A DNA stretch of 64,000 nucleotides from Marinomonas profundi (GTDB lineage Bacteria > Pseudomonadota > Gammaproteobacteria > Pseudomonadales > Marinomonadaceae), in contig NZ_CP073013.1 of the NCBI RefSeq assembly GCF_020694005.1, positions 434,001 through 498,000 on the forward strand. Reading direction: 5' to 3'. The notes below the pieces were generated by a model. It searched no databases and was not told where the DNA came from. It saw only the letters and a program-made list of their open reading frames with translations. The translations under genes and the position numbers were made by a program. Of the stretch, positions 1-64,000 are shown piece after piece. Position 1 is the first letter of the stretch; the number at the start of each line of letters is the position of its first letter.

Positions 1-452
1 TTTTCAGCTTGCTTGCCTTTTTCGCCTTCTGTAACGTAAAAGCGAACCAACTGCCCTTCAACCAAGAAACGACGACCACGGCCACGAATAGCACGATAGT
101 GAACAAATACGTCATCGCCATTCTCCATGGTTAAAAAGCCAAAGCCTTTTGAAGAATTAAACCACTTCACTGTGCCTTGCTCACGGTCATCGTCTTCATC
201 TTCTTCCGAGTCTGAATCATAGCCTATAGAGCTGCTGACTTGACTGACCATAGCGCCGACATAAACAGACACAAGAATAAAACCAAAATACACAAGGAAA
301 TTTGCACCCATCTCTTGTTTCAACACCCCAGCAATCAGCAAAGGCACAATCAAAGCAATAACAAGGCTAACGATAAACGTGCGCAATGAAAACAAACCGG
401 AACCAACAGAAGACCCTTTATTACGTGAAACATTATCCTGATGATCATTCAT
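1..452 (-). CDS. Cold-shock-domain protein with N-terminal membrane segments (3' end outside window)
   Basis: Translating the complementary strand from the ATG ending at 452 gives an open frame to the window edge (150 codons seen). Residues about 20-42 and 50-72 are hydrophobic and look like two membrane segments. A short acidic linker ([11 protein letters not shown]) follows, then a cold-shock domain with the nucleic-acid-binding motifs KGFGFL and DVFVHY. The family normally binds single-stranded RNA or DNA; here it appears tethered to the inner membrane with the domain in the cytoplasm (inference). The C-terminus is missing only because the window starts inside the gene. It is transcribed away from slyX. 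Confident in the domain, less so in topology. Confidence 0.8.
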
Positions 453-618
453 AACTGTATATCTCTTTATTAAATTAAATATTGTTGTAAAGCAGAGCCT
501 ATTCCTAAAAACAGCCCCCGTGTTAGCACAAATGTGAGTAAATAAATATTTTATAAAACCTTTGAAAGATGTCAAAAGCACACCCAAAGCCAGTAAAAAT
601 AGATAAGAAACGGAGTTT

Positions 619-762
619 ATGCACTATAAAAAACCATTCGCCTCTATTTTCAACAAAGTATTGGGGACACAACACGCATACAAAGACCTCTTTACTAAAC
701 TCTTGCTGAAATCACCATATAAAGCTAAAGAAGATAGTAGTAGAATATCCAGCTTCTTTTGA
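619..762 (+). CDS. Possible 47-residue small protein in the gap before slyX
   Basis: The 428-base gap between the cold-shock gene and slyX holds one short open frame with an ATG preceded by CGGAG, a plausible though closely spaced ribosome site. The product would be a lysine-rich 47-residue peptide starting [11 protein letters not shown] and ending RISSFF. I recognise no family. Composition is not obviously random, but there is no independent support for expression, so this is a weak call. A TATAAAAT sequence near 834-841 could be the -10 element for slyX. Nothing else is evident in this gap. Confidence 0.25.
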
Positions 763-880
763 GAGCAATTTTCACGCCACTCTTACACTTTTAAATGACC
801 GATACGTGCGCCATATATTTTTATAGAAGAGCGTATAAAATAGAATTTAGCTTGCTAAGGTTAACACACAGAAGGTATCC

Positions 881-1093
881 ATGAACACCTCACAAATCGA
901 TCAACGCATTGACGAATTGGAATTCAAACTGCAATTTCAAGAAGATACTATTGACAGCTTAAATCAGACCCTAATTGATCAACAAAAAGATATGTTATTG
1001 ATCAAAGAAAAGCTCGTTATATTAGGCAAACAACTTGAATCCTACCGCCAACAACAACCCAGCAATGAAGGAGAAAGGCCACCACACTATTAA
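881..1093 (+). CDS. slyX: SlyX family protein
   Basis: A 70-residue protein with the SlyX pattern: a predicted coiled coil over most of its length with the signature FQEDTIDSLNQTLIDQQ near residues 19-35, and a C-terminal PPHY. SlyX is a small conserved cytoplasmic protein of unknown biochemical role, often near slyD in enterobacteria; slyD is not seen here. Length matches the family (about 70-75). It stands alone between divergent or convergent neighbours. Confidence 0.9.
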   Translation: MNTSQIDQRIDELEFKLQFQEDTIDSLNQTLIDQQKDMLLIKEKLVILGKQLESYRQQQPSNEGERPPHY

Positions 1094-1144
1094 CCTTTAA
1101 AACAGTCATGCTGAAAATAGATAAAATTAAACAGCAAACAAACG

Positions 1145-1939
1145 CTAAGAGGAAAGATGATCAAGCGACTTTAGGACATACACATCAAATCGCCCTGATT
1201 TGCCTTCTAGTTGATAAGTGGGTTCGGTGCCATTTAAAAATACCGCTCCCTTAGGGCGCTTCACTACTACGCGGTAGGTCGCCAATTGCATCGCATAAGA
1301 TAAAAGCGCATCAGCATCCGTGTCTTTTCCAACCAAATCCCTAAAAAAAGCCATTTCTTTTTTTGCCGCAGCGGAGGCTTTATCCGTATGTGGGTACATA
1401 GGATCCAAATACACAACATCAAACACAGAATCGTCAGTGATCTGAGTGATATCCGTATCAAGTAAGTGCATATTAGCAACGATATCCGCCACTTCGTGAT
1501 GCAAAGACGCGCGATACAAACCGTCTTGCAACATCGCCCTCACAAACCCCACACGTTCACACAGCGCGACCGAACAGCCCAAACAAGCCAACACAAACGC
1601 ATCCCGTCCCAATCCAGCCGTGGCGTCTAAAACGGATAAATTAGAGCCCTTGTTCAACCCCACTGCTTTTGCAATATCTTGGCCTTTCCCCCCGCCAAAC
1701 CGTCTTCGGTGATCCACCGTACCCGAGGTAAAATCCACATAAACTGGCTTAGGCGCTCCTTTTCCCGTCTTTGCAATTGCCACACCATCGAAGGTCTTGA
1801 GCAAGAGATAATCGTAACCCGAGACAAACTTGATCGGCCCATTCAATGAAATAAACGGCAGATTTAACGACTGAGCCAATAAGCGCGACTCTGACTCTAG
1901 CGAATTATCTGTCGTCGCAACCGCAATCGAGCTCAGCAA
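1145..1939 (-). CDS. rsmJ: 16S rRNA (guanine-1516-N2)-methyltransferase
   Basis: RsmJ methylates G1516 of 16S rRNA using S-adenosylmethionine. The 264-residue protein shows the Rossmann SAM site [11 protein letters not shown] (about residues 104-114), the catalytic-type loop DPMYP and a conserved VVVKRPKG strand near the C-terminus. The start appears to be TTG, preceded by GGGGAG about nine bases upstream. It is the last gene of a leftward run adk-tsaB-uppP-rsmJ, 66 bp after uppP. Length agrees with the family (about 250). Confidence 0.92.
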
Positions 1940-2005
1940 AATAGTTTTCTCCCCAAAGTAGCCGACAAGCGACCGTTCGCTCTAGACCAAAAAGCACAGC
2001 AATGT

Positions 2006-2806
2006 CTAAAGGTATACGATTAACAAAAGCACACCGCCCAAGATCAATCGGTAAACAAAAAAAGGAAAGAAACCAATCGTATTAAGCCACTTTAAAAATA
2101 AGTAAATACACAGGTAAGCACTGATAGCGGATAAAATAACGCCCATCAAAATACTCCCCCAATCCACCGCCAAATTAGACGATACCAGCTCAACCGATTT
2201 CAAACCGCCCGCCGCGAGAATAAGAGGAATAGACAAAAGAAAAGAAAAGCGTGCCGCACTCTCGCGACCAAAACCGAGAAATCTCGCGGCCGTCATGGTA
2301 ATACCGGATCGAGATGTACCCGGGATCAAAGCAAGCGCTTGAGCCAACCCAATCAACAGCACGCTTTTTAGCGCAAGATCTTGCTCCGTCTTATGGGAGG
2401 TACCGTAACGGTCTGACAACCAAAGTAATACGCCAAAACCAATCGTGGTATAGGCAATCACTTCCAAAGAACGCAAATGGGTACTGATAAAATCATCAAA
2501 CAACAAACCAAAAACACAAGCCGGTAATGTTGCAAGACAAATCCACCACGCTAAACGACTATTGGGCGTCGATTGTTTGTCTTTAATAGACACACACCAA
2601 GCAAAAATAATTTGCGCAATGTCTTTTCTAAAGTAGCCAACAATGGCAATGAGTGTTCCGACATGAACGGCGACATCAAATGCTAGCCCTTGATCCGGCC
2701 AATTAAGCAGCTGAGAAGGCAATATTAAATGCGCAGAACTTGAAATGGGCAAAAACTCGGTCAATCCCTGAATAACTGCCAAGAAAACAATTTGATACCA
2801 CAACAT
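2006..2806 (-). CDS. uppP: Undecaprenyl-diphosphatase (BacA type)
   Basis: Integral membrane enzyme that dephosphorylates undecaprenyl diphosphate to recycle the lipid carrier for peptidoglycan and other envelope polymers; its overproduction gives bacitracin resistance in known species. The 266-residue sequence has both family signatures: EFLPISSSAHLIL (residues about 17-29) and PGTSRSGITMTAARFLGF (about 161-178), with multiple hydrophobic helices. It begins four bases after the tsaB stop, so the two are almost certainly co-transcribed. Confidence 0.95.
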   Translation of the reverse strand: MLWYQIVFLAVIQGLTEFLPISSSAHLILPSQLLNWPDQGLAFDVAVHVGTLIAIVGYFRKDIAQIIFAWCVSIKDKQSTPNSRLAWWICLATLPACVFGLLFDDFISTHLRSLEVIAYTTIGFGVLLWLSDRYGTSHKTEQDLALKSVLLIGLAQALALIPGTSRSGITMTAARFLGFGRESAARFSFLLSIPLILAAGGLKSVELVSSNLAVDWGSILMGVILSAISAYLCIYLFLKWLNTIGFFPFFVYRLILGGVLLLIVYL

Positions 2807-2810
2807 ACAA

Positions 2811-3518
2811 CTACCGTTTCCCTATACGAGGCGCCTGTTTTTCCCAAGTGATTTCATCTCTTAGGTAGGTTGGAAGAGCATCATAAGCTGACACCATGTC
2901 AGCTTTTTGAAAGTGCAATAAAGCCAGTTCCGCAATACAAGCGGCACGAGGGGCTAAGTCCGTCAAGACATGGGCTGGAGGCGTGGGTAAAAGAGAACTG
3001 AGCACTTCTTCATAACACCAACCAGAACCTACACCATCAAATTGACCAGAAAAAGCAGGCAACGCCGTAGGCTTAACCACACATTCATCAATCAGCAGAT
3101 CTATTTCATAGCGCCCATCGGTTTTGTTGACACGATATCCGCCTAAATAAATCTCCCCCATGCGCGCATCCAATGCCGCCAGCCAATCATTCTTACCGGT
3201 TTTCTGAAAGCCTTCTAAAGACAAGGCAGCAAGCGTAGAAACAGGAATGACAGGTAAATCCGCACCAAAAGCCAACCCCTGCACCACACCCGCACTAATG
3301 CGAAGTCCAGTAAAAGACCCAGGGCCGCGCCCAAACGCAATGGCATCAAGATCAGACAGTGTTAATCCTGCCTGGCTAAGAATTTGATCTACCATGGGTA
3401 AAATCAAATCGTTATGAAGACGCGGCGCGATGCGGAAATCTTCCAACACAACGCCATCAATCATCAACGCAACCGAACAAGCCGGGGTTGAGGTATCTAA
3501 TGCTAAAATGGCCGTCAT
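2811..3518 (-). CDS. tsaB: tRNA threonylcarbamoyladenosine biosynthesis protein TsaB
   Basis: TsaB is the scaffold partner of TsaD and TsaE in making the t6A modification at position 37 of ANN-decoding tRNAs. The protein starts MTAILALDTSTPACSVAL, the ASKHA-fold opening, and carries GRGPGSFTGLRIS near residues 64-76, diagnostic of TsaB. At 235 residues it matches the family. It lies seven bases after adk, as in Pseudomonas, where adk and tsaB are also neighbours. Confidence 0.94.
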   Translation of the reverse strand: MTAILALDTSTPACSVALMIDGVVLEDFRIAPRLHNDLILPMVDQILSQAGLTLSDLDAIAFGRGPGSFTGLRISAGVVQGLAFGADLPVIPVSTLAALSLEGFQKTGKNDWLAALDARMGEIYLGGYRVNKTDGRYEIDLLIDECVVKPTALPAFSGQFDGVGSGWCYEEVLSSLLPTPPAHVLTDLAPRAACIAELALLHFQKADMVSAYDALPTYLRDEITWEKQAPRIGKR

Positions 3519-3525
3519 TGAGTGA

Positions 3526-4203
<678 letters not shown>

Positions 4204-4407
4204 TTAACAGATTTGCAAGCATGCCTGACACAGCGCATCGCCATCAGGTTATAAACCTAACAACGCGCGGAACAGGCAAGCCATTTGCATACTAAAAAAT
4301 TGAATGGTCGCCAAGCATACCCAAGCAGCCCTTCATTATGCAAATTTACGCGTCTTTTTTTATCATTTTCTTACTCATACTGAGCATTTCCTAACCATAT
4401 AAGCGAA

Positions 4408-7038
4408 TTAGCCTGTATTTTGCATCCCACTCGCAATCCCCGCCATAGTGATCATTAAGGCTTTATTCACTTCAGCGTTGCCTTCGTCTTTACGGCTACG
4501 ATACAAAAGCTCTGCTTGCAGATAGTGTAATGGGTCAATATAAGGATTTCGCACATCAATCGATTGGCGTATGGTTTTATTATCTTCAATGAGCCGCTCT
4601 TGTTTCTTGAGCATTTTCACCAGTTCACTGACCTGTTTCAGCTTAGCCCGTAACAAACGCCCCAAACCTTGTAGCTCTTCAGCAACAAGACGCTTTTCAT
4701 AGTATTCAGCAATCTCAGGCTCTGCTTTCGCCAACACCATGTCCAACATATCAAGATAGGCGCCAAAGAAAGGCCATTTTTTATGCATTTCCCTTAGTTT
4801 TTCCAAGTTGCCAGATTCCACACCTTGCTGCAACGCACTTTCTGCCCCCAGCCAAGCGGGTAACATAAGACGAATTTGCATCCACGCAAAAATCCAAGGA
4901 ATGGCTCGCAAACTCTCCACGCCGCCATCAGAACGTCGACGCGCTGGCCGGGAGCCTAGTGGCAATTTCGCCAACTCTTGTTCCGGCGTTGTCGCTCTAA
5001 AATACGGCACAAAGTCTTCATGCCCGCGCACAATAGAACGATATTGGTTCATCCCCACTTCCGCCATTTCGTCCATAATGGCACGCCACTCTTCCTTCGG
5101 TGGCTCAGCTGGAATCAATGACGCCTCCATCACCGCAGAGCAGTAAAGCTCTAAAGAGCGCACGGCAATATCAGGAATACCAAATTTAAAGCGAATCATT
5201 TCACCCTGTTCAGTGACACGAATCGCCCCATTCACTGAACCAGGCGGCTGAGAAAGAATCGCCACATGAGCAGGGCCGCCGCCACGACCAACCGTACCAC
5301 CGCGACCATGAAACAGCGTCAGATGAATACCGTGTTTTTTACAAAGACGGGTTAATGCCTCTTGCGCTCGATACTGTCCCCACGTGGCAGCAACCTGTCC
5401 TGCGTCTTTGGCAGAATCGGAATAACCTATCATCACCTCTTGCTGACCATTGATATAAGACTTATACCAAGGAATCGAAAACAGTTGCTCGATGATAGGC
5501 TCAGCATTATCCAAATCGGCAAGCGTTTCGAACAAAGGCACAATCCGCATAGGAAAGCTCACCCCAGACTCTTTTAGCATCAAGGCAACAGCCAATACGT
5601 CCGATGGCGCACTGGCCATGGAAATAACATAAGAGCCAAACGAGTTCTGTTGGCCTTTTGAAATCATCCTAAAGGTATCAAGAACCTCCGTCACTTCTTC
5701 CGTCGGCGTCCACTCCATTGGCAAAAGCGGGCGTTTAGAATTTAACTCCGTCAGCAAAAAAGCTTGCCGAGAAGCTTCGTCCCACTCGGCATAGTCGCCC
5801 AAGCCATAAAACCGTGTAATAGCAGACAAGGCATCAATATGACGAGAAGCGTCTTGACGCACATCCAATCGCACCAATGTCGCCCCAAAGGTGGCCGCAC
5901 AACGAATAAGGTCCAACAAGGACCCGTTGGCGATCACCTTCATGCCGCAGTCCAATAAAGACTGGTAACACAACATCAAATCATCGGTGAGCTCTTGAAT
6001 ATCAAGAAAAATCCCCTCATCCGACGCCGATTTACCATCCAAACAGGCTTTGGCCCAGTTTTTGGTGGCGAGCATCTTGTTCTCTAAATACCGCAACACC
6101 TCACGGTAAGGCTGCGCACTGTCGCCCACGCGCTCACGTAATGCCGCGTTGCACTGCGTCATCGAAAACTCAGAACGCAGTATATTTAAGTCTTTTATAT
6201 ACAGATCGGCCGCCATCCAACGGGCCAGCAAAGTCACTTCTTTTGTCACTTTATGGGTAACATTTGGGTTACCATCGCGGTCGCCGCCCATCCAGGTCGC
6301 AAAACGAATCGGCGCCAAATCCAACGGCAAACGGTCGTCTTTTGAAAACTCGCTAAACTGTTCATCCAGCTGGCGGAAAAAACGCGGTACGGCTTGCCAT
6401 AAAGACTGCTCAATCACCGCAAAGCCCCACTTAGCCTCATCAACGGGCGTCGGCCTTTCTTCACGTATTTCATCGGTATGCCAAGCTTGCGTGATGATTT
6501 CTTTTAGGCGTCGAATGTGCTTGGTTTCTTCTAGCGGCAGGATATTGTCTTTGTCTAACGCTTCTAGTTCACTCGAAATATTATCGTATTTTCGGATCAA
6601 GGAGCGACGCACCACTTCCGTTGGATGCGCGGTCAGTACCAGTTCAATAGACTGCGATTGCAACGAGGCAATCATTTGTTCTGCGGTAAAGTTTTGCTTG
6701 GCAAGGCGGGCCAGTAAATCGCCAACCGGATTATGGTACACACCCAGACTTTCATTGGTGCGACGACGATGAACACGATGATATTGCTCGGCAATATTAG
6801 ACAAGTTCAAAAATTGATTGAACGCCCGAGCAACCGGCACAATCTCTTTATCTTCTAACGCCTCTAACGCTTGAATAAGCGCAGCAGAATCCCCGGATTG
6901 ACGCCCATCTTTCGACAGTAAGCGAATGTTTTCTACTTTTTCTAGAAAGCCTTCGCCTAAATGATTGCTCATACTTTCGCCAAGACAGTCTCCCAGCAAC
7001 CTAACATTTTCACGTAATGACGCCTGACGATCACTCAC
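4408..7038 (-). CDS. ppc: Phosphoenolpyruvate carboxylase
   Basis: Makes oxaloacetate from phosphoenolpyruvate and bicarbonate, refilling the TCA cycle. The 876-residue sequence has the active-site histidine in VLTAHPTEVV (H138, same number as E. coli) and the glycine-rich catalytic loop FHGRGGTVGRGGGP; it ends QNTG, the family's conserved C-terminus that binds the allosteric inhibitor aspartate. The start is GTG with GGAGG five to six bases upstream. It lies 71 bp after mazG and may be read from the same leftward transcript or its own promoter. The 225-bp gap to adk shows no gene. Confidence 0.97.
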   Translation of the reverse strand: MSDRQASLRENVRLLGDCLGESMSNHLGEGFLEKVENIRLLSKDGRQSGDSAALIQALEALEDKEIVPVARAFNQFLNLSNIAEQYHRVHRRRTNESLGVYHNPVGDLLARLAKQNFTAEQMIASLQSQSIELVLTAHPTEVVRRSLIRKYDNISSELEALDKDNILPLEETKHIRRLKEIITQAWHTDEIREERPTPVDEAKWGFAVIEQSLWQAVPRFFRQLDEQFSEFSKDDRLPLDLAPIRFATWMGGDRDGNPNVTHKVTKEVTLLARWMAADLYIKDLNILRSEFSMTQCNAALRERVGDSAQPYREVLRYLENKMLATKNWAKACLDGKSASDEGIFLDIQELTDDLMLCYQSLLDCGMKVIANGSLLDLIRCAATFGATLVRLDVRQDASRHIDALSAITRFYGLGDYAEWDEASRQAFLLTELNSKRPLLPMEWTPTEEVTEVLDTFRMISKGQQNSFGSYVISMASAPSDVLAVALMLKESGVSFPMRIVPLFETLADLDNAEPIIEQLFSIPWYKSYINGQQEVMIGYSDSAKDAGQVAATWGQYRAQEALTRLCKKHGIHLTLFHGRGGTVGRGGGPAHVAILSQPPGSVNGAIRVTEQGEMIRFKFGIPDIAVRSLELYCSAVMEASLIPAEPPKEEWRAIMDEMAEVGMNQYRSIVRGHEDFVPYFRATTPEQELAKLPLGSRPARRRSDGGVESLRAIPWIFAWMQIRLMLPAWLGAESALQQGVESGNLEKLREMHKKWPFFGAYLDMLDMVLAKAEPEIAEYYEKRLVAEELQGLGRLLRAKLKQVSELVKMLKKQERLIEDNKTIRQSIDVRNPYIDPLHYLQAELLYRSRKDEGNAEVNKALMITMAGIASGMQNTG

Positions 7039-7109
7039 TTCACCCTCCTAATATTGCCAATTACGCTGTTTTAACAACGTTTTTTTTATTCATCTAACCG
7101 ATTCGAAAC

Positions 7110-7913
7110 CTACAAGCCTTCGCGCTTGGCTTGATCCCAGTAGCGGTCTAATTCTTCTAAAGAACAATCTGTTAGCTTTTTATTCTGTGCCGACACAAGC
7201 GCTTCTATTCTACCAAAGCGTCGGCGAAATTTAATATTTGTCTTATTCAATGCCACATCGGGCGCAACATTAAGATGACGCGCCAAATTGCTCACGGCAA
7301 ACAACACATCGCCCATTTCTTCTTCAACATGAAGACGGTTCTGTTCTTTTATCGCCGCTTCCAATTCGTCCAGTTCTTCTCGGATCTTTGCAAAAACCGG
7401 TGCCGCATCAGGCCAGTCAAACCCCACTTTAGCGACCTTTTGTTGAATTTTCACCGCCTGCATTAAGGCCGGCATGGATACTGGCACAGCGTCCAACAAA
7501 CTGTCACTAGACGCGCCCTTCTCCTGGGCTTTAATGCGCTGCCATTGCTCTGCAATTTGCTGTTCAGTCAGCCTTGTCGGCTCACCAAAGCGCGCAATGT
7601 CACCATCGGGGAAAACATGAGGATGACGCCGCAGCATTTTTTCAACAATGCCAGCAACCACATCATCAAACGAAAAACGCTGCTCTTCTTCGGCCATTTG
7701 CGCATAAAAAATCACTTGGAAAAGTAAATCCCCTAGCTCTTCTTTTAAATGCTCGAAATCCTCACGCTCAATCGCATCCAGCACTTCATAGGCTTCTTCT
7801 AACGTATAAGGCGCAATACTTTTATAGTCTTGCTTTTTGTCCCAAGCACAGCCAAATTCGCTATCCCTAAGGCAGGCCATCACGTATTGCAATTGCGCTA
7901 TGGTGGTACTCAA
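7110..7913 (-). CDS. mazG: Nucleoside triphosphate pyrophosphohydrolase MazG
   Basis: MazG hydrolyses NTPs and dNTPs to monophosphates and pyrophosphate, and in E. coli lowers ppGpp. The 267-residue protein holds two MazG domains: the first with EEAYEVLDAIE and EELGDLLFQVIFYAQMAEE, the second with EELDELEAAI and EEEMGDVLFAVSNLARH, the acidic metal-binding helices of the family. Its ATG overlaps the relA stop by four bases (ATGA), implying translational coupling with relA, the ppGpp synthetase; this pairing is widespread in gammaproteobacteria. Confidence 0.95.
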   Translation of the reverse strand: MSTTIAQLQYVMACLRDSEFGCAWDKKQDYKSIAPYTLEEAYEVLDAIEREDFEHLKEELGDLLFQVIFYAQMAEEEQRFSFDDVVAGIVEKMLRRHPHVFPDGDIARFGEPTRLTEQQIAEQWQRIKAQEKGASSDSLLDAVPVSMPALMQAVKIQQKVAKVGFDWPDAAPVFAKIREELDELEAAIKEQNRLHVEEEMGDVLFAVSNLARHLNVAPDVALNKTNIKFRRRFGRIEALVSAQNKKLTDCSLEELDRYWDQAKREGL

Positions 7914-10159
7914 AAGTCTTTCTCTCTAAAGACGTTTAATACATTGGGCAATTGATTAATGCGATGCAGCAGCTTACTCAATATGCTCAACTCACCCACT
8001 TCAATAGTAAAGCGGATGCTGGCCGTGTGGCTTTCTTTTGTGGATAAGGTGTTCATCGACAAAAGATTGACTTTTTCATTCGCCAGCAAGCCGGTAATAT
8101 CATTCAGCAGGCCCGTTCTATCATAGGCTTCGACTTGAATATTCACTGGATATTGGTTATCAAGTTCTTCCCCCCAGCTCACATCAATGATTCTTTCAGG
8201 CTCATCCAACCCTAATTGAACAATATTAATACAATCTTGGCGGTGTACAGAAACCCCACGGCCTTGTGTAATAAACCCCACAATATCGTCGCCAGGAATC
8301 GGTGTGCAACACCGCGCCATTTGAGTCAATAACTTCCCAACACCCAGAATATGAATGTCATCATCGGACGACTTGTGGCGGCTTTTCTTTAACCGAATAG
8401 GACGCGTCGTCGTCGTTTCGCCATTCAAACTATAAAAATCATCGATGGCACGTAACACTCGTGCCAACTGGATGTCACCCGCTCCCAACGCCACATACAC
8501 TTCATCGGCAGTCGAAAAATTAAACCGCGCAGCAATGGTTTTCAGGTCAATACGGTTATCTTCAATGCCGAGACGCTTGAGCTGCTTATCTAATAAATGC
8601 TTACCGGCATCGAGGTTTTTTTCTCGATCTTCTTTACGAAACCAGTTTTGAATTTTGGCACGGGCACGGTTAGTTTGCACATAACCCAGCGTCGGATGCA
8701 GCCAATCACGGCTAGGGCCGCCCTCTTTCGTGGTGAGAATTTCAATTTTATCGCCGGTTTTTAAATGCGTGACCAAGGAAATAATCTTGCCATTTACCTT
8801 GGCGCCACGACAACGATGGCCAATCTCCGTGTGCACTCGATAGGCAAAGTCCACCGGCGTCGCATTAATGGGTAGATCAACCACATGCCCCTCGGGCGTG
8901 AAAACATATATGCGATCTTGCTCAATGTCGCTGCGCACCTGCTCCGCTAAAGACTCCAAATCCCCTTGCACTTCATGAAAGTCTAAAATGGTTCTTAACC
9001 ATTGCAGCTTTTCTTCATAGCTGGAGCTATTAGAGCTTAAATCTGTGCCCTTATACTTCCAATGCGCACAAACCCCTAACTCGGCGTCTTCATGCATCTT
9101 ATGCGTGCGTATTTGGATTTCAAGCGCACGTCCTTGAGGCCCTATTACCGCCGTGTGTAAAGATTGATAGCCATTCGACTTAGGGTTGCTGATGTAGTCA
9201 TCAAACTCTTGAGGAATAGGACGCCATAAATTATGTACGATACCCAGCACGCCATAACATTCCATCGGCTCGTTGACTAAAATGCGCACCGCTCGAACAT
9301 CATACACCTCATCAAAGCCAATATTTTTGCGCTTCATTTTGCGCCAAATACTGTAAATATGCTTCGCTCTTCCCATGAGATCGGCGTGTATATTAATGCC
9401 TTTTAAACGGCTGTCTAATAACGTGATGACATCCTCAATATACTGCTGGCGATCAAGTCGCTTCTCATCAAGCCAAGTGGCTATGCGCTTGTAATCCGAG
9501 GGATAAAGATAGCGGAAAGAAAGGTCCTCCAATTCCCATTTGATATGCCCAATCCCCAAACGGTGGGCCAAAGGGGCATAAACACTTTGTACTTCTAACG
9601 CAACGGCGACACGGCGCTCTTCTCCCTGATGCTTCGCCTCTTTGATGGCGCAAGCTCGTTCTGCCAATTTGATCAAGACGACGCGAACATCATCGATAAT
9701 GGACACCAGCATTTTGCGCAAAGACTCTAGCTGACTGTCACTTCTACCAAGTACTTCTGCTGTGGTATCAAGCGTTAAGTTTTTAGACACTTCGCCCATT
9801 CGTATCACCCCTTCCACAATAGAAGAGACTTTACGACCAAACATATCCGTCACTCTGGCAATGGGTAGCTGATCTTCTCGCACCGCGCGATATAAAGCGG
9901 CGGCGACTAAAGAGTCCTGATCGGCTCGAAAACCAGATAAGATCTCCACCATCTCAAGACCGGCACGAAAGGTACTTGCCTGAGCGCCCCAATACGAGGG
10001 ACGAGCACATTGTAACTCCGCTTGTCGCGCCAGCTCGCAAGCCATACGCACCGGAACCCTAGCACTGTCGTCGATTAAATGAGAAAACTGCCCCATCCAA
10101 GCATCGATATCGACACTGCCATCTTCTAATACAGGGTGATCTTTTCTTACCGTTACCAT
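7910..10159 (-). CDS. relA: GTP pyrophosphokinase RelA (stringent response)
   Basis: Ribosome-associated synthetase of (p)ppGpp during amino-acid starvation. Layout: N-terminal degenerate HD region lacking the HDxxED hydrolase motif (LYRAVREDQ in its place), synthetase domain with EFDDYISNPKSNGYQSLH (the EFDD form typical of monofunctional RelA rather than bifunctional SpoT), TGS domain (YVFTPEGHVVDLP), zinc-finger-like CCTPIPGD region and a C-terminal ACT domain. Length 749 is normal. It follows rlmD by 15 bp and is coupled to mazG. Confidence 0.96.
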   Translation of the reverse strand: MVTVRKDHPVLEDGSVDIDAWMGQFSHLIDDSARVPVRMACELARQAELQCARPSYWGAQASTFRAGLEMVEILSGFRADQDSLVAAALYRAVREDQLPIARVTDMFGRKVSSIVEGVIRMGEVSKNLTLDTTAEVLGRSDSQLESLRKMLVSIIDDVRVVLIKLAERACAIKEAKHQGEERRVAVALEVQSVYAPLAHRLGIGHIKWELEDLSFRYLYPSDYKRIATWLDEKRLDRQQYIEDVITLLDSRLKGINIHADLMGRAKHIYSIWRKMKRKNIGFDEVYDVRAVRILVNEPMECYGVLGIVHNLWRPIPQEFDDYISNPKSNGYQSLHTAVIGPQGRALEIQIRTHKMHEDAELGVCAHWKYKGTDLSSNSSSYEEKLQWLRTILDFHEVQGDLESLAEQVRSDIEQDRIYVFTPEGHVVDLPINATPVDFAYRVHTEIGHRCRGAKVNGKIISLVTHLKTGDKIEILTTKEGGPSRDWLHPTLGYVQTNRARAKIQNWFRKEDREKNLDAGKHLLDKQLKRLGIEDNRIDLKTIAARFNFSTADEVYVALGAGDIQLARVLRAIDDFYSLNGETTTTRPIRLKKSRHKSSDDDIHILGVGKLLTQMARCCTPIPGDDIVGFITQGRGVSVHRQDCINIVQLGLDEPERIIDVSWGEELDNQYPVNIQVEAYDRTGLLNDITGLLANEKVNLLSMNTLSTKESHTASIRFTIEVGELSILSKLLHRINQLPNVLNVFREKDF

Positions 10160-10174
10160 CTTCTAGCCTTTTGT

Positions 10175-11491
10175 TTACTTCTTTTTTTGCAGCAACATCA
10201 TGCTTTCTACATGCGACGTTTGTGGGAACATATCCATCAAACCAACACGCAAAACCTGATATCCTTTTGCAACTAAATATTCAGCATCCCTCGCTAACGT
10301 AGAAGCATTGCAAGAAACGTACAATATTTGCCTAGGCGCTATTTTTATTATGCTATCTAAGAACTCAAACGCACCAGCACGAGGAGGATCCAATAACACT
10401 TTGGTAATAGCGTGGTGAAAAAGTTCATTTTCAATCGGCTTAGTGAGATCCGCGGCCACAAAGGACAGGTTATCAAGACCATTAATACGCGCGTTCTCTC
10501 TTGCCGCTTCCACCATACTTTCTTGCACTTCCACACCAATCACAGATTGTGCCTGTTGCGCCAGTGGTAAAGAAAAATTCCCCACGCCACAAAAAAGATC
10601 CAGCACCACATCTTGCTGAGTTGGATCCAACCAGTCCATCGCTTGAGCAAGCATTTTTTGATTCATGATGTCATTCACTTGAATGAAATCCTGAGGATGA
10701 TATCTCAACCGAAATCGACCCAGATCATAGTAGCGCATTTTTTCGGCTACAACGTCCGCTTTGCTCGCTTTTGGTGCCTGCCAATACAAGGTAACCTGCT
10801 CCTGCTTTGCCCACTCTTCCCACTCATGTTGCCGCTCTTCAGAGACAGCAGCCGTTAGGCGAAATAAAACAGAAACGCCCTTGGTATCTTCCAATAACTC
10901 CACATGACCCAGCGCGGAAGCCAAATCATTAATGGATAGCGCCTGTTTTAAAGAGCGAAAAGTTGTTTGAAGAGAGTTGGTTAGCACCACGCAACGATCA
11001 ATCGACACAATGTCGCTCGACGCCTTGCTGCGAAAACCGAACATCACCTGACCCTTTTTCACTTCAATAGCGATGCGAGCCCGGCGACGATAACCCGTAG
11101 ACTTGTCAGATAAGCATTCAAGCGTTTGAGTGCTGATGAGATGGCGCAACTGGCCTCGCAGCCAATCCGCTTTAGAGGACAGCTGCTTTTCATCGGCTAA
11201 ATGCTGATAACTACAGCCGCCACAAGTCGAAAAATGCTCACAAGCAGGCTCAACTCGATATGGACTAGGGGAAATGATCGCGGTCAGGGCCGCTTCGTCA
11301 AAGCGACGGCCTGTTTTTGTCACCTGCGCCGTGACTGTTTCACCTGGCAAAGCCCCTTCAATAAAGGTTACTTTGCCTTGCAAGCGCGCAACACCTTTTG
11401 CTTCATGCGTTAAACCGTCGACGGCAAAGGTCTGAACTGGGCCAATTGGCTGAGCGACGTTAACCGAGCGACGTGGGGCTCTTCTTCTCAA
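10175..11491 (-). CDS. rlmD: 23S rRNA (uracil-1939-C5)-methyltransferase RlmD
   Basis: SAM-dependent enzyme forming m5U1939 in 23S rRNA. Domains in order: N-terminal TRAM RNA-binding domain (about residues 14-75), a 4Fe-4S cysteine cluster in CEHFSTCGGCSYQ, and a C-terminal methyltransferase domain with DLFCGVGNFSLPLA, LLDPPRAG and the catalytic cysteine in YVSCNASTLARD. Length 438 fits RlmD. The start seems to be TTG (MRRRAPRRSV), with AGGAAGAG somewhat far upstream. The rlmD-relA order is conserved in Pseudomonas and relatives. Confidence 0.94.
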   Translation of the reverse strand: MRRRAPRRSVNVAQPIGPVQTFAVDGLTHEAKGVARLQGKVTFIEGALPGETVTAQVTKTGRRFDEAALTAIISPSPYRVEPACEHFSTCGGCSYQHLADEKQLSSKADWLRGQLRHLISTQTLECLSDKSTGYRRRARIAIEVKKGQVMFGFRSKASSDIVSIDRCVVLTNSLQTTFRSLKQALSINDLASALGHVELLEDTKGVSVLFRLTAAVSEERQHEWEEWAKQEQVTLYWQAPKASKADVVAEKMRYYDLGRFRLRYHPQDFIQVNDIMNQKMLAQAMDWLDPTQQDVVLDLFCGVGNFSLPLAQQAQSVIGVEVQESMVEAARENARINGLDNLSFVAADLTKPIENELFHHAITKVLLDPPRAGAFEFLDSIIKIAPRQILYVSCNASTLARDAEYLVAKGYQVLRVGLMDMFPQTSHVESMMLLQKKK

Positions 11492-11594
11492 AGGGGCTCT
11501 CTCTTCCTGACATCAAGGATAAATGGATAGGCATTCTATCGCATCTATCCACTTATCTGCACGTGAAAGCAGACCTTGATAAGCGATTGATCAC

Positions 11595-12506
11595 TTACTC
11601 ATCAAAAATTCCGGTTGATAAATAACGATCGCCCCGATCACACACAATCGCCACAATCACGGCATTATTAAGTTGTTTAGATAACGCTAAGGCCATGGCA
11701 ACCGATCCGCCAGAGGAAACACCACAGAAAATCCCTTCTTCTTTTGCTAAACGTCGCATCGTTACTTCCGCCGCCTCTTGTGAAACGTCCATAATCGTAT
11801 CCACCCTCGCCTCATCAAAAATGGACGGCAAATACGCTTTTGACCAACGACGAATACCAGGAATACTCGCACCATCTTGCGGTTGAAGGCCGATAATCTG
11901 AATGTCTTTATTTTGTTCCTTCAAATAATGCGACACTCCCATGATGGTTCCCGTGGTCCCCATCGAGCTAACAAAATGCGTCACCGTGCCCTGCGTTTGT
12001 TGCCAAATCTCGGGGCCAGTGGTCAGATAATGCGCATTGGGATTGTCTTGGTTAGCAAACTGATTCAAGACAATTCCGACGCCTTGATCTTGCATTTCTT
12101 GAGCGAGATCACGCGCCCTTTCCATACCTTCTTCTTTTGTCACCAAATGCAAAATGGCGCCATAAGCTGTCATTGCTGACTTACGTTCCTGACTCATATT
12201 ATCAGGCATGATTAAATGCATTTTGTAACCTTTAATCGCCGCAACCATAGCAAGCGCAATGCCTGTGTTACCACTGGTCGCTTCAATAAGGCTATCGCCT
12301 GGTTTGATGGCTTTACGCAACTCTGCCTGATGTATCATATTCAAAGCAGGGCGATCTTTGACTGATCCAGCGGGGTTTTGGCCCTCTAGTTTTAGTAAAA
12401 CAGTGTTATTTGAATTGGGATTGATACGCTGCAAGCGAACCAAGGGCGTTTGTCCAATCAAGGACTCGATAGTAGGGTATTGGATCATAAAAAACTTCGT
12501 TGACAT
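11595..12506 (-). CDS. cysM: Cysteine synthase B
   Basis: PLP-dependent O-acetylserine sulfhydrylase; the CysM form can also use thiosulfate. The sequence has the PLP lysine in NPAGSVKDRPALNMI, the substrate loop EATSGNTGIALAM and the CysM-type RRWSKAYLPSIFD, with GVSSGGSVA near the end. The 303 residues from the upstream ATG equal E. coli CysM; an internal ATG giving MIQYPTIESL aligns better with the family start and neither has a strong ribosome site. A weak hairpin (TGGATAG/CTATCCA) lies between cysM and rlmD. Confidence 0.93.
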   Translation of the reverse strand: MSTKFFMIQYPTIESLIGQTPLVRLQRINPNSNNTVLLKLEGQNPAGSVKDRPALNMIHQAELRKAIKPGDSLIEATSGNTGIALAMVAAIKGYKMHLIMPDNMSQERKSAMTAYGAILHLVTKEEGMERARDLAQEMQDQGVGIVLNQFANQDNPNAHYLTTGPEIWQQTQGTVTHFVSSMGTTGTIMGVSHYLKEQNKDIQIIGLQPQDGASIPGIRRWSKAYLPSIFDEARVDTIMDVSQEAAEVTMRRLAKEEGIFCGVSSGGSVAMALALSKQLNNAVIVAIVCDRGDRYLSTGIFDE

Positions 12507-12595
12507 TGATGACTTAGGGAATGAAACTTAACACTTTGAGCCTATTTAAGAACACAAACCACAAACAGTACAATAAGAAAGCGTTATAAACTTAG

Positions 12596-12844
12596 TTGCG
12601 ATTTAACATGTTAGACAAAAATATGCTCATAATACGGGTTTCCACCCTACTTTTATTATTAACGATCAACGGTTGTAGCAAAACCGAAGACCAACTAACC
12701 GAACTGAGTAATGCGGCGCTCAGAAAAGCATGGCGAGCTTGTGCTTATCTCCAATCGCCCTCCAATGACCAACAACAAGCATGCAAAAACTATGAGCAAG
12801 AATGTAACGATCGAAAAAACAACCACAACCTCGCATGCTACTAA
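12596..12844 (+). CDS. Small predicted lipoprotein upstream of barA
   Basis: Up to 82 residues; the likelier start is the ATG at 12608 (MLDKNMLIIRV). A hydrophobic stretch followed by LTINGC looks like a lipoprotein signal with the lipidated cysteine about 26 residues in. The mature part is short, polar and has four more cysteines, which could form disulfides in the periplasm. No family recognised. It ends 24 bp before barA and is probably co-transcribed with it, divergently from cysM. Confidence 0.6.
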   Translation: MRFNMLDKNMLIIRVSTLLLLLTINGCSKTEDQLTELSNAALRKAWRACAYLQSPSNDQQQACKNYEQECNDRKNNHNLACY

Positions 12845-12868
12845 CGCCGCGATAAGATCGCCAAGAAA

Positions 12869-15679
12869 ATGAAACAGACCTTTTCGTTTTCTTCATTAAG
12901 CTTAAGCAGCACGCTTTTTCTAGCCATCTTTGTGCCTGTTTTCATCGTCTCATTGATAAGCAGTTTTTTTCTTTTAACGTCACGTTTTAACGACCTAGAA
13001 CAAAGCTTACGCGAGCGCACACAGTACATCACCGAGCAAGTGGCTACTGCCAGCGAGTACGCCATTGTTTTTTCAGACCAAAACATGATGCACCGTATTT
13101 TACAAAATGCGCTCAATAACGAAAACATCAGCAATATTCAGCTCATCAATACGGAACAAAAAGTCATTGCAGAGCTAGGCAAAACACCAGCGTCTGCCAA
13201 TGAGCCATTATCCAACACCCCTTATATAAAAGAGTTTAGCGATCGCCTCGAGTCGGCCAGTGCTATTTACTACGCCAATAGTTCACCAGACAGTATTCTA
13301 AACTCACAAACAGGGCTATTTAACTCACCCAATCAGCGCAACCTGATTGGCTGGGTTAAAGTGGAGGCCAGTAAATCGGTCGTACAAATAAAAAAATACC
13401 AATACGCCAGCGCGGTGCTCTTTTTCTTTAGCCTCTTCAATATAATGGTGCTATTGGGCGCGTTTCATTTGTCTAAAACACTGACGTACCCGATCAATAG
13501 ACTTTCAAGCGCTCTAAGCAAGCTGGTCAAAGGGCAATTCTCCACCACCAAACTCATCAAACTCCCTCCCGAATACGCCTCATTACAAAAAGACCTACTC
13601 GACCTAACGGAAAGACTAGAGCACCACAATGAAGAACTGATTGCAGGCATAGAACAATCCACCGAAGATATTCGTCGCAGCATGGACAGCCTAGAAGAGA
13701 AAAGCGCTCAGCTGCACATTGCAAACCGCGAAGCCACGGAGTCAAACCGACTAAAATCACAGTTTCTTGCTAACATCAGCCATGAGGTACGTACGCCGCT
13801 AAATGCTATTTTGGGGTACACAAAAACCTTGCAAAAAGACATCACCGACACACAACAGCGCCTCTATGTCGATACGATTGAACAATCAACCAACAGCTTA
13901 CTCGCCATTATTGGGGATATTTTAGATTTTTCAAAAATAGAAGCGGGGAAATTAAACCTTGAAAGTCATCACTTTAATATCAAAACACTGATCGATGAAG
14001 TCTATCAAACATTAAGCATTAACCTGCTAACGAAAGAAAAAAAAATAGACCTCATTCCAGAATTCAGTACAGAGCTACCAGAATGGTTTATTGGTGACAG
14101 TACCCGGGTCCGTCAGATTCTCACCAACCTAATCGGCAACGCGATTAAATTTACCCATCAAGGTTCGGTCCGCACCAAGGTCGCCATCAACAGCCACCAT
14201 AACAATGAAGTCATACTGTCTTTCCAAATAATAGACAGCGGAATCGGCATTCCAGAGCACAAAATCAATCGCTTATTCAAACCTTTTTCCCAAGTAGACA
14301 CCAGTACCACTAGGCAATTCGGCGGCACCGGATTAGGGCTAGTGATCACCAAAAAACTGGTTGAACAAATGCATGGAAAAATTGAAGTCAGTAGCGACCC
14401 AGGCATAGGCTCAACCTTTCACTTTACGTTGACGCTCAAGCCATCCCTAAAACAAAATCACAATAAAGACGCACTACAACGTCATGTGGTATTAATGGAA
14501 CCCAGCATCAACTACCGAAATTACCTCATAAGTTACCTAGAAAGCATCGGCGTCCGCTGTACAATCTGCTCAGATTTAGAGCACATAATCGCCACAATAA
14601 ACCAACAAAACACAACCATAGACGCTATTTTACTCAGCGTCACAACCGACGAAAAAGACAGGCTAGAAACCAAAGAACTGATTCGCCACGCCACGACGCA
14701 GTATGGCATTGCGAGCATTTTAATGATTCAGCCACCCAGCCAAATAGCCCACCTGACTGAGTTGAAAAATATTTGTGCTGGCATATTACTCAAGCCCATC
14801 AGCCGAGACCGACTGTATAGCACCTTAAAAGATAGCACCTTAAAAGAAATCAACGCCCCCACAGCCCACATTGCGGTAAACACAAGCCCCCTAGCCAGCG
14901 AACGAATAAAAGGCCAAAAGATTCTCGCTGTCGACGATACTCCAGTCAACCTGCAGCTGCTTAAACATTGGCTGATACCAGCAGGGCTGGAAATAACACT
15001 CGCTTACAGTGGGCAACAGGCGATTGACCTAGCGGCGCAAGAAAAATTTGATTTGATCTTTATGGACATTCAAATGCCTGAAATGGATGGCATGGAAACC
15101 TCAAAACAATTACGCAAACTAGATGGCTATGAAAATACCCCCATCATTGCGCTAACCGCACACGCCTTGGGGTCTGAGCAACAACAAATTCTGGCCAGCG
15201 GCATGAATGCTTATTTAACCAAACCAATCGATGAAGAAATATTATTAAGCACCATTGACACCTGGTGTTCAAACACCCACACACTGCAAGACCAAATCAA
15301 CAGCAGACTCGAAGGCATTTTCGACCTAGAAAAAGCCTTGAGCATTGTCGATGGCAAAGTTGATATCGCGAAAGACATCTTTACCATGTTCGCCGACACG
15401 CTAGATGAAGAGAAAAAACTCATCCAGCATCATCTAGAACAGCAAGACACCAAGAAGCTTATTGAAGTGGTCCACAGAATACACGGTGCCGCCAAATACA
15501 CAGGAACAATCAATATTGCGCGTCACGCTGGTTTTTTAGAAACCCACCTTAAAGAGCTGGCAATGGAAGACGCTGAAGGGGTTGCTGAAGACTTTATAGA
15601 CGCCATCGATGAACTGCTAAGTCATCGCCAGCTTATTCCCTGGACTCAAGCCTTAGATTCAAGCACAACGAAAGCCTGA
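12869..15679 (+). CDS. barA: BarA/GacS-type hybrid sensor histidine kinase
   Basis: Inner-membrane kinase that in relatives phosphorylates the response regulator UvrY/GacA to control carbon storage and small RNAs. Order: membrane helix (about 12-34), periplasmic sensor, second helix (about 177-198), HAMP, coiled coil, HisKA with the phosphorylated H305 in ANISHEVRTP, ATPase with DSGIGIPEHK and GGTGLGL, a first receiver-like region (about 535-655) without the acceptor aspartate, a second receiver with D733 in FMDIQMPEMDG, and an HPt domain with H872 in RIHGAAKYTG. The cysM-rlmD-relA neighbourhood matches GacS in Pseudomonas. Its 3' end overlaps acpS on the other strand. Confidence 0.9.
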   Translation: MKQTFSFSSLSLSSTLFLAIFVPVFIVSLISSFFLLTSRFNDLEQSLRERTQYITEQVATASEYAIVFSDQNMMHRILQNALNNENISNIQLINTEQKVIAELGKTPASANEPLSNTPYIKEFSDRLESASAIYYANSSPDSILNSQTGLFNSPNQRNLIGWVKVEASKSVVQIKKYQYASAVLFFFSLFNIMVLLGAFHLSKTLTYPINRLSSALSKLVKGQFSTTKLIKLPPEYASLQKDLLDLTERLEHHNEELIAGIEQSTEDIRRSMDSLEEKSAQLHIANREATESNRLKSQFLANISHEVRTPLNAILGYTKTLQKDITDTQQRLYVDTIEQSTNSLLAIIGDILDFSKIEAGKLNLESHHFNIKTLIDEVYQTLSINLLTKEKKIDLIPEFSTELPEWFIGDSTRVRQILTNLIGNAIKFTHQGSVRTKVAINSHHNNEVILSFQIIDSGIGIPEHKINRLFKPFSQVDTSTTRQFGGTGLGLVITKKLVEQMHGKIEVSSDPGIGSTFHFTLTLKPSLKQNHNKDALQRHVVLMEPSINYRNYLISYLESIGVRCTICSDLEHIIATINQQNTTIDAILLSVTTDEKDRLETKELIRHATTQYGIASILMIQPPSQIAHLTELKNICAGILLKPISRDRLYSTLKDSTLKEINAPTAHIAVNTSPLASERIKGQKILAVDDTPVNLQLLKHWLIPAGLEITLAYSGQQAIDLAAQEKFDLIFMDIQMPEMDGMETSKQLRKLDGYENTPIIALTAHALGSEQQQILASGMNAYLTKPIDEEILLSTIDTWCSNTHTLQDQINSRLEGIFDLEKALSIVDGKVDIAKDIFTMFADTLDEEKKLIQHHLEQQDTKKLIEVVHRIHGAAKYTGTINIARHAGFLETHLKELAMEDAEGVAEDFIDAIDELLSHRQLIPWTQALDSSTTKA

Positions 15680-16038
15680 GCATAAGCTTTTTCATCACTC
15701 AAGCTCAAATGCCACGACACAGGAAAGTCGTAACGAGTCGTAATACAAGCGTCTACGATAAGAACAGGCTGCCCTGTGGGTAGATTACTGACACTAAAGT
15801 GCTGAAAACTCACACCGGAACCTATGCCTGTTCCCAATGCTTTCACCGCCGCTTCTTTGGCGGCAAACCGTTTGGCAACATAGGCATTTGCCTTCTCCAG
15901 ATTGCTGATTTTTGACCAGCGCACCTTCTCATCAGCGGTGAGTATGCGGTTAATAAAACGCTCACCTAAACGCTCAATCGACTGGGCGATGCGCGCAATA
16001 TCAACCAAATCTGTTCCCACACCAATAATCACACTCAC
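15646..16038 (-). CDS. acpS: Holo-[acyl-carrier-protein] synthase
   Basis: Transfers 4'-phosphopantetheine from CoA to acyl carrier protein. The 130-residue protein shows GVGTDLVDIARI with the metal-binding aspartate, and FAAKEAAVKALGTGI, both AcpS signatures. The start is GTG; two in-frame GTG codons six bases apart both lie near a GAGG site, so the exact start is uncertain. Last gene of the lepA-lepB-rnc-era-recO-acpS run, and it overlaps the barA coding end by 34 bp in convergent orientation. pdxJ, often found just upstream of acpS, is absent. Confidence 0.93.
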   Translation of the reverse strand: MSVIIGVGTDLVDIARIAQSIERLGERFINRILTADEKVRWSKISNLEKANAYVAKRFAAKEAAVKALGTGIGSGVSFQHFSVSNLPTGQPVLIVDACITTRYDFPVSWHLSLSDEKAYAQAFVVLESKA

Positions 16039-16041
16039 CTC

Positions 16042-16083
16042 ATACAGTCACGACACAATACAATCACGACACAATACAGTCAC
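16042..16083. repeat. 16-bp tandem repeat upstream of acpS
   Basis: Two full copies and one partial copy of ATACAGTCACGACACA (second copy with one change) fill most of the 77-bp gap between recO and acpS. It may be replication slippage; no regulatory role is evident. Confidence 0.7.
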
Positions 16084-16115
16084 AAAAAACACCATCGCCA
16101 AATCATACAATCCTG

Positions 16116-16853
16116 CTACAAAGCACGAAAGATAGGCACACCTAAAAGTCGCTCGCCTTGGAAAGGCTGTTTTGGTAATAGCCGCCTAGACACAATTGGC
16201 TTACCATTTAACAGCGCGTCCAACCAGTTACGATGCAACTCTTTTGCCAAACTCAACACCTGTTTATCCAGCCATTGACCCGCGTGGTAATTCAACGCAA
16301 CCTGCCCCTCTACAAACAGCATCGGCGTAAGTTTTGGTATTTCACCATAATAAGGCCGCAGGCCAAATTTATAATGAAATTGATAAAGCTGGTGTGGCGT
16401 AATGGCCTCACCTCGGCCAGTAGAAACCATATTAATTCCCACCCCCAACTCCGAAAACAAACCCACTTCAAAACGTCGTAACAAAGGCGCAATCGGCGCC
16501 CCCGAATGCAAACTTTCAATCAACCATTGATACAAGGCAAACACATCTGGCAAGGGTAAATTCGTTGGCAGCAATTTTTCCAGCAGCTCATGAACGTAAA
16601 ATGCCGCATACAAAGACAAGCCTTCCAACGCAGACGCAGACTTAATTGACTCTAAACTTTTTACCGTTTTTAACTCGCTACGGCCCGCAAACACAACTTC
16701 ATAACACAAAAAAGGCCCAGGAATGACCCGAGCCTCTTTTTTTGGCAATCGCCACACGCCTCTCACCAAACCTTGCTCAAGGGTGAACATATCGAGCAAA
16801 ATTTTACTGTCTTGGAAAGGACGAGTATGAATCACATACGCCGAGACGCGCAT
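16116..16853 (-). CDS. recO: DNA repair protein RecO
   Basis: RecO works with RecR and RecF to load RecA at single-strand gaps. The 245-residue protein has the N-terminal OB-fold opening (VSAYVIHTRPFQDSKILL, residues about 3-20) followed by the helical RecO domain. Like many gammaproteobacterial RecO proteins it lacks the CxxC zinc ribbon. It begins five bases after era, so the two are co-transcribed. Confidence 0.9.
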   Translation of the reverse strand: MRVSAYVIHTRPFQDSKILLDMFTLEQGLVRGVWRLPKKEARVIPGPFLCYEVVFAGRSELKTVKSLESIKSASALEGLSLYAAFYVHELLEKLLPTNLPLPDVFALYQWLIESLHSGAPIAPLLRRFEVGLFSELGVGINMVSTGRGEAITPHQLYQFHYKFGLRPYYGEIPKLTPMLFVEGQVALNYHAGQWLDKQVLSLAKELHRNWLDALLNGKPIVSRRLLPKQPFQGERLLGVPIFRAL

Positions 16854-16858
16854 CGTGA

Positions 16859-17761
16859 CTATTCTTCCTGATAACCCAAACTGGCTAACGCACGCTCATC
16901 ATCTGACCACCCAGAACGCACCTTAATCCAGAGATTCAACATCACTTTATGCTGAAATAAATTCTCCATATCAATACGCGCTTCCTTACCGATCAGCTTA
17001 ATTTTATCGCCACGTTCACCAATAATAATGCGTTTTTGCCCGTTTCGTTCTACCAAAATCAACGCACTGATATGAATGGCCGATTCTTCGTAGACAAACT
17101 CTTCGATTTGCACCGCCACTTCATATGGCACTTCTTGACCAAGCTGGCGAGTGATTTTTTCACGGACAATTTCGGCCGCCAAAAAACGCGAGCTGCGATT
17201 GGTAATTTGGTCTTCAGGGTAAAATTGCGTGCCTTCTGGCATGTAACTTTCAACCAACCGCTCCAAGCGATCTAAATTGTTGTTGCGCAACGCAGAAATC
17301 GGCACAATCTGCGCAAAACTCATCCTATCGGACAAGTTAGCCAAACGCGGCAAAAGATCTTCTTTTTGGTCTAACTGATCCACTTTATTGACCACCAGAA
17401 TCACGGGACAACGTGCGTGTTTGACTTTTTGCAATACGGCTTCGTCTTCTTCTGTCCAACGATCGGCATCAATCACAAACAACACCACATCCACATCTTT
17501 TAATGCAGCGGCAGCGGTTTTATTCATAATACGGTTAATGGCTTTCGCCTCACCCAAATGCAAGCCTGGCGTATCAACATAAATCGCCTGAACATGGCCT
17601 TCCGTTTTCACGCCCAGTATCTGATCACGCGTGGTTTGTGGCTTACGTGACGTAATAGACAGTTTTTGACCTAAAATATGATTAAGCAAAGTCGACTTAC
17701 CCACATTCGGGCGACCAACAATAGCAATATAACCACAGTGTGTAATTTCAACGTCAGACAT
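16859..17761 (-). CDS. era: GTPase Era
   Basis: Essential GTPase that binds the 3' end of 16S rRNA during 30S assembly. G domain motifs: [12 protein letters not shown] (G1), DTPGLHLGE (G3) and NKVDQLD (G4); the C-terminal KH domain includes the [18 protein letters not shown] region (about residues 235-252). Length 300 is typical. The start overlaps the end of rnc by eight bases, consistent with coupling in the rnc-era pair seen across proteobacteria. Confidence 0.96.
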
Positions 17762-18437
17762 CTTTATTTTCCAATTTTTTCAGCGCTTTCGTCGCGGCGT
17801 TCTGTTCTGCTATCCGGCGGCTATTGCCCTTACCTTCAATAGCGTCCTCACACAGCTCAATAGAACAATGCACATGAAAAATTTGATCATGTGGGTCACC
17901 TTCAATATTCACCACATCATATTGTGGCAAAGCATGCTTGCGCGCTTGAAGGTATTCTTGCAGACGGGTTTTAGCATCTTTAGTAACCAATTTTAACGAA
18001 ATGGCATCCAGACGCTCTTTGTACCAAGCCAAAATATGCTCACGACAAACTTCCATACCCGCATCTAAATACATCGCACCAATAATGCCTTCTACCGCAT
18101 CCGCTAAAATAGAGTCGCGTCTAAAGCCACCACTTTTTAACTCGCCTGCCCCCAATTTAAGGTAATCGCCTAGCTCAAATTCTCGCGCTAATTCGGCTAA
18201 TGTATCGCCTTTTACTAACGAGGCTCGTAAGCGACTTAGCTCCCCTTCCTTAGCTTTTGGAAAGCGGTGAAACAAATCTTCAGCTATCACATAATTAAGT
18301 ATAGAGTCCCCTAAGAACTCAATACGCTCATTATTTTTCCCACCAAAGCTACGGTGCGTTAGCGCCAGTTCAAGCAATCCAAGGTCAGCGAAAAAGTAAC
18401 CAATGCGCCGACACAATTTTTGATACAATGAACTCAA
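17754..18437 (-). CDS. rnc: Ribonuclease III
   Basis: Double-strand-specific endonuclease that processes rRNA precursors and regulatory RNAs. The RNase III signature [13 protein letters not shown] is near residues 36-48, with [15 protein letters not shown] carrying the second catalytic acidic cluster, and a double-strand RNA-binding domain at the C-terminus. I chose a TTG start (MSSLYQKL) because GGAG lies five bases upstream and the resulting 227 residues match E. coli (226); a frame eight codons longer, also from TTG, overlaps lepB but has no ribosome site. Confidence 0.93.
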
Positions 18438-18453
18438 AATTTCTCCAAAAAAC

Positions 18454-19278
18454 TTATTCAATCAAACCGTTATTTTTAAAGCTCGGAATGCTCAAAAACG
18501 CATCCCAATGCAGCCATACATAAAATGCACGCCCTTTCATATTTGTTTCTGGCACAAAGCCCCAAAAACGGCTATCAGCGCTGTTGTCTCTGTTATCGCC
18601 CATGACAAAATAATGGCCTGCTGGTACGGTCCACTCGCCTTCATGAGGGGTAAAACGAAAACTGTTATAAACCTCATGCTGAACGCCGCCTAGGTTCTCA
18701 TTAAACACATCGACCGGCTCTTGATTGGGGTTTAGCGATACTGGCAAGCGAGCTAAAAACGCTTTACTGACTGGCTGACCATTTACCGTCAACGTCTTAT
18801 CGCGATAGCGTATTTGATCTCCAGGGAGGCCAATAAGACGTTTAATATAGTTTATTTTCGGATCCAGCGGGTATTTAAATACCACCACATCACCGCGCTC
18901 TGGATCTGTCGTCGGGATAATCGTCGTATTCAATACCGGTAAACGAAGACCATATTCAAACTTATTAACCAAGATGAAATCACCGATTTTTAAGGTCGGC
19001 AACATGGAACCAGACGGAATCTGAAAAGGCTCCACCACAAAAGAGCGCAAGCCAAAAATTACCGCAATAATAACGAAGTAAGACTTCACCTCGACAACAA
19101 ACTTTGGCGTTTGCGCCAATCTCTGTTCTGCGTCTTTGCCCAATGCCTTACGCGCGTCTGTTGCCATGTTGGCCAATATCGCTCTACGTTTTGGCAAATA
19201 CACAATACGGTCATATACCCAAAAGACACCCGTAACCAAAAACGCAATGGCCAGTATCAATTCAAAATCAAACCCCAT
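18454..19278 (-). CDS. lepB: Signal peptidase I
   Basis: Inner-membrane serine protease that removes Sec signal peptides. The start giving [13 protein letters not shown] aligns with E. coli and has AAAGG just upstream; an 11-codon longer frame is unlikely. Catalytic serine S91 in PSGSMLPTL and lysine K146 in [11 protein letters not shown] match E. coli S90/K145, and [11 protein letters not shown] is the conserved box E. Two N-terminal membrane segments precede the periplasmic catalytic domain. Sits between lepA (50 bp) and rnc, the usual order. Confidence 0.95.
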
Positions 19279-19328
19279 ACAACCTTTCTCCATTACGGCG
19301 TGCATCAACACGCCTATTGATTATCTGG

Positions 19329-21134
19329 CTAGCTATCCAATTGTAAAACCGCAAGAAAGGCTGATTGTGGCACTTCAACGTTGCCCACCTGCTTCATACG
19401 CTTCTTACCGTCTTTCTGTTTCTGTAATAATTTTTTCTTACGACTCACATCACCACCATAACACTTGGCTATGACGTTTTTACGTAACGCTTTAACCGTG
19501 GTACGTGAAATAACTTTCGCGCCAACCGCCCCCTGAATCGCCACATCAAACATCTGGCGAGGGATCAAATCTTTCATTTTTTCACACAGCGCTCGGCCTT
19601 TATATTGCACATTATCTTTGTGCATAATAAGCGCCAATGCGTCTACTCGCTCGCCGTTGATCAATATATCCAAACGACACAACGGAGCAGGACTAAAGTG
19701 AGAAAAGCTGTAATCCAGAGAGGCGAAGCCACGGCTACACGACTTCAATTTATCAAAGAAATCCATCACCACTTCGTTCATGGGTAATTCATAGCGCAGC
19801 TGCACCTGTCTACCAACGTATAGCATGTCTTTTTGCACGCCACGCTTTTCAATACACAAGGTAATCACGTTCCCCAGATACTCTTGCGGCACCAATATAT
19901 TGGCTTCCACAATGGGCTCACGCATTTCCTTAATCGTACCGGGATCCGGCATTTTTGACGGACTGTCTACATTGATGACATCGCCGTTATTCAGCTCAAC
20001 TTCAAACACCACTGTTGGTGCGGTAGAGATCAAATCAAGATTATATTCACGCTCTAAACGTTCTTGGATGATCTCCATATGCAGCATACCCAAGAAGCCA
20101 CAACGGAAACCAAAGCCCAACGCATCGGAGCTTTCTGGTTCAAAAAACAATGAAGCGTCATTCAAGGTCAGCTTACTCAAAGCGACACGAAAATCTTCAT
20201 AATCATCAGAGCTAACCGGGAACAAACCCGCATAAACTTGTGGTTTCACTTTCTGAAAGCCGGCTAACTGAGCAACATCAGGTGTCGAAGCATGGGTAAT
20301 GGTGTCACCCACGGGTGCGCCATGAATATCTTTAATACCCGCAACAACAAAGCCCACTTCGCCCGCTCTTAATACACCGGTTTCTTTTCGTTTTGGTGTG
20401 AAAATACCGGCCATATCAACAGGGTGAGCCTGCTTAGTCGATTTAATGAAGATTTTGTCTTTCTTGCGCAAAGTCCCCTGCTTGATACGCACCAAAGACA
20501 CCACGCCTAGGTAGTTATCAAACCAAGAATCGATAATCAACGCTTGCAATGGCGCATCAACATCGCCTTCAGGCGGTGGAATTGTCGCGACCAAACGCTC
20601 CAGCACATCATCAACCCCCATGCCTGTTTTTGCAGAACAGGTCACCGCATTCATCGCATCAATACCAATAATTTCTTCGATTTCGGCACTTACACGTTCA
20701 GGCTCAGCTTGTGGTAAATCGATTTTATTTAACACGGGCATCACTTCGAGGCCTTGCTCGATCGCCGTATAGCAGTTTGCCACTGATTGTGCTTCTACCC
20801 CTTGCGCGGCATCAACAACCAGCAACGCCCCTTCACAGGCGGCCAGTGAACGAGACACTTCATAAGAAAAATCCACGTGCCCGGGGGTATCGATGAAATT
20901 CAGCTGATAGGTTTGTCCGTCTTTGGCATGGTAATCCAGCGTCACACTTTGTGCTTTAATAGTGATGCCGCGTTCACGTTCAATATCCATGGAATCAAGA
21001 ACTTGAGCAGACATTTCACGTTCGCTCAACCCTTCACAAATCTGAATGAAGCGATCGGCTAACGTCGATTTCCCGTGGTCAATGTGGGCGATGATACTGA
21101 AATTGCGTATGTGCTTAAGATTATTGGAAGACAC
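19329..21134 (-). CDS. lepA: Elongation factor 4 (LepA)
   Basis: Ribosomal GTPase that acts during initiation or back-translocation and helps 30S biogenesis. G motifs are [21 protein letters not shown] and NKIDLPQA, followed by EF-G-like domains II, III and V and the LepA-specific C-terminal domain ([19 protein letters not shown], about residues 552-570). Length 601 matches the family. The start is GTG with GAG seven bases upstream. It heads the lepA-lepB-rnc-era-recO-acpS operon; the 248-bp upstream gap presumably holds its promoter, though I could not place one firmly. Confidence 0.96.
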
Positions 21135-21382
21135 TATTTACTCACACTTTAAAAGCGATATTTGAATGATTACCTGCCGACAATTGGCCACATGAGGCTA
21201 TTTTCCACCCTAAATAAGCGAAAAAACACACAGCAGTGATAGCCGAAGCCTCACAAAGAGACCATTAACAATCGGTTTTCAGGATAGAAATTGGCGAGCA
21301 TTCTACCGAAATTCACGCAAGGACTCCATTTATTTCATTGCTGAAAGGGCAGAGAGTCTCGTAAACATGCCGAGGCGCCAAG

Positions 21383-22015
21383 TTAAGGCAGAACGATCCC
21401 TCTTTGTAACAAAATACGCTCCACCGTATCCACCGTCGCTTGCGTATGAGCATCAATCTCGAGGTTTACTCTGTCGCCAACGGATAACATTCCAAAAGTG
21501 GTCAAGCGCAGCGTTTCTGGAATCAAAGACACTTCAATCCAATCGTTGCCGATGTCACTAATCGTCAAACTGGCCCCGTTTAGCCCAACATAGCCTTTAT
21601 CAAACAAATACCGTCTCGCATCCACTTGGTGCTGACGGTCCGTGGTAAAACGGATATGCACGCTTTCTTCAATTTTTTCAATTCGCGACACCAAGACCGA
21701 CGTCATAATATGCCCCGACATAACATGGCCGCCGATTTCATCTCCCATTTTCGCCGCACGCTCAAAATTAACGACATCGCCAACCTGTAATGCGCCGATA
21801 TTCGTTAATGCCAGCGTGGTATCAATCACATCAAATGTTAGTATGTCATGACCAATTTCTGCGACCGTAAGACAAACGCCGTTAATCGCAACACTTGCGC
21901 CCAGCTGCTGCCCCAACATAACCCCCGCTGGAAAAACCACTTGCACGCGTTTATTGCGTCCAATTTGTTCGGCAACTTTCACCGTCGCCACCCCTTGAAC
22001 AATACCCGTAAACAT
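21383..22015 (-). CDS. ribE: Riboflavin synthase, alpha chain
   Basis: Dismutates two molecules of 6,7-dimethyl-8-ribityllumazine to riboflavin. The protein starts MFTGIVQGVATV, the invariant family opening, and consists of two similar lumazine-binding barrels (residues about 1-97 and 98-197), with NGVCLTV in the first and NGASLTI in the second. Length 210 is normal. It stands apart from other rib genes here, and no FMN riboswitch is apparent upstream. Confidence 0.94.
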   Translation of the reverse strand: MFTGIVQGVATVKVAEQIGRNKRVQVVFPAGVMLGQQLGASVAINGVCLTVAEIGHDILTFDVIDTTLALTNIGALQVGDVVNFERAAKMGDEIGGHVMSGHIMTSVLVSRIEKIEESVHIRFTTDRQHQVDARRYLFDKGYVGLNGASLTISDIGNDWIEVSLIPETLRLTTFGMLSVGDRVNLEIDAHTQATVDTVERILLQRGIVLP

Positions 22016-22159
22016 AAAACCTCCTCATCAACAGGTGAAAAAATGAACGACCATAGCGCAAGAATGCGCACTAAACCTAAGACTGAAGAAGAAATGAACA
22101 CCCACGACCAAAGCAGCATCACCACTGGCCTTACGAGAGTTATTATAAAGTCACTAATA

Positions 22160-22188
22160 GGGTTATCCACAGGTTACGGGGATAACCC
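22160..22188. repeat. Perfect 9-bp inverted repeat containing a DnaA-box-like sequence
   Basis: GGGTTATCC and GGATAACCC are separated by 11 bases in the 327-bp gap between ribE and glgC. The left arm overlaps TTATCCACA, a perfect consensus DnaA box. The hairpin is not followed by a T-run, so it is a poor terminator; an operator or a structured leader of the leftward ribE transcript is possible. Apart from this and the glgC terminator the gap shows nothing. Confidence 0.5.
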
Positions 22189-22284
22189 TTTCCAATCTAG
22201 CAATCTAAAAAGCCAACACCTACTAATGCGACCAATTTACCGCTTTTCAAGCGCCAAAAACATAATAGTCGAAATAGCGACGAA

Positions 22285-22309
22285 AAAGCCGCTGTTACTA
22301 AGCGGCTTT
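22285..22309 (-). terminator. Rho-independent terminator of glgC
   Basis: AAAGCCGCT and AGCGGCTTT form a perfect 9-bp stem with a 7-base loop, followed on the minus strand by a T-run, about 33 bp beyond the glgC stop. Confidence 0.85.
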
Positions 22310-22342
22310 AATGGGAGAAAAACAAGGCAAAAACACGAAAAA

Positions 22343-23596
22343 TCAGTCGGACAACGCCTCAATCATTTCCTGTGTCACCAACGTTATTCCATCGGAACTT
22401 CGATAGAATCGAGCCGCATCGGCCACGGCATCCTCACCAATTACCGTCCCTTCAGGAAGGCGGCAATCAGAATCCAGAACAACCTTAGTAAGACGACAAT
22501 GACGCCCTATATCACAACGTGGCAAAATCACCGACTTATTGACATGGGAATAGGAGTTGACTCGAACGTTATTAAATAAGATTGACTGCTCAACCGTTGA
22601 GCCGGATACAATGCAGCCCGCAGAAACGACTGAGTTCAAAGCGGTACCAATTCGCTCTTCATAGTTGTAGTTGAATTTTGCCGCAGGGCGCTGATACTGA
22701 GCAGTACGAATGGGCCAGTCTTCATCGTACAAATCCAATTCTGGAACCAATCGAGTCAAATCCATATTGGCTTCCCAATACGCCGTTAATGTCCCCACAT
22801 CACGCCAGTAAGGCGTATCTGGATAATTGCTATTATCAATAACACTGCTGGCAAAATGATGGGCCTTGATTTTGCAACGCCCAACGAACAAAGGAATAAG
22901 ATCCTTCCCAAAATCATGACTTGAGTCGTTATCATGGGCATCTGAGCACAAGTTATCAGACAAAAATTTGGTATTGAAAATATAAATCCCCATGCTCGCC
23001 AGTGACACATCAGGCTTACCTGGCATAGTAGGAGGGTTAGCAGGCTTCTCCTCAAACGCAATGATATTATCGGCTTCATCGACATGCATAATGCCAAATT
23101 GATCCGCCTCTTTGAGCGGCACTTCAATGCAAGCAACCGTTACCTCCGCACCACTGTCCATATGCTCTTGCAGCATAATACTGTAATCCTGCTTGTAAAC
23201 GTGGTCACCCGCTAGAATCAAGATATATTCACTTTCTAACGCATTGATCATGCTCAAATTTTGATATACGGCATCGGCGGTGCCTCGATACCAATCACTG
23301 CCAGTTTGTTGTTGAGCAGGCCAAAGTTCAATGAATTCATTAAAGTCTGAACGCAGAAAATTCCAACCCCGTTGTACATGCTGATTCAGAGTATGGGAAC
23401 GATATTGTGTGAGAACAGCAATGCGACGCATGCCGGAGTTAATACAGTTTGAAAGCGGAAAATCAATAATTTTATACTTACCCGCAATAGGCACAGCGGG
23501 CTTAGAACGGTTATCCGTTAATTGTTTTAGTCTTGAACCGCGTCCACCAGCTAAGATAATGGACAGAGTTTTCATACGCGCCGTATTTAAATCCAT
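22343..23596 (-). CDS. glgC: Glucose-1-phosphate adenylyltransferase
   Basis: Makes ADP-glucose from ATP and glucose-1-phosphate, the committed step of bacterial glycogen synthesis. The nucleotidyltransferase signature LAGGRGSRLKQLT is near residues 15-27, SKPAVPIAGKYKIIDF next, then WYRGTADAVYQN and FEEKP; a C-terminal left-handed beta-helix follows. Length 417 is normal. AAGGG lies six bases before the ATG. It is divergent from glgA with 93 bp between them, so the pair probably shares a control region; glgB and glgP are not in the window. Confidence 0.95.
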   Translation of the reverse strand: MDLNTARMKTLSIILAGGRGSRLKQLTDNRSKPAVPIAGKYKIIDFPLSNCINSGMRRIAVLTQYRSHTLNQHVQRGWNFLRSDFNEFIELWPAQQQTGSDWYRGTADAVYQNLSMINALESEYILILAGDHVYKQDYSIMLQEHMDSGAEVTVACIEVPLKEADQFGIMHVDEADNIIAFEEKPANPPTMPGKPDVSLASMGIYIFNTKFLSDNLCSDAHDNDSSHDFGKDLIPLFVGRCKIKAHHFASSVIDNSNYPDTPYWRDVGTLTAYWEANMDLTRLVPELDLYDEDWPIRTAQYQRPAAKFNYNYEERIGTALNSVVSAGCIVSGSTVEQSILFNNVRVNSYSHVNKSVILPRCDIGRHCRLTKVVLDSDCRLPEGTVIGEDAVADAARFYRSSDGITLVTQEMIEALSD

Positions 23597-23689
23597 GTGA
23601 TGCCCTTATAATTTTTGTCAATTAGCTCTATTCCAAGTTCTAGTTAGGTATACTCTGATCATTATTTCAAATCAATAAGACGCCTAACA

Positions 23690-25138
23690 ATGAAAATATT
23701 ATTTGCCGCTTCCGAGATTTACCCCTTAATAAAAACAGGTGGACTTGCCGATGTTGCTGGCGCGCTCCCCGTTGCGCTGAGAAAAAAAGGCCATGATGTC
23801 AGACTCATCATGCCCGCTTATCAAGGCATAATAGAAAAGGTAGCGCCAATTCAAAAGACTATCAACCTCGGAAACCCATTTGGGGTCGGTGATTTACTTC
23901 TGCTTGAGACTCATATTCCAGAAAACAACACGCCAATTTGGTTACTGCAATGCCAAGCCTTGTATGAACGCGATGCAGGCCCCTACCTTGATGCCAGTGG
24001 ACACGACTTCCAAGACAACCACATACGTTTTGCAGCATTGTCTTGGGCAACGGCGACCCTAGCACTGCATGGCGAACTCATCGATTGGCAAGCGGACATA
24101 CTGCACCTTAACGATTGGCAAACTGGCTTTGCTGCTGCCTACCTCGAAAGTTGGAAAGTAAAGCATATTCCAGTGATAACAACCGTTCATAATTTGCGTT
24201 ATAACGGCAGCTTTGACATGGATCAATTTCCCCGTCTACAGCTATCACCTGAACTGCTAAGTATGCACGGTATGGAATTTTACGGGCGCTTTTCAGGCCT
24301 CAAAGCAGGCTTGGTTTACGCGGACGCGATTACGACGGTTAGCCCGACTTATGCCGAGGAAATACTGACGCCGGAATATGGTGACGGTCTTGATGGCACG
24401 CTCAGAGCGATGAAAGATAAACTGGTCGGTATTTTAAACGGTGTCGACTATGAACAATGGTCGCCCGAAAAAGACCCACACATTTCGCATCCTTACAGGC
24501 TAGAGACGGTCGATCAAAAGCCCCTCAACAAACTTGCCCTACTGCAAGAAAATGGCTTGTCAGAAGACCTTAATCAACCCGTCTTTGGCGTGGTGAGTCG
24601 ACTAACGGAACAAAAAGGGCTCGATCTGGTTTTAGAAGTCATGCCCTCTTTGTTGCAACAAGGTGCGCGACTTGTCGTACTTGGATCAGGGGACAAACAC
24701 TTAGAATCAGGGTATTTAGCATTGCAACAGCACTACCCAGAACAAGTTGCCGTGCGTATTGGGTATTTTGAAGATTACTCACATCGCCTTCAAGCCGGCG
24801 TCGATGCGCTTCTCATTCCATCACGCTTTGAACCCTGTGGCTTAACACAACTTTATGCGCTGAAATATGGCACCTTACCCGTTGTTCGGCACACTGGCGG
24901 CTTAGCGGACACCATTTTCGAAGCAGGAGAGCGAGCCAATGGATTTGTCTTTAAAGACGCCAACACCGCATCCTTACAAGCGGCCATGATACGCTGCATG
25001 GAAAGCTTCCACGACAAAAACAGTTGGCAAGAAAAGCAAAAAAACGCCATGCAATATGATCACAGCTGGGACGCAGTAACGGATCAATGGGAGCGTTTAT
25101 ATCAATCGTTGTTGCAAAGAGAAATGCCGACTCAATAA
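23690..25138 (+). CDS. glgA: Glycogen synthase (ADP-glucose type)
   Basis: GT5 family glucosyltransferase that extends alpha-1,4-glucan chains with ADP-glucose. The opening MKILFAASEIYPLIKTGG has the substrate-binding KTGGLADV loop (K15), and the C-terminal half has SRFEPCGLTQLYALKYG, the retaining GT-B catalytic region. Length 482 matches the family. Divergent from glgC, which supplies its substrate. Its ribosome site is weak. Confidence 0.95.
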   Translation: MKILFAASEIYPLIKTGGLADVAGALPVALRKKGHDVRLIMPAYQGIIEKVAPIQKTINLGNPFGVGDLLLLETHIPENNTPIWLLQCQALYERDAGPYLDASGHDFQDNHIRFAALSWATATLALHGELIDWQADILHLNDWQTGFAAAYLESWKVKHIPVITTVHNLRYNGSFDMDQFPRLQLSPELLSMHGMEFYGRFSGLKAGLVYADAITTVSPTYAEEILTPEYGDGLDGTLRAMKDKLVGILNGVDYEQWSPEKDPHISHPYRLETVDQKPLNKLALLQENGLSEDLNQPVFGVVSRLTEQKGLDLVLEVMPSLLQQGARLVVLGSGDKHLESGYLALQQHYPEQVAVRIGYFEDYSHRLQAGVDALLIPSRFEPCGLTQLYALKYGTLPVVRHTGGLADTIFEAGERANGFVFKDANTASLQAAMIRCMESFHDKNSWQEKQKNAMQYDHSWDAVTDQWERLYQSLLQREMPTQ

Positions 25139-25151
25139 GTAGCGTCGGCCA

Positions 25152-25985
25152 TTACTCTTCCAATAGGCTTACATGATCGCGAGCTTGCCATTGCAATACA
25201 CCATCATGTAACGCCTTTTCGGTGAAGCCATCTTGCTTCATAGACTGCAATGCAATCGCGATGCGATACTTCAAATCGCTTGTATTACAGGGGGATTTTT
25301 TCGACATCGTCAGATATAACCCCTCACTGCTAATATAAGGCAACACGGGCACAATAATGTCAGACAAACCTAGCAGGGAAGCATAAGCATGAGCGGGATT
25401 TTTTTCGTACAACACATAATCGACACGATCCGCCGCCAACATTCGTAACGCTTGAGACAAACTTGCTACCGACAATATATTTAAGTGGCGCTGGGCATAC
25501 TGATCAAATTCTTGCCCAAAACTATTATTAATGACGGTTACTCCCCACTTCCCCTCTAAATCCTCTTTTTTATTAAACGGGAACGCCTTGCCCTTGTGTT
25601 GCCATACCACACTGGTGGTATGCAGCATCACTGGCGCAAAGTAATCCATATAATTAGCCCGCTCGTTGGTATAAAAAGCCCCCGCCATTAAATCCACTCG
25701 GCCGTTTTTCACCTCTGTCTGAGCACGAGACCAAGGGCCGACATGGGAAAGGGTGATGGGAATACCAATACGACGGCTCACTTCGTCCAGAATGAGACGA
25801 TTGATACCGAGTAATCGTGCTGATGTGGGGGTTTCTCGCCACAAAAAAGGGGGATACTCTGAATTACCTGACGCACTAAGAGAAGAGCAGGAAGTCGATG
25901 ATTTAAGCGTTTTTTTGCCATCGGCGGCACTGGCAAAGCCCACATTAAGCAACAGACAGAAAACAATACATGAGCACAACCGCAT
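25152..25985 (-). CDS. Periplasmic solute-binding protein, family 3 type
   Basis: A cleavable signal peptide ends around FASAADG (residues about 18-24), followed by the SBP_bac_3 fold seen in polar amino-acid binding proteins (EYPPFLWRE, DLMAGAFYTNERANYMDYFAP). No permease or ATPase gene is adjacent, so it may be an orphan binding protein or a sensor-type domain; many such orphans occur in marine gammaproteobacteria. GGAG precedes the ATG by about nine bases. Ligand unknown. It converges on glgA, 13 bp away. Confidence 0.75.
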   Translation of the reverse strand: MRLCSCIVFCLLLNVGFASAADGKKTLKSSTSCSSLSASGNSEYPPFLWRETPTSARLLGINRLILDEVSRRIGIPITLSHVGPWSRAQTEVKNGRVDLMAGAFYTNERANYMDYFAPVMLHTTSVVWQHKGKAFPFNKKEDLEGKWGVTVINNSFGQEFDQYAQRHLNILSVASLSQALRMLAADRVDYVLYEKNPAHAYASLLGLSDIIVPVLPYISSEGLYLTMSKKSPCNTSDLKYRIAIALQSMKQDGFTEKALHDGVLQWQARDHVSLLEE

Positions 25986-26325
25986 ACAGCGTCACTCCTT
26001 TACAAGTAAAATTCAAATAACCAACGACGCTATTCTCTTTTGTATAAAAAATGGGGGATTGCCAAGGCGAGTCATCGGCCCCTCCCTCATCTAAACAACG
26101 TATCTTTTAACCATGCATTCTTTAGGCCATGCATTCTCTAGACTCTGTTTCTTTGATGGTCTTATTTTACGTCTTTATAACGCTCCAACGACTCAACCCC
26201 AAACAGAACACTAAGACACAATAACCAACTTCACGCCTAACAAAACCTTTACACTATTTGAAAAGGCTATATAAGAACCCAGCAATTATCAATCTTCATT
26301 TCTATTATTTAAAAAGAACAACGAG

Positions 26326-26393
26326 TTAGAAAGACCAACTTTTTAGAAAGGCCAACTGTCTAAAACGGCCAACTGTCTTAAAAAGGCCAAAAG
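26326..26393. repeat. Tandem 17-18-bp repeat at the end of mrcB
   Basis: Four imperfect units of the form TTAGAAAGGCCAACTGTC lie head to tail; the last overlaps the mrcB stop codon and its final codons. The rest of the 392-bp gap between the binding-protein gene and mrcB also has a doubled CCATGCATTCT near 26,112-26,143. I see no gene in this gap. Confidence 0.6.
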
Positions 26394-28678
26394 CAGGAAC
26401 TGCGACTTTTAGGCTCGGTGCCCAATAAAAAAGCCAAGGTCACTTTTTCATCGCACCGATCGGCCGCGATTTCAAACTTACTGTCTAATACGCTGTAGTG
26501 AGCGGCGCCATCAGGCAAGGTATTGGGCAAAGAAATAGAGTTCACATTTCGAGTAAAGTCTATCCATACTTTTTGCGCACCACTACTACCGGTGATACTT
26601 AAAGGCACATTATCATCATCACCCAACCAAACGATGGTCGAATAATCCCCCGTTATCCCCACATACCAGCTGTCTTTCTGCTGATTTGTGGTACCGGTTT
26701 TCGCAGCGAAATTCAATTCAGGAAACGCCGCCTGAGCCGCTCGAGCTGTGCCTATTTTGGGTGTTTTTGTCATACCATCCAAGGTCACGGCAAGCAAAGC
26801 ATCCGTAAACGGCACGTCATTGTGCTGATCGAAGCGCTTCATTAATTGATCACTCTGATCCATCACCGCCAGCACCACGCCAAGCTCACTGCTGTTTCCC
26901 TGAGAGGCAATCGGTTGATACAAACGTGAAACCTCAAACGGCGACAACTCTATGGCACCCAATGCAACAGCAGGGTGCATGGTAAAAGGTCGCTTAACCC
27001 CCAGCTGGCGCAAGGTATCGCCAACTCGATCAAAGCCTATTTGTTGTGCTAACGACACCGTGGCTAAGTTATAAGACTTCGCCATCGCCTCATAAAGGTG
27101 CACGACGCCATGAGTTTGTCGATCATAATTTTCGGGGGCCCAGATTTTGCCAGCAACGTTAAAGCGTAATTGTTTGTCTTCAATCTGAGACCACCAGGTA
27201 TAACGCCCCGTCGCCAAAGCGGACAAATACAAAGGAGGTTTAACCAAAGAGCCAATGGGTCTCACCGCGCCCAATGCTCGATTGAACCCGGTATAGTGTT
27301 GGCCACTGGATCCAACAACCGCCCGTACTTGCCCTGACAATCTATCGGTCACCACCATTGCGCCCTGCAAGCCCTTTAGTTTCGGGTCGCGTTTTTCCAG
27401 CGCCGCTACTTGCCGCTGCATCGCTACACTGGCGGCACGTTGCGCCCGTATATCCACACCAGTGTAAATACGTAAATTCTTCGTCGCTAAGGTGGTTTCA
27501 TCAAAATCGCGGGACAACTGCATCGCAACAAGGTCTAAATAGTCGCCATACACAGAGCGCTCTTTTTTCTTATCGGCAAGGCGAATAGGCCGTTCTATCA
27601 AGCTGTTGTAATCTGCGGCGGATAATCGTCCTTGGCTTTTCAATACCGCCAACACCGTATTGCGTCGATCTTTCGCACGCTTAGGAGAACGTTCAGGGTT
27701 ATACAAAGACGGCCCTTTGACCATGCCAACCAAAAGGGCAAATTCATCGATATTGAGTTCATTCAATGGTCGACCAAAAAAGTGCTGGCTCGCCGCCGCA
27801 AACCCATGCAACGCACTGTTACCTAATTGCGCCAGATAGACTTCGTTCATGTAGGCCGTAATAATGGCTTGTTTGGAGTAATGGTATTCCAGCAATACGC
27901 TCATCACGACTTCTGTCAACTTTCGCGTATAGGTACGCTCTGAACTCAAATACATGTTCTTAACGAGTTGTTGAGTCAAGGTGGAACCACCTTGACGCCG
28001 AGCCCCTTGGGTAAAGTTGACCACCGCCGCCCGTGCAATCCCAGTTAACGATATCCCCCAATGCTGGTAAAAGTCTTGATCTTCTACTGCAACCAGAATA
28101 TCAATCAGGGCTTTCGGAATATCGTCATAGGTTAGTATTTGGCGACTCTCCGTATTACCGCCATACAAAAAGCCAATACGTTGCGGTTCAATCCTAGCCT
28201 CAGCCACATCGTCGCCATTCAAAGCTTGAATCTGCAAGCGCCCTTCTTGGAAAGAAAAAATACGTCGCTCACTGCCATGAAAACCAAGATGGTCCACATA
28301 AGATCTCAAGTGTGCGCTCACTTTCGTTTGGCTGCGCGCCGCCCAACCTACTTTTTGGCTGTTTCGGCCAAAACGATAGCCGGTTTCTTCCAGTAAGCCT
28401 TCAAGATCTTGCTTTTTCCAAGGGGCGCCACGGCGTAAAATAATCGGTGCACTGTACACTTCGGAAGGGACTTGCCACTTCTGCCCCTCAAAACGACTAA
28501 CAACTTGACCATTTAACCACCAGACCCAGCCAGCAAAGGGAATACTGCCTACCAGAGCAAGGATAATCCCCCCTTTCACAAGGCGATAAAAAAACCTTTT
28601 CAGCATCGAAGTACGAGGCGGTTTTTTCTTTCGAGTCGAGGACGTAGAGGAAGATTTTACAGGCGTTTTTTTGATCAT
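26378..28678 (-). CDS. mrcB: Penicillin-binding protein 1B
   Basis: Bifunctional peptidoglycan glycosyltransferase and transpeptidase anchored in the inner membrane. Order: basic cytoplasmic tail, membrane helix (about 33-52), UB2H region that binds LpoB in E. coli, GT51 domain with catalytic E199 in VEDQDFYQHWG and GGSTLTQQLVKN, then the transpeptidase with S477 in GSLVKP, SYN and KTGT. The protein ends soon after the transpeptidase. Length 766 is typical of class A PBP1B. Confidence 0.95.
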   Translation of the reverse strand: MIKKTPVKSSSTSSTRKKKPPRTSMLKRFFYRLVKGGIILALVGSIPFAGWVWWLNGQVVSRFEGQKWQVPSEVYSAPIILRRGAPWKKQDLEGLLEETGYRFGRNSQKVGWAARSQTKVSAHLRSYVDHLGFHGSERRIFSFQEGRLQIQALNGDDVAEARIEPQRIGFLYGGNTESRQILTYDDIPKALIDILVAVEDQDFYQHWGISLTGIARAAVVNFTQGARRQGGSTLTQQLVKNMYLSSERTYTRKLTEVVMSVLLEYHYSKQAIITAYMNEVYLAQLGNSALHGFAAASQHFFGRPLNELNIDEFALLVGMVKGPSLYNPERSPKRAKDRRNTVLAVLKSQGRLSAADYNSLIERPIRLADKKKERSVYGDYLDLVAMQLSRDFDETTLATKNLRIYTGVDIRAQRAASVAMQRQVAALEKRDPKLKGLQGAMVVTDRLSGQVRAVVGSSGQHYTGFNRALGAVRPIGSLVKPPLYLSALATGRYTWWSQIEDKQLRFNVAGKIWAPENYDRQTHGVVHLYEAMAKSYNLATVSLAQQIGFDRVGDTLRQLGVKRPFTMHPAVALGAIELSPFEVSRLYQPIASQGNSSELGVVLAVMDQSDQLMKRFDQHNDVPFTDALLAVTLDGMTKTPKIGTARAAQAAFPELNFAAKTGTTNQQKDSWYVGITGDYSTIVWLGDDDNVPLSITGSSGAQKVWIDFTRNVNSISLPNTLPDGAAHYSVLDSKFEIAADRCDEKVTLAFLLGTEPKSRSSCFWPF

Positions 28679-28963
28679 AGTGCGCGATTATAAGGAGCTT
28701 ACTAACCGCAAGCAACGACCAAAAAACAACTAACTCAATTCTTGCATATTGACTCATTCATCGTAGCGCTTTAGAGTCCCTACTCACGGAAAGTTTATTT
28801 AACTGGCATTTCCCTAGTATTATCAGCAAAGTCGGCAACAGAATGGAAAGAAAACACCACTAGATCTGACCTGCCCAATCGTCACTCTAGTTCGCATGAT
28901 TATGGAAAGCGTCAATTCTTTTAAAATAAACAACATTCATTATAAAAAAAGTGCGGTAATCAC

Positions 28964-29293
28964 GTGTTTAACAAGCATCTAATCCCCGATGCGCAAAACC
29001 TTCCTGAAGGCAAAGCGCTGAATGTCAAAGTAGAAGACTACGATTTTTTAATTACAAAGCAGCAAGGTCAAATTATTGCTTATGAGAATCTTTGTCCTCA
29101 CCAAAACAAGAAACTCACTTGGTCCACAGAAAATACCCTTGAAGATGAAGGGGATTATTTAAAATGCCACCATCATGGCGCGCTCTTTTCACCAAAAGAT
29201 GGCACCTGCATTACTGGCCCTTGTCAGGGTAGCCATTTAAAAAAAGTCATCGTGGGTATGGAGCAAGGACACTGCTATTTATTGCTCGCTTAA
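28964..29293 (+). CDS. Rieske 2Fe-2S domain protein
   Basis: A 109-residue single-domain ferredoxin-like protein. Cluster ligands are visible as CPH (about residues 45-47) and CHHH (about 69-72), the CxH...CxxH pattern of Rieske centres. Start is GTG; upstream frames are closed by a stop, so it cannot extend far. It precedes modA by 40 bp in the same direction; co-transcription with a molybdate transporter suggests electron delivery to an unknown oxygenase or reductase, but this is speculative. Confidence 0.85.
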   Translation: MFNKHLIPDAQNLPEGKALNVKVEDYDFLITKQQGQIIAYENLCPHQNKKLTWSTENTLEDEGDYLKCHHHGALFSPKDGTCITGPCQGSHLKKVIVGMEQGHCYLLLA

Positions 29294-29333
29294 CTTTACA
29301 TTAATTGACTCTAGAAGCAGGCTAAGCAAGGCG

Positions 29334-30107
29334 TTGTTCCGTTTGAAAAATACCCGCCCCAAGACGCTGCCGATGTCACTATTAGTGATCTTACTGGCGT
29401 TCTTCCTCGGCGCCAGTAAAGCCTCAGCCGATTCCCTGCATCTGGCGGTTGCGTCTAACTTTATTGCGCCGATCAAACAGCTCGCCCCAGTGTTTGAAAA
29501 AGAAACAGGCCACACGCTGCGCCTATCATTTGGCTCTTCTGGAAAATTTTTTGCCCAAATCCAAAACAACGCACCCTATGATATTTTCTTATCCGCCGAC
29601 ACACAAAAGCCTTTAGCACTGGTGAGCCATCAACTCGCCTTGCCAGAAAGCATAGCGATTTATGCTAAAGGCCAATTAGCCTTATGGTCTATGACGCCCC
29701 TGCGCGCGCCATCACTCCAAGCCTTGCTGCAAGACGCAAAGCGCATCGCCATAGCCAACCCTAAACTGGCGCCTTATGGAAAAGCAGCCGTAGAAAGCAT
29801 GACGAATTTATCTATGTGGGAGCAGAGTCAAACGAAACTCGTACAGGGAGAAAATATAGGACAAACCTATCAATTTACTTACTCGCAAAACGCCGACTTA
29901 GGGTTCGTGGCACTTTCGCAAGTCATAGCAAAACCCAATCTGGGCTATGTCAGAAACCTGCCGAGTGAGCTTTATAATGAGATACAACAAGCGGGGGTCA
30001 TTTTATCTCGATCTCGCAACATTGAGCTCGCACAAACCTTCATGGCCTTTCTCATGAGAACCGACATTCAAGCTCGTATCGCCCAATTTGGCTATGCCAC
30101 AGAATAA
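29334..30107 (+). CDS. modA: Molybdate-binding periplasmic protein
   Basis: Captures molybdate for the ModBC transporter. A signal peptide (LLVILLAFFLGASKASA) precedes the mature SLHLAVASNFIAPIKQLAP, and SFGSSGKFFAQIQNNAPYD is the family's oxyanion site region. The first start is TTG; a second TTG three codons on and an ATG at 29,373 are alternatives and the ribosome site does not settle it. Length 257 is normal. First of modA-modB-modC. Confidence 0.92.
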   Translation: MFRLKNTRPKTLPMSLLVILLAFFLGASKASADSLHLAVASNFIAPIKQLAPVFEKETGHTLRLSFGSSGKFFAQIQNNAPYDIFLSADTQKPLALVSHQLALPESIAIYAKGQLALWSMTPLRAPSLQALLQDAKRIAIANPKLAPYGKAAVESMTNLSMWEQSQTKLVQGENIGQTYQFTYSQNADLGFVALSQVIAKPNLGYVRNLPSELYNEIQQAGVILSRSRNIELAQTFMAFLMRTDIQARIAQFGYATE

Positions 30108-30122
30108 GGCAGCCCTACTATT

Positions 30123-30821
30123 ATGTCATTAAGCCCGGAAGACATAGACGCCATATGGCTCACCTTAAAACTGGCAAGCGTCGTCACTCTGTTGCTGATT
30201 TTAATCAGCACCCCCATTGCCTGGTGGCTTGCCAGAACACAATCTTGGTTGAAAGGCCCCATTAACGCCATTGTCGCCATGCCGTTAGTGCTTCCCCCAA
30301 CCGTACTGGGTTTTTATTTATTAGTCTTTCTCGGCCCACAAGGCGCGATGGGGCAGTTTTTGATGCCGTTGGGAATTTCTCCGCTGCCCTTTAGTTTTGC
30401 CGGTCTTGTCGTCGCCTCTATGCTGTACTCTTTGCCCTTTGTCGTGCAACCGATCCAAAATGCCTTTATGGCAATTGGAGAAGGCCCACTAGAAGCCGCC
30501 GCAACACTGCGCTCTTCACCTTGGAATCGATTTGTTTTTGTCGCATTGCCTTTGGCCAAACCCGGTTACCTCAGTGCGGCGGTATTAGGTTTTGCCCATA
30601 CTGTTGGCGAATTTGGTGTTGTGCTGATGATAGGAGGCAATATTCCTAAGGAAACAAGGGTCATCTCTGTTCAAATATACGACCATGTTGAAGCACTCGA
30701 ATACGGACAAGCTCACAGCCTATCTTTATTGATGGTAAGTTTTGCTTTTATTGTATTGGCGGCTTTATACAGCCTTCAAAAGCGCCAAAAAAACAACGCC
30801 ATCATCGGTGAACGACTATGA
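30123..30821 (+). CDS. modB: Molybdate ABC transporter permease
   Basis: Inner-membrane channel subunit. About five hydrophobic helices are visible, with the ABC-permease EAA loop near residues 118-150 (EAAATLRSSPWNRFVFVALP) that contacts ModC. Length 232 matches ModB. It follows modA by 15 bp and its stop overlaps the modC start by four bases. Confidence 0.93.
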   Translation: MSLSPEDIDAIWLTLKLASVVTLLLILISTPIAWWLARTQSWLKGPINAIVAMPLVLPPTVLGFYLLVFLGPQGAMGQFLMPLGISPLPFSFAGLVVASMLYSLPFVVQPIQNAFMAIGEGPLEAAATLRSSPWNRFVFVALPLAKPGYLSAAVLGFAHTVGEFGVVLMIGGNIPKETRVISVQIYDHVEALEYGQAHSLSLLMVSFAFIVLAALYSLQKRQKNNAIIGERL

Positions 30822-31918
30822 CAAACAGGCCATCCGATGGTTTAAATATCCACCTATCACAGCAGTATTCAGGCCAGTCTGCCTTCGCCCTAAACGTGGA
30901 CCTCACCCTGCCAAATACCGGTGTTACGGCTTTATTTGGCCCTTCCGGATCAGGTAAAACCACCCTATTACGCTGCATTGCTGGACTTGAAAAAAACCAA
31001 CAAGGTCATATCCGTTTAAATAACGATCAATGGCAAGATCATCACACCTCCTTACCCACTCACCGGCGTCCTATTGGCTATGTTTTTCAAGACGCAAAAT
31101 TATTTCCTCACCTTACGGCTCAACAGAACTTACAATTTGCGATCCAACGAGCGGATAAAACCCAAACCGTGATTAGCAGCGCAGACGTCATTCGCCTAAT
31201 GAACATCGAATCCATCTTATCCCAATACCCAGCCCAACTGTCAGGTGGTGAACGCCAACGAGTCGCCATTGCCAGGGCGCTTCTCATTCAACCTAAACTT
31301 CTGCTTATGGACGAACCTTTAGCCGCCTTAGACGAAACATTAAAGCAGGATATTCTGCCCTATTTAGAGCGCTTATGCCGCAGCGCCAAGATTCCAATTC
31401 TCTACGTCAGTCACTCATTAGATGAGGTGATTCGACTGGCAGACTATATGGTGGTTTTGGCGGCAGGCAAGGTAATCGAACAAGGCCAAACACAAGCCTT
31501 ACTTGGCAAGCTGGGTACGTCATTCTCTCGTTACCAAGACGCCAGCGTCATCATTGCTGGCACAGTAAACCGACAAGAAACAGAGTGGGGACTCTCATGG
31601 CTGGGGTTTGATGGCCAAGCCATTGCCTTTAAACAGGCAGGTGAAAAAATAGGGGATGCTGTGCGTTTAAGAATTCAATCGAGAGATGTTAGCTTATCCC
31701 TAAGCAAACAAGAGGATTCAAGCATTCTAAATCGTCTCACGGTTGTCATTGACGAGATAGAAAATGACCCTAAAGATCCGAGTATGACAATGGTTCGTTT
31801 ACTCGCTGGCCAAACACCGATTCTGGCAAAAATCACCCGCCTATCAGCCCACCACTTGAACCTGAAAAAAGGCCAAATCGTTATCGCACAAATAAAATCG
31901 GTGGCGGTTTTATCCTAA
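30818..31918 (+). CDS. modC: Molybdate ABC transporter ATP-binding protein
   Basis: ATPase of the molybdate importer. Walker A GPSGSGKTTLL (about residues 42-52), Q-loop VFQDAKLFPH, signature LSGGERQRVAIARALL, Walker B LLLMDEP and a C-terminal MOP/TOBE domain (about 290-360) that binds molybdate for trans-inhibition. Length 366. ATGA overlap with modB implies coupling. Confidence 0.94.
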   Translation: MTNRPSDGLNIHLSQQYSGQSAFALNVDLTLPNTGVTALFGPSGSGKTTLLRCIAGLEKNQQGHIRLNNDQWQDHHTSLPTHRRPIGYVFQDAKLFPHLTAQQNLQFAIQRADKTQTVISSADVIRLMNIESILSQYPAQLSGGERQRVAIARALLIQPKLLLMDEPLAALDETLKQDILPYLERLCRSAKIPILYVSHSLDEVIRLADYMVVLAAGKVIEQGQTQALLGKLGTSFSRYQDASVIIAGTVNRQETEWGLSWLGFDGQAIAFKQAGEKIGDAVRLRIQSRDVSLSLSKQEDSSILNRLTVVIDEIENDPKDPSMTMVRLLAGQTPILAKITRLSAHHLNLKKGQIVIAQIKSVAVLS

Positions 31919-31953
31919 CAAGGCTAACCGCCATCGACAGCAAGAAATAACCG

Positions 31954-32598
31954 TCAGCGAGGGACTATTTCTACTCTCAACTGCGCTAAAAAGTCACGCA
32001 TTATACCCTCTCGCTTTTTACCTTCTCGCCTAGCTGAGGCGGTATTCAGACTATTAGCAATGCGAAAAAGCTTATGATAAAAATGGTCAATCGAATAGCG
32101 CCTATCATCCGTTTCACGCACCTCACAAAATGGATCATCAAGGGAATATAACGCCCTGTTTAGTGCCCCACTAACTTGCATGCAACGAGCAATGCCAATG
32201 GCACCAAGTGCATCTAAGCGATCGGCGTCTTGTACTATTCTGGCCTCAAGACTTTCTGGCGTGATATTGGCACTAAAACTGTGAGCCCGAATAGCATGAT
32301 GAATCGCGTGGTGATATTCGTCTGGATAGTCAATTGACGCTAAAAAGCCAATGGCTTTATCCGCTGCCAAAGTCGAGGCCAGATGCCGCTCCGGATGATT
32401 TTTCGGCAAGGACACACAGTCATGCAAATAAGCCGCAGGCAACACCACAGCCAGATCTGCATTTTCCTCAAGCGCTAACTGCTTCGCCACCTTAACCACT
32501 CGAGCAATATGCGCCAAATCATGGGCGACATCGACATACTCTTGAGCGTCTAAAAAAGCATAAAACTGCGCTTCGTATTTCGCCAACCAGTCAGACAT
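31954..32598 (-). CDS. HD-domain phosphohydrolase (YedJ-like)
   Basis: A 214-residue soluble protein with the HD metal-binding arrangement: HDLAHIARVVKVA (residues about 25-37), YLHDCVSLPKNHPERH, HAIRAHSFS and QDADRLDALGAIGIAR. These are the signatures of YedJ-like hydrolases, whose physiological substrate is not established. Convergent with modC, 35 bp away. Confidence 0.85.
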   Translation of the reverse strand: MSDWLAKYEAQFYAFLDAQEYVDVAHDLAHIARVVKVAKQLALEENADLAVVLPAAYLHDCVSLPKNHPERHLASTLAADKAIGFLASIDYPDEYHHAIHHAIRAHSFSANITPESLEARIVQDADRLDALGAIGIARCMQVSGALNRALYSLDDPFCEVRETDDRRYSIDHFYHKLFRIANSLNTASARREGKKREGIMRDFLAQLRVEIVPR

Positions 32599-32633
32599 TA
32601 AAACAACCTCTCATAATAATCACCTCAGCCAAC

Positions 32634-32879
32634 GAGGTTGTCGCTAAACGACTTTTGTCAATCTTGTAGGTCGTGATTTATCCTTAAAAAAAGTAGGTCG
32701 ACAAAAAACTCACCACGATAAATTACGCCTTGTTGGGCTAAAGCCACGACCTACAAAAAACAATATAAATCAACCAATTGCAGGCTAAATAACATCCTAC
32801 GCCTGATCACGGTCGTCCCTCCCTCATCAGGCTTACAAGACTTATCCAACCTTCGCTGACTACCTTTAGCGACAACCTC
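32634..32879. mobile_element. MITE-like non-coding element with 15-bp terminal inverted repeats
   Basis: The 409-bp gap between the HD gene and the DMT exporter contains GAGGTTGTCGCTAAA at one end and its exact reverse complement at the other, 246 bp apart. CAAC flanks both ends and could be a 4-bp target duplication. Inside is a second inverted repeat, TTGTAGGTCGTG (32,664-32,675) with CACGACCTACAA (32,745-32,756), resembling REP-type palindromes. No open frame fits inside, so any mobility would depend on a transposase elsewhere. Right of it, GTAAAC-rich partial palindromes (32,935-32,995) precede the exporter and may be its operator. Confidence 0.55.
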
Positions 32880-33007
32880 CAACAGGCAGATCAACAAAAC
32901 GCCGTCCGTCATGTAAAAAACAGCACCATTAGTAAACTTTAAAAAATAAAAAAGTAAACTGTTTTACCCTCCACAAAGAAATCGGTAAACTTCACTAAAA
33001 TTTTTAC

Positions 33008-33898
33008 GTGGAATCTACCCTTATGCCAATACTCATTGCCGTTACCCTATTATGGGCGTTTTCATTTAGCTTGATCGGTGTCTATCTAGCCGGACAAGTC
33101 GATGCTTGGTTTTCCGTTCTAATGCGGGTCGCACTGGCCACTGTTATATTCTTGCCATTCCTCAAATTGCGCCAGATAGAAGCAAACATTGCCGTTAAGC
33201 TGATGATTTGCGGCGCCTTACAACTCGGCATCATGTATGGGTTTTATTATCAATCCTTCTTGTACTTATCCGTACCAGAAGTCTTGCTGTTTACCGTCAT
33301 GACGCCGCTTTATGTCACGCTCATCAATGACATGCTAGACAAGCGGCTGAACATTGGTTTTGCCATTAGTGCATTATTGGCCATTCTCGGAGCCGTCGCT
33401 ATCCGTTATCAAGGTATCGATGAAGGCTTCATTAAGGGAATGCTCATCGTGCAATGCGCAAACCTGTGCTTCGCAGCCGGCCAGGTGGGTTACAAACGAA
33501 TCATAGCAAAAGAGCGCCCAAACCTTCCACAGCGCACGGTATTTGGCTGGTTCTTTATCGGCGCGTTAGCCGTTGTTATTCCTTGCTATATCGCCATGGG
33601 CAATCCAGAACAACTGCCCACCACCAGCCTACAATGGGGCATTCTAATTTACCTTGGGATTGTTGCTTCAGGCTTGGGGTATTTTGCTTGGAACAAAGGC
33701 GCTACTCTGGTGAATATAGGCACCCTAGCCGTCGCGAACAACTTGCTTATCCCTGCCGGCATACTGGTCAATGTGGTTTTTTGGAACAGAGACGCCGACA
33801 TACTGCGCTTAGCCATTGGCGGCGGCATTATTTTATTGGCACTGTGGGTCAATGATAAATTCAACCAAAAATTTGCCAAAGCACAAGCCGCCGCTTAA
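33008..33898 (+). CDS. DMT-superfamily (EamA) transporter
   Basis: About ten hydrophobic helices in two EamA repeats, 296 residues from a GTG start or 291 from the next ATG (MPILIAVTLLWAF); no clear ribosome site distinguishes them. The first helix with LWAFSFSLIG and the second repeat with YLGIVASGLGYFAWNKGAT are typical of drug/metabolite exporters. The substrate cannot be read from sequence. It ends with a strong terminator. Confidence 0.85.
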   Translation: MESTLMPILIAVTLLWAFSFSLIGVYLAGQVDAWFSVLMRVALATVIFLPFLKLRQIEANIAVKLMICGALQLGIMYGFYYQSFLYLSVPEVLLFTVMTPLYVTLINDMLDKRLNIGFAISALLAILGAVAIRYQGIDEGFIKGMLIVQCANLCFAAGQVGYKRIIAKERPNLPQRTVFGWFFIGALAVVIPCYIAMGNPEQLPTTSLQWGILIYLGIVASGLGYFAWNKGATLVNIGTLAVANNLLIPAGILVNVVFWNRDADILRLAIGGGIILLALWVNDKFNQKFAKAQAAA

Positions 33899-33912
33899 CG
33901 CCATTTGAGCCT

Positions 33913-33943
33913 AAAAAAACGCCCAACACAGAGTGGGCGTTTT
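33913..33943. terminator. Bidirectional terminator after the DMT exporter
   Basis: AAAACGCCCA and TGGGCGTTTT form a perfect 10-bp stem with an 8-base loop, flanked by A- and T-runs, between the convergent exporter and DUF2057 genes. Confidence 0.88.
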
Positions 33944-33979
33944 AGCTGATTTAAAGCAGACTTGCGGTTCAACAAACCA

Positions 33980-34708
33980 CTAGTTTATCAACCATTTTTG
34001 AAAGGCTTTTTGAGCTTCTTGGTCTGCTTTATTGAACCAAAATTGCGACATTTCCAGCTGAATATTAGCCACCGTCGGTTTGTATAAAGGGTCGGCAATC
34101 CAGATACGCATCTCTTTACGAGTAGCCTCATCTGATCGGTTATACCAAAACTGCATCATGTCTAGTGCCACGTTTTCTGACATGGTAATAGGGGCAGGCG
34201 CTGGAGCAGAGTTCGAATGTGCGGTATCTGGTGTGTTTTTTGCCGTTAGACGTTCAATCTCTGCAACGTAGTCACGGGTATTTTGGAAACCAGATTTGGT
34301 CGACAATATCTGCTGCTGGTAATCAATTTCTTTACCGGTGACATCATCATGGATTGTAAACTGTGGGTCTTTTACATTGTCTTGTGCTTGCTTCTGAGTC
34401 GAAATATAAGGCGCTTTCAAAGTAAGGTAAGTATCTTTTTCAAAATACAAATCCAGCACAATCGGTTCAGATTGAAAGACTTGCGTATCTCCACCGCTTC
34501 GCAGCAGCTTATTAAAGCGAACAACGATTTGGTGCTGCCCTTCATCAAGGTCTACTTTGAAGTCATTGCCGAATCGTCCTGCACTCTCAAGGTCAATATA
34601 CATAATTTCAAAGGTACGAGACACTTCAAAGGTAGCCGCCATCACAGGTGACGTAATGAAACCCAACAACACACTAGCAAACACCAGCACACGACTCTTT
34701 ACCCACAT
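33980..34708 (-). CDS. DUF2057 (YccT-like) secreted protein
   Basis: From the ATG with AAGGAG just upstream the product is 242 residues with a signal peptide ending near PVMAATFEVS. The N-terminal two thirds match DUF2057 (EIMYIDLESAGRFGND, QHQIVVRFNKLL), a periplasmic family of uncertain function whose E. coli member YccT (CsgI) restrains curli assembly. The C-terminus carries two similar segments, MMQFWYNRSDEATRKEM and MSQFWFNKADQEAQKAF, an internal duplication. Single gene. Confidence 0.8.
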   Translation of the reverse strand: MWVKSRVLVFASVLLGFITSPVMAATFEVSRTFEIMYIDLESAGRFGNDFKVDLDEGQHQIVVRFNKLLRSGGDTQVFQSEPIVLDLYFEKDTYLTLKAPYISTQKQAQDNVKDPQFTIHDDVTGKEIDYQQQILSTKSGFQNTRDYVAEIERLTAKNTPDTAHSNSAPAPAPITMSENVALDMMQFWYNRSDEATRKEMRIWIADPLYKPTVANIQLEMSQFWFNKADQEAQKAFQKWLIN

Positions 34709-34942
34709 AGAACACTCCTTACAACACATAACAAAAAAGAAGTGAATCTAGCATATAGTTGTACTTAGTTTATTTAGTAAAATAGACTTTAGAAGTATTT
34801 GCTCGATTTTGTCTTTTTTCATCCCCTGAAAGCAAACTAAATAGAAATTAGAATTGCTTCTAAAAGCAACCAAACAAGGCTCGACTAGCAGCATCCCCCC
34901 TAAGTCTTGTATTGATTGATGTCGATTATTTTAAAAAAGTGA

Positions 34943-35032
34943 ATGATATGTTTAAGCATGACAAAACGCGCAGACAAAGCCCTATACAAAGGCAAAGAAA
35001 ATGGACGAAACAGAGTCGAGCTATCAGAATAG
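34943..35032 (+). pseudogene. Remnant of a GGDEF-domain C-terminus
   Basis: In the 334-bp gap upstream of the DUF2057 gene, one short frame ends KRADKALYKGKENGRNRV followed by a stop. This is the characteristic last helix of diguanylate cyclase GGDEF domains; compare RADKALYQAKTQGRNQV in the intact cyclase at the right of this window. An in-frame stop lies directly upstream, so only about 25 codons remain. It reads as the tail of a deleted gene. The rest of the gap shows nothing. Confidence 0.6.
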
Positions 35033-35042
35033 TCTGTATAAG

Positions 35043-35483
35043 CTAGGTTAAATCAAACTCGTTATAAACATCAGGATTCCATTTCTGCATAAAAGTTGCT
35101 GGATGGCTCAATGGTGTATAACCAAACTGTGCATACAAGCCATGAGCATCACGTGTCGCCAATAAAATTCGCCGCAATCCCTGCATAGAAGGATGATCAT
35201 GTATCTCTTGCATTAGCCACTTTGATAAACCTTTTCCTTGGTGCTCCTCAGCAATAAAAACATCGGCTAAGTAAGCAAAAGTGGCTTGATCTGTAATCAT
35301 TCTAGCAAAACCTACTTGCTTACCATCAGCGGCAAAAACACCAAAACACAAAGAATTATCTAGGGCTGTTTTCAGAGTATGTGCCGGAATACCCGACGCC
35401 CAATAGGTGCTGGCAATATAAGCATGAATGACATCAAAATCCATGTCTTCATAATGACTACTTATTCGATAACCAAGGATCAT
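35043..35483 (-). CDS. GNAT-family N-acetyltransferase
   Basis: 146 residues with the GNAT core: ADVFIAEEHQGKGLSKWLM (acetyl-CoA binding Q/RxxGxG/A) near residues 73-91, then LATRDAHGLYAQFGYTP. It resembles small acetyltransferases with no fixed substrate. The ATG follows the MgtC-like gene stop by 27 bp, so the two may be co-transcribed. Confidence 0.85.
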   Translation of the reverse strand: MILGYRISSHYEDMDFDVIHAYIASTYWASGIPAHTLKTALDNSLCFGVFAADGKQVGFARMITDQATFAYLADVFIAEEHQGKGLSKWLMQEIHDHPSMQGLRRILLATRDAHGLYAQFGYTPLSHPATFMQKWNPDVYNEFDLT

Positions 35484-35510
35484 TTTGTATCTCCATTAAT
35501 CACTACCGAT

Positions 35511-36020
35511 TTACTCTCTTTTACGCCACCGATTGTATTTAGAATGCACGCCGCGGGTAAAAGCTGACGAGTATTCTTCCAAAATATCCACGCCATATAA
35601 AATAGCCACCACAATAAAAGACAACTTAATGGCCACGTAAGAATCAATAATAGCGATGCACACACCGACAGCCGCCAGCGCCCAAATGGTCGCAGCAGAA
35701 GTCACGCCAACCACCGCGCCATCTTTCGACAGCATCACACCAGCACCAAGAAAGCCGATTCCCGTAATCACCTGCCCGATGATACGCGATGGATCCGTTA
35801 TCTCCGCCGCCACAAACATAGACGATGCAATAAACACATAGGTCCCCAAAACGATCAACGCCGAGGTTCTAATACCGACAGGCTTACCTCTAAGCTGCCT
35901 TTCTAAACCAACAATCACGCCACAAAAAATAGCGGTCGCGATCGCCCCCCAACTATAGGGCGCAATGGAAAATATCGCATTTAAACTCACCGACTCTAAA
36001 CTCATAGCATCTAAACTCAT
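35511..36020 (-). CDS. MgtC/SapB-family membrane protein
   Basis: 169 residues with four to five hydrophobic helices and the MgtC N-terminal signature GLERQLRGKPVGIRTSALI (about residues 38-56) followed by GFLGAGVMLSKDG. This short form lacks the C-terminal ACT-like domain of virulence MgtC. Family roles include magnesium homeostasis and ATP synthase inhibition. The first codons are duplicated: a 15-bp repeat yields MSLDAMSLES, so a second ATG five codons in could also be used. Confidence 0.85.
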   Translation of the reverse strand: MSLDAMSLESVSLNAIFSIAPYSWGAIATAIFCGVIVGLERQLRGKPVGIRTSALIVLGTYVFIASSMFVAAEITDPSRIIGQVITGIGFLGAGVMLSKDGAVVGVTSAATIWALAAVGVCIAIIDSYVAIKLSFIVVAILYGVDILEEYSSAFTRGVHSKYNRWRKRE

Positions 36021-36145
36021 AGCATCTCTTAGGACAAAGGCCGCGGCTGATTAATTAAAAATAAAGAGCTGTACCTATAATGTACTGAGACCGCTGCACT
36101 ATGTCACCAGTGAGACCAATAAAAGCAAAAAACGCCATAAAAAAA

Positions 36146-36169
36146 GCCAGCAGGGGGAAGACTGCTGGC
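36146..36169 (-). terminator. Terminator of the glcB-aceA operon
   Basis: GCCAGCAG and CTGCTGGC form an 8-bp stem with an 8-base loop and a T-run on the minus strand, about 40 bp beyond the aceA stop. Confidence 0.85.
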
Positions 36170-36206
36170 CTTTGTTATCAATACAAGCTGATGATTATTA
36201 CGTTAA

Positions 36207-37808
36207 TCAGACTGCAAATTGATTCATGGTGTTATCTTTACCGGACGCTTTTAACGCCTGTTCACCTGAGAAATACTCTTTGTGATCATCACCAATGTTT
36301 GAACCTGACATGTCTTGGTGTTTCACACAGGCCAAACCTTGGCGAATTTCTTTACGCTGTACTTCTCTCACGTAGCCCAACATACCCAGTTCGCCGAAGT
36401 AGTCTTTCGCCAAGTTATCCGTAGACAAGGCGGCCGTATGGTAGGTCGGCAAGGTAATCAAATGATGGAAGATCCCAGCTTGCGCGGCGGCGTCTTTTTG
36501 GAAACAACGAATACGCTCATCGGCTTCCTCTGCTAACACACTGCCATCGTAGTCTTGCGACATGAGTTTTTCACGTTGGTATTGGCTCACATCTTTGCCT
36601 TCAGCCAACCAAGCATCAAACACTTGTTGACGAAAATTAAGCGTCCAGTTAAAAGATGGGCTGTTGTTGTAAACCAACTTAGCATTAGGCACAACCTCAC
36701 GAATGCGATTCACAATCGCGGCGATTTGACCTATGTGGGGTTTTTCCGTTTCGATCCACAATAAATCCGCGCCATTTTGCAAAGAGGTAATACAGTCGAG
36801 CACTACACGATCTTCGCCGGTATTGGGCTTAAAACGCACCAAGCCATTGGCTAAACGAGTGGGTTTAATCAATCGCTCACCCAGTTTGATCGCCATATCG
36901 CCAGACTGCATTTGCTCAAGTGACGTCACCTCTTCACCGTCGATAAAGGCCGTGTACTGCTCAGCCAAATCACCCGCCGTTTGTGATACTGGGATTTTTT
37001 GCGTTAAACCCGCCCCTAAAGAGTCGGTACGCGCCACAATCACACCATCATCGACGCCTAGCTCTAAAAAGGCGTAACGTACTGCGTTGATTTTCGCCAA
37101 GAAATCTTCATGAGGCACGGTTACCTTGCCATCTTGGTGGCCACATTGCTTCGCATCAGACACTTGGTTTTCGATCTGAATACAGCACGCGCCCGCTTCG
37201 ATCATCTTCTTCGCCAACAAATAGGTCGCTTCTTCGTTACCAAAGCCCGCATCGATATCAGCGATAATCGGCACAACATGCGTTTCAAATTGATCAATTT
37301 TTTGCTGCGCCGCATGCTCACGCACTTGATCGCCAGCGTCTCTCGCCTCGTCCATTTCTTTAAATAAATGCTGTAACTCACGGGCATCGGCTTGTTTCAA
37401 GAAGGTGTATAGCTCTTCGATCAAGGCCGGAACCGAGGTTTTCTCATGCATGGATTGATCTGGCAATGGGCCAAATTCAGAACGCATCGCGGCGACCATC
37501 CAACCTGACAAGTACAAGTAACGGCTACGCGTGGTACCAAAATGCTTTTTAATCGCAATCATTTTTTGTTGGCCGATAAAACCATGCCAGCAACCCAAAG
37601 ACTGAGTGTAGTTCGCTGGGTCTTTGTCGTAACTCGCCATGTCTTCACGCATGATTTTAGCCGTGTATTTGGCGATATCTAACCCCGTGTTAAAACGGTT
37701 TTGCAATTGCATTCTAACCACAGATTCTGGGTTCATCGCCGCCCAAGTTGGGCCTTGTTGAGAGATAGTTTGGCTAGCTTGTTGCGTTTTATTTTTATAA
37801 GTTTGCAT
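36207..37808 (-). CDS. aceA: Isocitrate lyase
   Basis: Cleaves isocitrate to glyoxylate and succinate, allowing growth on acetate and fatty acids. At 533 residues it is the long form found in Pseudomonas and Acinetobacter. The active-site cysteine loop is seen as KQCGHQDGKVTVP (family KKCGH), and IADIDAGFGNEEATYLLAKK and LWIETEKPH are conserved lyase segments. It lies 36 bp after glcB on the same strand, forming a glyoxylate-shunt operon. Confidence 0.95.
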   Translation of the reverse strand: MQTYKNKTQQASQTISQQGPTWAAMNPESVVRMQLQNRFNTGLDIAKYTAKIMREDMASYDKDPANYTQSLGCWHGFIGQQKMIAIKKHFGTTRSRYLYLSGWMVAAMRSEFGPLPDQSMHEKTSVPALIEELYTFLKQADARELQHLFKEMDEARDAGDQVREHAAQQKIDQFETHVVPIIADIDAGFGNEEATYLLAKKMIEAGACCIQIENQVSDAKQCGHQDGKVTVPHEDFLAKINAVRYAFLELGVDDGVIVARTDSLGAGLTQKIPVSQTAGDLAEQYTAFIDGEEVTSLEQMQSGDMAIKLGERLIKPTRLANGLVRFKPNTGEDRVVLDCITSLQNGADLLWIETEKPHIGQIAAIVNRIREVVPNAKLVYNNSPSFNWTLNFRQQVFDAWLAEGKDVSQYQREKLMSQDYDGSVLAEEADERIRCFQKDAAAQAGIFHHLITLPTYHTAALSTDNLAKDYFGELGMLGYVREVQRKEIRQGLACVKHQDMSGSNIGDDHKEYFSGEQALKASGKDNTMNQFAV

Positions 37809-37844
37809 AGTCTTTCTCGCTCTTTAGGGTGTTTTAATATGAAA

Positions 37845-40034
37845 TTAATTCGCTGCTTTCGCTTTAACTCGGTATGCGTGTAGCAAAGGTTCGGTATAAC
37901 CATTTGCCTGAATCACGCCTTTAAAAATCAAATCTTGCGCCGCTTTAAACGCTAAACTCTTGGCATGTTGTGACATCGGGCGGTAACCTTCTGTGGCTTT
38001 ATTCTGTTCATCCACCACCCGCGCCATGCGTTGCATGACCTCATCGATTTGCTCTTTACTGCACATGCCATGCAGCAGCCAATTCGCTAAGTGCTGACTA
38101 GAAATCCGCAAGGTGGCACGGTCTTCCATCAAGCCCACGTTATTAATATCGGGGACTTTTGAACAACCAACGCCCGCTTCTACCCAGCGCACCACATAAC
38201 CTAATAATCCCTGAACGTTGTTTTCAATTTCTCGTTCAATCACTTGGCTCGACAAGGTTAAATTGTCTGGAATCGTTGGGATGGTAAGCAAATCAGTGAG
38301 ACTCGCTTGCGGGCGGGACTTAATCCGCTGCTGTACCTCAAACACATCCACTTGGTGATAATGCAAAGCATGCAAGGTCGCCGCCGTTGGCGAAGGCACC
38401 CAAGCCGTATTCGCACCCGCTTTAGGATGGGCAATTTTTGCCGTCATCATCGCCGCCATTTCATCCGGCATGGCCCACATGCCTTTACCTATCTGCGCTT
38501 TACCCGGCAAACCACATTGCAAACCTATGTCGACATTGCGATTCTCGTAAGCCTGAATCCAAGGTTGGTTTTTAATTTGATCTTTTGGCAAAAACGGCCC
38601 AGCTTGCATGCTGGTGTGAATCTCATCACCAGTACGATCCAAGAAACCCGTATTGATGAAAAACACCCGTGATTTTGCCTGACGAATACACTCTTTCAGA
38701 TTCAACGTGGTGCGACGCTCTTCGTCCATAATGCCGATCTTGATGGTATTTTCTGGCAAGTTAAGCATCTGCTCCACGCGAGCGAATAATTCACAACTAA
38801 ACGCCACCTCCTCTGGCCCATGCATCTTGGGTTTTACCACGTAAATGCTGCCGGTTCGGCTGTTACGAATGCCCCTATTGCGTTGCAAATCCAAAGCACC
38901 AATCAGCACCGTCACCACCGCATCCATGATGCCTTCCGGTACAAAGTTGCCCAGTTCGTCTTGCATCAAATCGCATTCCATTAAGTGCCCGACATTGCGT
39001 ACCAGCAAAAGTGAACGACCATGTAAGCGGTATTCTTGGTTGTCTAAATCCGTAAAAAGTCGATCTGGATTCATGCGGCGCGTTTGTTGTTGGCCGTCTT
39101 TGTCGAAGCTGGCTTCCAACGTGCCTTGCATCAGCCCTAACCAGTTGCGGTAAACCTCGATCTTGTCTTCTGCGTCGACGGCAGCCACCGAGTCTTCACA
39201 GTCAATAATGGTGCTTAATGCCGACTCAATCAGGATGTCATTGATATTGGCTAGATCTTTTGAGCCGTTTTTACCGTTGCGATCAAACTGAATTTCTACG
39301 TGCAAGCCGTTGTTTCTCAATAAAACAGCTTCAGGCTCGCTGCGCTGGCCATTAACCGCCACCAGCTGAGAAGGCTGCTTCAAACCAGCCTGGTGGCTAT
39401 CTTTAAAAAAGGCCAATAAATGGTGGTAATACACCACGTAACTGGTCACGTCTTTATGAGAACCAGACTCCAGCGGAAACACCTCATCCAAAAACTCTTT
39501 GGCTTTGGCAATCACCGCGTCGCCACGAGCAGGGTTGTAGGCTCTATTACCTTCTACTAAAACGGAAGTGGCCAATTCGCCTGTTTTAGAGATCACATCC
39601 GTGCCATAAAACGCGTCGTACAAACTGCCCCAGCGGGCATTGGCTGCATTCAATGCAAAGCGTGCGTTCTTCACGGGCACCACTAACTGAGGTCCTGCCA
39701 AATGAGCAATTTCCGCATCCACGTTCGCCGTGGTAATGGTGAAATCCTCACCCTCTTCCACCAAGTAACCAATGTCACGCAAGAAAGCTTCATACGCCTT
39801 GATGTCCATGGCTTGACCTTTTCGCGCTAGATGCCATTGGTCAATCTGCTGTTGCAGCGCATCGCGAGTCGCCAAAAGTTGGCGATTAATCGGTGACAAA
39901 TCCGCCACCAATTGCTCAAGATCGCGCCAAAATTTTGTTGGTTCGATAGCGTGAAGTGGTAGCACTTCTTCATTGATGAAGTGGCAAAATCCTGGATGAA
40001 TCACGCTGTTATTTTTAGTTTGGGGCATATTCAT
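37845..40034 (-). CDS. glcB: Malate synthase G
   Basis: Condenses glyoxylate with acetyl-CoA to malate, completing the glyoxylate shunt with aceA. Length 729 is diagnostic of the monomeric G form. Conserved segments include NRGIRNSRTGSIYVVKPKMH, GIMDEERRTTLNLKECI and FINTGFLDRTGDEIHTSM. AGGAAA about eight bases before the ATG supports the start. Expressed leftward from the region shared with the divergent HTH regulator. Confidence 0.95.
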   Translation of the reverse strand: MNMPQTKNNSVIHPGFCHFINEEVLPLHAIEPTKFWRDLEQLVADLSPINRQLLATRDALQQQIDQWHLARKGQAMDIKAYEAFLRDIGYLVEEGEDFTITTANVDAEIAHLAGPQLVVPVKNARFALNAANARWGSLYDAFYGTDVISKTGELATSVLVEGNRAYNPARGDAVIAKAKEFLDEVFPLESGSHKDVTSYVVYYHHLLAFFKDSHQAGLKQPSQLVAVNGQRSEPEAVLLRNNGLHVEIQFDRNGKNGSKDLANINDILIESALSTIIDCEDSVAAVDAEDKIEVYRNWLGLMQGTLEASFDKDGQQQTRRMNPDRLFTDLDNQEYRLHGRSLLLVRNVGHLMECDLMQDELGNFVPEGIMDAVVTVLIGALDLQRNRGIRNSRTGSIYVVKPKMHGPEEVAFSCELFARVEQMLNLPENTIKIGIMDEERRTTLNLKECIRQAKSRVFFINTGFLDRTGDEIHTSMQAGPFLPKDQIKNQPWIQAYENRNVDIGLQCGLPGKAQIGKGMWAMPDEMAAMMTAKIAHPKAGANTAWVPSPTAATLHALHYHQVDVFEVQQRIKSRPQASLTDLLTIPTIPDNLTLSSQVIEREIENNVQGLLGYVVRWVEAGVGCSKVPDINNVGLMEDRATLRISSQHLANWLLHGMCSKEQIDEVMQRMARVVDEQNKATEGYRPMSQHAKSLAFKAAQDLIFKGVIQANGYTEPLLHAYRVKAKAAN

Positions 40035-40153
40035 CTCGCTTTCCTTCTGTCTTTTATTTCTCTGATTCTTAGGGTTAGCAATGCGTTTAATCTCGCTGAC
40101 GATTGCTTGATTTATAGTTTATGTCCAACTAAGATAAAATTTCACAATAAGAA

Positions 40154-40166
40154 TTACACAGTGTAA
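40154..40166. promoter_or_regulatory. Perfect palindrome in the glcB/regulator control region
   Basis: TTACACAGTGTAA lies 12 bases before the regulator ATG in the 143-bp divergent gap. It is a good candidate operator for the adjacent HTH protein controlling itself and glcB-aceA; this is inference from position and symmetry. Confidence 0.45.
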
Positions 40167-40177
40167 ATTTTACAAAA

Positions 40178-41704
40178 ATGAAAAATAAAAATAGCCTTAA
40201 TCGCAAAGCCCATTTTTTGGGCACCAAGATCCGTAACCTGCGTAAACGCAACCGTTTGACCATGGAAGACCTGTCAGCACGATGCATAAAAGTGGACGCA
40301 GAATCGGCCCCATCCGTGTCTTATTTGTCCATGATAGAAAGGGGCAAACGCATTCCCAGCGAAGACGTATTGGAAGTCATCGCCAGCGTTTTTCAAAAAA
40401 ATGTCGAATGGTTTTTGGACGATATTCCAGAAGAAGACGCCATCACTCCGTCAAAAGGGTCAGGTGGCGGCATCAATGGTATGGCGCTAGAGCCGAACTT
40501 TTTATTCTCCAAAGACATACTGCAAATTGCCATCCCAGAAATGCTGTCTCAAACGGGCACCAGTGGTCGACAATTTGCCCATTTGCTTATTCGCGCCCAC
40601 CAAGAACACCATCAAAATCATTTCCCCGATTTAGAACGCGCCGCCGAAGAAGTCGGCCTCAAACGCTTACCATTAAGTCTTGATGAGATTGTCACCATCA
40701 CTAAGCAAATGGGTTTGCAAATTAAATGGTTTCGTAAAACCCCCTTAGCGGTGTTACAAGAAATGGGCATTAGCGAAAGCCATGTGGTGACGTCTTTCTT
40801 TGATCCGCCAAGCACGATTTACATTAACCAAATCATGAAAGCCCAGCCACAGCGGCTAAAATACAACCTCGCGGTGCATATTGGTCACACGGTATTGCAC
40901 GACAAAGACGGCATGAAAAACGTCTTGGTGACAGGGCGCAATGAGATCTCGCCCTTGCAAGCGAAGAACGCCAAAATACAATCGTCAGGCATGGATGCTC
41001 AGGATATTTTGTACGCTTGGCGAGACTTCGAATGCAGCTTCTTTGCGGGTGCGTTGCTTTGCCCCAAGGTGCCATTTCGACAAATGCTGGATCGCAACGG
41101 CTATGAAATAAACACCGCGCAACTGGCGGGCGTTTCGGAGTCCGTCACCATGCGCCGCATGACCGCCGCCTCGCCCTATCCTCATTGGCATTATTTTGAT
41201 GCCTACGCACCGGGCAAACTTAAAGCCGTGTACCGAGGCAATGGCATTCCATTGCCGTGGGGTAACATGAGTGCGGTAGAAGATCCTTGTCAGCACTGGT
41301 CTGTGTTTCGCAAAATCAGCGAGCCAAGCACTGGAACCTCAGCGCAAATTTCTATTCTTAACGTCGGCGACGAGCCACGTATTTACGCCTGTGAATCCGT
41401 CAAAGTACAAGACCTTGCTGGCAACAGCCATGTGCTTTGCTCCGGTATCGATTTGAATCCAGCCATCGATGCCCAAGGTAAAGACGCCATCGCCATCGCC
41501 GCCGATTTGCGCCAAGCCTGCGTCACCAAAGGCGGTTCCTCGCAGATCCCAAGAAGCATCAAAAAAGACCTCATGAGCGTGGCGAAAATTCTCAACATCA
41601 ACTGGGTCGAACGCGGCATAGACAACGACGCACGCCTGATTTGCTCTCGCGGCGCCGTCTGCCCGAGGAAACCGAGTTGCTATCAGCAGTGCGAGGCGAG
41701 GTAG
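40178..41704 (+). CDS. XRE-type HTH regulator with DUF3612-like C-terminus
   Basis: 508 residues. Residues about 12-75 form a helix-turn-helix of the XRE type (KIRNLRKRNRLTMEDLSARC, YLSMIERGKRIPSEDVLEVI). The long remainder resembles regulators next to glyoxylate-shunt genes in Vibrio and Marinomonas, related in layout to short-chain acyl-CoA regulators such as RamB/ScfR, and ends in a cysteine cluster (CSRGAVCPRKPSCYQQC). The divergent position next to glcB-aceA suggests that it senses an acetate or propionate metabolite; the ligand and the sign of control are unknown. Confidence 0.8.
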   Translation: MKNKNSLNRKAHFLGTKIRNLRKRNRLTMEDLSARCIKVDAESAPSVSYLSMIERGKRIPSEDVLEVIASVFQKNVEWFLDDIPEEDAITPSKGSGGGINGMALEPNFLFSKDILQIAIPEMLSQTGTSGRQFAHLLIRAHQEHHQNHFPDLERAAEEVGLKRLPLSLDEIVTITKQMGLQIKWFRKTPLAVLQEMGISESHVVTSFFDPPSTIYINQIMKAQPQRLKYNLAVHIGHTVLHDKDGMKNVLVTGRNEISPLQAKNAKIQSSGMDAQDILYAWRDFECSFFAGALLCPKVPFRQMLDRNGYEINTAQLAGVSESVTMRRMTAASPYPHWHYFDAYAPGKLKAVYRGNGIPLPWGNMSAVEDPCQHWSVFRKISEPSTGTSAQISILNVGDEPRIYACESVKVQDLAGNSHVLCSGIDLNPAIDAQGKDAIAIAADLRQACVTKGGSSQIPRSIKKDLMSVAKILNINWVERGIDNDARLICSRGAVCPRKPSCYQQCEAR

Positions 41705-41849
41705 TTGGCTTGTTTGAGGAGAGTTGATCTTGGAAGCTGGTAGTAATTGAGAAAGAGCTTTAATATCGACGGGTAAGTTTTTATAGAAAAATTATTCACT
41801 ATAGAAAAAAATCAAAAAAACTATCAATATTAGCGGCCTAGGAAGAACA

Positions 41850-42314
41850 TTGAGCGTATTAGCTGAGCGATTAAAAGAACCCTTCACAGAAACCACACGA
41901 AAAGTACGAAATCATTTGATGGCAGCCGGCACGATAGGTGTACTTGTTGCAGATGTGGGCATAATACCTAGTAAGATATCAGCACTTGGCATTGAGTTTA
42001 CAAATATAGAACAGTCAAATTTGTTAAAGTTGCTGTTAGCAATCATGATTTATTACATCGTAACCTTTTCAATTTACTCATTATCTGAGCTATCTTCTTC
42101 AAAACTATCAGAGTCCGAAAATAACTTTGAAAATATTGGAGAAAAGATCAAAACAAGAGGTTTGATAAATTTTTTAGATTCGGAAATTGGTGAAAAACAC
42201 GACTTTCAAAATACAAAAAGCAGCCTGTTAAGGGTTTTTCGCTCACTATATGAAATAGCAGTACCTTTAGTATGGGGGCTATATTCTGCGTATGCTCTTT
42301 ATAAGGTGTTGTAA
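41850..42314 (+). CDS. Small membrane protein of unknown function
   Basis: 154 residues from a TTG with AGGAAG just upstream. Hydrophobic segments at about 25-45, 62-80 and 133-152 suggest three membrane helices around a polar, lysine- and glutamate-rich middle. No family recognised. The coding region is more AT-rich than its neighbours, suggesting transfer. It is convergent with the adjacent toxin gene. Confidence 0.6.
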   Translation: MSVLAERLKEPFTETTRKVRNHLMAAGTIGVLVADVGIIPSKISALGIEFTNIEQSNLLKLLLAIMIYYIVTFSIYSLSELSSSKLSESENNFENIGEKIKTRGLINFLDSEIGEKHDFQNTKSSLLRVFRSLYEIAVPLVWGLYSAYALYKVL

Positions 42315-42331
42315 TATATAAAAATAACACT

Positions 42332-42637
42332 TTATTCACTCGCAGCCCAATGCTGCGATTCATGAAGAACACGTAAGACTTCTAGGCAATTAACAAACAA
42401 ATTTTCTCGATAAACGACAACAAAAGGTAAGCCTGCAATAACAAGTTCTCGTGTGTTTTTCACTCTACCATAGCGTCCAGCTCTCGGGTGTTCAGACAAA
42501 ATAAGATGTACGTTATCAATAACTTTCATCACCGCATCAATAGCAACAATTTGGCTATTATCTTCTGCTATGTAAGCTTCGATTTTTTCTAAATCAAGTT
42601 CAGCTAAATCAGTCCATTTGAGCAGCACGTTTTGCAT
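42332..42637 (-). CDS. parE: ParE/RelE-superfamily toxin
   Basis: 101 residues from the ATG giving MQNVLLKWTDLAELDLEKI; the fold shows AIDAVMKVIDNVHLILSEHP, GRYGRVKNTRELVIAGLPFVVVY and a C-terminal VLRVLHESQ, the standard ParE/RelE pattern. It could poison gyrase (ParE) or cleave mRNA (RelE); sequence alone does not decide, though GLPFVVVYR is closer to ParE. Its start lies inside the antitoxin gene by 29 bp. Confidence 0.85.
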   Translation of the reverse strand: MQNVLLKWTDLAELDLEKIEAYIAEDNSQIVAIDAVMKVIDNVHLILSEHPRAGRYGRVKNTRELVIAGLPFVVVYRENLFVNCLEVLRVLHESQHWAASE

Positions 42638-42863
42638 CCCATTTCGCTTTAATATCACAGTGGTCGATCAGTTTCCCTTTGTCCGCCGACTCGATTCCTT
42701 TTTCTACTTCACGAATAAACCAATCTTCACGGGCAACATATTGTTTAATCGCTTCCGCCATTAGCCATGCTCGGGGTCTATCCATTGCGTCAGCCATTTG
42801 GCCAACGCGCTGTAGTGTCTCTTCGTCTAGCCTGACTGAGGTTGCTTTTAAAGACATTGACAT
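42609..42863 (-). CDS. Ribbon-helix-helix antitoxin
   Basis: 84 residues with the RHH DNA-binding motif SVRLDEETLQRVGQMADAMDR-like segment at residues about 9-29 and a C-terminal tail that would wrap the toxin. It precedes and overlaps the ParE-like toxin, the usual antitoxin-first order, and probably represses the pair's promoter. A start six bases later is also possible. Confidence 0.85.
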   Translation of the reverse strand: MSMSLKATSVRLDEETLQRVGQMADAMDRPRAWLMAEAIKQYVAREDWFIREVEKGIESADKGKLIDHCDIKAKWDAKRAAQMD

Positions 42864-43380
42864 TCTCCGAGGTTCTCTAAGAATCTAAATCATAGTCGAT
42901 ATTAGTTTATGGTGATAGTTTGAACTAAAATAAAAATAACGTATTAAAAAGTACGAATATTGACGTACAATAAAAAGTACGATTTATTTCGTACAAAAGG
43001 AGCGTTGTAAAATGAAGATAGTCAAAGAAGGCGATTCAAGACAGATTATTTGTCCTGAATGTGGTTTAACACACGCGACTTATCAGCTTCGAGATGTCAG
43101 TTTTAGTGATGACTCTGGGGTGGTGAAAAATATCTTGGCAGCGGTTTGCAATCACTGCAACACAGTGGTTAGCATTCCAAAACAATCTACCGCGAAAGTA
43201 CGTGCCGAGTACAATAAATCAAAACGCCCATCGATGTGCGTTTGCCCGCTCATTTTTTAGACATTTTAACGATAGCGACTCAAAAAATAGACGCCAGCTT
43301 AGGAGACAGCTTCAATAAAGCCTTGGTTTTATATTATCTTCATGCCCTAAGCTCTAACCGATTCTCTCAAGGCGACTTAG

Positions 43381-44602
43381 CAGGGCAAACGCATGAACAT
43401 TATTTAACCAACCCCATCACTTTAAACAGATACTTATCATCCCAGCCGCAGGCTTTACGTTTATTTTTTATGCCCAGTTTCAAACTTGTCTCCTGCTTTA
43501 ATAAATTTAAAGCGATTTGTCGGGTGGTGGCTAGGTTTTCTGCCGCGTAACCTTGTCTAGCTCGGCACTGATCTTCCCCAAAAGAGACGTCCAACACCCA
43601 ATGTAGCTGATTTTCTACTCCCCAATGCTCGCGAGTGGCCTTTAGCACTTCCTCCGCCGTCATCGGTTTACTGGAAATAAAATAACGAATATGGCTTCGG
43701 CCTTTTTCATTAGCCACTCGATCTGATTGTATCGCGGCGACAGTTTTTGCTTGCCATTCTGCTGCAATAGACAGGGAGGATAAGTCCGTCGTGACCCAGC
43801 ACCGACGATGCTCCTTGCGACCATGAGTTTCGTTTTCTTGCTCAAAAAAGTGATCACTTAGCGTATCTTGTGTATGGTTTTCCCAGTAATGGTCGAAGTA
43901 GGTTACAAGCTCTTTATGTAACGTTTTCTGATTACTTTTTACGGTAACCAAATAGTCTGACTCTCTTTCAATGACCTTGGAAACAATGTCTTTCTGACAT
44001 CCCATGGCATCCATTGTGACCAAGCAACCTTTGATAGCCAGCTGATCTAGTAACTTAGGAATGGCTTTGATTTCATTGGATTTTTTATCTACTTTGTATT
44101 GACCAAGAGAGACGCCAGCCAGTGAAGCCCAAGCGTTCACCATGTGAATAGCTTGGTGTTTGTTCGAGCGCGACGCCCGCACCGTCTTCCCATCAATCGC
44201 AACGACGCCAGATAATGGAGTATCAATCAACATGTCTTGAACCCAGCCACAAAACATTTCTCGATAACAGGCTGGATCCAACAAAGAAAATAAACGGTTA
44301 AAGGTGTCATGTGATGGAATGCCGCCAGGCAATCGAAGAAATTGTTTAAACCAGTCCTTTCGAGTATCGGCAAAGAGCTGAATCGATTCCCAATCATCCG
44401 CACCACAAAGTATCGCGCAGGTAGTCATGAAAACGACTTCCCCTAAATCATGGGTACATTTTGCTTGTTGGCGTGGGTCATTTAGCTGCATCATACGGTC
44501 TAATAAGGTCATCGGCTTCAAAAGGGCACGATCATTCATCAAACACGGATTGAATGCAAATGTTGTGTTAATTGATCAAAAAACGTTCACGCGTTTGCCC
44601 TG
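43381..44602 (-). mobile_element. Complete ISAs1-family insertion sequence
   Basis: 1,222 bp bounded by inverted ends CAGGGCAAACGC and GCGTTTGCCCTG that continue imperfectly for another ten bases (ATGAACATT against GTGAACGTT). A 10-bp duplication GGCGACTTAG lies directly outside both ends (43,371-43,380 and 44,603-44,612), as expected for this family. The single transposase gene appears intact, so the insertion is probably recent. Confidence 0.93.
43400..44542 (-). CDS. ISAs1-family transposase
   Basis: 380 residues, close to full length. DDE residues can be placed in VVAIDGKTVRAS, LVTMDAMGCQ and REHWGVENQLHW. The N-terminal region has the DDE_Tnp_1-associated domain found in ISAs1 members (DWESIQLFADTRKDWF). 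No internal stop or frameshift, so it is probably active. Confidence 0.94.
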   Translation of the reverse strand: MMNDRALLKPMTLLDRMMQLNDPRQQAKCTHDLGEVVFMTTCAILCGADDWESIQLFADTRKDWFKQFLRLPGGIPSHDTFNRLFSLLDPACYREMFCGWVQDMLIDTPLSGVVAIDGKTVRASRSNKHQAIHMVNAWASLAGVSLGQYKVDKKSNEIKAIPKLLDQLAIKGCLVTMDAMGCQKDIVSKVIERESDYLVTVKSNQKTLHKELVTYFDHYWENHTQDTLSDHFFEQENETHGRKEHRRCWVTTDLSSLSIAAEWQAKTVAAIQSDRVANEKGRSHIRYFISSKPMTAEEVLKATREHWGVENQLHWVLDVSFGEDQCRARQGYAAENLATTRQIALNLLKQETSLKLGIKNKRKACGWDDKYLFKVMGLVK

Positions 44603-45031
44603 GGCGACTTAGGCTTGCTGTTAAAATCCGATATTGCCAAGGCAAAAGCCTCAAAGCGCTTTTCCGTTAAGCTTAGTGAAAAAAGCATTAATGAAATCCA
44701 ATCCTTAATGGCATCGCAAAAACTGAAAAACAACACGGAAGTCTTCAAAAGTCTGATACTTAGAATCAATGAAGACATCGTTCAGCCTAAGCAACCGAAG
44801 CATCTAGCAGAGTTACAGAACTTCGCCGCCGCTTTTGCATAATCCGCATACGAGCAAAATATAATGGTCTTTGAGAACGCTCAGGTTTTCACTGAACTTA
44901 ACCTAGAAAAAACGCGACTGACACCGAATCATCATAAAAATGCCATTTATCCTCAATCAGCTCTATCGGAATAGGCCCACAAGTATTAAAATCAGCGGCA
45001 AATTCCCCTACCCTTAAGTTAAGGATCTCTC

Positions 45032-46243
45032 ATGACTTTGTTGACCGGTCAGTCTACTAATGTCGTCGTTGTTAGTAACTCTTCCGATAATCCCTTTGCG
45101 ATTGATGTCGCCTACGCAATGGGGCAACACGAAGACATCGCTGATTTGATCAGCATGAAACAGTTCATGAATTCCGAGTTTTGCCCTCGGTTTATTTCCG
45201 ACGAAGCCGATTTCGATAACATTGGCCGTAAACTGAAAGGCAAAGCGGTGGTTATCGTCAGCACCAACAGCCATGTCAAAAGCCGCCAAGAATTGGCCAT
45301 GTCTAACTTTATTATCGCCCGTGCCGCAAAAGAAAATGGCGCAGAGCGAGTGATTCTAGTTGAGCCAGATTTATTCTACAGCGCGCAAGATCGAGGCCCA
45401 CACCAAGGGTTGGGCGACACCAGTTTTGAACGCGATATCCAAGACGTCAAAAAATTCGACGGTCAACCATTTACCGCCAAACTCTACGCCCAGCTACTGA
45501 AACTTTCTGGAGTGGATACGGTGATGACCATTCACAATCACTCCGAGTCCGTGCAAAAAATATTTAATGAAGTGTTTGCTGGCGACTTCCACAACCTCAT
45601 TCCTTACGAAATTTACGCGCACTATTTATTAAATTCGAACATTTTAAACTATGGCGAAAACGGCGAAGGGCTTGTTCTTTGCGCACCCGACAAAGGCGCG
45701 CGGGACTTTGTTAAAGAAATGTATAAAACCCTTGGCCTAAGCAAAGCGAAATTTATCATGCTGGATAAAGATCGCACTGCCGAGCGCAAAGTGGAAATAA
45801 CCCTTCACAAAGAAAGCGAGCACACATTCGACGGCCTAGACGGCGCGAGCATTGTCTTATTCGACGACATGGTACGCACGGGCTCGACTGTGGTGAAATC
45901 GTGTCAGTTCTTAAAACAAATTAATCCTGAGCGCATGGTGTTTGCAGTATCGCATTTTTACGCCAGTGACGAAGGTCGTGAACGCATGGCGCACCCTGCT
46001 ATTGGCGAGATTTTAACGCTGAACACGCTACCGACCATCTTGAACCGCGATGAACAAGGTCGCTTACGCAAGAAAATGGTGGTGTTAAAAGTGGAAAAAT
46101 GGCTCGCTCAAGAACTGTGCAACATTCTTGATTTGCCGCAAACTCACGAGCCAAACCCTTACAAAATCGATATGTCGTCTAAAAACCCACGTTTTAAACG
46201 CAAAATTTGGTTCAGTGAAGAATTATCAGAATTGAAGGGCTAA
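45032..46243 (+). CDS. PRPP-synthetase-like phosphoribosyltransferase-fold protein
   Basis: 403 residues. The C-terminal half holds the PRPP-binding loop VLFDDMVRTGSTV (about residues 275-287), and the N-terminal half resembles ribose-phosphate pyrophosphokinase (SNSSDNPFAIDVAYAMG, AKENGAERVILVEPDLFYSAQDRG). It is about 90 residues longer than the housekeeping enzyme Prs (about 315) and the usual ATP-binding flexible loop is not obvious, so it may be a paralogue with another role. A terminator follows. Confidence 0.7.
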   Translation: MTLLTGQSTNVVVVSNSSDNPFAIDVAYAMGQHEDIADLISMKQFMNSEFCPRFISDEADFDNIGRKLKGKAVVIVSTNSHVKSRQELAMSNFIIARAAKENGAERVILVEPDLFYSAQDRGPHQGLGDTSFERDIQDVKKFDGQPFTAKLYAQLLKLSGVDTVMTIHNHSESVQKIFNEVFAGDFHNLIPYEIYAHYLLNSNILNYGENGEGLVLCAPDKGARDFVKEMYKTLGLSKAKFIMLDKDRTAERKVEITLHKESEHTFDGLDGASIVLFDDMVRTGSTVVKSCQFLKQINPERMVFAVSHFYASDEGRERMAHPAIGEILTLNTLPTILNRDEQGRLRKKMVVLKVEKWLAQELCNILDLPQTHEPNPYKIDMSSKNPRFKRKIWFSEELSELKG

Positions 46244-46278
46244 AACTTCCCTCAGCCCAACCAAGTAAACAAAAAAAT

Positions 46279-46305
46279 AAAAATGCCGCATCACGCGGCA
46301 TTTTT
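46279..46305. terminator. Terminator after the PRPP-synthetase-like gene
   Basis: AAAAATGCCGC and GCGGCATTTTT form a perfect 11-bp stem with a 5-base loop; it can serve both convergent neighbours. Confidence 0.9.
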
Positions 46306-46330
46306 GTATCCTTTAACGCTGTATTATTGC

Positions 46331-46933
46331 CTAGGCACGAAAAGCCAATAACAGAATGTCTTTGATTTTACGATCAATCTCTACTTGTGCCGCTTCAAAA
46401 TCGGCTCGCTCTACCTTGTATAAGAAAGGCTGAACACTACGTAATTTTTTGATCGCCTGTGGGTCTTCGGCCAGTAAAACAGCCACATAGGAAAAAGCAT
46501 CATAATAGGGAAAGGCTTGTTCACGTAATGCATTTAAATACGAATCAACCGACTCTTCTCCAAACACCTGTTTGATCGCGGTAATCGCCCCAAATACCGC
46601 AACGCCTTCGCACAAAGCGGGCGTTTTAGCGCCTTCAAAACCAACAGGATATTGGCCACGTACCATTTCTTGAATCACATCAGCCAGCAGCATCACATCG
46701 TTAGTGAATACTCGAGCAGGCATTTGGATTTTATAACGATATGGCTCGTCTGCATGTTCAAAAACGGCGCTGGGTTTGGCGATGTCATCATGGACGTCAA
46801 AACCATCGAACTTGGCTTCAGCAACGGCTTCGCCAAAAAGAAACTCCACCGCAGGCAACCAAGCCGCACGCAGTTTCTCTAATTTGTTCACTTCTGTTGA
46901 GTAAGTGTCTGCCACAACCTCATCCTTATGCAT
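46331..46933 (-). CDS. Hypothetical cytoplasmic protein
   Basis: 200 residues, acidic, no signal peptide or membrane segment. The middle (DVMLLADVIQEMVRGQYPVG) and the end (RKIKDILLLAFRA) look helical. I recognise no domain. Single gene converging on the PRPP-synthetase-like gene. Confidence 0.65.
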   Translation of the reverse strand: MHKDEVVADTYSTEVNKLEKLRAAWLPAVEFLFGEAVAEAKFDGFDVHDDIAKPSAVFEHADEPYRYKIQMPARVFTNDVMLLADVIQEMVRGQYPVGFEGAKTPALCEGVAVFGAITAIKQVFGEESVDSYLNALREQAFPYYDAFSYVAVLLAEDPQAIKKLRSVQPFLYKVERADFEAAQVEIDRKIKDILLLAFRA

Positions 46934-47226
46934 TCTGAAAGAAACAGAGCGTCAGATTCATGATCAAAACGCCCTTTTAGATAACCGAAACCTTACCATA
47001 ATGAGGCAGATCAAGCAGGAAAAATTCGACGATAAATACGCAGATTCAAAGGATAACAATAGGATCTAGATCAATAAAATAGAAGAATTTAGGCTAAAAA
47101 CACGAAAGTACTATCACTTTGCCTAACAAGCTGAATAATTCGTTATGCGTTGGCAAGATCATTCAATTTACCCACCCTCTGGGTATGTTAGAATCCTCAC
47201 TCCCAGCCGCAAGAGCGGTGGTTTAG

Positions 47227-47253
47227 AAAAGGCCATTTTATAAGGCCTTTTTC
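47227..47253 (+). terminator. Terminator hairpin in the hupE leader (possible attenuator)
   Basis: AAAAGGCC and GGCCTTTT make an 8-bp stem with a 9-base loop followed by T's, ending about 32 bases before the hupE ATG. Just upstream is a second small hairpin, CCGC-AAGA-GCGG (47,207-47,218), and a TAGAAT (-10-like) sequence. The arrangement could be a short attenuated leader or the terminator of an unseen small RNA. The rest of the 351-bp gap from the hypothetical gene shows no coding frame. Confidence 0.5.
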
Positions 47254-47284
47254 ATATTCATCTATTTTTTGGAGACTATTAATC

Positions 47285-47866
47285 ATGCGTTTATCGCTTA
47301 AAATGGGATTAGCCGCACTGGTTGCTACCGTACCAGCTCTTGCCTTAGCTCACCCAGGACATGAACACACCACCAGTTTTATGACTGGCTTTATGCACCC
47401 TATGGGTGGTTTGGATCATTTATTGGCCATGCTGGCCATTGGTCTTTGGGCGGCAAGCCTTGGCGGTCGCGCTTTGTGGGCTGTACCTGCGGCGTTTGTC
47501 GGCACTATGTTGGTGGGTGGCGGATTAGCCGTTGCTGGCGTACAAGTTCCCTTCATTGAACAAGGTATTGTCTTGTCAGTGATTCTAATGGGGGCTTTAC
47601 TCGTTGGTGCCGCACGTTTTCCTATCGCCGTTTGCGCTGGCATTGCTGGGTTATTTGCGCTTTTCCATGGTGCAGCTCACGGTTTAGAAATGCCACTCAA
47701 CGCTAACAGTGCAGAATACGCATTCGGCTTTGCGGCAGCAACCGCACTCTTGCATGTTGCTGGTATCGGTTTTGGTATGGCAGTTGCTCGCCTCCAAGCG
47801 CCCATTGTAACTCGCATCACCGGCAGTTTGATTGCTGTTGCTGGCGTTTTTCTCGCCATTGCGTAA
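47285..47866 (+). CDS. hupE: HupE/UreJ-family metal transporter
   Basis: 193 residues with a signal peptide ending around ALALAHPGHEH; the mature N-terminus HPGHEH and the FMHPMGGLDHLLAMLAIGLWA helix carry the histidines and aspartate typical of HupE/UreJ nickel or cobalt permeases. Five to six membrane helices follow. No hydrogenase or urease genes are nearby, so the metal and purpose are open. A good GGAG site lies before the ATG. Confidence 0.9.
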   Translation: MRLSLKMGLAALVATVPALALAHPGHEHTTSFMTGFMHPMGGLDHLLAMLAIGLWAASLGGRALWAVPAAFVGTMLVGGGLAVAGVQVPFIEQGIVLSVILMGALLVGAARFPIAVCAGIAGLFALFHGAAHGLEMPLNANSAEYAFGFAAATALLHVAGIGFGMAVARLQAPIVTRITGSLIAVAGVFLAIA

Positions 47867-47871
47867 ACACA

Positions 47872-47908
47872 TCGCCACGGCTTTGCCTTAATGCCGTGGT
47901 GATTTTTT
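47872..47908 (+). terminator. Terminator after hupE
   Basis: TCGCCACGGC and GCCGTGGTGA pair with one wobble, followed by six T's, a few bases beyond the hupE stop. Confidence 0.85.
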
Positions 47909-48000
47909 ACAATAAAATAAAATAGCTGCATATCCTTATTATGTCTAAATTTATGTATAATTTTTAAACAAGTTTAAACGCCACAATAAAGGACGGTTCA

Positions 48001-50190
48001 TTGAAAGAAGCCGAGTTTACGCAGCCCTCTGCCATCATTCTCTCTCTGGTTGCATTTTTAATCATTGCATCGTGTGGCATTTACTGGACCCAGTCCTCTG
48101 TTAATGCTGTGGTCAGCCAACAATTGTCTATTTTGAGCGACCTATCCCGCACACAAGCCTCCGCTTTAGAACGTCGTTTATCTTCTGCATTTACCTCCGC
48201 TCAGATTATTGCTTATGAGGTTGAGTACAATAATGGCAATATAGAATGGTTTGATCACTACGCGGATCGATTGATTCAGTCGATTGGCGGCATTGAAAAC
48301 TTGCAACTTGCTCCAAACGGCATTATCGAGACCATTTACCCACTCAAAGGTAATGAAGCCGCTATCGGCCTCGATATTATTTCAACGCCTCGCTTTAATG
48401 AAAGTGCAATGTTGGCCATCGAAAACCGTCGTCTATTTGTCGTTGGCCCTGTTGAACTCGCGCAAGGCGGTGTCGGCGTTATTAGCCGAGCCCCGGTTTT
48501 TTTATACAGAGACACACAACGAGAGTTATTCTGGGGATTTGTTTCAGCAATGATTTATTTGGATAACTTACTAGAAACCACCCAATTAAAACGATTCGAA
48601 AAAGAAGGCTACCAATACCAGCTAACCAGAATGCACGTCGACGATAAGCAAATCATCAGCCTGTTTTCTTCTGCCGCCCCTCTTACCAGCTTTCAAGTCT
48701 CCACAGACCTTATCCTTCCTGTAGGGACATGGACATTGAATGTTAGTCGCGACTTGGATAAACCATTAGAACAGCGGCGACTATCAGGGTATCTCGTTTC
48801 CTTTGTGGTTGCTTTTTTATTGGCAATTTCTATGTACGCCATACTCATCCAACCCTTACGCCTTAGAACGCTAGTCAAGGCAAAAACGGCCGAGCTTCAA
48901 GATCTGGCTTACAAAGACCCTTTAACAGGCTTACCAAACCGTCGTTTTTTGCAAGACAGCTTGCCAGCCATATTGATTAACAATCAACGGCGAAACCGCA
49001 TTTCTGCTTTCATCTATTTTGATCTTGATAATTTTAAGCGTATTAATGACACCATAGGACACGATGTTGGCGATCAGGCACTTATCATTGTTGCCAATCG
49101 GCTCAGTAAATTAAAAAGCATTTCCGATTTAGTCGTGCGTTTGGGCGGCGATGAGTTTGGTATCTTGCTTGGCGATATTGTGGATCACCAAGCAGCCGAG
49201 AATCATGCCAATAGAATATTAAGCAGTATTCGCACTCCTGTTATATTAAACGATAGACAATACACGCTAAGCACATCCCTTGGGATTGCGATGATTCCAG
49301 AGCATGGCCATGACCTTGTAACCATCATGCAATATGCAGACATGGCGCTCTATCAGGCCAAATCCCAAGGTAAAAACCAATATTCATTCTATACAGAAAG
49401 AATGAAAATCAGCACACACAGTCGTGTCAAAGCCGAAGAAGACTTGACACAAGCGTTACAAAGAAATGAATTTGAACTCTACTTTCAACCTCAGTTTAAC
49501 CTACACACCAATCAAGTATTTGGTGCCGAAGCCCTTATTCGATGGAATCACCCAGAACAAGGTCTGATATTCCCCAATGACTTTATTCCGCTGGCAGAAA
49601 GCACAGGCAAAATCATAGAGTTAGGCCATTGGATTCTAGAAAACAGCATCGCCTATCTAGCAAAACGTAAATTAGAAGGTCGACCTGATATTTTACTGCA
49701 CATTAACCTAGCCTCGGCTCAACTCGCAGACCCTTGTTTCGTCATCCTAGTTCAAAAATTACTCGCAAAGTATCAAGTATCCGCCCACTTAATTGGCTTT
49801 GAGATCACAGAGACCTCAATACTTGAAGACGTTCATCTTGCTAGAACCCTATTACAAACGCTCAAAGACATGGGGATTTGCATTGCAATAGACGACTTTG
49901 GAACCGGCTACTCGTCCTTGTCCCAACTAAAAAATCTCCCCGTGGACTTATTAAAAATTGACCGTAGTTTTGTCATGGATTTGGAGCGAGACCCAGATGA
50001 CCGCAAAATTGTCGAAGCCATCATTGCCATGGCGCACAAACTCAACATAAAAGTACTCGCAGAAGGCATCGAAACGCGAGAGCAGTGGACAATGCTGGAA
50101 GCATTTCAATGCGACTTTGGACAAGGTTATTACATTAGCAAAGCCGTAACAGAAAAAGAGTTCAACCAAGGACAACCTATCAACCACTGA
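48001..50190 (+). CDS. CHASE-GGDEF-EAL membrane protein (c-di-GMP turnover)
   Basis: 729 residues. Two membrane helices (about 12-31 and 262-284) flank a periplasmic CHASE-type sensor (about 60-215, with NGIIETIYPLKGNEAAIGLD). GGDEF domain about 305-465 has an intact RLGGDEFGIL, but no RxxD inhibitory site upstream. EAL domain about 480-725 retains EALIRW, EITETSIL, DDFGTGYSSL, LKIDRSFV and AEGIET, so the phosphodiesterase half is probably active. Start is TTG with AAGGACGG upstream. It may act as either cyclase or phosphodiesterase depending on the periplasmic signal. Confidence 0.93.
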   Translation: MKEAEFTQPSAIILSLVAFLIIASCGIYWTQSSVNAVVSQQLSILSDLSRTQASALERRLSSAFTSAQIIAYEVEYNNGNIEWFDHYADRLIQSIGGIENLQLAPNGIIETIYPLKGNEAAIGLDIISTPRFNESAMLAIENRRLFVVGPVELAQGGVGVISRAPVFLYRDTQRELFWGFVSAMIYLDNLLETTQLKRFEKEGYQYQLTRMHVDDKQIISLFSSAAPLTSFQVSTDLILPVGTWTLNVSRDLDKPLEQRRLSGYLVSFVVAFLLAISMYAILIQPLRLRTLVKAKTAELQDLAYKDPLTGLPNRRFLQDSLPAILINNQRRNRISAFIYFDLDNFKRINDTIGHDVGDQALIIVANRLSKLKSISDLVVRLGGDEFGILLGDIVDHQAAENHANRILSSIRTPVILNDRQYTLSTSLGIAMIPEHGHDLVTIMQYADMALYQAKSQGKNQYSFYTERMKISTHSRVKAEEDLTQALQRNEFELYFQPQFNLHTNQVFGAEALIRWNHPEQGLIFPNDFIPLAESTGKIIELGHWILENSIAYLAKRKLEGRPDILLHINLASAQLADPCFVILVQKLLAKYQVSAHLIGFEITETSILEDVHLARTLLQTLKDMGICIAIDDFGTGYSSLSQLKNLPVDLLKIDRSFVMDLERDPDDRKIVEAIIAMAHKLNIKVLAEGIETREQWTMLEAFQCDFGQGYYISKAVTEKEFNQGQPINH

Positions 50191-50217
50191 AATTCACACC
50201 ACTAACCCTAAACGATA

Positions 50218-50472
50218 ATGGCTAACAGACTGAACGCTCGCTCAAGCAGAGAGCCAATCCGTTCGATTTTACGCCATGTCCGTAGCATATTGGCCAAGCG
50301 TAAAAGCCACCGGATAATTCATGGCGAGCGATCAAACCGTATTTGGACGATGCGATGGAAAAAGCCAGAAACCTTTGGCCAGAGGCTTTTTAAAAACCTA
50401 CCAATGAATGAAGAGCACAAACAACAGCTAAGAGAACATTGGCAGAGACTTCATGAGGATTTTCGGGTTTAA
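50218..50472 (+). CDS. Small basic hypothetical protein
   Basis: 84 residues, rich in arginine and lysine (SILRHVRSILAKRKSHRII), with a C-terminal helix (NEEHKQQLREHWQRLHEDF). No ribosome site stands out and no family is recognised. It lies 27 bp after the GGDEF-EAL gene in the same direction. It may be real, but support is limited to an open frame in an otherwise free stretch. Confidence 0.4.
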   Translation: MANRLNARSSREPIRSILRHVRSILAKRKSHRIIHGERSNRIWTMRWKKPETFGQRLFKNLPMNEEHKQQLREHWQRLHEDFRV

Positions 50473-50541
50473 AAGTTTTAGGAAATCGTTTTTTAGGAGG
50501 TCAGTAAAATAAGCAGAAGAGACTATATAGTTTGCAGACAC

Positions 50542-50587
50542 AAAAAAGCCCCGACGTTGCGAATAATCACTAACTGTCGAGGCTTTT
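50542..50587 (-). terminator. Terminator of the disrupted tRNA-Val gene
   Basis: GCCCCGAC and GTCGAGGC pair with one mismatch across a 20-base loop, with a T-run on the minus strand. It lies 20 bp beyond the CCA end of the tRNA fragment, as expected for that tRNA's own terminator. Confidence 0.75.
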
Positions 50588-50606
50588 CTATTGATACTTA
50601 ATTAGG

Positions 50607-50654
50607 TGGTAGGACTAAGCAGATTCGAACTGCTGACCTCTACCATGTCAAGGT
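50607..50654 (-). other. 3' fragment of tRNA-Val(GAC): attachment-site remnant
   Basis: On the minus strand the sequence runs ACCTTGACATGGTAGAGGTC, then the T arm AGCAGTTCGAATCTGCT, then TAGTCCTACCA. This is the anticodon loop with GAC (valine), variable loop, T arm, acceptor 3' strand and CCA. The 5' half (acceptor 5' strand expected as AGGACTA, D arm) is absent; the match stops in the anticodon stem. Such 48-bp 3' ends are the classic att scar left at the far border when an element integrates into a tRNA gene. The missing half lies on the higher-coordinate side, so the island should extend rightward to a complete tRNA-Val beyond the window. Confidence 0.8.
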
Positions 50655-50727
50655 TACTCTGAATATTCCCTTACATGGCAATGAACTACTTTATATAACG
50701 TATTCAATACCTTAGTAAACACACATC

Positions 50728-50939
50728 CTTTGAATCAAAGCAATATAAGGCAATAAAACTCTATATCAGGGGATTTTGGCCCATTTTGATCCCATCTTGG
50801 CCCATGACCTCTACACTTCGAATCAAAGCATCTCAAATTAGCCCATACTTTAAAGGCAAAAATACCCATAAATGCATGGTTTCAATTGCTTTGAATCAAA
50901 GCATGCTTTTGGACATTTTTGTTACTTTGATTCGAAGCA
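50728..50939. repeat. Four copies of a CTTTGAATCAAAG palindrome
   Basis: CTTTGAATCAAAGCA occurs at 50,728 and 50,889, a variant CTTCGAATCAAAGCA at 50,816, and an inverted variant CTTTGATTCGAAGCA at 50,925. Spacing is irregular (73-88, then 36 bp). They lie between the att scar and the abiE promoter in a 619-bp gap without a convincing gene. They could bind an excisionase, a regulator or a replication protein of the island; no choice can be made from sequence. Confidence 0.65.
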
Positions 50940-50981
50940 AAATAGAGCTTTATACCATTCAAAGCTTATCCCATCATAAGA

Positions 50982-51088
50982 GGTCTACAAAAAAACACCT
51001 TAAACCTAATATTTTGTAGACCAAAATCTTGTCTACTTAACCCATTGGGTCTACAATTTAATACCCATAAAGTAATAGTTCGTAGACC
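50982..51088 (+). promoter_or_regulatory. abiE promoter region with repeated GTAGAC boxes
   Basis: GGTCTACAA occurs at 50,982 and 51,048, TTGTAGACC at 51,014, a half GTCTAC at 51,031 and GTAGACC at 51,082, four bases before the abiEi ATG. 51,014 and 51,048 form a perfect 9-bp inverted repeat. AbiEi antitoxins are known to repress their own operon by binding inverted repeats in the promoter, so these are likely operators. Confidence 0.6.
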
Positions 51089-51091
51089 GCC

Positions 51092-51616
51092 ATGAGAAGA
51101 AAAGAAAAATTACTGTCCGTACTATCTCACACTACTAAAGCTGGTGGAGGTGTTCATACGGCTACAGAGATAGCATTTATGCTCGGCGAAAAACATACAC
51201 CTGCTTTTACAAAGTTTCTTACAGATTGCGTACGACAAGGTGTGTTACGAAGAGTTGCAGCGGGTATTTTTGAAAGTACCATTACTCCTCCAGATGGATC
51301 CACGGCAATTTACAAGGTTGTAAATAAGCTCAGAGGAGACGTACTTAACTATATCAGCCTAGAGAGCCAACTTAGCTATACAGGCGATATTTCGCAAATT
51401 GTTATGGACAGACTCACTGTGATGACAAAAGGTAGAAGTGGTATTTTTCCGACACCTTATGGCGTCATTGAGTTTACACATACAAAAAAAACGATCGAGA
51501 CAATCGCTCCTAATATTTATTTCGATTCAGATATAAAAATGTATCGGGCCAAAACAACCCAAGCTCTTATTGATTTAAAAAACTGTAATCGAAATCTGCA
51601 CATGCTGGAGGCATAA
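51092..51616 (+). CDS. abiEi: AbiEi-type antitoxin and repressor (type IV toxin-antitoxin)
   Basis: 174 residues with an N-terminal winged helix (about residues 5-65: EIAFMLGEKHTPAFTKFL, RQGVLRRVAAGIFES) and a C-terminal region that in the family neutralises AbiEii without binding it. It is followed one base later by the AbiEii toxin gene, the defining order of AbiE phage-defence operons. GTAGAC boxes upstream suggest autoregulation. Confidence 0.8.
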   Translation: MRRKEKLLSVLSHTTKAGGGVHTATEIAFMLGEKHTPAFTKFLTDCVRQGVLRRVAAGIFESTITPPDGSTAIYKVVNKLRGDVLNYISLESQLSYTGDISQIVMDRLTVMTKGRSGIFPTPYGVIEFTHTKKTIETIAPNIYFDSDIKMYRAKTTQALIDLKNCNRNLHMLEA

Positions 51617-51617
51617 C

Positions 51618-52508
51618 ATGCTCAAAGAAGTCATAAAGCAAATTGTTAACACCAATCCTGAGTATGCAGGGATAACACCTGTTATAGAAAAAGAAATATT
51701 GCACCATGATATTATGGCGGTCATGGTAAAACAGGGGGTTATGCAATCACTAACTTTTATTGGCGGCACATCACTTCGCTTATGCCACAACAGCTCTCGA
51801 TTGTCTGAGGATTTAGACTTTAATGGAGGGTATGACTTTAAACCTGATGACTTTGATGGTTTGGAAGTCGAGATTCAAAAGTACATACAAAAAAAATATG
51901 AAACAGAAGTCTGGGTAAATAAGCCGAACCAAGACAAACAAGGAGACACATCTTCTTGGAAAATTAGTATCGAAAAAGAAGCCAACCGCCCTGATCTACC
52001 ACGTCAAAAAATGCATATCGACATTTGTGCTATCCCTTCTTTCGACATTGAGAGAAGACCACTGATCAATCATTACGATGTCGTCGTTCCAACAGAAGGA
52101 CTTTTGATACCAGTACAGTCGTTAGAAGAAACCTTGGCAGATAAATTCATTGCTCTAGCATACCGTTCCAGACGTATTAAACCTCGTGATGTTTGGGATA
52201 TTCTTTGGATCAAGCAAAGAGGTATTGACGTATCCATAGAGCTGATCAGCAAAAAACTTGCGGCAAGAGAAAAAACAAAAGCTAACTTCATAGAGTCGCT
52301 TACCCTTCAGGTCGAAAAATTACTGAACGAAGAAGAGGTAAAAGCTGACTTTAACAATGAAATGAGCCGTTTCATTCCAAGCCAAATTAAACAGCGAACA
52401 ATTGATAATCCAGAATATTGGCAATACGTGCAACTTGAAATTAAAAGCATGACAGACCCCATACTCAGACCTGATTTACAGACAAAGAAATTTGATATGG
52501 GACTTTAA
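51618..52508 (+). CDS. abiEii: AbiEii nucleotidyltransferase toxin
   Basis: 296 residues. The nucleotidyltransferase core is clear: FIGGTSLRL (motif I, about residues 48-56) and SEDLDFNGG with the metal-binding aspartates; KFIALAYRSRRIKPRDVWDI is the DUF1814/AbiEii segment. Family members transfer nucleotides, in some cases to tRNA acceptor ends, and halt growth during phage infection. One-base spacing from the antitoxin implies tight coupling. Confidence 0.88.
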   Translation: MLKEVIKQIVNTNPEYAGITPVIEKEILHHDIMAVMVKQGVMQSLTFIGGTSLRLCHNSSRLSEDLDFNGGYDFKPDDFDGLEVEIQKYIQKKYETEVWVNKPNQDKQGDTSSWKISIEKEANRPDLPRQKMHIDICAIPSFDIERRPLINHYDVVVPTEGLLIPVQSLEETLADKFIALAYRSRRIKPRDVWDILWIKQRGIDVSIELISKKLAAREKTKANFIESLTLQVEKLLNEEEVKADFNNEMSRFIPSQIKQRTIDNPEYWQYVQLEIKSMTDPILRPDLQTKKFDMGL

Positions 52509-52707
52509 ACAGTAATCAAATAAGGCATATAAACGCTGAGTAGTGATGTTAAGCCGTTCATCTAGGGAACGTGCGATTAAGTCAGATTATTAGCACTAAG
52601 TCGCAGCTGGCCTGATTCACTCTTTAATTCACTAAAAATCTCGGTTTTTAGTGTGTCTATTCCTTAGTTGGAGGCTTAAAAGCTCCAACTGCCGTCATCA
52701 AGACGGA

Positions 52708-53153
52708 TTAACCCCGTGCAGACCTTATCATCTGATCCACTCGCAATATGTTTCCCAGTGCAAACAGCACCGCGAGCTTATTATCATTTTTTGATAAACC
52801 TTTATAGACCACTTTGCGGAAGCCAAACTGGCACTTCAGTATCCGAAACGGATGCTCTACTTTTGCTCTGATACTGGCCTTTATGTACCCAGTCTTAATG
52901 GGGAGTTTGTTAATACGGGGATGCTTCTTCCATTCCCGAACCTTGCTTGGCATCTCCGCAATCAACCAGTCCAACGTCTTATTATTGGTTTCCTCACGTT
53001 TTTCTACGCCACGGTAGCCTGAGTCAGCAGAGACAAACGTCTCATCGCCATGTATGAGCTCAGTGATTTGGTTTAGGTCATGTTCATTGGCAGAAGTGGT
53101 GGTGAAACTATGCACCAAGCCACGTTTAGCATCGACTCCAATATGTGCTTTTA
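52708..53153 (-). CDS. IS5-family transposase, 3' exon
   Basis: Encodes the C-terminal half, beginning [16 protein letters not shown] and carrying the second catalytic aspartate in [10 protein letters not shown] and the glutamate in [11 protein letters not shown]. Joined to the 5' exon without the intron, 526 + 446 = 972 bases give 323 codons plus stop, reading FGIKAHIGVD across the junction, the expected IS5 sequence. So splicing would give a complete transposase. All three DDE residues are present. Confidence 0.85.
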
Positions 53154-53194
53154 GTCGGGTAAGGACAGTGTGTTACCACACCATCCTCCCCTAA

Positions 53195-53228
53195 GAACCG
53201 TACTTGAGAGTCACCCCTCATACGGCTC
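53195..53228 (-). ncRNA. Group II intron domain V, followed by domain VI
   Basis: A 34-base hairpin on the minus strand reads GAGCCGTATGAGGGG then TGACTCTCAAGTACGGTTC, the catalytic domain V consensus with an AGC-type triad in GAGCCG. Domain VI (about 53,156-53,190) follows; the A at 53,160, seven bases from the 3' splice site, is the likely bulged branch point. Confidence 0.88.
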
Positions 53229-53260
53229 AAGCCTCTCAACAGCCTTGATATGACCGAGCT

Positions 53261-54743
53261 TCACAATGGGGAAATCGATCGATGGCGGCGCTCCAAATAA
53301 GCGTTCCATGTCGGATTGTAGGGATTCACTGCACTACGTATTTTAATGTGCCTTACGATCAGAACGGTCGATGCTGAAAACAGCCGCAACCGTTGGCTTA
53401 TGCCATTAATCCGATCATCAGACGCAAACACCCAGTGTCTTGCCCCTTCAACATGGAAGTATTTTTTCTTTACCCATTTCGCACCTTTCATGGCGTGCCT
53501 ACGCACAGCCCATCGCCACAGAATTCGCCAAATTTGATGGTCAATCCATGTAAAACGAGCCTTAGACACAATATGGCGGTGATACATCGCCCAACCTCGG
53601 ATTACCGGATTGATATTCAGAATCAGGTTCGCCTGTTGCCGACTTGTTTCCATTCACTATTTTCCGGACCTTATCTAAAAGCGCCTTCACGCTTTTACGG
53701 GCAGGGGTAATCAGTAGCTTGCCCGAATACTTACGTATATTTTGGCCCAGAAAATCGAAACCTTGTGCGATATGCGTGATCCTAGTCTTTTCGTCTGAAA
53801 GCTCCAAGCCCCGTGCCTTTAAGAATACCTCAATTGCCGGGCGAACTTGGTGCTGCAAGACCTCTTTCGAAGCCCCTGTCACGATGAAGTCATCAGCATA
53901 TCTCACGACGTGGATTTTAAACGGGCGTCGTGGTGTATCTTTTGGAGACACGCTTATATTAACTGCCTGCTCTAGCCCATCCAACGTCAAATTCGCCAGT
54001 ACCGGGGAGATGATTCCGCCTTGCGGCGTACCGGCCTCGGTAGCGAATAAGGCTCCTTTCTCTACATACCCTGCTTCAAGCCATTTACGCAGCACGACTT
54101 TATCCATGGTGATGTTTCTGAGCAGCCAATCGTGACTGATGTTGTCGAAACAGCCGCGAATGTCGCCCTCCAGCACCCACGTAGCGGATGTTCGCTTTGC
54201 GAGTGCATTGAAACAATGTGCGATGGCGTCTGCCGTTGAACGCTCGGGCCTAAAACCATAGGAGTTCGGGTCTGCTTGGGTCTCTGCAACAGGTTCCAGC
54301 GCTAATTTCCATAAGGATTGCATCGCTCTGTCTCGCATTGTCGGTATCCCAAGAGGACGCTTCTTTCCATTGCTCTTGGGTATGTAGATACGTCTTAGCG
54401 GTTGCGGTTGATAGCCGCGATGCTTTAACGTGAGTGCTCCCTTTGATTTGGCGGCCGGAGTCGACCATATCTTGCCGTCGATCCCCGGTGTTCTTTTACC
54501 TCGATTTTCCGTCACCCGTTTTACAGCAAGCATTTTGCTGTAAAAGGAGCGGGTTAGTAGGCGCTGCAAGGCTTTCACTTTGCCCCATCTACCTTCCTGT
54601 GTTGCTTTAGCGATACGCACTTGGAGTCGCCTCACGTCTTTCTCGATATGACACCAGTCTGCCCAGAGCCATATCAATTCTGCGTGCGAAGGTGCACCCA
54701 CACCTGAGACCGGCGTCTTCGCGCTGATTGCCGATGCTGTCAT
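53261..54743 (-). pseudogene. ltrA: Group II intron reverse transcriptase/maturase (frameshifted)
   Basis: The N-terminal frame (from MTASAISAKTPVSG) contains the reverse-transcriptase domain with IPKSNGKKRPLGIPTMRDRA, GDIRGCFDNISHDWL, GTPQGGIISPVLANL and the active-site YADD in RYADDFIV. At about 53,640, after VNGNKSAT, the frame diverges; the maturase domain (NLILNINPVIRGWAMYHRHI) continues in another frame to NPYNPTWNAYLERR at the end. Homologues read SATQ at this point, so a two-base CA deletion in ACACAG explains the break. No HNH endonuclease is seen. Confidence 0.85.
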
Positions 54744-55351
54744 CTGCTTTCCTCCGTTAAACAATTTTTCAAGTTATCTCGCTATGAAAGACCTCGTGGA
54801 AGTCTGCTCGCTTTCGCGCCGAGTGATGTTTCAACCCGTATTCTCTCGATTACAGAGAGGCATTCGCTTTTTCCACATTCCTTTATCCGCAGTACCAACA
54901 ATGTTCCTCACGGTTCATCTGCCAACTATGGCAGTACTACGGACTTACCCTGTTCCGCATGTATTTCAGAGCGGAGCGGACCTCCCCATTTCGCCGGTGG
55001 CGCATCATTCACGATGGGTTATTGGTCAGAACCCATACCTGGCCACACACCTTTTGGTTCAAGCCTATCAGCATCTTTGGCTTGTCTGGTTTAACGACGT
55101 TTATAAGAGATTCACATCTGTTGGCCGTAGCCGCTCATTCCTAGCACCGCTCCGCCTTAATGCTGGCAGATTCAGTCTTCTCTCACGGTTCGACTGACCG
55201 ATAAAAATCGGTGGTTACATTGTCCCCGAAGCTTCGCACGGTGCTGTTACCAGCTCCGCACGTCCGAGTAGGAAACGGTTGGTGAAACAACCGGTTTCGT
55301 CAGGTAGACATACCCTGCGAAACAGAAATACTTGCAACTTTCAGGTCGCAC

Positions 55352-55877
55352 TGCCAAAGAACCATTGTTTTCCCTTTTGCGTTTGGTGCATTTCGGGATC
55401 GCGTGCATTAGATTTATTTTTGGTGGAACTTGCTGCCTCAATAATCGTCGCATCAACGATTGTCCCTTCTTTAAAGTAGGTGCCAGAATCAGACAGCCAT
55501 TTGTTTACTTCTTTGAAGAGTTTACGACCCAGCTTATGCTTCTCAAGCAGGTGACGGAAATTCATGATGGTCGTGTGGTCTGGGATCGCACCTTCTAATG
55601 ATAGGCCAGCAAACAGCCGCATAGAGGTGATCTCGTAAAGGGCATCTTCCATCGCTGGATCACTCATGTTGTACCAGTTCTGCATAAAGTGAATGCGTAG
55701 CATGGTAGCGAGAGGGTATGGACGCCGACCATTGCCAGCTTTTGGGTAAAACGGCTCAATCTGAGCTTCGAGCTGTAGCCATGGAATCAGCTCATTCATC
55801 CGACCAAGGAAGAGCTCTTTGCGAGTCTTGCGGCGTTTGCTGGTAAATTCGGTATCGGCGAAGGAAAGCTGATTCAT
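55352..55877 (-). CDS. IS5-family transposase, 5' exon
   Basis: Encodes the first 175 residues, starting [18 protein letters not shown] and containing [38 protein letters not shown] and the first catalytic aspartate in [11 protein letters not shown]. It is closely similar to the N-terminal half of E. coli IS5 transposase (InsH). Coding stops being IS5-like after WFFG, exactly where a GTGCG intron start appears on this strand. The unspliced frame would run three codons into the intron to a stop. Confidence 0.88.
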
Positions 55878-55947
55878 GTCATTCGGTCTTGAGGTAATGG
55901 TCAGATCGGCATTGTCTCATATTGGGGACTTAATCGCAGTTTCCCGA

Positions 55948-58900
55948 ATGGATAAACAAACTCCCAACTTCCAAGAAGAATTCAGCGCAAAAATACCCGC
56001 ACTGACATTGTTCACCAACTTGGGTTACACCTTCATTCCACCAAGTGAATGCGAAGCGCTACGCGGCAACACACTAGCGAGTGAAAAGAAAAGCACTCAT
56101 CAGGTTGTTTTACTCCCTGTAATGCGTGATTTTTTAGCCAAGCAAACATTCTCGTTTGCAGGTAAACAACATACATTATCAGAGGCCGCAATTGATAAGG
56201 TAATGCATGAGCTGAACCCTGCCATGAACCTTGGGCTAAAAGCGGCTAACGAGAAAATCTACAACGCTTTAATGTATGGCATCAGTGTGACCGAGTTTAT
56301 TGATGGCAAAAAAGCTTCACCCACCATTCAATTAATCGACTGGTCGAATATTAACAATAACCACTTTCACTTTACCGAAGAATTAGTTGTGCAAAATGCC
56401 GAAGGCACAGGCACTCGCAGACCAGACGTGGTGTGCTTTATAAACGGCCTACCGTTGGTAGTGATTGAGGCTAAACGCCCTGACTCGAAGCATGAAAGTA
56501 AATCGACCAGCTATGAAGCGGTGTCTCAGCAAATTCGTAATCAGAAGCAAGACGAAATCCCTCATCTATTTGCTTACAGCCAGTTACTGTTAGCAGTTAA
56601 TGGTCATGAAGGGCTTTACGCCACTTGCGGCACACCTGAAAAGTTTTGGGCCAAGTGGAAAGAAGAACTCATTCCAGAAGCGGAATTTGTGCGTTTAAAG
56701 AACCACAAATTAAGCGATGAACAAATCAACAATCTGTTTGACCATCGCCCTGCTTCCGATAAAACAGAATATAAGTCTCTGATCTCTGCAGGTGATTTAA
56801 CCGTTACCGACCAAGACCGATTAATTATCAGTTTGTTGCGCCCAGACAGACTGTTAGAAATGACGCGTTTATTTACCTTGTTTGATAAAAAAGCAGGCAA
56901 GATCGTAGCGCGTTACCAGCAAGTGTTTGGTATTAAAGCTTTAATAGAACGCATCACCACATTTGATGAGCAAGGTGCGCGTGAAGGCGGTGTTATTTGG
57001 CACACTACCGGCAGCGGTAAGTCATTCACCATGGTGTTTTTATCCAAAGCCCTTATTTGGCTAGAAGAACTCACTCAATGCCGCGTGATTATTGTTACCG
57101 ACCGAGTGGATTTAGAAGATCAGCTTAGCCGTACGTTTGCTTCAGGCGGTGTATTGACAGACCGCGACAAGAAAGACGCGATGCCAACCTCTGGTAAACG
57201 CCTAGCGGAGCAAATTGGTAAGGGTAACGAACGCGTTATCTTTTCCATTATTAACAAGTTTGGTTCTGCCATTAAGCAGCCTGAGTGCTTCAACGACAGC
57301 CCAAATATTTTGGTATTGGTTGATGAAGGCCACCGCAGCCAAAACGGTGAAAACAATATTCGTATGCAACAAACGCTGCCGAAAGCCGCGTTCATCGCCT
57401 TTACGGGTACGCCGCTGTTAAAAGACGATAAGACCGAGAATAAGTTCGGCAAGATCATTCACTCTTACACCATGCAGCAAGCGGTTGAAGATAAAACCGT
57501 GACGCCGTTATTGTACGAAGAGCGCATTCCTGACCTGAACGTAAACGACAAAGCCATTGATGCGTGGTTTGAGCGTATTACGTCAAAGCTTACAGAAGAG
57601 CAAAAGACCGATCTTAAAAAGAAGTTTTCACAAAAAGGCCAAATCTATCAAACCGAAGGGCGTATTGAATTAATTGCCCATGATATTTCTGATCACTTTC
57701 AAAATTTTAAGAACCAAGGTTTAAAAGGCCAGCTAGCGTGTGACTCTAAAGCCTCTGCCATTCGCTACAAACAAGCCTTAGATAAAATTGGCAAAGTGAC
57801 CTCTGTGGTAGCGATGTCTGCCCCCGATACTCGCGAAGGCCATGATGTAGTTGACCAAGAAAGCAAAGACATTGTGCAGAATTGGTGGAAAGGTAATGTT
57901 GCCAACACCTATGGCGGCGACGATAAGGCTTACACAAAGGCGATTATAGAAGACTTTGGCCGTGATGATGGCCCAGACATTATGATTGTGGTTGATAAGC
58001 TTCTTACGGGGTTTGATGAACCCAAGAACACGGTTCTCTACATCGACAAGCCGCTGCGCGAGCACAACCTGATTCAAGCGATTGCACGAGTAAACCGATT
58101 GCACAAACAAAAGCAGTTTGGGTATTTAATTGATTACCGTGGCATTTTAAAAGAACTCGATACCACCATTGAAAAATACCAAGACTTGGCTGAACGCACC
58201 CAAGGCGGCTTTGATATTGACGACCTTAAAGGTTTGTATAACCGCATGGATACGGAATACAAAAAGCTGCCAGGATTGCACAGTGATTTATGGGGAATTT
58301 TTGAAGGGGTTAAAAACAAACAAGATGGGCCTGCGCTAAGACAAGCGTTAGCGCCTAAAGTGAAAGACGTTGCGGGTGACTTGGTTGATACCAATCTTAA
58401 AAAGCGTGATGACTTTTATTCAGCTTTAACGGCATTTTCCAACTGCATGAAGGTTGCTTTACAGTCGGCCAACTACTTTGAAGATAAATCGTTTGATAAC
58501 AAACGTGATGTCTATAAACGTGACTTAAAAGCGTTCGTAGAACTGCGCCAGCAAGTGCGTGAAGATGCTAACGAAACCATTGATTACGATGACTACGCGG
58601 AAGACATTCGCAGTCTGCTTGATAAGCACATTGCAGGTGTTGAAGTTAAAGAAGCTGAAGGCGCTTACCTAGTTGGTAATCTTGGTAAACACGTAAAGCC
58701 TGAAACCCTAAGCGATGATGAAGCACGTAACCAGACCGATAAGATCACTGGCCGCGTGACTAAAATGATTGAACAAGACCTTGCCGATGACCCTTATGCG
58801 CAGGAGTATTTTTCTAAGCTGCTGAAAAAAGCGATTGAAGACGCTAAAGCCATGTTTGATGCCCCCGTTAAACAATACATTTTGTTTGCAGATTTTGAGC

Positions 58901-59250
58901 AAGAAGTGGAAAGCCGCAAGGTCGCCGACATTCCAAATGAATTTACCGATGAGTCGGGCAAGTTAAACAAACATGCCCAAGCGTATTTTGGTTTGTTTAA
59001 GCACTTACTGGGCTCGGACTATTTGGCCGAAAAATCATTGGATGATGCCAAACTTGTCGATTATGCCTTTAGCATAGATAAGGTAGTAAACGACGCCGTA
59101 GCGGAATACTCCATTAACCCGGCTGAAATTGAGAACGCAATCAGCGTAAAACTACTGCCTATGCTGTTCAGCGACTTAGGAGTTGTGGATGCGCAAAAGC
59201 TGATTGAAGGCGTACTCAAAATCACTCGCTTGGGTATTTCGAGATCGTAA
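55948..59250 (+). CDS. hsdR: Type I restriction endonuclease subunit R (orphan HsdR)
   Basis: 1,100 residues from the ATG giving MDKQTPNFQEEF; the frame is open 24 codons further upstream, but those lie in IS5. Nuclease domain: D160 in RRPDVVCF and E174/K176 in VVIEAKRP, the PD-(D/E)XK pattern. Helicase: Walker A TTGSGKS (K358), LVDEGHRSQ (motif II), FTGTPL (motif III), GFDEPKNTVLYIDKPL and QAIARVNRLH (motif VI). HsdR cleaves DNA after ATP-driven translocation but needs HsdM and HsdS, neither of which is in the window. An IS5 right end sits two bases upstream, so its promoter and partners may have been lost or moved. Confidence 0.93.
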   Translation: MDKQTPNFQEEFSAKIPALTLFTNLGYTFIPPSECEALRGNTLASEKKSTHQVVLLPVMRDFLAKQTFSFAGKQHTLSEAAIDKVMHELNPAMNLGLKAANEKIYNALMYGISVTEFIDGKKASPTIQLIDWSNINNNHFHFTEELVVQNAEGTGTRRPDVVCFINGLPLVVIEAKRPDSKHESKSTSYEAVSQQIRNQKQDEIPHLFAYSQLLLAVNGHEGLYATCGTPEKFWAKWKEELIPEAEFVRLKNHKLSDEQINNLFDHRPASDKTEYKSLISAGDLTVTDQDRLIISLLRPDRLLEMTRLFTLFDKKAGKIVARYQQVFGIKALIERITTFDEQGAREGGVIWHTTGSGKSFTMVFLSKALIWLEELTQCRVIIVTDRVDLEDQLSRTFASGGVLTDRDKKDAMPTSGKRLAEQIGKGNERVIFSIINKFGSAIKQPECFNDSPNILVLVDEGHRSQNGENNIRMQQTLPKAAFIAFTGTPLLKDDKTENKFGKIIHSYTMQQAVEDKTVTPLLYEERIPDLNVNDKAIDAWFERITSKLTEEQKTDLKKKFSQKGQIYQTEGRIELIAHDISDHFQNFKNQGLKGQLACDSKASAIRYKQALDKIGKVTSVVAMSAPDTREGHDVVDQESKDIVQNWWKGNVANTYGGDDKAYTKAIIEDFGRDDGPDIMIVVDKLLTGFDEPKNTVLYIDKPLREHNLIQAIARVNRLHKQKQFGYLIDYRGILKELDTTIEKYQDLAERTQGGFDIDDLKGLYNRMDTEYKKLPGLHSDLWGIFEGVKNKQDGPALRQALAPKVKDVAGDLVDTNLKKRDDFYSALTAFSNCMKVALQSANYFEDKSFDNKRDVYKRDLKAFVELRQQVREDANETIDYDDYAEDIRSLLDKHIAGVEVKEAEGAYLVGNLGKHVKPETLSDDEARNQTDKITGRVTKMIEQDLADDPYAQEYFSKLLKKAIEDAKAMFDAPVKQYILFADFEQEVESRKVADIPNEFTDESGKLNKHAQAYFGLFKHLLGSDYLAEKSLDDAKLVDYAFSIDKVVNDAVAEYSINPAEIENAISVKLLPMLFSDLGVVDAQKLIEGVLKITRLGISRS

Positions 59251-59277
59251 TGGTGAGAACTTAAAGGTGTTAGATTA

Positions 59278-60099
59278 ATGGTTACTCACTCTATTGCTGC
59301 CACAATTGTCGGAACAGAGAGCCGCCCGAAAGCACTTGAGCGTGGCGTATTCTCATACGGCGATGAGCTTATTCATTATGAAGTTATTCGTAAGGATCTC
59401 TCGAATAAAAAACTTGCATCTAATAAGCAAGGCAGCAAAGTGGTGATCAAAGTACACCCCGACCAGCGAGTGGTCGCAACCGTGTCGACAAGTGCATCAG
59501 ATGAAGCCATTAAAAAGGCGGTACTAAAACAAGCCCGATGGATTTGGCAAAACCTCACAGAGTTCGCTAAGCAAAAAGACCCTGTTCTACCTAGGCATTA
59601 TGTCAGCGGAGAAACACAGTTCTATCTTGGCAGACGCTATGTATTAAAAGTACAAATCGACCCAGAGCAACCTACTAGCGTTAAGCTAAGTCGTGGCAAG
59701 TTTAATGTTTCACTGCAACGTGACACGAAAGACAAAGCCTCCAAGGTGAAAGCCCTTCTTGATAAGTGGTATCAAGATAAAGCCAAATCCGTTTTTCACG
59801 ATCGCTTAAACGAGCTACTTCCCAAAGCCACATGGGTGAAAGGCGTACCATCGTTTCGGGTAATGAGCATGAAAAAGCAATGGGGAAGCTGTTCAACCAA
59901 AGGCAACCTAATGCTTAACCCTCACTTGGTTAAAGCCCATAAGGAATGCATTGATTACGTGATACTACACGAGCTTTGCCACATTGCTGAACACAACCAC
60001 AGCGAGCGTTTCTGGCGTTTATTAACTCAAGTAATGCAAAACTGGAAAGAAGTAAAAGCCAAATTAGATGACATGGCGGAGATGTATTTGAATGAGTGA
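59278..60099 (+). CDS. YgjP-like zinc metallopeptidase (M48/DUF45)
   Basis: 273 residues with the zinc motif HELCH at H231-E232-H235 and a downstream histidine in HNHSERFW; SMKKQWGSCSTKGNLMLNP is the other DUF45 (WLM/YgjP) signature. Such genes are very often found directly after hsdR in type I restriction loci, where their function is not established. It follows hsdR by 27 bp and is presumably co-transcribed. Confidence 0.9.
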   Translation: MVTHSIAATIVGTESRPKALERGVFSYGDELIHYEVIRKDLSNKKLASNKQGSKVVIKVHPDQRVVATVSTSASDEAIKKAVLKQARWIWQNLTEFAKQKDPVLPRHYVSGETQFYLGRRYVLKVQIDPEQPTSVKLSRGKFNVSLQRDTKDKASKVKALLDKWYQDKAKSVFHDRLNELLPKATWVKGVPSFRVMSMKKQWGSCSTKGNLMLNPHLVKAHKECIDYVILHELCHIAEHNHSERFWRLLTQVMQNWKEVKAKLDDMAEMYLNE

Positions 60100-60323
60100 T
60101 GGAAATGGCTAAACCGATATACACATGGAAGAAAAATCTGAAACCTCAGATCTTGCTGGATAAACTATCAAAAATAGTTAACGTAACAGAAGATGGTAAA
60201 GTGTCATTTGTAGGCTGGGATTACCATGAAATAATTGTGGCGTTAGAAAACATGGTAGAAACTAAAAACGCTTCACGAGATCTATATTTACCTACTCTCA
60301 TATCTAAAGCTGTTACTCTATAA
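60099..60323 (+). CDS. Small hypothetical protein after the YgjP gene
   Basis: 74 residues; its ATG shares a base with the preceding stop (TGATG), so it is translationally coupled. The sequence (YTWKKNLKPQILLDKLSKIV, VSFVGWDYHEIIVALENMV) has no recognised motif. Its place at the end of the hsdR operon makes it a candidate accessory factor of that locus. Confidence 0.6.
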   Translation: MEMAKPIYTWKKNLKPQILLDKLSKIVNVTEDGKVSFVGWDYHEIIVALENMVETKNASRDLYLPTLISKAVTL

Positions 60324-60473
60324 GCCCCCTAGTTAGATTGCGATTTCTTCAATCTATCTAACCGAGTCCACATAGGACAACTGCATTGACTGGAGCCTCG
60401 ATTTACATTAACGAGGACTCCTCATGCGAAAACTATCCCCAATCATTCTGGCGCTTGCGCTGTCTCCTTTGGT
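60324..60473. other. Junction region between the hsdR operon and a cobU fragment
   Basis: Holds GGAGCCTCG and CGAGGACTCC, a broken inverted repeat at about 60,391-60,422, then a 26-codon frame from the ATG at 60,424 whose product ([18 protein letters not shown], then PEPVSEGR) looks like a truncated signal peptide. Neither is a convincing gene. It is probably rearrangement debris. Confidence 0.35.
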
Positions 60474-60653
60474 TCAACCTGAACCTGTGTCTGAAGGTCG
60501 GTAGGCTTGATGCTGTTGAATGCGCTGCTGCATTTCATCATCACCTGCCCTTGCCGTAGCGATATAAGTCACTGGTAAACCCACTTCTTTAGCTAAGCTT
60601 TCTGCATAACGACTTTTGCCTGAACGCACACCACCTAAAACAAGCTGACGCAT
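60474..60653 (-). pseudogene. cobU: N-terminal fragment of adenosylcobinamide kinase
   Basis: From an ATG with AGGGG six bases upstream, the first 54 or so residues match CobU/Cob[19 protein letters not shown] (P-loop at the N-terminus), [16 protein letters not shown] and HQAYRP. After that the match stops and the frame ends five codons later, so about two thirds of the enzyme is missing. CobU phosphorylates adenosylcobinamide and attaches GMP in B12 assembly. No other cobalamin gene is nearby. Confidence 0.75.
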
Positions 60654-60775
60654 AGTCACCCCTAAATAGAAATCTCAATGCCAAAAATAAAACCCTTACC
60701 TATGCGATACTTTAATGAACAAAGGCTGCTAAAATATTTTTCTTAACGCCCTAACCAATAAACAAGGTTCTTTTA

Positions 60776-62497
60776 ATGGCTAGCTATCGCCTATTTTTAC
60801 TGTCATTTTTCTTGTGCATCTTTAGTTTAAGTGCACTAGCCTCACCAGTAATCAATATCAACAAAGACACAGTACAGCTAAAAAATTACGCTATCGAATA
60901 TTTTATCGACACCTCACAAATAATGAAGTTTGAGCAGCTGCGTAACCAAACCTTTCACCCAACCAACAACACCACTACCCTAGGCAATCAAGCCCCCGTT
61001 ACTTGGTACCGAATAAAACTAGATAACCAAGAAAAACAACAGCAAAAACTTTACTTGCATCTACCCAAAGCCTACCACCTACGCTCAGTTGCAATTGTTG
61101 AAGAGTCCAGCCGAGCCAATAACTTACCGCTGCTGGTTAACCAAACCTCAATTAACCTTAATACTGCCAGCAGCCATCCCTTAATGTACCAAGGTACAGT
61201 GGTTTACCCCTTTACACTGCCAGCACTAACCAACACAACGTTATACATTAAAAGCCACGCCTATTCTCACCAATGGTTTGCAGCAGAAATTTACGACGAA
61301 GAACACTCGCGTAAAGCATTGGTTGGTGGGCATTTAGATATCGCACTCTTAGTCGGTATGATGGTCGCGCTAGTCTTCTATAACAGCCTTCTTTACCTAG
61401 CCACCAGCAAAAAAGAAAATATTCTCTATTCCCTTTACCTGGTTTCAGGCCAGCTTTGGATAGCACTTTCTTACGGACTAATTAGCAAAGCCTTCAATAC
61501 CTATGGTGATTGGGTGTTTATGCTTAATCTAACCGTCTTCACCATGCCCATTTTTTTGGTGTTGTTTATGATGGCCATTTTTGAAACCTCGCAAACCTAC
61601 CCCAAAGAGCATAAAGGCTTGCAAGCTATTTTAGCCTTATTAGTTGTTGGCTTTATTTACGGATTATTTGATATTTCCAGCGCGTTAAAATACGCCAGCA
61701 ACCTAGCCTTAATCATGATGTTAGTTACCTTCTCCGTTAGTATTTCCTTATTCCGCAAAGGCAACCCGCTGGTAAAGTACTTTTTAATCGGGCATACCTT
61801 TTTTGTTATTTTTAATGCCTATGCCGTTCTCTACTACAAAGGGCTAGTAGAACCCAACTATGTAAACAGCCACGGCGTAGGTATTGGCATAGTTTTAGAA
61901 GCGCTAACCCTAGCCTTTATTATTTCTCACCGAATAAAAATACTCGAAAAAATTCGTTCTAAACAAGCCGAACTAACTCAACAAGCGGCTACTGACCCAC
62001 TCACCCAGCTTTATAACCGCCGTTATTTTTTAACTGAAAGTGTTATTTTGGTAGAAAAAGCACAGGTAAATGGTGAGCCTGTATCCGTTATGATGTTAGA
62101 TATAGATCACTTCAAAGCAGTTAACGACCAATATGGGCATAAAGCAGGTGATTTAGTGTTAATTGAAGTTGCCAGTGCTTTTCAAAAACTTAGCCGAGAG
62201 CAAGATTTAATCGCCCGTTTTGGTGGTGAAGAATTTGTTATTCTCCTGCCTAGTTCTAACAGCCAAGCAGCAAAAGAGTGTGCTGAACGCATTCGCCAAG
62301 GCATTGCAGAGCGCAGCATTAAACTAGATGAGTCAACCAAGATAAAAATAACCATCAGTCTAGGCGTTGCAGAAATGAGTATCGCCAGCCAAGAATCCAT
62401 TGAAAGCACACTTAACCGAGCCGATAAAGCCCTTTACCAAGCCAAAACCCAAGGCAGAAACCAAGTTTGTATAGCTGAGTTTAAAAAAGATTTGTAA
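60776..62497 (+). CDS. 7TMR-DISM diguanylate cyclase
   Basis: 573 residues. Signal peptide (to about ALAS), a periplasmic DISMED2 carbohydrate-binding-like domain (about 25-175, with VTWYRIKLDN), seven membrane helices (about 185-395), a short coiled coil and a GGDEF domain (about 405-570). The active site reads RFGGEEFVILLP and a product-inhibition RxxD (REQD) sits just upstream, so it should make c-di-GMP with feedback control. The environmental signal is unknown. Confidence 0.93.
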   Translation: MASYRLFLLSFFLCIFSLSALASPVININKDTVQLKNYAIEYFIDTSQIMKFEQLRNQTFHPTNNTTTLGNQAPVTWYRIKLDNQEKQQQKLYLHLPKAYHLRSVAIVEESSRANNLPLLVNQTSINLNTASSHPLMYQGTVVYPFTLPALTNTTLYIKSHAYSHQWFAAEIYDEEHSRKALVGGHLDIALLVGMMVALVFYNSLLYLATSKKENILYSLYLVSGQLWIALSYGLISKAFNTYGDWVFMLNLTVFTMPIFLVLFMMAIFETSQTYPKEHKGLQAILALLVVGFIYGLFDISSALKYASNLALIMMLVTFSVSISLFRKGNPLVKYFLIGHTFFVIFNAYAVLYYKGLVEPNYVNSHGVGIGIVLEALTLAFIISHRIKILEKIRSKQAELTQQAATDPLTQLYNRRYFLTESVILVEKAQVNGEPVSVMMLDIDHFKAVNDQYGHKAGDLVLIEVASAFQKLSREQDLIARFGGEEFVILLPSSNSQAAKECAERIRQGIAERSIKLDESTKIKITISLGVAEMSIASQESIESTLNRADKALYQAKTQGRNQVCIAEFKKDL

Positions 62498-62631
62498 CAT
62501 TTCACAAAAAGCACCCTTATTTATGTTGTTTCTTGTGACTTTTGAGAGTTTTGAGACTGGCACCCACAAAAAAAACACTTCAAACTACAGCTAATCGTTA
62601 TTTCTGTTAAGCAATGTAAGTTGAGGTGTGT

Positions 62632-64000
62632 ATGAACAACCTGTATAAAGTGGTTTGGAATAAATCTCGCCAAGTATGGCAAGCCGTTTCTGAGTGTGCA
62701 TCTAGTAATGGTAAAGCCACAAAATCCAGTAGCGGTACTCGTCAAGGTGCTAGCTTTTCACTTAAAAACATTTTATCCCAGTTTGCTGCGGGTAGCCTGT
62801 TAATCATTACCCTTCCTTCTATTGCTTTCGCAAATAACCTACCTACTGGTGGCCAAGTTCAAGCCGGTGCAGGGCAAATTAACAGCAATGGTCAAACCAT
62901 GACCATTAACCAAACCAGCCAAAACATGGTGGTGGATTGGCAAAGCTTTTCTATTGGTAAAGATGCCAGCGTTAATTTTGTACAACCCAACGCCCAAGCC
63001 GCTGCGCTAAACCGAGTGCTGGGCAATCAGGTCTCCAATATTCGTGGTGCACTAAAAGCCAACGGCCAAGTATTTTTAGTTAACCCCAACGGCATTCTAT
63101 TTAGCCAAACGGCACGTGTTGATGTCGGTTCTTTGGTGGCTTCTACCCTAAACATTAGCAATCAAAACTTTATGAATGGCAATTACCGTTTTGAAGGCAG
63201 TAGCGGCAATGCAGTGATTAACCAAGGCAATATTCAAACCTTAAACGGTGGCACGGTGGCGTTTATTGCTGCCAAAATCATTAATACTGGCAGCATTACT
63301 ACCCCACAGGGCAATACCCTAATGGGCGCAGGTAATAAGGTGGTTTTAGACCTAGGCGGCCCAGTTAAAATTGAAGTTGAAGCGTCAGAGCTAGAAACCT
63401 ACATCGAACAAGGTGGCGCAATAAAAGCCGATGGCGGTACAGTTTATTTAACCGCTAAAGCTGCTAATGCACTCACCAGCAGCGTGATTAACCACACCGG
63501 CATCACCCAAGCACAAACCCTAGCCAGCGGTGAAGACGGCACCATTATGCTAATGGGCGATATGCAAAGCGGCACAGTGCAAGTAGCCGGCACTTTAGAT
63601 GCCAGTGCACCTATTAGTGGTAAAGGCGGTTTTGTAGAAACCAGCGCGGCTAAGGTAAAAATTGATGATGTACAGGTCACCACCAAAGCCGAAAACGGCG
63701 AGACTGGGGAGTGGTTGATCGATCCTAACGACTACACCATTGCCGCCAGTGGTGGTGATATTACCGGTACGCAGCTGGGTACCAATCTGGCAACCAGCAA
63801 TGTCACCATTCAAAGTGTTGACGGCGGAACAACAGACGGTAATGGTGATATTTTTGTTAATGATGAAGTGACCTGGACAAGCGGTAACACCCTCACCCTG
63901 AATGCAATTCGTAATATTGAAATCAATAAAACGATTGATGCCAGTGGTGGATCTGGTGGCAAGCTGGTGCTTGAATACGGGCAGGGTGCTGTTGCTTCAG
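62632..64000 (+). CDS. Two-partner-secretion adhesin (filamentous haemagglutinin type), 5' part
   Basis: At least 456 codons are open to the window end. Residues 1-25 (MNNLYKVVWNKSRQVWQAVSE) are an ESPR extended signal peptide region; a signal helix follows, ending around IAFANNLP. The next 250 residues form the TPS/haemagglutinin N-terminal domain, with VVDWQSFSIGKDASVNFVQP and NRVLGNQVSNIRGALKANGQ and the NPNGILF secretion motif. TGEWLIDPNDYTI begins a further beta-helical repeat region. A TpsB pore gene would be expected beyond the window. Likely function is surface attachment. Confidence 0.9.
   Translation, partial: MNNLYKVVWNKSRQVWQAVSECASSNGKATKSSSGTRQGASFSLKNILSQFAAGSLLIITLPSIAFANNLPTGGQVQAGAGQINSNGQTMTINQTSQNMVVDWQSFSIGKDASVNFVQPNAQAAALNRVLGNQVSNIRGALKANGQVFLVNPNGILFSQTARVDVGSLVASTLNISNQNFMNGNYRFEGSSGNAVINQGNIQTLNGGTVAFIAAKIINTGSITTPQGNTLMGAGNKVVLDLGGPVKIEVEASELETYIEQGGAIKADGGTVYLTAKAANALTSSVINHTGITQAQTLASGEDGTIMLMGDMQSGTVQVAGTLDASAPISGKGGFVETSAAKVKIDDVQVTTKAENGETGEWLIDPNDYTIAASGGDITGTQLGTNLATSNVTIQSVDGGTTDGNGDIFVNDEVTWTSGNTLTLNAIRNIEINKTIDASGGSGGKLVLEYGQGAVAS

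What the first reader, a model, noticed from the sequence alone, without database searches (positions are those of the whole stretch)
52565..55945. A group II intron sits inside an IS5 transposase gene and its removal restores an exact 323-codon frame
The exon lengths (526 and 446 bases) sum to 972, divisible by three. The junction reads FGIKAHIGVD, matching IS5 transposases, and the intron ends show GTGCG and CCCGAC with a 34-base domain V. A mobile element with an in-frame, same-strand intron could keep transposing if the intron still splices, letting the two elements spread together.
Basis: partly seen in the sequence, partly recalled or inferred. Interest (0 to 1): 0.75.

Follow-up and report, generated by a model that had tools for sequence, protein, structure and literature searches.

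The report
Intron joins two different IS5 halves
A mobile intron sits inside a jumping gene of a marine bacterium, and the jumping gene turns out to be a hybrid whose front and back halves come from two different relatives, joined where the intron lies; the intron's own protein gene is damaged, so this copy is probably no longer active.

Summary
Confirmed: window 53154-55351 (-) is a full-length group II intron (Rfam RF02012, RF00029) inside an IS5-family transposase gene. Removing it gives one 323-codon frame, the length of native intronless copies. The genus is taken to be Marinomonas from the nearest named hit.

Against intronless copies from the genus, the 5' exon is type Y at 114 of 114 diagnostic sites and the 3' exon type X at 135 of 137; the switch lies at the intron. 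The intron itself is mosaic (first ~400 nt near-identical to the M. vulgaris intron, the rest not). In Stutzerimonas kunmingensis, two identical inverted introns mark an apparent inversion that exchanged IS5 exons. Recombination between intron copies is the best explanation.

Not supported for this copy: "the two elements spread together". It is the genome's only full-length copy, its maturase is frameshifted, and its exon-recognition loops fit another IS lineage (12/12) better than its own 5' exon (9/12). Relatives have intact reading frames, and identical introns occur in diverged IS5 elements of one genome, so the intron seems to home by itself.

Introns in IS transposases are known (RmInt1, E.c.I4); exon exchange between IS transposases is the new part.

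The parts
52566..55944 (-). IS5-family element interrupted by the intron; flanking 4-mers CTAG (52562-52565) and, in transposase sense, TTCG (55945-55948): no target-site duplication
55927..55944 (-). left terminal inverted repeat, type Y (GGAAACTGCGATTAAGTC)
55352..55877 (-). transposase 5' exon (codons 1-175 and first base of 176), type Y; over 55352-55945 593 of 594 and 592 of 593 aligned bases identical to the two intronless Y copies of the genome
53154..55351 (-). group II intron, 2198 nt, 5' GTGCG ... CCCGAC 3'; nt 1-400 differ from the M. vulgaris intron at 1 position, the rest at 118
55144..55294 (-). intron match to Rfam RF02012 group-II-D1D4-7
55087..55092 (-). EBS2 (AAACCA), inferred from covariation with exon positions -13 to -8
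55022..55027 (-). EBS1 loop (GACCAA), inferred from covariation with exon positions -6 to -1
53562..54764 (-). intron-encoded protein: intact RT domains, then out of frame (400 aa ORF)
53261..53653 (-). remainder of the maturase domain in another frame (GIIM, PF08388); no HNH family found here or in 6 of 6 relatives tested
53154..53230 (-). intron domains V and VI (RF00029); 34-nt domain V at 53195-53228
52708..53153 (-). transposase 3' exon (446 nt with stop), type X; 77% to the Y copies, 97-98% to native X copies of G037, G023, G003
52566..52583 (+). right terminal inverted repeat, type X (GGAACGTGCGATTAAGTC)

Best explanation
A site-specific group II intron whose homing site is a conserved spot in IS5-family transposase genes (...FG^xKAHIG.D) sits in this IS. 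Shown from sequence: intron identity, in-frame position, a chimeric host IS with the switch at the intron, a mosaic intron, a broken maturase. Inferred: the intron once occupied two diverged IS5 lineages (Y and X), and homologous recombination between the two intron copies joined the Y 5' half (with the M. vulgaris-like intron start) to the X 3' half, perhaps deleting or moving the DNA between them. The spliced message would encode a hybrid Y/X transposase. With a frameshifted maturase, no second copy, and two unpaired bases next to the 5' splice site, this copy probably splices poorly or not at all and is a decaying remnant; intact relatives elsewhere probably home by reverse splicing without an HNH endonuclease.
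For: Intron. Frame. Mosaic IS: 5' exon 114/114 diagnostic sites Y-like, 3' exon 135/137 X-like and 2 neither (3 Y and 5 X references), switch between base 0 and +8; intronless Y copies in G000, G006, G038 and X copies in G037, G023, G003. Mosaic intron: 1 difference from the M. vulgaris intron in nt 1-400 and 118 after; 0 of 5000 random placements gave so clean a 400-nt window, and the Neptuniibacter intron differs at 47 there, so it is not plain constraint; the 3' 980 nt instead match G002 contig C35. Parallel: S. kunmingensis 7850S has two identical inverted introns (867.7 and 884.8 kb); strain 28M-8 joins directly, without intron, the 5' half of one to the 3' half of the other (C64 base 942|943); the other parental pairing is in P. 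indoloxydans L062. Homing site: 16 of 20 copies examined. EBS covariation. Broken maturase. Single full copy.
Against: No Y-intron-Y or X-intron-X parent and no reciprocal X5'-intron-Y3' product was seen in the 48 genus genomes, though those searches scored only 6 or 12 candidates per genome and the exon lists were cut. The missing target-site duplication is weak evidence: only 2 of 10 intronless copies with both ends seen have a perfect one. The intron's internal switch (about nt 204-417) could be older than the exon swap: the visible 5' ends of the G002 and G013 introns (66-127 nt) are also identical to it, so the shared start may be common in the genus. EBS1/EBS2 were assigned after seeing the exons. 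Intact D5/D6 and 4/6 EBS1 pairing do not exclude some splicing; nothing here measures it.
Confidence: 0.77

Rival explanations
1. One reading: the intron still splices here and the intron-bearing IS transposes as a unit, so both spread together.
For: In-frame same-strand position; D5/D6 intact; a 99.7% identical X 3' half plus intron end at a different flank in G013 suggests that an intron-bearing IS moved at some time.
Against: One full copy only; maturase frameshift; EBS1/IBS1 4/6; no target-site duplication (weak); one identical intron in three diverged IS5 copies and one non-IS site of 7850S argues for spread of the intron alone.
Confidence: 0.12
2. The Y/X chimera arose by an ordinary IS-by-IS crossover that happened to fall at this spot, and the intron homed into the finished chimera later.
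For: Y and X are about 80% identical in the 5' half and 77% in the 3' half, so exon-level recombination is possible.
Against: The crossover would have to fall within about 8 bp of the intron site in an element of about 1.2 kb; no intronless Y5'/X3' copy appears among the matches listed (lists cut); the Stutzerimonas case puts a rearrangement endpoint at the same site.
Confidence: 0.06
3. The halves were joined at the RNA level (trans-splicing, or reverse splicing of an intron-3' exon intermediate onto another 5' exon) and copied back to DNA by the intron RT.
For: It would put the joint exactly at the intron border; Ll.LtrB makes RNA chimeras (PMC6248898, abstract and outline read).
Against: In 7850S flanking genomic DNA moved with the exons, which points to DNA recombination there; the route needs a whole IS copy made through cDNA.
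Confidence: 0.04
4. Assembly artefact: two intron-bearing IS copies were collapsed at the 2.2-kb intron.
For: The complete Y-intron-X joint was seen in one assembly only.
Against: The assembly is one 3.65-Mb contig with one full intron copy; besides it only truncated copy B was found; the complete 7850S chromosome shows the same kind of event.
Confidence: 0.03

Closest known systems
RmInt1 in ISRm2011-2 (Sinorhizobium meliloti, class D, IS630 family)
   Same: Group II intron with an endonuclease-less maturase, homed to an IS transposase gene, splicing needed for transposase; poor splicing said to limit the IS (PMC4238363: abstract and section 11; PMC5894124: section 5 and passages)
   Different: Another intron class by Rfam match (RF02012) and nearest solved protein (6me0), another IS family (IS5); here the host IS is a Y/X chimera
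E.c.I4 in IS3-like transposases of Escherichia/Shigella (Leclercq and Cordaux 2012, PMC3522654, passages read)
   Same: One intron homing to specific positions in several related IS transposases; the authors propose that intron/IS tandems may be prone to rearrangement
   Different: IS3 rather than IS5; the passages I saw do not mention exon exchange
Ll.LtrB exon shuffling giving chimeric relaxases (LaRoche-Johnston et al. 2021, MBE 38:1075; title only, seen in a reference list; that the intron is Ll.LtrB is recalled)
   Same: By its title, exons exchanged between intron-bearing genes, at the RNA and DNA level
   Different: Relaxase rather than transposase; the paper is not held, so details were not compared

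Membership tests
Group II intron | Domains V and VI of the catalytic core | tested here: met
   RF00029 59.1 bits, cut-off 40
Group II intron | Domain I scaffold of a recognised class | tested here: met
   RF02012 116.8 bits, cut-off 34, model 1-151
Group II intron | 5' GUGYG and 3' AY ends at a precise exon junction (consensus recalled) | tested here: met
   GTGCG...GAC; intronless Y and X copies align across the junction
Group II intron | EBS-IBS pairing with the 5' exon | tested here: inconclusive
   EBS1/EBS2 inferred from covariation; 12/12 with the M. vulgaris exon, 9/12 with its own
Group II intron | Intact RT-maturase | tested here: not met
   Frameshifted between RT and GIIM here; one open frame in 15 of 15 relatives, RT+GIIM in 6 of 6 tested. 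Bears on activity, not on descent
Group II intron | Splices in vivo | not testable with these tools
   Needs RT-PCR
IS5 family | IS5-type DDE transposase | tested here: met
   NF033581 195.0 bits (cut-off 140) for the 5' half; DDE_Tnp_1 56.5 bits (cut-off 23) for the 3' half; spliced frame 323 aa
IS5 family | Terminal inverted repeats | tested here: met
   GGAAACTGCGATTAAGTC / GGAACGTGCGATTAAGTC
IS5 family | Short (4-bp) target-site duplication | tested here: not met
   TTCG against CTAG; perfect in only 2 of 10 intronless copies (CTTG, CTAA), so a weak test
RmInt1 (class D) family | RmInt1-like intron in an IS630-family host | tested here: not met
   Host is IS5 family; a direct comparison with RmInt1 was not run

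The most novel reading that the evidence does not exclude
Introns specialised on one conserved codon of IS5-family transposases act as portable recombination sites that exchange the N- and C-terminal halves, and the matching end repeats, between diverged IS lineages in several genera, so producing hybrid transposases and inversions repeatedly rather than once.
Probability: 0.37. Interest if true: 0.72.

Novelty: new variant of a known kind. Interest (0 to 1): 0.5.

Why it matters
Exon shuffling through introns is discussed mostly for eukaryotes; the bacterial case I know of is the model intron Ll.LtrB. Here are natural cases in which a bacterial intron marks the joint between halves of different genes and, in one, the endpoint of an apparent inversion, with parental forms still present in sister genomes. 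That makes the frequency of intron-mediated exchange measurable from genome collections, and the hybrid transposases testable for activity. It also changes the view of this locus: less a partnership of two mobile elements than a decaying hybrid.

Tried and rejected
Chance frame: rejected, native Y and X genes are 323 aa. Intron present in the other IS copies of the genome: rejected; the two Y copies lack it and copy B keeps only the last ~316 nt. An HNH domain lost only in this copy: rejected, none found in 6 of 6 relatives tested. EBS1 by free scan of domain I gave many chance matches; aligning homologous loops resolved it. Attempt to show that the chimera is multicopy in G013 (12 Y left ends, 2 X right ends): the contigs stop in repeats, and pairing ends by duplication gave one compatible pair by eye (C16 with C33, CTAA), so left open. 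Flank search for abiE and hsdR: in none of 8 abiE-side loci did the window's exact hsdR-start string follow within the held flank; one of the four printed (L291) was read on the wrong side and was redone. Compatible with a rearrangement, not proof. Literature: Marinomonas with group II intron listed 8 papers, none of which by title and abstract start is about this; searches listed no paper that I recognised as exon exchange between IS transposases.

Full report
What is there. The window lies in a 3.65-Mb single-contig genome (G000); the nearest named relative of the intron protein is from Marinomonas vulgaris A79 (95%), so the genus is taken to be Marinomonas. On the minus strand an IS5-family element (52566-55944) carries a 2198-nt group II intron (53154-55351). 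Rfam finds RF02012 (116.8 bits) and RF00029, domains V/VI (59.1 bits), both above the gathering score. Splicing gives 972 nt, 323 codons, no internal stop; without it there are 178 codons before the first stop. Five of five native intronless relatives examined, two of type Y and three of type X, also encode 323 aa.

The host IS is a chimera. The genome has two intronless copies (C1:1825342-1826387 and C1:903240-904284) whose 5' half matches the window copy at 593 of 594 and 592 of 593 positions but whose 3' half is only 77% identical. The genus search (48 genomes) supplies further native Y elements (G006, G038) and native X elements (G037, G023, G003), whose 3' half is 97-98% and 5' half 80-81% identical to the window copy. 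With three Y and five X references, all 114 diagnostic sites of the 5' exon are Y, and 135 of 137 in the 3' exon are X, two being neither; the switch is between the last base of the 5' exon and +8 of the 3' exon. The intron lies there. The end repeats are likewise Y on one side and X on the other.

The intron is a mosaic too. Against the M. vulgaris intron (L053) it differs at 1 position in nt 1-400 and at 118 after; 0 of 5000 random placements of the differences gave so clean a 400-nt window. The Neptuniibacter and Marinobacter introns differ at 47 and 46 positions there, so constraint alone does not explain it. Its last 980 nt match G002 contig C35 (6 differing positions counted, one site counted twice) better than G002 C22 (66), while the M. 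vulgaris intron does the reverse (61 and 3). This is what a crossover inside the intron would leave, but the shared start may be older: the visible 5' ends of G002 and G013 introns (66-127 nt) are identical to it as well.

A parallel case with its parents. S. kunmingensis 7850S carries the same intron, without a difference, in three diverged IS5 elements (L058, L059, L060) and at one non-IS site (L061). In two of them, L058 at 867.7 kb (-) and L059 at 884.8 kb (+), the IS halves combine as b-beta' and a-alpha'. Strain 28M-8 has b-alpha' without intron and P. indoloxydans has a-beta' with intron: all four combinations exist. Contig C64 of 28M-8 joins at 942|943, with no intron, DNA that in 7850S lies at 886976-887917 (99.8%) and 867749-869740 (92.6% over 1997 nt, the first 700 nt without a mismatch), including flanking DNA. 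One inversion by crossing over between the inverted introns accounts for this. The b half is 197 nt long and the L058 3' half matches for 331 nt, so identity was judged on those lengths. The introns of L059 and L062 differ almost only after nt 1474 (30 of 31 differences), but L060 and L063, with identical exons, show the same pattern (29 of 30), so that switch is a property of two intron variants, not of the exon swap. For the window copy the process is inferred: no parent or reciprocal product was seen, within capped searches. The missing duplication (TTCG/CTAG) is weak evidence, since only 2 of 10 intronless copies have a perfect one. An hsdR start codon 3 nt from the IS end, and abiE flanks that are not followed by this hsdR start in 8 of 8 related loci examined, fit a rearrangement but do not prove it.

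The intron family. I examined 20 intron copies: the window's, 15 of the 79 loci whose intron aligned from first to last base, and 4 of 5 fetched plasmid stretches (40 of 2104 matching records were listed; the Rhizobium one, L270, was left out). In 16 of 20 both flanks are IS5 transposase in the same codon phase (L054 has only 15 nt of 3' flank); one has IS5 only on the 3' side (L068) and three lie elsewhere (L061, L067, L269). Two loops of domain I vary with the 5' exon: EBS1/EBS2 pair 12/12 in M. vulgaris and Neptuniibacter, 10/12 in the Marinobacter copy, 9-11/12 in the Pseudomonas and Stutzerimonas copies, 8/12 in Azotobacter, 6/12 in Burkholderia L068 (the four plasmid copies were not scored). 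The window intron has the M. vulgaris loops and pairs 9/12 with its own Y exon, the two bases next to the splice site unpaired, and 9-10/12 with X exons. In G013 two contigs begin inside an intron whose visible ends are identical to this one; their flanks read to me as one PQQ glucose dehydrogenase-like gene (no family search), 9/12 against the window's loops, which suggests that 9/12 can suffice for insertion.

Is this copy alive? The protein is nearest to PDB 6me0 among solved structures. In 15 of 15 relatives it is one open frame of 503 codons or more; six of these tested have RT and maturase domains and no HNH. In the window copy a 2-nt gap relative to relatives puts the maturase domain out of frame. 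No other full copy was found in the genome; copy B at C1:547.5 kb keeps the last 316 nt, beside an ISL3 transposase gene, and is shared with G002 and G030. Two other group II introns are of a different class (RF01999); that they cannot help in trans is my inference. Poor or no splicing is the likelier state; nothing here measures it.

Comparison with what is known. Introns in IS transposases are described: RmInt1 in ISRm2011-2 (PMC4238363, abstract and section 11; PMC5894124, section 5 and passages) and E.c.I4 in IS3-like transposases, where the authors also suggest that intron/IS tandems may promote rearrangement (PMC3522654, passages). DNA-level exon shuffling is reported for relaxases by a 2021 title (not read). 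In the listings I recognised no report of exchange of transposase halves between IS lineages at an intron. Hence: new variant of a known kind, interest moderate.

Noticed in passing
L271/L272 (G048 C1:867.7 kb and 884.8 kb) with L273 (G050 C64:942-943): Apparent inversion of about 17 kb in Stutzerimonas kunmingensis 7850S with both ends at identical group II introns, exchanging IS5 exons relative to strain 28M-8.
   Followed up: yes
L015:3526-4433 (G000 C1:547525-548432): Truncated copy: last 316 nt of the intron plus an X-type IS 3' half beside an ISL3 transposase gene; the same truncation in G002 (L235) and G030 (L239).
   Followed up: partly
L016 and L017 (G000 C1:898.5-902.5 kb and 520-524 kb): Two copies of a different group II intron class (RF01999) in the same genome.
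   Followed up: no
L232:1-95 and L233:1-95 (G013 contigs C5 and C19): An intron with identical visible ends appears inserted antisense in a glucose dehydrogenase-like gene (my reading), next to a sequence that keeps part of the IS recognition motif.
   Followed up: partly
window:55948-59250: hsdR-like gene (HSDR_N) begins 3 nt from the IS end; I recognised no hsdM or hsdS by eye among ORFs of 140 aa or more at 40-64 kb, and an AbiEii gene lies on the other side.
   Followed up: partly
L060 against L063: Same IS exons (100%) in two S. kunmingensis strains but introns that differ almost only after nt 1474: the intron variant was replaced or homed independently.
   Followed up: partly
L068 and L067 (Burkholderia aenigmatica, Pseudomonas boanensis): Introns with IS5 sequence on only one side (L068), or only about 19 nt of it on the 5' side (L067); possible further products of exchange through the intron.
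   Followed up: no
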